This document shows, in pieces, positions 1 through 35,373 of a stretch of 35,373 nt of DNA (the first letter of the stretch is position 1; each line of letters begins with the position of its first letter). Location: positions 1 to 35,373 of the forward strand of contig JAGRHA010000234.1 of NCBI GenBank assembly GCA_020445205.1. The letters run 5' to 3'. The position numbers were made by a program, and so were the translations under genes. Source of the DNA: Gammaproteobacteria bacterium. GTDB lineage: Bacteria > Pseudomonadota > Gammaproteobacteria > Chromatiales > Chromatiaceae. Under the pieces are notes generated by a model. That model was not told the origin of the DNA and searched no databases. It saw only the letters and a list, made by a program, of their open reading frames with translations.

Positions 1-2
1 CG

Positions 3-383
3 GCGTGTGTCGGCGTCATGCTCGCGGCCGACGACGCGGCATGGCACGACGTGGCCGTCGATACCCTGCGCCACTACGCCGCCGTGATTGCGAGCTTTCT
101 GGGTGCCGTGCACTGGGGCGCCGCCGCCGACGACCGCGACGGACTGCATCATGCGCGCCTGCGCTGGGGCGTCATGCCGGCACTCATGGCGTGGACGCTG
201 CTCGCGTTGCCGGCGGCATACGCCTTCGCCGGCTTCGCCGTCCTGTTCACCCTGATCCTGGTCGTCGACCGTTACCTGCTGCCGGTACTCGACGACCGCT
301 ATCGCCAGTTGCGCTTACCGCTGACCATCCTGGTCGTCGTGGCCATGGCCGTGGCCAGCGCGGCGGTGTGGGACCGCGTTTGA
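3..383 (+). CDS. DUF3429 family membrane protein, 5' end outside window
   Basis: Small integral membrane protein of unknown function. The reading frame is open from base 3, so the true start lies upstream and the ATG at 18 is probably internal. The visible part carries the DUF3429 hallmark, a Tyr followed by a hydrophobic stretch ending SFLGAVHWG (residues about 25-35 from the ATG), and then three more hydrophobic segments ending near VWDRV, which fits a four-helix inner-membrane protein. Its TGA overlaps the ATG of the next gene (TGATG), so it is probably translationally coupled to the short-chain dehydrogenase. DUF3429 genes often sit near photolyase, SDR and MerR genes in gammaproteobacteria, as here. 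No enzymatic motif is visible and I assign no function. Confidence 0.8.
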   Translation, partial: ACVGVMLAADDAAWHDVAVDTLRHYAAVIASFLGAVHWGAAADDRDGLHHARLRWGVMPALMAWTLLALPAAYAFAGFAVLFTLILVVDRYLLPVLDDRYRQLRLPLTILVVVAMAVASAAVWDRV

Positions 384-1132
384 TGAACGCGCCCCGACAT
401 GCCTGGTTGATCGGTGCGAGCAGCGGCATCGGGCTCGAGGTCGGCCGTCTGCTGGTTGCCGATGGTTGGCGCGTGACCCTCTCGGCGCGCGATACCGAGC
501 GCTTGCAGGACGCCGCCGAAGAGATCGCTGCACGCGCCGAAGCACTCGATGTGACCGATGCCGACAGCGTCTTCGCATGCGCGACCCGCGTCTTCGCCGA
601 CACACCACCGTGCCTCGTGCTGATCAACGCCGGTGACTACGAACCCATGCCGATCGAAGCGTTCGACGTCGCACTGTTCGAACGCCTCAACCGCGTCAAC
701 TACCTCGGGCCCGTCAACGTGCTTGCCGCCGTGCTGCCGCGCATGCGCGGCACTGGCGGTCAGTGCCTGATCACGGCGAGTGCTTCAGGTTACGTGGGCC
801 TGCCACGCGCCGCCCCCTACTCGGCGCCCAAGGCCGCGGCGATCCATCTCGCGCAGGCGCTAGCCCCCGAAGCAGCACACTGGGGCGTTCGCCTGCGCGT
901 CATCAACCCGGGATTCGTGCGCAGCCGACTGACGGCCAAGAACCGTTTCCGCATGCCGGGCCTCATGGAGCCCATCGACGCTGCGCGCCGTATCGTCGCG
1001 CGCATCGACGACCGTGGCTTCGAAATCAGCTTCCCGCGCCGCCTGGTCTGGCCGCTGAAGCTGCTGCGCTGCCTGCCCCAGGCGTTGCATCTGTGGCTCA
1101 TGCAGCGCTATGTGCTGGGGAGTGGGCGATGA
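383..1132 (+). CDS. Short-chain dehydrogenase/reductase (SDR family)
   Basis: Predicted cytosolic NAD(P)-dependent oxidoreductase of 249 residues, the usual size of a classical SDR. The N-terminal Rossmann motif reads GASSGIG (residues about 11-17), followed by the NAG motif. A catalytic Ser lies in TASASGYVG, and the Tyr/Lys pair is in YSAPKAA. The motif INPGFVRSRLT after the active site is also typical. The substrate cannot be read from sequence. The start was chosen because the ATG overlaps the upstream stop; the same open frame runs further upstream but its translation is Arg-rich and non-homologous. The stop overlaps the next ATG, which puts it in the DUF3429-SDR-NTF2-MerR operon. A role in lipid or fatty-acyl modification during oxidative stress is an inference from the photolyase neighbourhood. 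Confidence 0.92.
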   Translation: MNAPRHAWLIGASSGIGLEVGRLLVADGWRVTLSARDTERLQDAAEEIAARAEALDVTDADSVFACATRVFADTPPCLVLINAGDYEPMPIEAFDVALFERLNRVNYLGPVNVLAAVLPRMRGTGGQCLITASASGYVGLPRAAPYSAPKAAAIHLAQALAPEAAHWGVRLRVINPGFVRSRLTAKNRFRMPGLMEPIDAARRIVARIDDRGFEISFPRRLVWPLKLLRCLPQALHLWLMQRYVLGSGR

Positions 1133-1596
1133 CGCACACCGATGCCTTCGTCGCATTCTTCGAAACCATGCAACCGAGCTCACTCGACCGCATCGGCGAT
1201 CACTTCGCCGCCGACGCGCACTTCGTCGATCCCTTCAATGACGTGCGTGGACTGCCCGCCATCCGCGGCGTGTTCGAGCACATGTTCGCGACCTGCGAAA
1301 CGCCGCGTTTCGAGGTCGTGCAGCAGCTTGTCGAAGGCGACACGGCATTTCTCTACTGGCACTTCGTGTTCGGTGCCGCAGACCGTCGACGCCGCGTGAC
1401 GGGCGTGACGCGCCTGCAATTCGACGCCACCGGCAAGGTACGCGAGCACCTGGATTTCTGGGACCCGGCACGCCAGCTCTACGAAGACATCCCGGTGCTC
1501 GGCACGCTGCTGCGCGCGCTGCGCCGACGGCTCGCCGCGCGCATCGCCGGCGCCGGCGCCGGCAATCACCCGACGACACAGGAGCACCCGACATGA
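1129..1596 (+). CDS. NTF2-like/SnoaL-like domain protein
   Basis: Predicted cytosolic protein of 155 residues with the cone-shaped NTF2-like fold. It starts with a helix (FVAFFETMQPSSLDRI), continues with the family-typical FAADAHFVDPFNDVRG, and has later strands such as HFVFGA and EHLDFWDPARQLYE. NTF2-like proteins are small ligand-binding proteins or enzymes (isomerases, hydrolases). In gammaproteobacteria this subtype is usually encoded beside an SDR and a MerR regulator. The ATG lies within the SDR stop (ATGA overlap) and its own stop overlaps the MerR ATG, so all four genes are probably one transcript. The Ala/Gly/Arg-rich tail from about residue 125 is probably disordered. No substrate can be assigned. 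Confidence 0.88.
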   Translation: MTHTDAFVAFFETMQPSSLDRIGDHFAADAHFVDPFNDVRGLPAIRGVFEHMFATCETPRFEVVQQLVEGDTAFLYWHFVFGAADRRRRVTGVTRLQFDATGKVREHLDFWDPARQLYEDIPVLGTLLRALRRRLAARIAGAGAGNHPTTQEHPT

Positions 1597-2582
1597 CGAG
1601 TCCTTCCGACAACCAGGGCGCCTACCGGATCGGTGCCGTCGCACGTCTGACCGGCATCTCCCCCGACACCTTGCGCATATGGGAACGCCGTTACGACATC
1701 GTCGACCCGCAGCGCACCCCCAAGGGCGGCCGCCTGTACAGCCAGCAGGACGTCACCCGTCTGACCATGATCAAGACCCTGGTCGACCAGGGCTACGCGA
1801 TCAGCACCGTCGCGAACCTGCCCGCCGACGAACTCAACCGGCGCCTCAATTCAGCACAACCGGCCAACCTGCCCCCGGTCGGCAGCGGCCAGCACGAGGT
1901 GTGCGTGGTTGGCCAAGCCATCTCGGTGCGCGCCTGTAACGCCGAAAGCATGCCTCCCGGGCTCGAGCTGGCGGGTGCTTACACCGATCTCGAGGCATTT
2001 CTCGAAGACGAAACCGGCTGCGACACACTGGTCGTGGAGCTGCCGTTTCTCGACCGCCAGATCGCGCGCGAGCTGAACAACCCGGTGCTATGGCGCCGCG
2101 CCCAGCGCATCATCGTCATCTACGCGTTCAGCCCGTCGAACATCATCAGCCAGCTACAACGCTACGGCATGCACACGTTGCGCGCGCCCGTGGCACTCGA
2201 CCACATATGGCAGCAGTGCCAGCTGGCACAGTCACGCAAGGTCGACTGGCAGCCGCCCGAGTGGAACCCGAAAGCAGCCAGCAGCGAACCCGTGCCACCG
2301 CGGCGTTTCAACAGTGAACAGCTGATCTATCTGTCGGGCGTGACCACCACTCTGGCGTGCGAATGCCCACACCACATGGCGGGCGTCATCGAACAACTGG
2401 CGGCTTTCGAGGACTACAGCGCGCGCTGCGAAGTCGCGACCAAACAGGATGCCGCCCTGCACGGTTATCTGCACCAGATGACAGCACGCGCGCGCTGGCT
2501 CATGGAAATTGCGCTGGAGCGCCTCGCCGAGGTCGAGAATCTCTCGGTACCAGGCCCTGCGCCGGCAGCGAAAAACGACTGA
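1593..2582 (+). CDS. MerR-family transcriptional regulator of a photolyase locus
   Basis: DNA-binding regulator of 329 residues. Residues about 11-80 form the MerR winged helix-turn-helix: YRIGAVARLTGISPDTLRIWERRY, then GGRLYSQQDVTRL and a wing helix ending in ADEL. This subfamily includes the LitR/CarH light regulators, which bind adenosylcobalamin through a C-terminal domain with a DxHxxG-like or W...EH signature. I see no such signature here. The C-terminal part (residues about 100-215) still has alternating strands and helices that could be a cobalamin-binding-like fold without the cofactor site. It is last in the four-gene operon, overlapping its neighbour by 4 nt. Two perfect inverted repeats lie just downstream and are candidate operators. 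Control of the nearby photolyase genes is inferred from context only. Confidence 0.88.
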   Translation: MTSPSDNQGAYRIGAVARLTGISPDTLRIWERRYDIVDPQRTPKGGRLYSQQDVTRLTMIKTLVDQGYAISTVANLPADELNRRLNSAQPANLPPVGSGQHEVCVVGQAISVRACNAESMPPGLELAGAYTDLEAFLEDETGCDTLVVELPFLDRQIARELNNPVLWRRAQRIIVIYAFSPSNIISQLQRYGMHTLRAPVALDHIWQQCQLAQSRKVDWQPPEWNPKAASSEPVPPRRFNSEQLIYLSGVTTTLACECPHHMAGVIEQLAAFEDYSARCEVATKQDAALHGYLHQMTARARWLMEIALERLAEVENLSVPGPAPAAKND

Positions 2583-2597
2583 ATAAGCTATTCAGTC
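2577..2597. promoter_or_regulatory. Perfect inverted repeat at the end of the MerR gene
   Basis: GACTGAATA-AGC-TATTCAGTC, two 9-base arms around a 3-base spacer, includes the MerR stop codon. No T-run follows on the plus strand, so it is a poor intrinsic terminator. It could be an operator or an RNA hairpin at the end of the operon. Seen directly; function unknown. Confidence 0.5.
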
Positions 2598-2647
2598 AAA
2601 GACTTACCGTTAGTCGGCCGACACATGACCGGATCTGTGACGGGGGT

Positions 2648-2662
2648 CTCGTGTTACACGAG
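2648..2662. promoter_or_regulatory. 15-bp perfect palindrome, candidate operator
   Basis: CTCGTGT-T-ACACGAG has 7-base arms around one base. It sits 186 bases upstream of the ATG of the 64-codon ORF and 66 bases after the MerR stop. MerR-family operators are usually longer palindromes inside a 19-20 bp promoter spacer, and I found no clear -35/-10 pair around this one. It remains a candidate site only. Confidence 0.45.
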
Positions 2663-2836
2663 GTGAAACAAATTCCAGTGACCTGTGTCAGAAAAAGCGC
2701 GGGTGGCGCGAATTTTTTCCGCCGCCGTAAACAAATGTTAATCAAGATGGTCTACAAATAACGCACCCCGGTGATGATGAGCCGCCCGCAGAGGCGACCT
2801 CGCCCGGCCTACCACCACACAAAGGAACTGATTTTG

Positions 2837-3031
2837 ATGAACACCGCACGTTCATTCGCCCCGTACGCGGCAGCCGATGCTGACGACCAGCCGGAGCCGC
2901 ATTTCGGTGATCTGCGCAAGGGCGCATACCTGAAGCGCCGCGCCGAATACCAGCTGCACGCAGAACCCACGGCCGCCAGGACGGTTGCCGAAGCGCCGGA
3001 GAAGACCCCACCGTCGTCTCGCGACAGCTGA
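2837..3031 (+). CDS. Small hypothetical protein (64 aa)
   Basis: Short ORF I do not recognise. The ATG at 2837 was preferred to the in-frame ATG at 2771 because AAAGGAA lies about 10 bases ahead of it. The product is hydrophilic, with no signal peptide or membrane segment. Its central part (PHFGDLRKGAYLKRRAEYQLHAE) has the charged, helical look of a conserved core, and the last 20 residues are Pro/Ala/Ser-rich. It follows a palindrome-rich leader and converges on the photolyase gene, whose stop lies 14 bases away. A role in the light or oxidative-stress response is only suggested by position. Confidence 0.55.
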   Translation: MNTARSFAPYAAADADDQPEPHFGDLRKGAYLKRRAEYQLHAEPTAARTVAEAPEKTPPSSRDS

Positions 3032-3045
3032 ACACGGCACCCAAG

Positions 3046-4470
3046 CTACCGTGAGTTTTTGATCTTTCCCCAAGCCGCGAGAGCCCGCTCGCGGCTGGCC
3101 TGCAAATCGACGACCGGGCACGGGTAATCCGTGCCGAGCACGACCCCAGCTTCACTCAACACGCCTTTCGACGCCTGCCACGGCTTGTGCAGCCATTTGT
3201 CCGGCACTGCCGCAAGCTCCGGCACCCACTGGCGCACATAGGTGCCGTGGGCATCGAATCGTTCACCCTGGAGCACCGGATTGAAGACGCGAAAGTACGG
3301 CGCCGCATCAGCGCCACTGCCCGCCGTCCACTGCCAGCCCAGACTGTTGTTGGCCAGGTCGGCGTCGACCAGGGTGTCCCAGAACCAACGCGCGCCCTCG
3401 TGCCAAGGCAGCAGCAGGTTCTTGCTCAGGAACGAGGCGACGATCATGCGTACGCGGTTGTGCATCCAGCCCGTGGCCCACAACTGGCGCATGCCGGCAT
3501 CGACCAGCGGGATGCCGGTTCGCCCACGCTGCCATGCCCGCAACTGTGCCTTGTCTTCGCGCCATGGAAATACCGCAAAGCGTCCATCCATCGGTTCTTC
3601 GCTGGTGTGCGGGAAGTGATACAGCAGGTGGTGGGCGAACTCACGCCAACCCAGTTCGCGTAGAAAGTCTTCACCGCCGACGCGCTCGCCGCGTACCGCA
3701 GCGACGACTTCGCGTGGCCCGAGCTGCCCGAAATGCAGGTACGGCGACAGGCGTGACACCCAGTCGCGCCCCGGGAGGTCTCGACCGTCGCGGTAATGTC
3801 GCAGTCCGTCGGCGAGAAACTCGTCGAGTCGCGCCTCGGCGGCAGCACGGGTCGGCTGCCACGCAGCCGCCATGCCTTCGTCCCACCGAATCGCGGGCAG
3901 CAGACCGAACTCGTCGAGCGCCACGGGCGCCAGCGCGGCGACGCGTTGAACCGACAGCAGCCGACGCTGCAGCGACGGCACTGCACACGGACCGTGGGCC
4001 AGACCGCGTGCGCCCAACACCTTCCAGAAAGGCGTAAAAACCCGGTACGGCTCGCCTTGCTTGTTACTGACCTCCCACGGCTCCGCGAGCAGCGCGGCGT
4101 TGTGACTCGATGCTTGCAGTCCGGCCGCCCGCAGCGCGCGCTTGAGCTGCGTGTCGCGTGCAATCGCGGCGGGCTCGTACAGGCGGTTCCAGTAGACCGC
4201 CGCAGCACCGGTCGCCGTGGCGAGCTGTAGCAGCGTGTCCGTCGTCGGTCCATGACGCAGCAGCAACCGAGCCGAAAGCAGCTTTGCGAGATCGGCCAGG
4301 GCGTGGTGCAGCCACCATGCAGACGCCGCCCCCGCGGGCCACGGCCCCTCTTCGTCGGGCGCGTGGATGTAGACAGGCAGCACCTGCGCGTGATTCGCCA
4401 ACGCAGCGGCCAGTGCCGGGTTGTCGCGCAAACGCAGGTCGCGCCGGAACCAGACGATCGCCAGTGACAT
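3046..4470 (-). CDS. phrB: Deoxyribodipyrimidine photolyase
   Basis: Blue-light-driven repair of UV-induced cyclobutane pyrimidine dimers, using FADH- plus an antenna chromophore, in the cytosol. The product has 474 residues, close to the 470-480 of class I CPD photolyases. The N-terminal photolyase domain begins SLAIVWFRRDLRLRDNPAL. The FAD-binding C-terminal half shows the family signature: GIPLVDAGMRQLWATGWMHN, then RVRMIVASFLSKNLL, then DLANNSLGWQWTAGSG with PYFRVFNP. These segments hold the Trp and Asn residues needed for FAD reduction. The ATG at 4470 gives the canonical N-terminus; a TTG 9 codons upstream would add non-homologous residues. The upstream GST-like gene ends 4 bases before this start, so the two are co-transcribed. 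Confidence 0.97.
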   Translation of the reverse strand: MSLAIVWFRRDLRLRDNPALAAALANHAQVLPVYIHAPDEEGPWPAGAASAWWLHHALADLAKLLSARLLLRHGPTTDTLLQLATATGAAAVYWNRLYEPAAIARDTQLKRALRAAGLQASSHNAALLAEPWEVSNKQGEPYRVFTPFWKVLGARGLAHGPCAVPSLQRRLLSVQRVAALAPVALDEFGLLPAIRWDEGMAAAWQPTRAAAEARLDEFLADGLRHYRDGRDLPGRDWVSRLSPYLHFGQLGPREVVAAVRGERVGGEDFLRELGWREFAHHLLYHFPHTSEEPMDGRFAVFPWREDKAQLRAWQRGRTGIPLVDAGMRQLWATGWMHNRVRMIVASFLSKNLLLPWHEGARWFWDTLVDADLANNSLGWQWTAGSGADAAPYFRVFNPVLQGERFDAHGTYVRQWVPELAAVPDKWLHKPWQASKGVLSEAGVVLGTDYPCPVVDLQASRERALAAWGKIKNSR

Positions 4471-4474
4471 TCGC

Positions 4475-5080
4475 TCAGGCCGGCGGTGCGCTGGCAATCA
4501 TCGACGGGCGTCGGGAGAAAGTCGCGAACCAGTCGGCCAGCACGGGCCGACCGTCACGCCACTCACCGACACCGCGGCGCAGGTCGAGGTAGCCGAGTGC
4601 GGAGGCGATGGCGATCACGCCGAGGTCGACACGATCTGCGTAGCCCGCAGCTTGCCCCTCCCAGTGATCGAGCGAACGCAGGATTGCGCGCTGCTTGAGT
4701 TCGACCCACCAGTCCCAGCGCAGCGCCGCGGGCCGCTTGACCTGCTCCATCATGATCAAAATGGCGCAGTCGAGCGCGCCGTCCGCGAGCGCCTGCTCTG
4801 TCAGCACCTGCCAGCGTGGCTCGCCCGACGCGGGGATCATGCGCGGGCCATCGTGCAGGCTGTCCAGGTACTCGCAGATCACCGGGCTGTCATACAGGCT
4901 GCGACCGTCGTCGAGCACCAACGTCGGCACCATCGACAACGGGTTGTCGGCGGTGAGGAAATCCGGCTCGGCCCAACCGTCCACGGTCTCCTCTCGAACA
5001 TGCTCCGACAGCCCGGTCTCGTGCAACATGACAACGACCTTGCGCACGTATGGCGAGGTGTGGGAATGGCGTAGCAGCAT
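4475..5080 (-). CDS. Glutathione S-transferase-like protein
   Basis: Cytosolic GST-fold protein of 201 residues. The N-terminal thioredoxin-like domain begins MLLRHSHTSPYVRKVVVMLHE, with Ser in the usual catalytic region. It has the cis-Pro motif SMVPTLVLDDG and the glutathione-contacting DSPVICEYLD. The all-helical C-terminal domain follows from about residue 85. Members conjugate glutathione to electrophiles or act as reductases; the substrate is not predictable. It lies directly upstream of phrB on the same strand with a 4-base gap, which fits a stress-response operon. The next gene upstream on this strand, mqo, ends 144 bases away. Confidence 0.92.
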   Translation of the reverse strand: MLLRHSHTSPYVRKVVVMLHETGLSEHVREETVDGWAEPDFLTADNPLSMVPTLVLDDGRSLYDSPVICEYLDSLHDGPRMIPASGEPRWQVLTEQALADGALDCAILIMMEQVKRPAALRWDWWVELKQRAILRSLDHWEGQAAGYADRVDLGVIAIASALGYLDLRRGVGEWRDGRPVLADWFATFSRRPSMIASAPPA

Positions 5081-5175
5081 GAATGTCCCCGGTAGATGCG
5101 CGAGTGTCGATTATCACCGTGCGAGCAAACGTGGAATCAACACGGTTTGGCGGTTTATCCGACCATGTCCAGGTC

Positions 5176-5197
5176 AGCGGGTGGCGTCCCACCCGCT
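5176..5197 (-). terminator. Hairpin downstream of mqo, weak terminator candidate
   Basis: AGCGGGTG...CACCCGCT, 8-base arms around a 6-base loop, lies 28 bases beyond the mqo stop. There is no T-run after it on the minus strand, so it may be an attenuating or 3'-stabilising hairpin rather than a full intrinsic terminator. Confidence 0.35.
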
Positions 5198-5224
5198 GCC
5201 GTGCGATGCGCCCGTCGACTGCAA

Positions 5225-6616
5225 TCAGGCGGCGTCGGCACCGCTGATGATGTGCGCGGGCAGGTCTTCGATCTCGTGGCGGCGATCATTGACCAGCAGG
5301 TCGCGTGCAAAGGCGTCTTCGTCGACCGTGGCACCGAGGTACTCGGCGACCTTGCGCATGTCGATCTCGGCATTCTCCAGGCAGCAGGTCGCGCCCGGTG
5401 ACGGCGTCATGTTGAACACCGCACCGACGCCGGTATCGATCTTGGCCTCGCCCATCATCAAGCGCCGGTGATCCTTGTCGATCAACTGCGGCCGGATGCC
5501 ACCGACATGGTGGGCGAACTTGAGGTCTTTGTACTTGAGATCGGGGACGATCTTGCGCGCATCCTTGAGGAACAGCGCGCGGCGCAGCACCGGCACCTCG
5601 AACAGGAAGTTCTTCAGCATGTAATTGCGGATATCGGCGACCTTGAGCAGGTCGTACAACACATCCCAGACCTTGCGATCGAAGCGGAACACGCGCATGA
5701 AATCCTTGAGCGTCTCCCAGTTGTAGCGTTCGAGCACCGGCAGCACGAGCGCGGTCGGTCCCCAACGCGTCTTGCCCGGGACCATGACGTCCGGGTCACC
5801 ATGGATCGCGGCGAACGGCAGCTTATCGTTCTGCACCGTGTACACCTTGCCCTTGAGCACCTGCGGTGTGAAGTAGTAGCTACCCGCCACGGGCAGCACC
5901 GAGAAATGGTGCCCATAGCCCAGGTCGTGCGCGAGTTTCAGGCTGTGGCCGCCGGCGCAGACGACGATCGAACGCGCCTGGAAGCTCGCCGTGCCGGTCT
6001 CGACGACGAACACGTCGCCCTGGCGCTTGATGTGCTGGACACGCTGGTTGTAGCCGACGTCGACCTGCTTGTCCTTGCAGCGCTGGGCCTGGCGTACAAA
6101 CGAGCGTGCCAACGCCTCGAAATTGACCGCCGTGTACTCGTTTTCGGATCCCAGTGCGACGATTTCGTCGTTGCGCAGGCTGCCATTGCTGTAGGCGACC
6201 GCGGGTTCGATGCGCGCGATATCCTTGGCCTCGAGCAGGCGCAGCTTGGGGTAGTGCGGCGCCAGCATCTCGAAGCGCTTGCGCAGCTGCCCGCATTCCC
6301 TGTCGCCGACCCCCAGTACCATCTTCGGGTAACGGAAGATCAGGTGGTCGATATCCGGCTGCGCGGTGGCGTAGTTCTCGACCATGCGTGCGGCACGCTG
6401 CACTTTGAGTGCCTTTTCGAGACTGTAGTTGGTCTCGATGTCGCCACAGTGCAGCGTCTGACTGTTGTTGCTGTGCAACGAGTTGACGCGCGCCGGCGCG
6501 GCATACTTCTCGAGCATGCCGACGTGTTGGATGTCGGTGTATCTGGCGGTCAGGTAGAGCAACGCCGATCCGGTGACACCGCCACCGACGATCAGCAGAT
6601 CAAACACCTGGCTCAT
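5225..6616 (-). CDS. mqo: Malate:quinone oxidoreductase, Helicobacter-type
   Basis: FAD-dependent membrane-associated enzyme that oxidises malate to oxaloacetate and passes electrons to the quinone pool, replacing or complementing NAD-malate dehydrogenase in the citric acid cycle. The 463-residue product begins with a dinucleotide-binding motif, LLIVGGGVTGS. Several blocks match my memory of the short H. pylori Mqo rather than the ~500-550 aa E. coli type: GDIETNY near residue 58, VLPVAGSYYF, GKVYTVQNDKLPFAAIHGDP, GKTRWGPTAL and FNMTPSPGAT near the C-terminus. The ATG at 6616 follows GGGAGAAG at a good distance; an in-frame GTG lies 20 codons upstream. Another FAD-dependent dehydrogenase of the same superfamily cannot be fully excluded. 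Confidence 0.85.
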   Translation of the reverse strand: MSQVFDLLIVGGGVTGSALLYLTARYTDIQHVGMLEKYAAPARVNSLHSNNSQTLHCGDIETNYSLEKALKVQRAARMVENYATAQPDIDHLIFRYPKMVLGVGDRECGQLRKRFEMLAPHYPKLRLLEAKDIARIEPAVAYSNGSLRNDEIVALGSENEYTAVNFEALARSFVRQAQRCKDKQVDVGYNQRVQHIKRQGDVFVVETGTASFQARSIVVCAGGHSLKLAHDLGYGHHFSVLPVAGSYYFTPQVLKGKVYTVQNDKLPFAAIHGDPDVMVPGKTRWGPTALVLPVLERYNWETLKDFMRVFRFDRKVWDVLYDLLKVADIRNYMLKNFLFEVPVLRRALFLKDARKIVPDLKYKDLKFAHHVGGIRPQLIDKDHRRLMMGEAKIDTGVGAVFNMTPSPGATCCLENAEIDMRKVAEYLGATVDEDAFARDLLVNDRRHEIEDLPAHIISGADAA

Positions 6617-6741
6617 GCGTACTTCTCCCGCAGTGTTTCCTGGGCCGAGCATAGCGGGCCCCGTGGACGCGGGCACATGAGGTTTTTTGCGCCCTCGTCA
6701 TTGATTCCCTCCGCAGCGCGGAACTTTCAATCAGAATTAAA

Positions 6742-6769
6742 TTGACATTTAAGTAATTGCTTATATACT
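6742..6769 (+). promoter_or_regulatory. Near-consensus sigma-70 promoter of the sulfur globule gene
   Basis: TTGACA (6742-6747) and TATACT (6764-6769) are separated by 16 bases in an AT-rich island, matching the consensus at 6/6 and 5/6 positions. The start codon is about 100 bases downstream. This implies strong basal transcription of an abundant structural protein. Confidence 0.8.
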
Positions 6770-6868
6770 TTCAATCACAGGCGCGCAGTACCGCCTCCCG
6801 CCCTCCCGGCGGAGACCAGACAACAGGCTGGGCCCATCCGGCCCACCAGGAACTCGGAGAACATCGAC

Positions 6869-7234
6869 ATGAAAAAGCTCATCGCTATCGCTGCTGTCCT
6901 CGCTGCCGCTCAGGCGTCTGCCTGGTGGGGTAACAATGGTTGGGACAACAACTACAACAACGGCTACGGCTACGGTAACGGCTACACCAACGGCGTGTTC
7001 GACGGTGTCGGCGACGCCGCTGGCGAAGGCACCTTCAGCATGAACTTCTCGGGCCGCGGCCACACCAACATGCGTGGTTACGGCAATGGCTACGGCGCAG
7101 GCGACGGTTGGGGCCGCGGCTACAACTACAGCGCGCCTTACTGGGGCGGCCCGTACGGCTACGCGCCCTACGGCTACGCACCGGTCGCACCGGCAGCTCC
7201 GGTAGAGGCTCCGCAGGCTGAAGCCGCCCAGTAA
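6869..7234 (+). CDS. Sulfur globule family protein (envelope of stored sulfur)
   Basis: Secreted structural protein thought to form part of the protein envelope around sulfur globules in sulfur-oxidising bacteria. The 121-residue precursor has a classic signal peptide, [18 protein letters not shown], followed by a mature protein starting WWGNNGW. The mature part is very rich in Gly, Tyr and Asn. It contains the block [19 protein letters not shown], similar to the CV3/SgpC-like family, and ends in [10 protein letters not shown] repeats plus an Ala/Pro tail. GGAG lies 10 bases ahead of the ATG. The gene is a single transcription unit with a strong promoter and terminator. Other Gly/Tyr-rich surface proteins are the alternative, but the signal peptide, WWGN start and SGRG block fit this family best. 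Confidence 0.85.
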
Positions 7235-7277
7235 TCGGGCACCGCAATGCCGCGGACCGCGATGCCGGTCCATCGAA

Positions 7278-7305
7278 ACCCCGCGTCACCACGCGGGGTT
7301 TTTTT
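7278..7305 (+). terminator. Intrinsic terminator of the sulfur globule gene
   Basis: ACCCCGCGT-CACC-ACGCGGGGT, a 9-bp stem with a 4-base loop, is followed by a run of seven T. It is a textbook Rho-independent terminator, 43 bases after the stop codon. Confidence 0.93.
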
Positions 7306-7423
7306 ATGCGCGCACGGAACCCGCCGCTACACATGTACATGCCGGTACCGTCGTCACGAAGCGACGCAAACGGTCTGTTAATAACCTACGGTTTGTCCAG
7401 AATCAGCATAAGCCCTGGATCCA

Positions 7424-7489
7424 TCTCAAAATTTACATTGAGAACCAGCTTCATGTAGTCGTACCCTGACCATCCAGGTCTGTGACCTG
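7424..7489 (+). promoter_or_regulatory. rpfF leader with two inverted repeats
   Basis: Two repeats lie upstream of rpfF: TCTCAA-N8-TTGAGA at 7424-7443, with an AT-rich spacer, and the perfect CAGGTC-TGT-GACCTG at 7475-7489, 41 bases before the ATG. Either may be an operator. I could not identify a convincing -35/-10 pair. TGTGA inside the second repeat is half of a CRP/Clp-type site, but the other half does not match. Confidence 0.45.
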
Positions 7490-7530
7490 ATCCGCAAAAC
7501 TAGATGATGACCCTCGTGAGGAGAATAACC

Positions 7531-8415
7531 ATGTCTATCGATACGTCTGCGGCCTCGAATCTCACCCTGCCCGAACAGTTCGAAATGGACTGGAACAGGG
7601 ACGAGGGGACCGCCTGGTGCTACTGGCGGCCGCAACCACGCCCATGCTTCAACGCCGACGTGCTCGCCGGCATTTGCGCGTTGCCCGAGCGCCTTCCGGC
7701 CGACGAGATTCACGCCGCGGCCGCCGCCGGCCAACCCAGCTTCCTGGTTTTCGGGTCACGTATGCCCGGCACGTACAACCTCGGCGGCGATCTCGCCCTG
7801 TTCAAACGCCTGATCAAGGCCGGTGACCGTGACCACCTCGAGGCCTACGCGTTGGCCTGCATCGATGCCGTCCATCTGGCACACACGGCCGCAGGCCTGC
7901 CGATGACATCGATTGCACTGGTTCAGGGCACGGCACTGGGCGGCGGCATGGAGGCGGCACTGGCGTGCAACGTCATCATCGCCGAACGTGGCGCACAGAT
8001 GGGTCTGCCCGAGGTGATGTTCAACCTATTCCCGGGCATGGGCGCATACAGCTTCCTGTCACGCCGCCTCGGCCCCGCGGAGACCGAGCGAGTGATTCTC
8101 AGCGGCAAGATCTGGCGCGCCGAAGAGCTGCACGAGCTGGGCGTGGTCGATCGGCTCGCCGAGCCCGGTGAAGGCGAGCAGGCGGTGCGTGATTTCGTCG
8201 CCGAACGTCGTCGCCGGTCGCCGAACACGATGGTGGCGATGCAGGCCGTGCGCCAGGTCACCAACCCGGTGACCTATGAAGAGCTCGAGCGGATCACGCA
8301 GATCTGGGTCGACGCCGCGTTGCGCCTGAATGAGCGCGATCTCAAGATCATGGATCGCCTGGTACGGTCGCAGGACAAGGCAAGCAAGGTCACGCAGCTC
8401 GCCAACGTGGTTTGA
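7531..8415 (+). CDS. rpfF: DSF synthase RpfF (crotonase-fold)
   Basis: Crotonase-family enzyme that makes cis-2-unsaturated fatty acid signals (diffusible signal factor) from acyl-ACP by dehydration and thioesterase steps. The 294-residue product shows the RpfF-specific blocks YNLGGDLALF, IALVQGTALGGGMEAALAC, GLPEVMFNLFPGMGAYSF and, near the C-terminus, RITQIWVDAALRL with IMDRLVRSQ. Both catalytic glutamates are present: E141 (in GGGMEAAL) and E161 (in GLPEV), the numbering known for Xanthomonas RpfF. An ordinary enoyl-CoA hydratase would lack the YNLGGDLALF and MDRLVR blocks. The ATG at 7531 has GAGGAG at 7518-7523; an in-frame ATG 9 codons upstream lacks one. The gene converges on rpfC, leaving 13 bases between stops. 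Confidence 0.95.
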   Translation: MSIDTSAASNLTLPEQFEMDWNRDEGTAWCYWRPQPRPCFNADVLAGICALPERLPADEIHAAAAAGQPSFLVFGSRMPGTYNLGGDLALFKRLIKAGDRDHLEAYALACIDAVHLAHTAAGLPMTSIALVQGTALGGGMEAALACNVIIAERGAQMGLPEVMFNLFPGMGAYSFLSRRLGPAETERVILSGKIWRAEELHELGVVDRLAEPGEGEQAVRDFVAERRRRSPNTMVAMQAVRQVTNPVTYEELERITQIWVDAALRLNERDLKIMDRLVRSQDKASKVTQLANVV

Positions 8416-8428
8416 CGCATCGCGGCGC

Positions 8429-10981
8429 TCACTGCCGCGAAATTCGCTCCTTACGTTCGGCGATGTAATCGTGCATCGCCGCTTTTGCCTCGGCGAATGC
8501 CGCCTGCATCTGCGTGACGGCGGTCGGGGCGACGCGGGTGAAATCGCGATCCGTGATGCGACATGCGCGGTGGCTGAATTCCTGCAGACGGCGTGCACCG
8601 ACACTGCCGGCGCTGCCCTTCAGTGCGTGAGCAAGGTCACGGAACTGGTGCATTGAGCGCGTCGCAATCGTGCGTCCGATCTGTTCGAACAGCAGCTCGG
8701 TATCGCGCGCAAACCCGTCAACGAGATTGTCGAGGAACTGCACCCCCCCGCCAAGCTCCTCCAGATCGCGCAGCGTCTGGCGGTCGATCACCGGCATTGC
8801 CAGTGTCTCTGTGGCGTGGGCGTTATCGGCCACTTGCTCGTCCGCGTCGCCCTGAGGCTTGTCGCGCCCCAACACCGAAGTCAAGGTCTCGAGCAGCGCC
8901 CGCGCTTGAATGGGCTTGGCCAGAAATGCCGCAGCACCGGCCTGTTTTCCCTCTTCACGCGCCTCCGGCGTCACGTCCGCGGAAAGGATGATGACGGGGA
9001 TTGCGCTCTCCGTGGCATGCGAGAAACGATACACCTTGAGCGCCTCGATGCCGTCCATCTGCGGCATGCGGATATCGAACAGGGCGATATCGAAGCGGTG
9101 CGCATCGAGCGCATCCAACGCCTCCTCGCCGTTCTCGACGAGGTACACCCGATGGCCGGCCTTCTCGAGAATGCCGCGCACCACGGTCTGGTTCACACGA
9201 TTGTCTTCGGCGACGAGGATTTCGAGTGGCGGCAGCACCTTGCGCTCGCGCGCATAGTGGTCGATGAAATTCACCACCTGCGGATCTTCGACCACGCCCG
9301 CACACACCGAGTGCAGGGCGTTGAACAGCAGCGTCTTGTCGAACGGTGTCGGCAGGACGGCGGCGAACCCCATATCGAGGAAACGCTGCTTCCACTCCGG
9401 CGCACCCAGCGGCGGCGAGATCAGCACAAAGGCCAACGACTGCAGCAGTTTGTCCTGTTTCGCGGTCTGCAGCAGCTGTACAGGGTCGGAGCGCGAACCA
9501 CGATTGTCGACGACGACCATGGTGTAGGGCTCGCCGCGGTTGGCGGCGTTGACCAGCTCGGCAATCGCACGTGCCGCGGCATCACGCTGCTCGGCATGCA
9601 CGCCCCAGCCCGACAACAGGGTCATGAGGCGGCGGCTCTCGCCGTGGTCGCCGGTGACGACAAGCACGCGGCTGTCGACCAGGGAGAGTTTCTCGGTCTG
9701 CGCATCGTCGCTCTGCGCGACTTCGCGTAGCGGCAGTTCGAGCCAGAAAGTGCTGCCCTTGCCGGGCTCGCTGACGACGCCGATGTGGCCCCCCATCAGC
9801 TCGACCAGCTGCTTGCTGATCGTGATGCCGAGACCCGTGCCACCGTAACGGCGCGTGGTCGAATTGTCCGCCTGGGTGAAGCGTTCGAAGATGCGCTGCT
9901 GGGCTTCTTTCGGAATCCCGATCCCGGTGTCCACCACCTCGAATCGTACGCGGATCACCTGCTGCTCGGGATCGTGATCGACCAGGCTCACGTTCATTTC
10001 GACGTGGCCCTCGTCAGTGAATTTGATCGCGTTACCGATGAGATTGACGAGGATCTGCTGCAGATGATGTTCGCTGCCGTTGAGCGCGTAAGGAATCTCC
10101 GGCGATACCCGCGAGCTCATGTGCAGGCCTTTCTTGTTCGCTGCCGCCGCCATCATCTTCGTGGTATTCGCCACCAGGCGGTGGAGATCGAAATCGACGG
10201 CCTCGACGGACATCTTGCCGGCTTCGATCTTCGAGATATCGAGCACCTCGTCGATCAGCGTGAGCAGGCTGGCGGCAGACACGCTGATGGTCCGCGCATG
10301 ATCTTCCTGCTCCGGGCTCAGCGGCGTGGCCCGCAACAGGTCCGTCAAACCGATCACACCGTTGAGCGGCGTGCGCAACTCGTGGCTCATCGTCGCCAGG
10401 AAGCGTGACTTCGCCTGGTTGGCCTCGACGGCCTGCTGTTTGGCGTGGCTGAGGCGGCTGATCAGGGTGGCGACGTAGGCCGGCAGAACGATCAAACCGA
10501 TCAGCAGGCCGACGCCCAGCGTGGTGTGGGTCGACCAGTAGCTGTTGAAAGCAACGACAACGGCGAAACCGGCGGCACTGATCCCCGATGCCAGGGCCAG
10601 GTAAGGGATGCCGAAGCGGAAGCCGTTGCCGAAGATCACCCACAAGTAGGCGATGTAGAACGGCGCCGTCGCGGCACCGAAGAAGTACATCACGCAAGTA
10701 AGCCCACCGACATCGTGCACGATGCCGACGATCTTGCGCACGCGCGAATCCTCGGGGCCGGCAACGACCCAGGCGAAGATCGCAAAGCTGAACATCAGGA
10801 AGCACGCCACCGAGTACAGGGCCATGGCATGACCATGCGTCGGGTCGACAAACTGGCGCGCGGCCAGATAGATGACCATGATCGAGACGATACTGACCCG
10901 CAGGATGCTCTGCTCGAGCTCCGGGTCCATGGCACGTCTACGGCGCGTAACGAATTTCAAAATCGATTTGAGTTTCGACAT
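8429..10981 (-). CDS. rpfC: RpfC-type hybrid sensor kinase for DSF
   Basis: Membrane sensor kinase that perceives DSF and passes phosphate to RpfG. The 850-residue chain has about five N-terminal membrane helices (residues about 27-175) with the RpfC-like sequence [18 protein letters not shown] HisKA domain follows with phospho-acceptor H200 ([11 protein letters not shown]), then an HATPase with N, G1 (DTGIGIP) and G2 (GGTGLGIT) boxes. A degenerate receiver-like domain spans about 437-560. A canonical receiver spans about 586-700 (E592/D593, D636, K689), and an Hpt domain carries H785 (AHALKGS). Xanthomonas RpfC is about 726 aa and lacks the extra receiver. The gene starts 12 bases after rpfG in a tight operon and converges on rpfF. 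Confidence 0.93.
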
Positions 10982-10993
10982 GGCATTCCGTGC

Positions 10994-12052
10994 TCACCGG
11001 TTCCACGGCTTCGAAACGGCCGGCGTCATTCCGCGAGAAGCGACGATGTGATCCAGGTTTTCCATCATCGCGGCTACACACTCTGGGTCGAAATGCCGTC
11101 CCGATTCGGACCGAATGAGTTCCAACGCACGCTCCAACGGCCATGGCTGCTTGTACGGCCGTTCGGACAGCAACGCGTCGAATACATCGGCGACGGCAAC
11201 GATACGCGCCTCTAGCGGGATCTCGGCACCGGTGAGTCCGCGCGGATAGCCACCACCATCAAAATGTTCATGATGGCACCATGCGATCGTCGCGCCGAAC
11301 TGCAGATACTGCGACGGGCTGTCGCGCAGAATCTCGTAGCCGATGCGGGCGTGGTGCATCATGATCTGTCGTTCTTTCGGCGACAAATTGCCAGGCTTGA
11401 GCAAAATACTGTCCGGCACGCCGATCTTGCCGATGTCATGCATCGGCGCCGCGTGCTCGATCAGATCGCAATACTCGGCATCTTTGCCCAGCGTCGCTGC
11501 GATCAAACGCGCAGTTTCCGCCATGCGCAGCACGTGGCCATTGGTGTCACTGTCGCGGTACTCGCCCGCCTTGGCGAGGCGCAGCAGCGTTTCGCGCTCA
11601 CGCAATGCGAGTTCGCGCGTCTTGTCCGCGATCTCCTTCTCCAGCCAGCGCGCGCGGTCGCGGATGATGACCTGTTGCTGGCGCAGCCGCAGCAGGTTCT
11701 TGCAGCGCGCACGGCATTCGTGGTGATCGATGGGTTTGGTGAGGAAATCCGTGGCGCCTGCTTCGAGCGCGCGGTAACGCGTCGACTGGTCGTCCATGCA
11801 GGTGATGACGATCACGGGTACGTCGACACAACTCGGGGTGTTGCGCAGCCATTGCGTGAACTCGACGCCGTTCATGTTCGGCATCTTGAGATCCGTCAGC
11901 ACCAGATCGTGCGGATTCTCCTTTGCCCACTCCAGTGCCTTGATCGGGTCGGCGAAAGAGACAGCCTCGGTATCTTCACCGATCGAGCGAATAAGCTGCT
12001 CGAGGATCATACGGCTGATCAGCTGATCGTCGACTATCAGCACTCGCGACAT
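10994..12052 (-). CDS. rpfG: RpfG: receiver-HD-GYP cyclic-di-GMP phosphodiesterase
   Basis: Response regulator that, once phosphorylated by RpfC, degrades cyclic-di-GMP and so links cell density to a second messenger. The 352-residue product has an N-terminal receiver (D8/D9, phospho-acceptor D54 in LTDLKMP, K106) and a coiled linker. The HD-GYP domain follows, with the HD pair H205/D206 in MHDIGK, the downstream HHARIGYEIL and HHEHFDGGGYP (GYP at 268-270). All catalytic motifs are intact. The ATG at 12052 gives the canonical MSRVLIVDD start; an upstream in-frame codon adds nine residues. It is the first gene of the rpfG-rpfC operon; the spacer gene rpfH of Xanthomonas is absent. Confidence 0.95.
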   Translation of the reverse strand: MSRVLIVDDQLISRMILEQLIRSIGEDTEAVSFADPIKALEWAKENPHDLVLTDLKMPNMNGVEFTQWLRNTPSCVDVPVIVITCMDDQSTRYRALEAGATDFLTKPIDHHECRARCKNLLRLRQQQVIIRDRARWLEKEIADKTRELALRERETLLRLAKAGEYRDSDTNGHVLRMAETARLIAATLGKDAEYCDLIEHAAPMHDIGKIGVPDSILLKPGNLSPKERQIMMHHARIGYEILRDSPSQYLQFGATIAWCHHEHFDGGGYPRGLTGAEIPLEARIVAVADVFDALLSERPYKQPWPLERALELIRSESGRHFDPECVAAMMENLDHIVASRGMTPAVSKPWNR

Positions 12053-12282
12053 CGAGTTTGTCCTCGAATTCCAAACCATTGCGAGATTCTACGCCCGCCC
12101 CCGCTTTGTCAACCGAAACCGGCGAAAAAGGCGACAAAAATAATAACTTATGTCAATGATAGACGTTCCCAAGGAATCCGGCAGGCGGCCGTTCATCGAC
12201 CACCGGACTGTGCGGATTATGTCGCTGCCAGCACAACGGCGATTCCGCTATGCTTCGCGGCGACCCCAATCGGAGCCCGATC

Positions 12283-12984
12283 ATGAAAAAGATTCCGCTC
12301 ACACTGGCCCTCGCCGCATCACTGACGGCCCTGGCGCCGGCGGCCGCCGAAACCCCGCTTACCTACAATCGCGTGAACCTCAACGAAACCGCACAGACCG
12401 AGGTCGACAACGATCTGCTGGTCGCCGTGATGACGGCGCGTGCCGAGGGTCGTGACGCCGCCACGCCCGCCGACCAGGTCAACCGCGCCATCGACTGGGC
12501 CGTGAACATGGTCCGCAGCGTGCCGGAGATCAAGGTGCAGACACTGGGCTACAGCACCAGCCCGATCTACGACAAGAACGAGATTCGCGGCTGGCGCGTC
12601 AGCCAATCGATCCGCCTCGAGAGCCGCGACAACCGTGCACTTGGCGACCTGGTCGCGCGCATGCAGTCCGAACTGCATCTGCAGTCACTGGGCTACGAGG
12701 TGTCGGACGAACAACGCCGGCGCCACCTCGACGGACTGACCGACACCGCGCTGGCGCGCTTCCAGACACGTGCGCAAAACATTGCCAAGGCCCTCGGCCG
12801 CAAGGGATTTCGCATTGTGCAATTACACGTCAACGACAGCCAGCAGGCGCCGGTGCCGATGGTACGCGGGGTGATGATGGAGGCCGCCAAGGCCGATTTC
12901 AGCGTCGCCCCGGCGCGCATCGAGGGCGGAACGCAGACCATGACGATCAGCGTCAATGGCGAAGTGGAGCTCAGCGACGACTGA
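12283..12984 (+). CDS. Periplasmic SIMPL-domain (DUF541) protein
   Basis: Exported protein of 233 residues. The signal peptide MKKIPLTLALAASLTALAPAAAE is followed by the SIMPL/DUF541 domain, recognised from the early NLNETAQTEVDNDLLVAVMT, the middle VQTLGYSTSPIYD and GWRVSQSIRLESRD, and the C-terminal MTISVNGEVEL. Family members (for example E. coli YggE) are periplasmic and have been linked to oxidative-stress tolerance or envelope integrity, without a defined biochemical activity. CGGAGC lies just ahead of the ATG at 12283. It is divergent from rpfG across a 230-base AT-rich spacer, and the two may share a regulatory region. Confidence 0.88.
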   Translation: MKKIPLTLALAASLTALAPAAAETPLTYNRVNLNETAQTEVDNDLLVAVMTARAEGRDAATPADQVNRAIDWAVNMVRSVPEIKVQTLGYSTSPIYDKNEIRGWRVSQSIRLESRDNRALGDLVARMQSELHLQSLGYEVSDEQRRRHLDGLTDTALARFQTRAQNIAKALGRKGFRIVQLHVNDSQQAPVPMVRGVMMEAAKADFSVAPARIEGGTQTMTISVNGEVELSDD

Positions 12985-13014
12985 ACGCGACGACTTGCGC
13001 CGCACTGCTCCCGC

Positions 13015-13695
13015 TCAGTTGAGCGGCGGCGGCGTATGTAGCCGCTGCAAGTGCGTCTCGATCTGCTGCAGCCGCGCGCCGACGGCATCGGTGGCGGGCG
13101 CCGACGACGCCACACGCTGCGCGTCGGCATACAGCAGCGAAAGCTGGTCGGGATCGAACAGCGTGAGCGCCGCGTCCAGCTCTGCGACCTCCGCCGTAAG
13201 CAAGGTCGGCGCAAGATCGTCGGCGCCGACCGTGCTCTGCGGGTGCAGCAGGTCGGCGACCAATGGCCAGCGCAGAAGGGCGAAATGGGCGCCACGTGCC
13301 GCCCTTTCCTGTTCGAGTTCGGCGATGGCCTGTGGATCGCCCGCAGCAGCGCGCTCGACATTGCGCATGATGACCTCGACCAGTTGCGCGATCGCCGCCT
13401 GATTTGCGCTGTGGTCTTCGGCCAGCCCGGCAGAGGTCTCGTACAGGCGGTCGAGCCGCTCCTTGAGATCGAGGATGACCTCGCTGCCCGCGTTGGGCTC
13501 CAGGTCGACCGCACGCTGGACGGTCTCGCGCAATTCAGCAAGGAACGTCAGCAGCTCCTCATGATCGAGACGCTGAATCTCGAATAGCGCGGCATCGTCG
13601 GCGTACAGGCGGCGCGCACCGAACAAGGAGTTGTCGAGGCGGCGGCGGTAATGACGCTCGTGGCGTCCCGGGCGTTCGCTGAAGGCTGTGGACAT
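13015..13695 (-). CDS. Conserved hypothetical helical protein (226 aa)
   Basis: I do not recognise a named family. The product is acidic and mostly helical, with long Leu/Glu/Ala/Arg heptad-like stretches (residues about 40-130, for example LDHEELLTFLAELRETVQRA). No signal peptide or membrane segment is visible, so it is probably a cytosolic coiled-coil or helical-bundle protein. The N-terminus RHERHYRRRLDNSLFGARRLY is basic and may be a conserved motif. The gene lies 78 bases downstream of selO on the same strand and may be co-transcribed. Codon use matches its neighbours, which supports a real gene. Confidence 0.75.
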   Translation of the reverse strand: MSTAFSERPGRHERHYRRRLDNSLFGARRLYADDAALFEIQRLDHEELLTFLAELRETVQRAVDLEPNAGSEVILDLKERLDRLYETSAGLAEDHSANQAAIAQLVEVIMRNVERAAAGDPQAIAELEQERAARGAHFALLRWPLVADLLHPQSTVGADDLAPTLLTAEVAELDAALTLFDPDQLSLLYADAQRVASSAPATDAVGARLQQIETHLQRLHTPPPLN

Positions 13696-13773
13696 CGGCG
13701 CTGATCGTCGGCGTTGGGTGTTGATGAAAGCGGGCGCCCTAGCTTACCGGATCGCGCGCCGCAGGGCGGTCGC

Positions 13774-15270
13774 TTATGACGAACAGCTGACCTCGATCGC
13801 CCGCCCCCAGTCCGGCGGCTCGGCCGCGTACTCGCGCATCGCGGGTTGCTCGTCATAAGGCTGCGAGAGCAGCGAGCGCAGGTGCTCGATCTCGGCGTAA
13901 TCACCGGCCTCGGCACGCTCGATCGCCCGCTGGGCGAGGTAGTTGCGCAGAATGTAGCGGGGATTGGCACGCGCCATGGCCGCCTGCCGCCGGGCATCGT
14001 GACTGTGTTCCTGGCGCAAGCGGGCGCGGTACTCGGCAGCCCAGGCATCGAACGCCTCGCGGTCGACGAAACGGTCACGCAGTGGCGCATCGGCACCGCT
14101 ATCGGCAAGCTGCAAGTCTCCCAGGTCACGAAACAAATTGGTGTAATCCACGCCCGCGGCGGCCATGAGCGACAACAGGCGCGCACCGAGCGCCGCATCG
14201 CCGGGCTGCGCCTCGCGCAGTCCCAGCTTGGCCCGCATCCCCGCCGCATAGGCCGCGCTGAGCGTCGGTTCGAAAACTGCGAGCACATCGCGCGCCTGCG
14301 CCGCGGCGGCATCGCCGTCATCGGCATCGAACAACGGCAGCATGGCCTGCGCCAGGCAGGTCAGATTCCACAGCGCGATCGATGGCTGGCGGTCGAACGC
14401 ATAGCGCCCGTGATAATCGGAATGGTTGCAGATGAAGCCCGGTTCGTAGGCATCGAGGAAGCCGAACGGACCGTAATCCAGGGTCAGGCCGAGGATCGAC
14501 ATGTTGTCGGTATTCATCACCCCGTGCGCAAAGCCGACGAGCTGCCACTGGGCGATCAAGCGCGCGGTGCGCTCGACGACTTCCCTCAGCAGCGCAAGAT
14601 AAGGCCGCGGCGTGTCGCGCAGTGCCGGGAAATCATGCGCGATCACGTAATCGGCAAGCTCGCGCAGACGCGCGTACTGACCGCGGTAGTAGAACACTTC
14701 GAACGACCCGAAGCGCACATGGCTCGGCGCCATGCGCACCAGCAGCGCACCGCGCTCGATGCGTTCGCGGTACACCTCTTCGTCGCTGTCGAACAGGCAC
14801 AGCGCGCGCGTGGTCGGGATACCGAGCGCATGCATGGCTTCGGAGCACAGGTACTCGCGAATCGTCGAGCGCAGCACCGCGCGACCGTCACCGTCGCGTG
14901 AGAACGGCGTCAGCCCGGCGCCTTTGAGCTGCAGCTCCCAGTGGCCTTGCGCGGTCTTCACCTCGCCGAGCACGATCGCGCGGCCATCCCCTAGCTGCGG
15001 CACATAGTGCCCGAATTGATGTCCGGCGTAACACATCGCCAGCGGCGCGGTCTGTGGCCACGCTTCGCTGCCCGACAGCCAGGCCACGGCCTGCTCGTCG
15101 AACAGGGCGGGCGCTGCCAGACCGAGCAAGGATGCCGCTTCCGTGCTGACACCGGCGAGACGCACACCTGCGAGCGGCGTCGGCCGCACGCGCGCATGCA
15201 TGCCTTCGGGCAGACGCGCGAAACTGTTGTCGAAGACCAGCGAGTCGATACGGCGCAACGGCATATCCAT
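13774..15270 (-). CDS. selO: Protein adenylyltransferase SelO (YdiU/UPF0061)
   Basis: Pseudokinase-fold enzyme that transfers AMP from ATP to Ser, Thr or Tyr of target proteins; the E. coli homologue protects against oxidative stress. The 498-residue product has the family blocks CYAGHQFGHYVPQLGDGRAI, GEVKTAQGHWELQLKGAG and PFSRDGDGRAVLRSTIREYL. The active-site stretch FAHGVMNTDNMSILGLTLDY and YGPFGFLD follow. The C-terminus is SCSS: the Cys three from the end (C496) takes the place of the selenocysteine in human SelO and of the disulfide Cys of E. coli YdiU. No in-frame TGA is involved, so this is a Cys form. A second in-frame ATG lies two codons downstream. Confidence 0.96.
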   Translation of the reverse strand: MDMPLRRIDSLVFDNSFARLPEGMHARVRPTPLAGVRLAGVSTEAASLLGLAAPALFDEQAVAWLSGSEAWPQTAPLAMCYAGHQFGHYVPQLGDGRAIVLGEVKTAQGHWELQLKGAGLTPFSRDGDGRAVLRSTIREYLCSEAMHALGIPTTRALCLFDSDEEVYRERIERGALLVRMAPSHVRFGSFEVFYYRGQYARLRELADYVIAHDFPALRDTPRPYLALLREVVERTARLIAQWQLVGFAHGVMNTDNMSILGLTLDYGPFGFLDAYEPGFICNHSDYHGRYAFDRQPSIALWNLTCLAQAMLPLFDADDGDAAAAQARDVLAVFEPTLSAAYAAGMRAKLGLREAQPGDAALGARLLSLMAAAGVDYTNLFRDLGDLQLADSGADAPLRDRFVDREAFDAWAAEYRARLRQEHSHDARRQAAMARANPRYILRNYLAQRAIERAEAGDYAEIEHLRSLLSQPYDEQPAMREYAAEPPDWGRAIEVSCSS

Positions 15271-15442
15271 GAGGCGGCCATGCTGCGCGGCCGGCAGCCG
15301 GCAATCAACCCGCGCCCATCACGGGAATCGCGGCGTGCAAATCGGTCCCGGCGCACCGCACGAACCGACAGTACACAGCACACCGCGTGCGCAGCATGTC
15401 GCGCCTATAATGTCGCCTTTGCCGCCTACCGAGAGACGTCGG

Positions 15443-16699
15443 ATGAACCGCCTCGTGCTGTTGTTGCTGTTGTTGCCGGGGCTGTCATTCGCTGCCGAAG
15501 ACCGTGTCGTAAGCTTGCCAGCCGGTGACGAGATACCGCTCAGGGTCGCACCCGCCGACGGCGGACGCCTCGTGTTGTGGCTCAGCAGCGAGTTCGGCAA
15601 CACGCCTCGGCGCAGTGCCCTCGCCGACGCCTTGGCGCGCAGCGGCGTCGAGGTGTGGGCAGCCGACCTGCACGCGGCGTGGTTCCTGCCTGTCGGGCGC
15701 TACAGCCTCAACGACGTCGACCCACGCGCCATCGCGGCACTCATCGATGCCGCGGTCGCCAGCGGCAAATCCGTCTACCTCATGGCCGAGGGACGGGTTG
15801 CGGCCCTGGCCCTCAGCGCGGTACATGAGTGGCAACGCAGCGGTAAGGCTGGCCCCGCGCTGCGCGGCCTGCTGGCATTCAGCCCGCGGTTCTTCGTCAG
15901 CACGCCGCAGGGCGGTGAATCTGCCGACTACCTGCCGATCGCTGCCGCCAGCAACCTGCCGATCTACCTGCTCCAGCCCGAGGCGTCGGCGGGTTTCTGG
16001 CGCGTTGGACGCGACGTGCAGGAACTCGAGAAAGGCGGGGCCGCGGTGTTCCTGCACCGCCTCGCCGAGGTATCGGACGGTTTCTATGCGCGCCCCGAGT
16101 TCACGCCTGCCGAAGAGGCACTGACGGCGCGACTGCCGGACCTGCTGCGTGGCGCCATGGCGCAGGTCGACGCACTCGGTGGCACACCGGCACAACCGGC
16201 CGTGCTCGCCGGCGGGCCGCAGGCACCGGAGACACCCGAGACACAGGAACTGCTGCGGCCGTATCCGGGCGAGGGCAGCGCACCTGCACTGCGCCTGCCG
16301 ACGCTGCAGGGTGGTGAAATCGACCTCACCGCGCTGCGCGGCAAAGTCGTGTTGGTCAACTTCTGGGCGACCTGGTGTCCGCCGTGCGTGAAGGAGATCC
16401 CCTCGCTGCAGCGGCTGTACGCGCAGTTGCGTGAGCGCGGGCTGGAGATACTCGCGGTCGACGTCGGCGAGACAGCGGAAAAGATGCAGGCGTTCCTCAA
16501 AGACAAACCGATCGACTTCCCGGTCCTGCTCGACAGCGACGCCGAGGCACTGCGGCGCTGGGGCGTGTACGCGTTTCCGACGACCCTCGTCATCGATCGC
16601 AACGGTCGCATTCGCTACGCGGTGTTCGGCGCCTTCGACTGGGACAGCCGCGAGGTCATCGAGACCCTGAGCCCCTTACTCGACGCGCCAGCCGACTGA
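15443..16699 (+). CDS. Periplasmic TlpA-like thioredoxin fused to an alpha/beta-hydrolase-like domain
   Basis: Exported two-domain protein of 418 residues. A signal peptide (MNRLVLLLLLLPGLSFAA) is followed by an alpha/beta-hydrolase-like region (residues about 40-240). The nucleophile-elbow position reads LMAEGRVAAL, with no Ser in a GxSxG motif, so hydrolase activity is doubtful. An Ala/Pro/Glu-rich linker leads to a TlpA/ResA-type thioredoxin domain (about 285-418) with WATWCPPC, C312 and C315, and the cis-Pro block FPTTLVIDRNG. Such thioredoxins reduce disulfides in the periplasm, often for cytochrome c maturation. The fusion is unusual. Its start is 172 bases from the divergent selO start, and it converges on the lipoprotein gene at 16713. 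Confidence 0.85.
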   Translation: MNRLVLLLLLLPGLSFAAEDRVVSLPAGDEIPLRVAPADGGRLVLWLSSEFGNTPRRSALADALARSGVEVWAADLHAAWFLPVGRYSLNDVDPRAIAALIDAAVASGKSVYLMAEGRVAALALSAVHEWQRSGKAGPALRGLLAFSPRFFVSTPQGGESADYLPIAAASNLPIYLLQPEASAGFWRVGRDVQELEKGGAAVFLHRLAEVSDGFYARPEFTPAEEALTARLPDLLRGAMAQVDALGGTPAQPAVLAGGPQAPETPETQELLRPYPGEGSAPALRLPTLQGGEIDLTALRGKVVLVNFWATWCPPCVKEIPSLQRLYAQLRERGLEILAVDVGETAEKMQAFLKDKPIDFPVLLDSDAEALRRWGVYAFPTTLVIDRNGRIRYAVFGAFDWDSREVIETLSPLLDAPAD

Positions 16700-16712
16700 C
16701 TGCCTTAGTACC

Positions 16713-17111
16713 TTATTTCAGGATCTCGAGTCCACGCGTGTCCACGCCTTTCAGCACCTCGCGTTCGAGGTGTCGCGTATCGCGCTCGTGACGCTGCTCC
16801 TGGGCTTCAATGAGTCGCTGCCGCTGCAACGCCATTCGCGTCTGGCGATCGAGCGCCTCCTGCTCCGATTCACATTGGCGGAATCCGTCAGACCACCCTT
16901 GCGCGTAGCGATCGTCGCGTGCGAAGCGCTCGACGTCTTTGCGGAACTCATCGAACAGGTTGCCGCCGGCCTTGTGTCCACTGTGACAGCCGTCGTCAAA
17001 ACCGTCCGCGTAGTCGGCGGGATAGCCCTTCGCGACCATCGCGTCGTGTTGACTCACGCACGCGCCGAGCATCAATGTCGGTAACAGTACGGCGATCCGT
17101 GTCGATATCAT
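16713..17111 (-). CDS. Small lipoprotein with duplicated YxxGxxDG motif
   Basis: Predicted lipoprotein of 132 residues. The lipobox LMLGAC lies at residues 13-18, with acylation at C18. Two related motifs follow, YADGFDDGCHSG and YAQGWSDGFRQC, about 35 residues apart. They suggest an internal duplication with paired Cys residues that could form disulfides. The C-terminal third is a highly charged Arg/Glu/Gln helix (RQRLIEAQEQRHERDTRHLE) that may be a coiled coil. No function can be assigned; similar YxxGxxDG lipoproteins occur in other gammaproteobacteria. The stop is 13 bases from the convergent TlpA-like gene. Confidence 0.8.
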   Translation of the reverse strand: MISTRIAVLLPTLMLGACVSQHDAMVAKGYPADYADGFDDGCHSGHKAGGNLFDEFRKDVERFARDDRYAQGWSDGFRQCESEQEALDRQTRMALQRQRLIEAQEQRHERDTRHLEREVLKGVDTRGLEILK

Positions 17112-17217
17112 TCCAATTCCCTCGCGGCTGCCGTCGCAGCCTCAATTCACTGTTCATCGCCGGCTTGCAGGCCCGGCATCGGTCCGTGACGGTAACGTCC
17201 AGTACAATTTCCTGCCG

Positions 17218-17667
17218 TCACAATGACGACGGCGGCGGTACCGCGAGCGCCGCGAATCGTGCGTCCATGTCGCGCCGCAGCAGCGCAGGCGTCGGCTGCC
17301 TATCGTGATCGTCCACGCGCAGTGGCAACGCAGCCCCCGGCCACCGGCAGCGATGGCCGTGTGCATCGACCATGAACGCCAGCGCCTGTGCTGCGACGCA
17401 GCCATGAACCAGGTAGACGGGGGCGTCGCCATGCAACGCCGGCAGCATGAGCACATGGCCGTCACAAGCGAATCGGCGGTGCAGCAGATAGCGCGCGAAA
17501 CGCTCGAAGCCGGGATGGTCGCGTTCGCCGCGCAATCCCGCGGCGACGGCGAAACAGGCATCCGATGCGATGAAACCGAGCAACAGGGTCTTGCCGTCGT
17601 CGCCGGCATCGCGTCGCTCGCGCAACCAGCCGCCGAGCGCCGCCACGCTGGGTGACGCTTCGCTCAA
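17218..17667 (-). CDS. Hypothetical protein (149 aa) with TTG start overlapping a lipoprotein stop
   Basis: Unrecognised ORF. The proposed TTG start at 17667 overlaps the TGA of the upstream lipoprotein gene (TTGA), giving a start LSEASPSVAALGGWL. The frame stays open further upstream, but that part is Arg/His-rich and antisense-like. The product has no clear signal peptide or membrane segment. It contains alternating hydrophobic segments (KTLLLGFIASDACFAVAAGL; HVLMLPALHGDAPVYLVHG), four Cys and many His, which may indicate a compact alpha/beta fold. Third-position GC is high, as in neighbouring genes. Translational coupling to the lipoprotein is plausible. Confidence 0.55.
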   Translation of the reverse strand: MSEASPSVAALGGWLRERRDAGDDGKTLLLGFIASDACFAVAAGLRGERDHPGFERFARYLLHRRFACDGHVLMLPALHGDAPVYLVHGCVAAQALAFMVDAHGHRCRWPGAALPLRVDDHDRQPTPALLRRDMDARFAALAVPPPSSL

Positions 17668-18077
17668 CGGAACTGCGGTACCGGCGTGGTGCGATACCAG
17701 GTGACGCCGTCGTCGTCGCTTTCCCAGATCTGATGATCGATGATCTGACGGACCACCTGGCGATCGGTAAGGACATAATCGATGACCACGGTCTGCCCCC
17801 AACGCAATGGTTCGATCTTGGTCAGCGGATTGGCCAGCTCGTATCCGGTCACGCGCACGTTCTCGAGGCCTTCCTGCATCGTCGGCACCTCACCTTCCGC
17901 GTGCTTCTCGAACAGCGACATCTTCTGCAACGCACCCCATCGAACCACGGACTCGAACTTGCGCAGCTGCATGGTCAGCCGCTCGGGGACCTCGGCGAAC
18001 GGGTTGGTCACACAAGCAGCCAGGCCCAGAATCAACAGCAAGCACAGCGGCAATCGCCAACGATTGAGGATGTTCAT
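17664..18077 (-). CDS. Small putative lipoprotein (137 aa)
   Basis: Predicted exported lipoprotein. MNILNRWRLPLCLLLILGLAAC gives a lipobox LAAC at about residues 19-22. The mature domain has no family I recognise. It includes ERLTMQLRKFESVVRWGALQKM and a strand-rich C-terminal half (VRVTGYELANPLTK, TVVIDYVLTDRQVVRQIIDHQIWE, GVTWYR) that could form a small beta domain. The ATG at 18077 was chosen because the open frame upstream of it is not hydrophobic and reads as antisense. It overlaps the next ORF by 4 bases, so the two are likely co-expressed. Confidence 0.78.
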   Translation of the reverse strand: MNILNRWRLPLCLLLILGLAACVTNPFAEVPERLTMQLRKFESVVRWGALQKMSLFEKHAEGEVPTMQEGLENVRVTGYELANPLTKIEPLRWGQTVVIDYVLTDRQVVRQIIDHQIWESDDDGVTWYRTTPVPQFR

Positions 18078-18283
18078 GGGCGCATGGTAATAAGGGGCGC
18101 GACCGCTGTCACGATGGATCAACGAGCACCGCCACGTACCACCTTTGCCGCCCTGCCCTGCTATGATGCGGAGCCCCCCAGCCAACGACGTCGCGACCGC
18201 CCACATGACACCCGTCCGCCCAGCCATCGATACCTGCCGTGCACGCCCCCGGCGCGCGGCGCGCACGTCTGCGCGATGACCGG

Positions 18284-19510
18284 ATGTCGATGCTGAACCC
18301 CGAGGCTGACAGCGGCACGGCAGCCAGCGCCCCGCAACCGATGCGTACGCTGACCGTCGACGATATGCGCATCACCCTGCTGGGTACGGCGCACGTCTCC
18401 CGCAGCAGTGCGGAACAGGTCGCGAGCGAACTCGACAGCGGCGCATACGACGCCGTCGCGATCGAGCTGTGCCCGAGCCGCCACGAGGCGCTCATGCGCC
18501 CGGACCGGCTCGCTGAACTCGACCTCATGCAGGTTATCCGGCAGGGCAAGGCAGCCATGGTCATGGCCAACCTGGCGATGGCCGCTTACCAGCAGCGCCT
18601 GGGCGAACAACTCGGTATCGAACCGGGCGCCGAGATGCGCATGGCGATCGACCAGGCGCAGCGCCACGATCTGCCCGTGCTGCTCATCGACCGCGAAATC
18701 GGCACGACCCTGAACCGCACGGCCCGCAGTCTGAGCTGGTGGCGACGCGCGACCCTGTTCAGTGGACTCGTCGGCAGCCTGATCTCGCGTGAGGAGGTCA
18801 GCGAGGAAGACATCGAACACCTCAAGGAAGGTGACGTGGTCGAGACGACGTTTGCCGAGTTCGCACACGACCGCAACGACCTGTACCAACCGCTGATCGC
18901 CGAGCGTGATCGCTACATGGCGGCGAAACTGCGCGCGGCAGCAGGGGATCATCCCGGTCGGCATGTCCTCGCCGTGGTCGGCGCAGGCCACCTGGCCGGT
19001 ATCGCCCGCCATCTCGGCGACACCGACGAGCCGCACGAGGTCATCGAGCTGCTCGACAGCGTACCGTCCAAGGCGCGGTGGCCGCGGCTGATCCCATGGC
19101 TGATCGTGGTCCTCGTGCTGTTCGGTTTCTACCTCGGTTTCAGTCGCAACCCGGATCTCGGCTGGCAGCTGGTACGCGACTGGGTACTGATCAATGGCGG
19201 CCTGTCGGCGCTGGGCGCCCTGATCGCCGCTGGGCACCCGCTGACCGTGGTGACCGCCTTCATCGCCGCACCGATCACGTCACTGAACCCGACCATCGGT
19301 GCCGGCATGGTCACGGCGGCGGCAGAATTGTGGCTGCGGCGCCCACGTGTCGGCGACTTCAGCCGCCTGCGCGGCGATACCGCCACACCGCGCGGCTGGT
19401 GGCGCAACCGCGTCTCGCGCACCCTGCTGGTATTCCTGTTCAGCACCCTGGGATCGGCGCTGGGAACCTATCTCGCGGGATACCTGATTTTTGACCGACT
19501 TAACGGTTGA
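18284..19510 (+). CDS. TraB-family (GumN/PrgY-like) membrane protein
   Basis: Predicted inner-membrane protein of 408 residues. The N-terminal TraB domain contains ITLLGTAHVSRSSAEQV, then YDAVAIELCPSRHEALM, RDRYMAAKLRAAA and VVGAGHLAGIARHL; the conserved Gly, His and Glu are in the usual order. The C-terminal part (from about residue 265) has about four membrane helices. TraB-domain proteins include enterococcal PrgY, which inhibits peptide sex pheromone, and archaeal/bacterial homologues of unknown role; a metalloprotease-like activity has been proposed. The start at 18284 is uncertain, since an ATG two codons downstream and a GTG upstream (18239) are also in frame and no good ribosome site is seen. 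Confidence 0.88.
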   Translation: MSMLNPEADSGTAASAPQPMRTLTVDDMRITLLGTAHVSRSSAEQVASELDSGAYDAVAIELCPSRHEALMRPDRLAELDLMQVIRQGKAAMVMANLAMAAYQQRLGEQLGIEPGAEMRMAIDQAQRHDLPVLLIDREIGTTLNRTARSLSWWRRATLFSGLVGSLISREEVSEEDIEHLKEGDVVETTFAEFAHDRNDLYQPLIAERDRYMAAKLRAAAGDHPGRHVLAVVGAGHLAGIARHLGDTDEPHEVIELLDSVPSKARWPRLIPWLIVVLVLFGFYLGFSRNPDLGWQLVRDWVLINGGLSALGALIAAGHPLTVVTAFIAAPITSLNPTIGAGMVTAAAELWLRRPRVGDFSRLRGDTATPRGWWRNRVSRTLLVFLFSTLGSALGTYLAGYLIFDRLNG

Positions 19511-19601
19511 GCGAGAAAGCCGATCCCGCCGCAAACAGATTCCATCGACGAAACAGCGGCTTGCGGGAAAGGCGGGAATTCCCCTAGGTAGTTCCCCGGC
19601 T

Positions 19602-19865
19602 GCATCGCCTGGCTCGAGACACTAGTCTTGTAAACACTGGCCCTCGGGCTGGTGAAAACGTCGACAGGGATCGACGTTGTCGACCTGCTCGGAGACCGCG
19701 TTGTCCTCGGGAACGGTGCAGTGCACGGATCTACCGTTCACTGTCCCGCGCTCGCAGTAAGCCTCGCGAACCCTCCGAGAGGCGACTGAATGCCTATCCC
19801 GTGGAGGTTACCCCCTCCGGAAAACTGTGCAGAACCAACCCCGCTTCCGCGGGGTTTGTTCTTTG
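19602..19865 (+). ncRNA. Candidate structured small RNA, possibly CsrA/RsmA-binding
   Basis: Non-coding interval of 382 bases between the TraB gene and the RND stop. Three kinds of structure are seen on the plus strand. An end-closing pairing joins TCGCCT and CTCG (19605-19616) to CGAG and AGGCGA (19777-19786). A hairpin AACGTCG-ACAGGGAT-CGACGTT (19657-19678) has an 8-base loop that equals the core of the CsrA consensus ACARGGAU. A second hairpin GAACGGT/ACCGTTC (19711-19739) carries ACGGAT in its loop. GGAGG/CCTCC and a terminator follow. No promoter or GacA box was found, and it does not match the 6S, tmRNA, RNase P or SRP sequences I know. Confidence 0.42.
19837..19865 (+). terminator. Intrinsic terminator of the candidate small RNA
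   Basis: AACCCCGC-TTCC-GCGGGGTT, an 8-bp stem with a tetraloop, is followed by TTTGTTCTTTG on the plus strand. On the minus strand the tail is GGTTC, so it would serve the RND gene less well. Confidence 0.8.
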
Positions 19866-19892
19866 TGGTGGCTGCATCGCCTAGCGACGCGA

Positions 19893-22800
19893 TCAGGCAG
19901 AATCCTTGATGCTCGCCAAGCGCTTACACATCACGCCGTAGTACACCACCGGGATCACGATCAAGGTCAGGATCGTCGACACGAACAGTCCGAAGATCAG
20001 CGACACGGCGAGCCCGGAGAAGATCGGATCGTCGAGGATGAAAAAGGCACCGGCCATGGCCGCAAGACCGGTCAGCACGATCGGCTTCGCGCGCACCGCC
20101 GCCGAACGCACGACCGCGCGATCGAAGGGCACACCCGCACGCACCTCCTGGTTGATGAAATCGACGAGCAGAATCGAGTTGCGCACGATGATCCCGGCCA
20201 GCGCGATCATGCCGATCATCGACGTAGCCGTGAACTGGCCGGCCCCCGTGAGCCACTGCATGATCGCGTGCCCGGGCAGGATGCCGATCACGGTCAACGG
20301 AATCGGCGCCATGATCACGAGCGGCACGAGGTAGGAGCGGAACTGGGCCACCACCAGCAGGTAGATGAGCAGCAGACCGACCGAGTAGGCGATGCCCATA
20401 TCGCGGAAGGTGTCGTAGGTCACCTGCCACTCGCCATCCCACTTGATGCTGTACTCGTAGGGGTTGGGCGGCTGCGACAGCAACCACTGCTCGGGTCCAC
20501 CCTCCTGCTCCAGGCGGTCGGAGATCTCGAACAGACCGTACAGCGGACTGTCGGTGGATCCGGCCATGTCACCCGTCACATAGACGACAGGCAACAGGTC
20601 CTTGTGCTGGATGCTGTACTCGCGCACCGCGGGTACTACGGCCACCATCTCCGACAGTGGTACCAGCGCACCCGTTTCGCTACGCACCTTGAGCGCCAGG
20701 ACCTGGGACAGGTCGGCGCGGTCGGCCTCGCTGTAGCGCACGCGGATCGGCACGGCGTATTTGTGGTGGGTGGCGTGCAGGTAGCTCATGTCCTCGCCGC
20801 CGAGCGCGATGCCGAGCGCCTCGACGATGCTGCTCTGTGCCACGCCCAGGCGGGCCGCCTTGGCACGATCGACGAGCACCACGCCCTTCTCGGACGGATA
20901 CTCGACCGAGTCGTCGACGTCGACGATGTCGGGCGTGGTCTCGAAGGTCTTGCGCAACGCCTTGGCCACCACGATCTGGCCTTCGTAGTCGAGCCCGTAG
21001 ACTTCGGCGACCAACGGCGACATCACGGGCGGTCCCGGCGGCACTTCGACGACCTTGGCGTTGCCGCCCTGGGCACGCGCGATCGCCTGCACCTTCTCGC
21101 GCACCGACAACGCAATCTCGTGACTCTTGCGGTCACGGTGCTTGGCGTCGGTAAGGTTGACCTGGATATCGCCGAGGTGGGCGCCTTCACGCAGATAGTA
21201 CTGGCGCACCAGCCCGTTGAAGCTGATCGGTGCCGCGGTCCCCGAGTAGACCTGATAATCGGTCACTTCCGGCACGCTGGCGATGTATGCCGAGATATCG
21301 GACAGCACGCGCGTGGTGTGTTCGAGACTGCTGCCCTCGGGCATGTCGAGCACAATCTGGAACTCCGACTTGTTGTCGAATGGCAGCATCTTGAGGATCA
21401 CCGCCTTGCCGACGACCAGCAGCACCGACAGCGCGATCAGCACCAGGATGCCGACGAGCAACTTCCAGCGGTTGCGGAAGCCGGCAACGCCGACCAGGAA
21501 CGGCGACATGACGCGGTCGAAAAAACGCTCCAGACCGGGGCTCGACTCGTGCTCATGCGTGTGCGCCTCGAACTTCTTCGCCACCGAGGCCAACATGCGG
21601 TTGCTCATCCACGGCGTGAATACGAACGCGACGACGAGCGAGATCAGCATGCCGAGCGAGGCGTTGATCGGGATCGGGCTCATGTACGGTCCCATGAGAC
21701 CGGTCACGAAGGCCATCGGCAGCAGCGCCGCGATGACCGTGAACGTGGCCAGGATGGTCGGCCCACCGACCTCGTCGACCGCGGCCGGGATCGCGTCGAG
21801 CAGGCGCTTGGCCCCCATCGACAGATGACGATGGATGTTCTCGACCACGACGATGGCGTCGTCGACGAGGATACCGATCGAGAAGATCAGGGCGAACAGT
21901 GACACACGGTTGAGCGTGAAACCCCACGCCCACGACGCGAACAGGGTGACGGCGAGCGTCACCACCACGGCGGCGCCGACGATGATCGCTTCGCGCCAGC
22001 CCAGCGCGATCAGCACCAGCAGCACCACCGACGCGGTCGCGAACACCAGCTTGCTGATGAGCTTCTTTGCCTTGGCATCGGCCGTGGCACCGTAGTTGCG
22101 CGTCACCTGCACACCGATGCTGTCCGGGATGTAGATACCCTCGAGCTGAGCGAAACGGTCGATGACACGCTGCGCGATCTCGACCGCGTTGGTGCCCGGC
22201 TTCTTGGCCACGGCGATCGTCACGGCGGGTGCCTCGAACGCGTCGCGCAGCGCGGCATCGGTGATGGCCGGCCCGGCACCCGTCCAGACATAGCTTGCGG
22301 GAAGGTCGGGGCCGCGGCGTACCTGCGCGACATCGCGCAGGAACACGGGCTTGCCCTCGTGCACACCGACCACGAGGTCCTCGATCTCGTCGGCATGGCT
22401 GAGGAACACACCGGCCTGCACCAGCAGTTCCTGGTCGCGCGCGACCACGCCGATGTTGTCGCGGGTGACGTTGGCCGCCTGCAGCGCGGCGCGCAGGTCA
22501 CGTGGATCCATGCCATGCGAAGCCAGCGCCTGCGGATCGAGTTCCACGGCAACCACATGCTCGGCGGCGCCGATCGTGTAGATGTCGCGCGTGCCGGGGA
22601 CGCGTTTGAGTTCCGACTCGATGGCGTGTGCCACCTGACCGAGCTCGAACGCGCCTGCGTCGGGGTTTTTCGCCCATAAGGTCACCGTGACGATGGGCAC
22701 GTCGTCGATGCCCTTCGGCTTGACGATCGGCGTTCCCACACCGGCACCGGCGGGCAGCCAATCCTGGTTCGACATGATCTTGCTGTACAAACGCACGATC

Positions 22801-23129
22801 GCATCGGTGCGGTCTTCGCCCACCAGGTACTGCACCGTCAGCACGGCCATACCGGGCATCGATGTCGAGTACACGTGCTCGATACCGTCGATCTCGTCGA
22901 GAACCTGCTCGGCAGGCGACGCGATCAGACTCTCGACCTCCTTCGCCGAGGCACCCGGGAACGGGATGAAGACATTGGCGAACGTGACGTTGATCTGCGG
23001 TTCTTCCTCGCGCGGCGTGACCATGACCGCGAACACGCCGAGCAGCATGCCCACGAGCGCAAGCAGCGGCGTGATCTGAGTGGCCTGGAAGCGCTTGGCG
23101 ATGCCGCCGGAGAAGCCGAGCTTACTCAT
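19893..23129 (-). CDS. RND efflux permease (AcrB-type superfamily)
   Basis: Proton-driven inner-membrane exporter of 1078 residues, the normal size for the family. The N-terminal helix (about 12-38) is followed by a periplasmic porter domain containing VESLIASPAEQVLDEIDG and GTPIVKPKG. The first membrane block has SIGILVDDAIVVVENIHR, with the paired Asp of the proton relay in helix 4. A second porter region and a second membrane block follow (GMIALAGIIVRNSILLVDFI, AVRAKPIVLTGLAAM). It resembles the broad group of HAE-type permeases with PREEEPQI after the first helix; the substrate is unknown. The ATG at 23129 overlaps the end of the fusion-protein gene by 8 bases. No outer-membrane channel gene is in the window. 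Confidence 0.95.
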   Translation of the reverse strand: MSKLGFSGGIAKRFQATQITPLLALVGMLLGVFAVMVTPREEEPQINVTFANVFIPFPGASAKEVESLIASPAEQVLDEIDGIEHVYSTSMPGMAVLTVQYLVGEDRTDAIVRLYSKIMSNQDWLPAGAGVGTPIVKPKGIDDVPIVTVTLWAKNPDAGAFELGQVAHAIESELKRVPGTRDIYTIGAAEHVVAVELDPQALASHGMDPRDLRAALQAANVTRDNIGVVARDQELLVQAGVFLSHADEIEDLVVGVHEGKPVFLRDVAQVRRGPDLPASYVWTGAGPAITDAALRDAFEAPAVTIAVAKKPGTNAVEIAQRVIDRFAQLEGIYIPDSIGVQVTRNYGATADAKAKKLISKLVFATASVVLLVLIALGWREAIIVGAAVVVTLAVTLFASWAWGFTLNRVSLFALIFSIGILVDDAIVVVENIHRHLSMGAKRLLDAIPAAVDEVGGPTILATFTVIAALLPMAFVTGLMGPYMSPIPINASLGMLISLVVAFVFTPWMSNRMLASVAKKFEAHTHEHESSPGLERFFDRVMSPFLVGVAGFRNRWKLLVGILVLIALSVLLVVGKAVILKMLPFDNKSEFQIVLDMPEGSSLEHTTRVLSDISAYIASVPEVTDYQVYSGTAAPISFNGLVRQYYLREGAHLGDIQVNLTDAKHRDRKSHEIALSVREKVQAIARAQGGNAKVVEVPPGPPVMSPLVAEVYGLDYEGQIVVAKALRKTFETTPDIVDVDDSVEYPSEKGVVLVDRAKAARLGVAQSSIVEALGIALGGEDMSYLHATHHKYAVPIRVRYSEADRADLSQVLALKVRSETGALVPLSEMVAVVPAVREYSIQHKDLLPVVYVTGDMAGSTDSPLYGLFEISDRLEQEGGPEQWLLSQPPNPYEYSIKWDGEWQVTYDTFRDMGIAYSVGLLLIYLLVVAQFRSYLVPLVIMAPIPLTVIGILPGHAIMQWLTGAGQFTATSMIGMIALAGIIVRNSILLVDFINQEVRAGVPFDRAVVRSAAVRAKPIVLTGLAAMAGAFFILDDPIFSGLAVSLIFGLFVSTILTLIVIPVVYYGVMCKRLASIKDSA

Positions 23130-24180
23130 TGCCCACCTGCGCACTGCGCTGCGATTTCAGCGCGATCGTTGCAGCAACGGGATCGGTGGCCACACGTTCA
23201 CCCTCGTGCAGGCCGGAAAGGATTTCCACGTGTTCCGGGCCGGCCGGCGAACCGAGCCGGATGTGGCGAAAACGGATGCTGCCATCGTCGCCGACCACGT
23301 AGACACCGACCACTTCCGAACGCAGCACGATGGACGACAGCGGGATGACCAGCGCACGGTCGACACCCGTGACGAAACCGACCTTCACGTACATGCCGGG
23401 AAACACCCCGGTCGTGTCCTCGGGTAGCTGTAAACGGACCTTGAAGGTGTCGGATCGCGAATCGGCAACCGGGAAAACCGTGACCGACGCCGCCGCGACC
23501 CACTTGCCCGCGACCTGCGCCTGAGCCTTGCCCTCACTGCGAATCGCCGCGACCAGGTTCTGCGGCACGTCGACAGTGACGCGCATATTGTCGACCGACA
23601 GCCCCGACATCAGCGGCTTGCCGGGCTGCGCGGTTTCGCCGACCTCGATCAGGCGTTCGATCACGATGCCGTTGTACGGCGCCACGACTTCCGTGTACGC
23701 GAGTTCCTGGCGGGCCTGCGATAGCGCCGCCTCGGCGGCCTGTTCCGATGCGCGTGCCTCTTTGAGGTTCGCGGTCACCCTGTCGAGTTCGGCCTTGGCG
23801 ACGGCGCCCTTGTCGAACACGCCCTTGATCCGCGTATATTCCTTCTCGGCATCCAGGCGACGCGCGACCGCGGCCTTCAGCAGGGCCTCGTCGCGCGTCA
23901 CCGAGGCGCGCTGTTGGCTGTCCTCGAGGCGCACGATGACATCGCCCGCCCGCACATAGTCGTCGACGTCGAAATTGACCTCGACCACGCGACCGGAGGT
24001 CTGTGCCGACACCGTGCTGCGATTGACCGCCTCGGCAACCCCGTCGAGACGGTAAACCTGCGGCAGTTCGACGTTGGCGACGGACACCGTGGCCAGCTCC
24101 TCGGCCGACCACACCACGCCGACGCTCAGCCACGCCAGCAGCGCCGCGAAAATGACCCCTGGCCGGTTGGTGATGCCCAT
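23122..24180 (-). CDS. RND efflux periplasmic adaptor (membrane fusion protein)
   Basis: Periplasmic adaptor of 352 residues that couples the RND permease to an outer-membrane channel. A signal-like hydrophobic segment (residues about 9-30) is followed by a lipoyl half-motif (VSAQTSGRVVEVNFDVDDYV, AGDVIVRLED). A coiled-coil hairpin covers about 70-145 (LKEARASEQAAEAALSQARQ), with the second lipoyl half APYNGIVIERLIEVGETA. Beta-barrel and membrane-proximal domains complete it (FPGMYVKVGF, VIPLSSIVLRSEVVGVYVV). The ATG at 24180 has GGAAGGA just upstream; an in-frame ATG seven codons earlier (24201) lacks one. Overlap with the permease implies one operon, first in order. Confidence 0.93.
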   Translation of the reverse strand: MGITNRPGVIFAALLAWLSVGVVWSAEELATVSVANVELPQVYRLDGVAEAVNRSTVSAQTSGRVVEVNFDVDDYVRAGDVIVRLEDSQQRASVTRDEALLKAAVARRLDAEKEYTRIKGVFDKGAVAKAELDRVTANLKEARASEQAAEAALSQARQELAYTEVVAPYNGIVIERLIEVGETAQPGKPLMSGLSVDNMRVTVDVPQNLVAAIRSEGKAQAQVAGKWVAAASVTVFPVADSRSDTFKVRLQLPEDTTGVFPGMYVKVGFVTGVDRALVIPLSSIVLRSEVVGVYVVGDDGSIRFRHIRLGSPAGPEHVEILSGLHEGERVATDPVAATIALKSQRSAQVGNE

Positions 24181-24212
24181 CGATGGTCCTTCCCTATTCA
24201 TAAGTATTTGCT

Positions 24213-24241
24213 AATATAAATCCAATTAATTGGTAAATCAA
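24213..24241 (-). promoter_or_regulatory. Promoter of the RND operon with palindrome in its spacer
   Basis: On the minus strand TTGATT (24241-24236) and TATATT (24218-24213) are 17 bases apart. Between them lies the perfect 12-bp palindrome CCAATTAATTGG (24222-24233). A repressor bound there would block RNA polymerase. The spacing is the optimum for sigma-70, and the region is a sharp AT-rich island in GC-rich DNA. Confidence 0.65.
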
Positions 24242-24356
24242 GTCGACGCCCAACGATCTCTGACGTATCCCGGTCGAGTGTAGTAGAGCGATTTTCCGTA
24301 GGACCTGAACCCGGTGCGGCGCCACAGTCGGCGTAGGGCGTAGCGCCGGCGTGCGA

Positions 24357-25433
24357 TCAACCGAGGTGCGGCCTGCCCAGGAACGCCGGCGTCTGCATCT
24401 CTGTCAGGCGGCTGATCGTGCGCTGGAACTCGAATGCCAAGCGCTCGCCGATGTACAGGCGCTGCACCGGCACCTCGGCACTGATCACCAGTTTGACCCG
24501 GCGGTCATAGAACTCGTCGATGAGGAATATGAATCGGCGTGTACGGTCATCACGCATGCTGCCCATGACCGGCACGTCGGAAATGAACACCGTGTGATGC
24601 GTGCGCGCGAGTTCGATGTAGTCGTTCTGACTGCGCGGCGGACCACACAGCGCCTCGAAATCGAACCACACCATGTCACCCACGCGATGGCGATAGGGCA
24701 TGATCCGACCGTTGATCACCAATTCGCCCGGGCCCTCGGGCGCGACATGCGCCAAGCGCCGGAACTCTTCATCCAGCAAGGCATCGGTGTCGGCACCCAA
24801 CGGCGAGTGATAGACGCGCGCCTGTTCGAGGACGAGCTTGCGGTAGTCGCGGTCGCCGCCGACATGGATGACTTCGGTACGCCGGTTCAACAGATCGATC
24901 GCCGGCAGGAAACTCGCACGCTGGATGCCGTCACGATACAGGTCGTCGGGAACCACGTTCGATGTGGTCACGAGCACCACGCCACCGTCGAGCAGACCGC
25001 GCAGCAGGCCGGCGAGTATCACCGCGTCGCCGATATCGATGACGTTGAATTCGTCGAGACACAGCAGACGCCATTGCTTCGCCATGCGCGCGGCGACGAT
25101 CGACAGCGGGTTGGCGCGTCCCTTGATCTCGGCCAGTTCGCCGTGCACGCGTTGCATGAAACGGTGGAAATGGAATCGCGCGCGGGTCACGTCACCGACG
25201 TGGTCGTGGAACATATCCATGAGCCACGTCTTACCGCGACCGACGCCGCCCCACAGGTAGAGGCCGCGCGGTGGTGGTGGCGGCTTGCGGAACAGGCCGC
25301 GCAACCCCGCTGGCGGTGCGACATTCAGGTCATCGGTGAGCCGCTGCAGCGCGGTGATCGCGCGACGCTGTTCGGGATCCTCGGCGAGGTCACCGGATTC
25401 GATCTGGGCTTGATAGTGCTGGAGCAGCGACAT
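24357..25433 (-). CDS. zapE: Cell division protein ZapE (AFG1-family ATPase)
   Basis: P-loop ATPase of the AFG1/ZapE family, 358 residues. Walker A is GGVGRGKTWLM (about residue 62) and Walker B is LLCLDEFNVID. Other family blocks are the N-terminal MSLLQHYQAQIESG, FHFHRFMQRVH and, near the C-terminus, RRFIFLIDEFYDRRVKLVI. The E. coli protein associates with the division ring and is needed under some stress conditions; mitochondrial AFG1 acts in quality control. The ATG at 25433 gives the standard start. It lies 113 bases downstream of the ArsR gene on the same strand, so read-through transcription is possible. Confidence 0.95.
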   Translation of the reverse strand: MSLLQHYQAQIESGDLAEDPEQRRAITALQRLTDDLNVAPPAGLRGLFRKPPPPPRGLYLWGGVGRGKTWLMDMFHDHVGDVTRARFHFHRFMQRVHGELAEIKGRANPLSIVAARMAKQWRLLCLDEFNVIDIGDAVILAGLLRGLLDGGVVLVTTSNVVPDDLYRDGIQRASFLPAIDLLNRRTEVIHVGGDRDYRKLVLEQARVYHSPLGADTDALLDEEFRRLAHVAPEGPGELVINGRIMPYRHRVGDMVWFDFEALCGPPRSQNDYIELARTHHTVFISDVPVMGSMRDDRTRRFIFLIDEFYDRRVKLVISAEVPVQRLYIGERLAFEFQRTISRLTEMQTPAFLGRPHLG

Positions 25434-25546
25434 GGTTCAACTGGCGGCAATGTCGATGCCGTTCAGCATCGCGCAGAACCACGCCGGACGCCATTGCAAA
25501 CATGCATGATCAGCCGTGTAGCGGCCGCCGCAACGGCCGCCGTCGA

Positions 25547-25885
25547 TCAGCTGCCCGAATAGCGATCGTCGAGGTAGGTCGGACAGAGCACCGAACGCAT
25601 CGTGCCGATCAGTTCGAGCAGTTTGCCGTTTCGAATCCGGTAGTAGATCCGGTTCGCCTCTTTGCGCGAGGTAACGATGTTCTTGTTCCGCAGCTGTTCG
25701 AGGTGCTGCGATATGTTGCTCTGCGAGGTCCCGGTCTGCTCGACGATCTCGCCGACCGACAGCTCACGATCGCCCAGGGTGCAGAGTATCTTCCAGCGCA
25801 GCGGATGTGCCATCGCCTTCAGCGCGTTGGCGGTCATTGTCGGATCTTCGTCGTCGGGAAGCTGCGGATTCAGGGGATCTGTCAT
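25547..25885 (-). CDS. ArsR-family repressor of the SqrR/BigR persulfide-sensor type
   Basis: Small DNA-binding repressor of 112 residues. The winged helix-turn-helix core contains ALKAMAHPLRWKILCTL, LSVGEIVEQTGTSQSNISQHL and LRNKNIVTSRKEANRIYY. Two cysteines stand at positions 35 (ILCTL) and 101 (VLCPTYL), 66 residues apart. This matches the known dithiol pair of SqrR (Cys41/Cys107) and the similar YgaV/BigR pattern, which form a tetrasulfide bridge with reactive sulfur. Metal-binding ArsR motifs such as ELCVCDL are absent. It follows the REC-PAS gene by 18 bases. The target is unknown; the promoter at 24213-24241 is an attractive candidate but unproven. Confidence 0.88.
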   Translation of the reverse strand: MTDPLNPQLPDDEDPTMTANALKAMAHPLRWKILCTLGDRELSVGEIVEQTGTSQSNISQHLEQLRNKNIVTSRKEANRIYYRIRNGKLLELIGTMRSVLCPTYLDDRYSGS

Positions 25886-25903
25886 GACTTACTCCTACAG
25901 CAA

Positions 25904-26770
25904 TCAGCCAGCAGCACTCGTGACATCTGCCGCATCCGCCACCTTGCGGTATCCGCGCATGTTCTTGGCAATGCAGATGATGTCACCGATCGCACCATCG
26001 GTATCGAGTACCGCAGTGCGAGAAAACAATATCGGAAGGCGTTCGCCACTCTTGGCGATGAACGCGGCATCGATGTCGCGCAGCGCGCCCGTGCGAATCA
26101 GCGCCTCGAGCCAGGTTCCCATGAAGGCACCCGCCTGCTCCTCACCTTCCTCTTCGAAGACGTCGCCGATCGACATGCCGACGAGCTCGTCGCGCGCATA
26201 GCCGAGCATGTCGCATGCCGCCGGATTGACCTCGCGAATCACGCCATCCGGCGACAGCACCAACAGCGCCTCGCCCATGTACGTAAGGATGTTTTCGAGG
26301 TACTGCTTGGCCTGGTGCAGTTCCGCGGTGCGCTGGGCGACCTTTTCTTCGAGGATCTGGTTGAGCTGGCGTTCTTTCTCGATCAGGCGGAAATAGGTGC
26401 TGATCTTGTTCAGGAACTGGTTGTCGTCGATCGGCTTGAGCAGGTAGTCGACGGCACCGACCGCGTAGCCCTTGCGCTGAAACTCTTCGGTCTTGAACGC
26501 CGCGGTGAGGAAGATGATCGGGATGTCACGGGTCTTGCGTCGCGCCTTGAGCATCTCGGCGGTCTCGAAGCCGTCGACTTCGGGCATCTGCACGTCGAGG
26601 ATGATGAGGTCTATATCCGGATGCGCCTGGGCGATCTCCAGCGCTTCGGCGCCACCGCGCGCCTCGAGGATCTCGACATCCATGTGCTGTTCGACCAGCG
26701 CGCGCAACGTGAACAGGTTGTGTTCGTTGTCGTCTACCGCGAGCAGCTTGAATCCAGCGTATCGCTTCAT
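25904..26770 (-). CDS. Response regulator with receiver and PAS domains
   Basis: Signalling protein of 288 residues with no DNA-binding or output enzyme domain. The receiver domain (about 6-125) has D13/D14, phospho-acceptor D59 (LILDVQMPEVDG) and K112 (DYLLKPID). A short coiled coil (about 128-160) precedes a PAS domain (about 160-280: LENILTYMGEALLVLSPDGVIREVNPAACDMLGY, then an IAKSGERLPILFSR strand). Such REC-PAS proteins are probably adaptors or sensors rather than regulators of transcription. The start lies 3 bases after the hybrid-kinase stop, so both are coupled. The start codon could be checked against homologues, but ATG at 26770 is well placed. Confidence 0.9.
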   Translation of the reverse strand: MKRYAGFKLLAVDDNEHNLFTLRALVEQHMDVEILEARGGAEALEIAQAHPDIDLIILDVQMPEVDGFETAEMLKARRKTRDIPIIFLTAAFKTEEFQRKGYAVGAVDYLLKPIDDNQFLNKISTYFRLIEKERQLNQILEEKVAQRTAELHQAKQYLENILTYMGEALLVLSPDGVIREVNPAACDMLGYARDELVGMSIGDVFEEEGEEQAGAFMGTWLEALIRTGALRDIDAAFIAKSGERLPILFSRTAVLDTDGAIGDIICIAKNMRGYRKVADAADVTSAAG

Positions 26771-26773
26771 GGT

Positions 26774-29077
26774 CTAATCGGCGTGGTTGGGCAGGTTGCG
26801 GATCATCACGTCGAACAGCTCACCTGCGCTGCACGGGTACTCGACGATGTCGTCGGCGCCACGTGCCAGACATTGCTCTCGCGCGTCTCCGCCGTCGGCC
26901 GGCACGAGGCCGATGATCACCGTTTCGCTGGCCAGACGGTCACGCATACGAGCAATCGTATCACACGCACCATTGTCGGGCGTCAGCGCATCGATCAGCA
27001 GAAAATCAACGCGTCCCAGCTCATCGAGCGTCTCCGACGCCTCGGCGAGGTCGTCGGCGAGATGTATGACCACGCCGGCGTCACGCAGCATGCCGCTGAG
27101 GCGCAGCTGGCTACGTACATCGGGCTGCATGAGCAGCAGGTGCAGGCCGCGCAGCGCCTCGCTTGCGATCACCTCGGTCTCCACCACCGGCTCGTGCGGC
27201 GACTCGACGCGCACCACAGGCTGCGCATCCTCGCGTGCAACGACCGCCGGCAACAGCAAGGTGAACTCGGAGCCGCGGCCGACGGCGCTGGTCAGACGGA
27301 TCTCGCCGCCGAGCAGATCGGCTAGCTGGCGACTGATCGTCAGCCCCAGGCCAGTGCCGCCATAGCGGCGACTGGTCGAGCCGTCGGCCTGCTGGAAGGC
27401 CTCGAATATCGCCTCCTGTTTGCCGTGTGGAATGCCGATGCCCGTGTCCTTGACGGACAACGCCACGGCATAGGGTGGCGTCGCCGGCGCGGCGCGTAGC
27501 GTCACTTTGCCGCGCTCGGTGAACTTGACCGCGTTGGCGAGAAAGTTCTTCAACACCTGTCGCACCTTGTCCGCGTCGGTCTCGATGCTCGTCGGGGTCT
27601 GCGGGTCGACGACGAGCTCGAGCTCCAGCCCCTTGTCGTCGAATTGCGGTTCGAGGAGCAGTCGCAGGTCGTCGAGCATGGCCGCGGGCGCGACTTGCTC
27701 GACCAGCAGGTCGAGCCTGCCGGCCTCGATGCGCGACAGATCGAGAATGTTGTCGATCAGCGCCTTGAGGTCGCATCCTGCCTTGTGGATCACCTCGGCC
27801 TGCTGCTGTGACTCGCGATCGAGACCCTGCTCCTTTCCTGCGAGCAACTTCGACAACAGCAGGATCGAGTTGAGCGGTGTGCGCAACTCGTGACTGACAT
27901 TCGCGAGGAACTCGGACTTGTAGCGGTTGGTCGCCTCGAGTTCGCGCGCGTGTTCGCGCAGATTGCGCGTCTGGCTCGCGTGGGTCCGCGACAGGCGTGT
28001 GAGGTTGTCGGCCAGCTGCCGAAGTTCCGGCGGACCCGCCCAGCTGAAGCTCACGGGCTCATCCGATTCCAGCGTGTGTTTGACACCTTCCGTCAAGTCG
28101 CGGCCGATGCGCTCGGCGCGGCGCGTGATCCAGCGCGCGACCATGAACTGCAGGAAAACCAGCCCGAGTACGATCAGCAGTACGCGCAGCACCACCTCGG
28201 TGCGAAACACTTTGAGCGGTTCGTCGTCGACAGGACGCCCCACCCACAGCGTGTCACCGTCGGTGGTGCGGAACATCGGCAACCAGATCGCGCGCCGTTT
28301 GCCCTGCTCCCAAAGGACAACGCGGTTCTGCTGGAAGTCGTCGGCGAGTCCGGGGTAGTCGTCGAAAGCATTGCCTTCACGCGCCGGCAGATTGGGCAGA
28401 TGCAGGTATTCGCCGTCGTCGTGCACCCACAGTGTCTTTTGGTCGCGTCGCACGAGTCCGGCAATATCGAGCGTGATCGCCACCAGTCCCACGGGCGGCT
28501 CCCCGACCACCCCGGGGGCAATGGCACTCAGCAGCTGCAAGGTGAACACGCGTGCCGGGTCGTCGGCACCGAGATCGATGCGTAGCGGGCTCAGCAACAC
28601 GCTGCCGCCACGCCCCGACAGCATCAACGCGACCTGGTCGGGCGGCAGGCCGCGCAAACGTTTGCTCGTCGGCTGCCACTCGCCCGTGTTGCTGTCGCGT
28701 TCGAGCCAGAAACGTTCGACGCCCTCGCTGTCGAGAAAACGGATCTCGGTGATGTCGCGCTCGTCGCCGAGGATACGGTTGATCCACTGCGTGTAGCGAG
28801 CGCGCGCCAGATCGATTTCGGCCTTGTCGTGGTCACCGGTATCGCCGACCAGCGCACCGGGCTCGGGCAGCTTGGCCAGCAGGCGCACGCTGGCATCACG
28901 ACTTGCCAGATGCTGATCGAGGTCGCTGAAGTCAGCGCGCAGGTTCTGCAGGAAGGAGTGCCGGTAGAACAGATCGATGCGTTCGAGCACCAGCGGCAGG
29001 TTGATGATCACGGCGAGCATCAACGGCACCAGGCCGAACAGGAACAGAAACAGCAGGATTCGCATGCGCAGCGACAT
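26774..29077 (-). CDS. Hybrid sensor histidine kinase with extracytoplasmic sensor domain
   Basis: Inner-membrane kinase of about 767 residues. Membrane helix 1 (about 6-26) and helix 2 (about 290-312) enclose a large extracytoplasmic region that looks Cache-like (EIRFLDSEGVERFWLERDS, GLVAITLDIAGLVRRD). A HAMP-like linker and HisKA follow ([15 protein letters not shown]), then HATPase with DTGIGIP and GGTGLGLT boxes. The C-terminal ~120 residues look like a receiver, keeping the Asp in FLLIDAL, but without the N-terminal acidic pair (MQPDV) or the conserved Lys (VEYPC), so it is probably a pseudo-receiver. It is the first gene of a likely kinase/REC-PAS/ArsR operon. Starts at 29077 (ATG) or 29086 (GTG) are both possible. 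Confidence 0.9.
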   Translation of the reverse strand: MSLRMRILLFLFLFGLVPLMLAVIINLPLVLERIDLFYRHSFLQNLRADFSDLDQHLASRDASVRLLAKLPEPGALVGDTGDHDKAEIDLARARYTQWINRILGDERDITEIRFLDSEGVERFWLERDSNTGEWQPTSKRLRGLPPDQVALMLSGRGGSVLLSPLRIDLGADDPARVFTLQLLSAIAPGVVGEPPVGLVAITLDIAGLVRRDQKTLWVHDDGEYLHLPNLPAREGNAFDDYPGLADDFQQNRVVLWEQGKRRAIWLPMFRTTDGDTLWVGRPVDDEPLKVFRTEVVLRVLLIVLGLVFLQFMVARWITRRAERIGRDLTEGVKHTLESDEPVSFSWAGPPELRQLADNLTRLSRTHASQTRNLREHARELEATNRYKSEFLANVSHELRTPLNSILLLSKLLAGKEQGLDRESQQQAEVIHKAGCDLKALIDNILDLSRIEAGRLDLLVEQVAPAAMLDDLRLLLEPQFDDKGLELELVVDPQTPTSIETDADKVRQVLKNFLANAVKFTERGKVTLRAAPATPPYAVALSVKDTGIGIPHGKQEAIFEAFQQADGSTSRRYGGTGLGLTISRQLADLLGGEIRLTSAVGRGSEFTLLLPAVVAREDAQPVVRVESPHEPVVETEVIASEALRGLHLLLMQPDVRSQLRLSGMLRDAGVVIHLADDLAEASETLDELGRVDFLLIDALTPDNGACDTIARMRDRLASETVIIGLVPADGGDAREQCLARGADDIVEYPCSAGELFDVMIRNLPNHAD

Positions 29078-29141
29078 GCCGTGCACGATAGCGCCCCGCC
29101 GCGTGGATTAGAATCCCCATGGAGCCGCCACACTAACCTTC

Positions 29142-29855
29142 ATGTCCCTGACCATCCTGTTTCAAGACGATCACTACGTTGCCATCGACAAGCCCGCGGG
29201 CATGCTCGTGCACCGCAGCCCGATCTCGCGTGACCGCGTGTTCGTGCTGCAGCGCCTGCGCGACCAGATCGGGCGCCGCGTCTACCCCGTCCACCGTCTC
29301 GACCGCGCGACATCCGGCGTACTGTTGTTCGCGCTGTCGGCCGACGCAGCGAAAAAGGCTGGCAGCCTGTTCGAGGACGACGCCATGACCAAGGAATATC
29401 TCGCCGTGGTGCGTGGTTGGACCGACACGGAAGGGATCATCGAACACGCGATCGCGGACGACGAGGGCAACGGCGTCGCACAACCGGCGACGACGCGCTA
29501 CCGGCGCCTGGCGACGATCGAGCTGCCGCACGCCGTCGATCGGTATCCGAGCGCGCGCTATTCGCTGGTCGCGGTCGAACCGGTGACCGGCAGGCGGCAG
29601 CAGATCCGCAAGCACTTCAAACACATCTCGCATCACCTGATCGGTGACACGACTCACGGCAATGGCCGCCACAACCGCTTCTTCCGCGACCGGCTCGGCA
29701 TCGACGGCCTGCTGCTCATGGCCGCCCGGCTTGGCCTGCGTCACCCTTACACGGGACGCAGCGTCTGCATCACGGCCGCGCCCGCGGAGCACTGCCAGCG
29801 CGCTTTCGCGCTGTTCGGTTACGCGCCCGGCGTGACCCCCACGCGAACCCCCTAG
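29142..29855 (+). CDS. truC: tRNA pseudouridine synthase TruC
   Basis: RluA-family pseudouridine synthase, 237 residues, predicted to modify U65 of certain tRNAs as in E. coli TruC. Key blocks are YVAIDKPAGMLVHRSP near the N-terminus, HRLDRATSG with the catalytic Asp, and the C-terminal GRRQQIRKHFKHISHHLIGD. The spacing and short length fit TruC better than RluA/C/D, and no S4 domain is present. The start is well defined, 64 bases from the divergent hybrid kinase. Its TAG overlaps the TAG of the convergent TPR gene within one CTAG. Confidence 0.9.
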   Translation: MSLTILFQDDHYVAIDKPAGMLVHRSPISRDRVFVLQRLRDQIGRRVYPVHRLDRATSGVLLFALSADAAKKAGSLFEDDAMTKEYLAVVRGWTDTEGIIEHAIADDEGNGVAQPATTRYRRLATIELPHAVDRYPSARYSLVAVEPVTGRRQQIRKHFKHISHHLIGDTTHGNGRHNRFFRDRLGIDGLLLMAARLGLRHPYTGRSVCITAAPAEHCQRAFALFGYAPGVTPTRTP

Positions 29856-31930
29856 CGTCCGGCGCGCAGGGCCTCGACAGCGGCACGGCTCTCGTAATGC
29901 GTCGTCAGGCCGCTGGCCAGGTCGAGTGCACGGCGCGCGGCATCGTTGTTGCCCAGCTTCTGCGACACCACGGCCAGGTGGTACAGCACGTCGCCGTTGC
30001 CTTGAGCGGCGATCTCGTTGGCGCGTTGCAGCAGTTGTTGGGCGCCTTTGAGATCCCCCTTCAGGTACCGCAACCATCCGAGCGTGTCGAGCACGCTGAC
30101 ATTGCCGGGCTGCAACTGATCGGCCTTCGACGCGAGCTTGATGGCCTCGTCGAGTTTGATGTTCTGCTTGGCGAGATGCCAGGCGAGTTGGTTGTAACCG
30201 ACGAACACGTCGGGGCCCAGCTTCACGGCCTCGCGGTAGGCCTGCTCGGCACCGGCGAGATCGCCGAGTGCATCACGGACCACACCGACCCGCAGCAGCG
30301 TCGCAAACGCCGGCGCACGCTTCGCCATGGCCTCGTAGTGCTGCAACGCAGCTTCCAGCTTGCCCTGTTGCAGGTACTGTTCGGCCAGCAGACTGTGCGC
30401 GGTGACAAAGTCGGGCAGCTTCGCCAAGGAACGCCGCAACTGTGCTTCCGCGGCGCCACGATCGCCGATCTGCTCGTGGGCCACGGCGTTCAGGTAATGA
30501 ACGAGGAAATCATCACCGCCCGCGTTGGCAGCCTTGAACCGCGGCACGGCCAGCCTGGGTAGCGAGCGCACGAGCAACGCAAAGCCTGACGCCGCATCGC
30601 GGGCGCTGGCCGGATCGAGCGCAGCGGCGACTTGGTCAGCGCTGAGGCCCGTGAGCTCGAATCCGGAAAACACACCCCCTGCACCGTCGATCAACCGCTG
30701 CGCAGCACGTTTGCGATCGCCGCGTGCCAGGTCGTCGAAAGCCTGCATGACCGCGGCAACCGCGTTCAATGTCGCCGGCAGACTGCCTTGTGCAACGTCG
30801 GTCTTGTGCCCCGCAACCGCTGCTGCACGCGCGACCAGCACGGCCGCCGGTTCGGCCTGCAATGCGATCGCCTCAGCCTGCAACTCGGCCGCGGCCGCGC
30901 GTGCGTCACCGCGCGCCGTGGCGACAATGGCGCGCAGCAACTGGCGACGGGGAGACGCCGCGATGTTTTCGAGCGCATCGGCGGCGACATCGATGTCACC
31001 CGCACGCAGCGCCAGCTCGACGGCCATGTTGTTAGCCCAATCGGGATCGCTGCCGGCGAGCGGCGCGAGCACTTCGCGTGCTTCGTCGACACGCCCTGCG
31101 TCTGCAAGCGCGACCACGGCACGCCGACGCACCGCGGGGTCGTCCATACCGCTGGCGAGACACGCTTGCAGATCGTCGGCCGCCTGTCCATAGAGCCCGC
31201 CCGTCTCGGCCAGGGATGCACGGCCGATCAATGCGCCGCAGTGCCGTGGCTCCACCGCAATCGCAGCCGAAAACGCGCGCGCCGCACCGGCCTGATCACC
31301 TTGCAGCAGCAGAACGGAACCGAGGTTGGCTTGTGCTGCGAAGAACGCTGGCGCCAGCTCGGTGGCACGCGCGAACGCGTCTGCCGCGTTCTTCAGATCG
31401 CCGCGTTCGTAGAAAACCGTACCGATGACATTGTGCGCATACGCAAGATCCGGTCGCGCACCGATGATCCGTGCGGCAAGCTGCTGAGCCTTGTCGACAT
31501 CGCCACCGCGGCGGTGTGCGACCGCGAGCGCGAGTTGTGCGTAGGGATGATCGAGCAGGGGCCCCGCCTCGAGCGCCACGGCTTCGGGCGAAATGTTCAC
31601 CGCATCCGACGCGACGCGCGCCAGCAGGTCGAGCGCATCGAGATCGGGATCGCTGTAACCGTTGGCACGCAGGCGCGACACGCTGGCCGGCACGCGGTGC
31701 AGCCAGCCCTTGGCGATGAAATCCGCCAGCAGGCGCTCGCGGATCGCGGCCGGCGAGCCCTCGTCAGGCAACTCCAGCGATGAGATGGACAGACGCTCGC
31801 GACCGATGAGTACGAGGTCCTCGCGCGGAACATCGCCGCTGCCGATCAGGCCAAACGGGTCGCTGAGTCCGGCCTGTGCCGGCATCGCAACCAATAACAC
31901 GCACAGTGCGGTAAAACGGAATGGGATCAT
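29852..31930 (-). CDS. Exported TPR-repeat protein
   Basis: Protein of about 692 residues with an N-terminal signal peptide (MIPFRFTALCVLLVAMPAQAG). After an unrecognised segment of about 110 residues come tetratricopeptide repeats in two sets, roughly 110-300 (for example LAYAHNVIGTVFYERGDLKN) and 460-690 (for example HSLLAEQYLQQGKLEAALQH), with an Ala-rich helical middle. TPR proteins are scaffolds; some occur in exopolysaccharide/PEP-CTERM loci (PrsT). This protein lies downstream of a PEP-CTERM-like gene, which makes a link possible but is weak evidence. The ATG at 31930 gives a standard signal peptide, preceded by AGAGGA. Confidence 0.88.
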   Translation of the reverse strand: MIPFRFTALCVLLVAMPAQAGLSDPFGLIGSGDVPREDLVLIGRERLSISSLELPDEGSPAAIRERLLADFIAKGWLHRVPASVSRLRANGYSDPDLDALDLLARVASDAVNISPEAVALEAGPLLDHPYAQLALAVAHRRGGDVDKAQQLAARIIGARPDLAYAHNVIGTVFYERGDLKNAADAFARATELAPAFFAAQANLGSVLLLQGDQAGAARAFSAAIAVEPRHCGALIGRASLAETGGLYGQAADDLQACLASGMDDPAVRRRAVVALADAGRVDEAREVLAPLAGSDPDWANNMAVELALRAGDIDVAADALENIAASPRRQLLRAIVATARGDARAAAAELQAEAIALQAEPAAVLVARAAAVAGHKTDVAQGSLPATLNAVAAVMQAFDDLARGDRKRAAQRLIDGAGGVFSGFELTGLSADQVAAALDPASARDAASGFALLVRSLPRLAVPRFKAANAGGDDFLVHYLNAVAHEQIGDRGAAEAQLRRSLAKLPDFVTAHSLLAEQYLQQGKLEAALQHYEAMAKRAPAFATLLRVGVVRDALGDLAGAEQAYREAVKLGPDVFVGYNQLAWHLAKQNIKLDEAIKLASKADQLQPGNVSVLDTLGWLRYLKGDLKGAQQLLQRANEIAAQGNGDVLYHLAVVSQKLGNNDAARRALDLASGLTTHYESRAAVEALRAGR

Positions 31931-31983
31931 GCACGCACATCCTCTTCGACTTGGACGGTCCAAAATGCAGGCCCGACCATAAC

Positions 31984-32009
31984 AAAAAGCGCCGCATGTG
32001 CGGCGCTTT
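31984..32009 (-). terminator. Intrinsic terminator of the vWA gene
   Basis: AGCGCCGCA-TG-TGCGGCGCT, effectively an 8-bp stem with an ATGT loop, is followed on the minus strand by TTTTTGTT. It lies 25 bases past the stop of the vWA gene and before the TPR start. Confidence 0.88.
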
Positions 32010-32033
32010 CTGCTGGCGCTTGTCGCTGACGAA

Positions 32034-33068
32034 TCAGGCGGACTTGCGCAGACGACGCATCGCCAGCATCGCCAGACCCATCAGGGCGAGCGGTGCCGGG
32101 ACCGGGACCTGGGCAGGACCGGTGCCACCGAACAGCGTCCAGCTGGCCGTGGCGGTCGTGCCGTCGGTACCCTGCGCGAACACGGTGAAGGTGTTGGCGC
32201 CGGCCTGGATGTTCCAGTTCACCGAGAAGTTGCCGAGACCGTCGGTCGCGTAGTTGTTGATCACGGTGCCGTCCGGCAGCGTCAGGTTGATGAAGTCGAG
32301 ACCGACCAGGTTGCCTGCGGTACCGTTGAACAGGTTGATCAGGGCGTTGAGGTCCGATGCGTTGGTGTACACACCGTAGTCGTCACCACCGGCCGATACG
32401 TTCACAGTGCCTTCGTAGGTCTGGTTCATGCCAGCGACCACAGCCTGCATCGTGCTCGGCGTATGGCCCGGAATACCGACCGAGTGGATGGCGTCGACGC
32501 CCGCAGCGACGGCGGCGTTGGAAGCCGCGTAGATCGGCGAGCTCGACTGACCACCGTCCGAAATTACGACCATCTGTTGCACACGGCCAGCGATATGGTT
32601 TGCACCGGTCAATTCACCAGCGGCACGGGTGATGCCGTTCTGGATATCGGTGCCGCCAGAAGCGGGAACGGCGTCGATAGCCGCCTTGATCGCCGTAACG
32701 TTGGTGGCGCTGCTCGTCGAAGTGAGCGGGATACGCAGATCCGACGGCGTGCTGCCATCGAACGAGACGACCGAAACGGAAACACCGACGGTCGGCAGGG
32801 CGTCGACCAGGGCTTTGGCGGCGGCGGCCTGCGCGGCGAGACGGGCGCCGCCCATGCTGCCGGAACCGTCGAGGACGAGGGCGAGATCAAGACCCGTACC
32901 CGAACCACCCGAAGCGCCGGCCTGACCGGTTACGGTCACTGCGGTGCCAACGGCATAGGTAGATCCGTTCGGCGGACTGACGAAGCCGACGGAGGTCGCG
33001 GCATAGGCACCCGAGGTCATAAGACCCAGGGCCATCACGCCTCCGAATGCGATTCTTTTAAGATTCAT
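32034..33068 (-). CDS. Exported von Willebrand A protein with PEP-CTERM-like tail
   Basis: Predicted surface-anchored protein of 344 residues. The signal peptide (MNLKRIAFGGVMALGLMTSGAYA) is followed by an Ig-like/Ser-Gly-rich stretch and a vWA domain (about 60-250). The MIDAS metal site is intact: DGSGSM (D67, S69, S71), GGTD and ISDGG. The last 24 residues have VPVPAP, a hydrophobic helix and a basic RRLRKSA end, like PEP-CTERM sorting signals, with PAP instead of PEP. Such signals are recognised by exosortase. AGGAG lies 10 bases ahead of the ATG. A sigma-54 type promoter stands upstream. The ligand is unknown. Confidence 0.9.
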   Translation of the reverse strand: MNLKRIAFGGVMALGLMTSGAYAATSVGFVSPPNGSTYAVGTAVTVTGQAGASGGSGTGLDLALVLDGSGSMGGARLAAQAAAAKALVDALPTVGVSVSVVSFDGSTPSDLRIPLTSTSSATNVTAIKAAIDAVPASGGTDIQNGITRAAGELTGANHIAGRVQQMVVISDGGQSSSPIYAASNAAVAAGVDAIHSVGIPGHTPSTMQAVVAGMNQTYEGTVNVSAGGDDYGVYTNASDLNALINLFNGTAGNLVGLDFINLTLPDGTVINNYATDGLGNFSVNWNIQAGANTFTVFAQGTDGTTATASWTLFGGTGPAQVPVPAPLALMGLAMLAMRRLRKSA

Positions 33069-33435
33069 GAGCAGGAACTCCTAAAAAATTTATCAGTACT
33101 TCAAACCGGGCTGTACTTTCCGGCTGAAAACATTTGCGGTCGCTAACCCTGTCCCGGGACGCCGCTCTGATGGCACAGTTTTATTGCGCTGAACGTTCCC
33201 GAGCAACATACGTGCCGATAATTTCGTCGGCTTTTAAAACAATAATTTACAGGCGCCAGCAGACCCTCGCGACGAGATTCTGTAAACAATCTGGACACCT
33301 GCTCCGCACTCCCGTACTGCCGCTGAAAAGCGCTGTCCGCAGCCCGATCCAGTGCCTGCAGACAGACTGTCGGGAATACCGTTCCGCGTTGTGAGGCGCT
33401 GGTGCGAATGCAGGTCGTTTGGCACAGTGTGCGCA
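33069..33435. other. Intergenic region between vWA and DUF1538 genes
   Basis: It holds the divergent control region: the sigma-54 match (33202-33217, minus strand), and a small stem GCCGA/TCGGC at 33214-33231 followed by TTTT on the plus strand that is too short to call a terminator. I see no good promoter for the DUF1538 gene and no gene. Confidence 0.6.
33202..33217 (-). promoter_or_regulatory. Sigma-54 promoter match upstream of the vWA gene
   Basis: On the minus strand the sequence is CGGCACGTATGTTGCT. Against the consensus TGGCAC-N5-TTGCW it differs only at the first base, with correct GG and GC spacing. Transcription would begin about 12 bases downstream, leaving an untranslated leader of about 120 bases. 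No bound activator site was identified. Confidence 0.6.
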
Positions 33436-35106
33436 GTGAAATACCTGGCCCAACTCGTCGCCCCCCTGATCAAAAGTGCCCGCGATCTGCTGCCGATCGT
33501 GGTCGTCATCGGGCTTTTTCAGCTCCTGTTGTTGCGTCAGCCGATTCCGAATATCGCCGACATCGCGCTCGGCACCATGTTCGTCACCCTGGGACTCGCG
33601 CTGTTCGTGCGCGGACTCGAAAACGGCCTGTTCCCGATCGGTGAGAGCATGGCCTACGCGTTCGCGCGCAAGGGCTCGCTGACCTGGCTCATGGCGTTCG
33701 CCTTCGCCCTCGGCTTCGGCACGACGATCGCCGAGCCGGCGCTCATCGCGGTTGCCGCCGAAGCCGCGGAAGTTGCGGCTGCCGGTGGCGTGATCGCAGG
33801 CGACACGGCGTCCAAGGCCGATTACGCAGAGGGTCTGCGCGTCACGGTGGCGTTGTCGGTCGGCTTCGCCATTCTGGTCGGCGTGCTGCGCATCATCCGT
33901 GGCTGGCCCATCCACTGGTTGATCATCACCGGCTACGTCGGTGTCATCGTCATGACGGTGTTCGCCCCGCCCGAGATTATCGGTATCGCCTACGATTCGG
34001 GTGGCGTGACCACCTCGACGATCACGGTGCCGCTGGTGACGGCACTCGGTGTCGGTCTGGCGACCTCGATCAAGGGCCGCAACCCGATGATCGATGGCTT
34101 CGGACTGATCGCGTTCGCCTCGCTGACGCCGATGATCTTCGTCATGGGCTACGGCATCTTCGGCGTCGGTGGCAATGCACAGCAGCTCGACGGCCCCTTC
34201 GGCATCGCGTTCCGCAGCGTGGTGCAACAGATCGAGGCCTACGCGGCGCTGCTCACCCATCCGCTGAACAGACTGGCCGGGTGGCTGTTCGGGCCGTTGC
34301 AGGACTGGATGCTGGCATTGCCCGGCATGTTCGGCGGACTCGCGCACACCCTGATCGACACGATCAACGACGTCCTGCCGATCGCCATGATCATCTTCGG
34401 CTTCCAACTGTTCGTGCTGCGCAAACGCATCCCGAAACTCGGCCGCGTGTTGCTGGGCTTCGTTTACGTGTTGCTGGGTCTGGCGTTCTTTCTCGACGGC
34501 CTCGAGCTGGCCCTGTTCCCACTCGGCAAGCTCATGGCGACCCAGCTCACCGACCCCGCGTTCATCAGCAGCGTCACCCACCACGTCGACAATCTGAACT
34601 GGTGGGACTACCGCTGGGTGTATCTGTTCGCGTTCGCGATCGGTTTTGCGACCACGATTGCCGAACCGTCGTTGCTGGCTGTGGCGATCAAGGCCCACCA
34701 GGTCTCGGCGGGCAGTATCGGCGTCCTGGGCCTGCGCGTCGCCGTCGCACTCGGCGTCGCCATCGGCATCGCCCTGGGCACGTACCGCATCGTCAGCGGA
34801 ACGCCGCTGCACTGGTACATCATCACCGGCTATGTCGTGGTCGTTATCCAGACATTTTTCGCGCCACGGCTCATCGTGGCGCTGGCCTACGACTCTGGCG
34901 GCGTCACCACCTCGACCGTCACCGTGCCGTTGGTCGCTGCATTGGGCCTCGGGCTCGCGGGCACCGTGCCCGGACGCAGCGTCCTGCTCGATGGATTCGG
35001 CCTGATCGCGTTCGCGAGCCTGTTCCCGATGATGACCGTGATGGCCTACGCCCAACTCTCCGAAAGGCGCGCACGGCGTGCCGCAAGATCGAACCGAGGA
35101 GCCTGA
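33436..35106 (+). CDS. Duplicated DUF1538 membrane protein
   Basis: Polytopic inner-membrane protein of about 556 residues built from two related halves. Each half has the same blocks: [16 protein letters not shown] and [32 protein letters not shown] and [27 protein letters not shown] in both. The repeat and the paired hydrophobic helices suggest an inverted or tandem transporter fold, though transport is not demonstrated. The start is uncertain: GTG at 33436 (start [10 protein letters not shown]) is favoured because the upstream part of the frame, from GTG 33352, is Arg/Cys-rich. It is followed 2 bases later by a P-II gene, suggesting that P-II controls it. Confidence 0.87.
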
Positions 35107-35108
35107 AG

Positions 35109-35373
35109 ATGCACTTCAAACTGTTGCTCGCATTCACCGACGACACCAAAACCGATGCCGTGCTCAAGGCAGCACGTGGCGCCGGTGCGACCGGTGCCAC
35201 GATCATCAACAATGCCCGTGGCGAAGGCCTCAACGAGGCGAAGACATTCTTCGGCCTGTCGCTGGATACGCAGCGCGACATGCTCTTGTTTCTGGTCGAG
35301 GAGCACATGGCCCGGCAGATCCTGGAAAAGATCGCCGAAGCCGGCGAGTTACCGTTGGCCGCGGCGTCGGTCA
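35109..35373 (+). CDS. Divergent P-II-like protein, 3' end outside window
   Basis: First 88 codons of a P-II-family protein. The beta-alpha-beta start (MHFKLLLAFTDDTKTDAVLKAARGAGATGATIINNARG) and LLFLVEEHMARQILEKIAEAG fit the ferredoxin-like P-II fold. The T-loop region between them is short, GEGLNEAKTFFGLSLDTQRDM, and lacks the Tyr51 that GlnB/GlnK use for uridylylation. Regulation is therefore more likely by ligand (adenine nucleotide) than by GlnD. GAGGAG lies 7 bases before the ATG. It is coupled to the DUF1538 gene; the missing 3' end prevents judging the B and C loops. Confidence 0.85.
   Translation, partial: MHFKLLLAFTDDTKTDAVLKAARGAGATGATIINNARGEGLNEAKTFFGLSLDTQRDMLLFLVEEHMARQILEKIAEAGELPLAAASV

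Follow-up and report, generated by a model that had tools for sequence, protein, structure and literature searches.

High-affinity Csr/Rsm sites are hexaloops of the form ANGGAX (PMC4005645), and described RNAs differ in the number of GGA motifs that they hold: E. coli CsrB bears 22 (PMC7652899), and RsmW has 7, of which 3 are exposed (PMC4950607). The predicted small RNA considered here lies in a 35,373-nt stretch of DNA from a member of the Chromatiaceae, referred to below as the window. It is like CsrB, RsmY and RsmZ in being a stand-alone intergenic RNA of similar size with consecutive hairpins, a probable activator-driven promoter and an intrinsic terminator, but it differs from them in showing no GGA enrichment, conservation or exposure, no GacA box and no Rfam match. 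It also resembles the Hfq-dependent trans-acting small RNAs of Gammaproteobacteria in its promoter-like region, its hairpins, the conserved linker by its terminator and the presence of an Hfq gene in the genome, whereas it is longer than most of these RNAs, carries a long and variable hairpin (P3) and has no identified target.

A sequence-only reading of positions 19602-19865 had proposed a CsrA/RsmA-binding small RNA with its own terminator, possibly a sponge of an undescribed type. From the comparison of related genomes, the locus almost certainly holds a small-RNA gene that had not been described before, about 230 bases long and conserved in one genus of sulfur-bacteria relatives, and we consider it very probable that this gene represents a real, new and genus-restricted family of structured small RNAs. 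A literature search on small RNAs in uncultured Chromatiales returned nothing relevant; a well-supported new small-RNA family is hereby added for this group, together with a covariation-tested model by which the RNA can be found.

Distribution and genomic setting

Relatives of the RNA were identified by DNA similarity search in eight of the nine genomes of the genus, the genome of the window included, and a pattern scan of named genomes showed that five of the RNA-carrying genomes are metagenome-assembled genomes of Gammaproteobacteria, Chromatiaceae and Chromatiales. The region downstream of the traB gene (see below) was also read in the ninth genome (G006), and the RNA element is absent there. 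When a covariance model was run against 210 genomes of the family, the full RNA was found nowhere outside the eight genomes. The model matches the window at 19635-19865 with 128.8 bits, but the window is one of its eight training sequences, so that its scores on these sequences are non-independent evidence; the independent evidence consists of the eight loci found by DNA similarity search and their covariation. Those weak family-level matches of the model that were read in sequence resemble unrelated terminators or hairpins, and the same is true of a second match in the window's own genome (C253, E 2e-5). In other genera, the traB orthologs examined, at loci where the end of traB was located, have no such element downstream. 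The RNA is restricted to one Chromatiales genus.

At the Rfam gathering score, no family matched in the window or in its seven relatives, in agreement with the earlier statement that the RNA belongs to no recognised family. Matches at relaxed thresholds were terminator-like chance matches only, and the RsmY match is limited to the terminator and, at 15.7 bits, falls below the gathering score of 57. One may argue that the locus encodes 6S RNA (RF00013) or some other housekeeping RNA in diverged form, given the match in size and single copy. Yet 6S RNA is found at another locus in eight of the nine genomes (at G000:C457:14580-14767 in the window's own genome), which refutes 6S itself, RF00013 is among the families without a match in the window at the gathering threshold, and the present RNA has a different, multi-hairpin architecture and occurs in one genus only, all of which makes such an identity extremely improbable.

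The RNA interval lies between the + strand traB gene upstream, a member of the TraB/PrgY/GumN family (18239-19510; Pfam PF01963, E 8.8e-30), and a convergent − strand RND (AcrB-type) transporter gene downstream (19893-23144; Pfam PF00873, E 6.4e-151). In every one of the eight genomes that carry the RNA, it is located directly 3' of traB. The gene beyond the RNA is not the RND transporter in at least two congeners (L011 and L012); thus, the downstream neighbourhood is rearranged while the pair of traB and RNA is kept, and the RNA keeps company with traB rather than with the transporter. A mobile element is ruled out by the single copy found in a search of the own genome, by the absence of matches in the phage, plasmid and viral-contig collections searched, and by the fixed position after traB. 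A coding small ORF is ruled out as well, since the small ORFs have no consistent reading frame when compared across orthologs. In the window, the RNA is flanked by a 16-nt direct repeat, GGCTGCATCGCCTGGC at 19598-19613 and GGCTGCATCGCCTAGC at 19870-19885, with the copies 272 nt apart; none of the sequences read from relatives showed a downstream copy.

Fold and covariation

The 264-nt interval has a minimum free energy of -121.8 kcal/mol, compared with a mean of -91.6 for dinucleotide shuffles (z -6.0, no shuffle being as good), and the strong structure anticipated from the sequence is thereby borne out. An alignment of the eight orthologs (A3) yields five helices, P1, P2, P3, P4 and the terminator. 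Fifteen base pairs have changes on both sides, against a shuffled mean of 5.6, and this count was reached by none of 500 shuffles; when the partners are slid by 1-3 columns, only 0-4 compensated pairs are left. These compensated pairs are the stronger point, because the structure was derived from the same sequences and the proportion of cells with standard pairs, 94.7% in the five-helix structure and 37-50% after sliding, is therefore biased relative to the slid controls.

Compensatory change is concentrated mostly within P1 and P3. The P1 stem (19635-19654, + strand) has 3/6 pairs changed on both sides, and P3, a long hairpin (19679-19786, + strand) with a conserved base and a species-variable tip, has compensatory change in 9/15 base pairs. 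P2 (19657-19678, + strand), with the loop CAGGGA at 19665-19670 that reads GGGA, GCGA or GGUA among the orthologs, is paired in 97.9% of cells, and P4 (19802-19819, + strand), with its GGAG/CUCC stem, in 95.8%. A candidate pseudoknot between GGGA of the P2 loop and UCCC before P4 has 90.6% of cells paired and zero compensatory changes. The RNA ends in an intrinsic terminator (19831-19865, + strand) with a 14-bp stem at 19831-19862, recovered by both the terminator scan and the alignment structure, so the strong terminator of the sequence-only reading is indeed present. It is probably shared with the convergent gene, and the covariance model gives the terminator a score on the other strand as well. 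One relative (G002) has neither P1 nor the greater part of P3. Much of the RNA is therefore dispensable, a point against the explanation preferred below, and P2, P4, the linker and the terminator are left as the conserved core. A covariance search with related genomes had been named beforehand as a way of checking the proposal. The orthologs, the compensated pairs and the lack of an Rfam match given above, together with the promoter-like elements described next, lend good support to a small RNA that stands alone, ends in a terminator of its own and belongs to no known family.

Promoter-like elements and transcript ends

Upstream of the structured part lies a conserved 19-bp box, TTCCCYTAGGTNNTTCCCC (19579-19597, + strand), which is near-invariant in the eight genomes and is a probable activator-binding site. 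It is on the same strand as traB, 67-68 nt past the traB stop codon in the six of the eight genomes in which this distance was measured. A probable -10 element, TAGTCT (19623-19628, + strand; TAnnnT in 8/8), follows at a distance that is near-fixed across the genomes measured, and its T, A and T are invariant in an alignment of the eight genomes (A1); the -35 is weak, and the start is predicted at about 19634. Allowing up to two mismatches, the box occurs essentially only at the RNA locus, once per genome in the genus: G003 has a second match, which is a contig end that bears traB with the same flank, and G005 has two further ones elsewhere, each with two mismatches. A sigma-70 consensus scan found no promoter; this would be expected of an activator-dependent promoter whose -35 is weak, but is not proof of one.

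These elements make it likely that the RNA has a dedicated promoter, with a start near 19634 rather than at 19602, and that 19602-19630 is, most likely, promoter outside the transcript. The 5' end had previously been placed at 19602, with paired ends described as a feature of the RNA. Neither point holds up well: GCAU at 19602 pairs only weakly in the minimum free energy structure, and with the start near 19634 and 19602 inside the promoter, the paired ends would not be a feature of the transcript at all.

The same elements bear on whether the RNA is instead a 3'-UTR element of the traB mRNA or a processed 3' fragment of it, which stabilises or terminates the traB transcript and has no promoter of its own. 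The RNA is always downstream of traB, on the same strand and at a near-constant 67-68 nt, and it ends in a strong terminator, as would suit such an element. However, the box and the -10 ahead of the structured part resemble a promoter, and the traB orthologs examined in other genera have no such RNA element after them where the end of traB was located; we regard this explanation as rather unlikely.

The P2 loop and CsrA

In a CsrB/RsmZ-like sponge, hairpin loops would expose GGA motifs and thereby sequester CsrA. CsrA is encoded in all nine genomes of the genus, so the test of a sponge is a fair one. A strong CsrA-family match is present in 8/8 congeners, whereas the own genome gives two weak matches only (G000:C146 and G000:C35), probably due to its incomplete assembly (91%, 508 contigs).

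The P2 hairpin does carry the CsrA-consensus-like octamer noticed earlier (ACAGGGAT at 19664-19671), and its loop is GGGA in five of the eight orthologs. In the other three, however, the GGA of the loop is missing (GCGA in two, GGUA in one), and the loop of the window, CAGGGA closed by A-U, is not the hexaloop ANGGAX (PMC4005645). Against the 22 GGA motifs of CsrB (PMC7652899), there are 2-8 per RNA in this family. In none of the orthologs does the count exceed that of dinucleotide shuffles (P 0.10-0.91); the unpaired ones number 1, 2, 2, 1, 0, 0, 0 and 0 in the eight orthologs, with none in half of them. As to the further GGA sites pointed out earlier, the RNA at 19635-19865 has six GGA in all where 4.8 are expected (P = 0.31), only one of them accessible. 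The ACGGAT that had been assigned to the loop of a second hairpin sits in a stem, where ACGG pairs with CCGU around a loop of AUCUA and the unpaired probability of the GGA is 0.0. The octamer ACARGGAT itself occurs twice in the window, with 1.1 expected at its size and composition, and is thus unremarkable. In addition, the GacA/UvrY box TGTAAG-N6-CTTACA has no exact match in the nine genomes of the genus, a weaker point as some lineages use other boxes. Taken together, these points make the role of a CsrA sponge highly unlikely, and that part of the sequence-only reading is not upheld. A perfect match to the CsrA consensus core can mislead if orthologs are ignored.

The linker and a possible mode of action

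The linker GAAAAACUGUGCA, which runs from P4 to the terminator (GGAAAACUGUGC, 19819-19830, + strand) and is near-invariant in the eight genomes, is the most conserved non-helical piece of the RNA. Its unpaired probability is 0.45-0.65, compared with 0.33-0.40 for the whole RNA, and it is only partly unpaired. By analogy with known small RNAs, this candidate segment would be expected to be the site of mRNA pairing or of protein binding. Hfq is encoded in all nine genomes of the genus.

The best explanation of the whole, which we hold with moderate confidence, is an activator-controlled, Hfq-assisted, trans base-pairing small RNA of this Chromatiales genus. The computation supports the structure, the conservation, the promoter-like elements, the terminator, the restriction to the genus and the presence of Hfq. 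A putative transcription factor at the TTCCCYTAGGTNNTTCCCC box would activate the promoter with its weak -35 and TAnnnT -10; transcription would start near 19634 and stop at the terminator, which ends at about 19865; and the resulting RNA of roughly 230 nt would fold as P1-P4 and the terminator. It may then act in trans with Hfq and pair with target mRNAs via GAAAAACUGUGCA. The complement of the linker, searched as the 12-nt pattern TGCACAGTTTTY, gave no target common to the genomes searched, so the base-pairing step is one that we infer.

Alternatively, the linker may be conserved as a site for a protein. In that case, the RNA would be bound by a protein other than CsrA, with the P2 loop and the linker as recognition sites and no base-pairing role. 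That the most conserved pieces are one hairpin and one linker, and that no conserved mRNA complement of the linker was found, is consistent with such binding, but the P2 loop is altered in three of the eight genomes and there is no candidate protein, and we consider it unlikely. Less probable still, the conserved P2 hairpin, the linker and the terminator might act by sequestering or guiding a protein for which regulation by RNA is not yet known, with P3 as a fast-evolving arm and the whole under an undescribed regulator with essentially one site, the box, per genome.

As to the trans base-pairing RNA that we prefer, just two places similar to the linker complement came up, one each in G000 and G001, which were considered as mRNA targets and set aside; they lie upstream of a probable promoter and are thus probably DNA elements. 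Repeated TGCACAG motifs are common to the two genomes, at L125 (G000:C453:2094) and L118 (G001:C46:67662), next to elements that are similar to TTGACA/TATATT and to TGTCCACA/ATATTGTG, and they resemble DNA sites of a regulator or of the NrdR/DnaA type.
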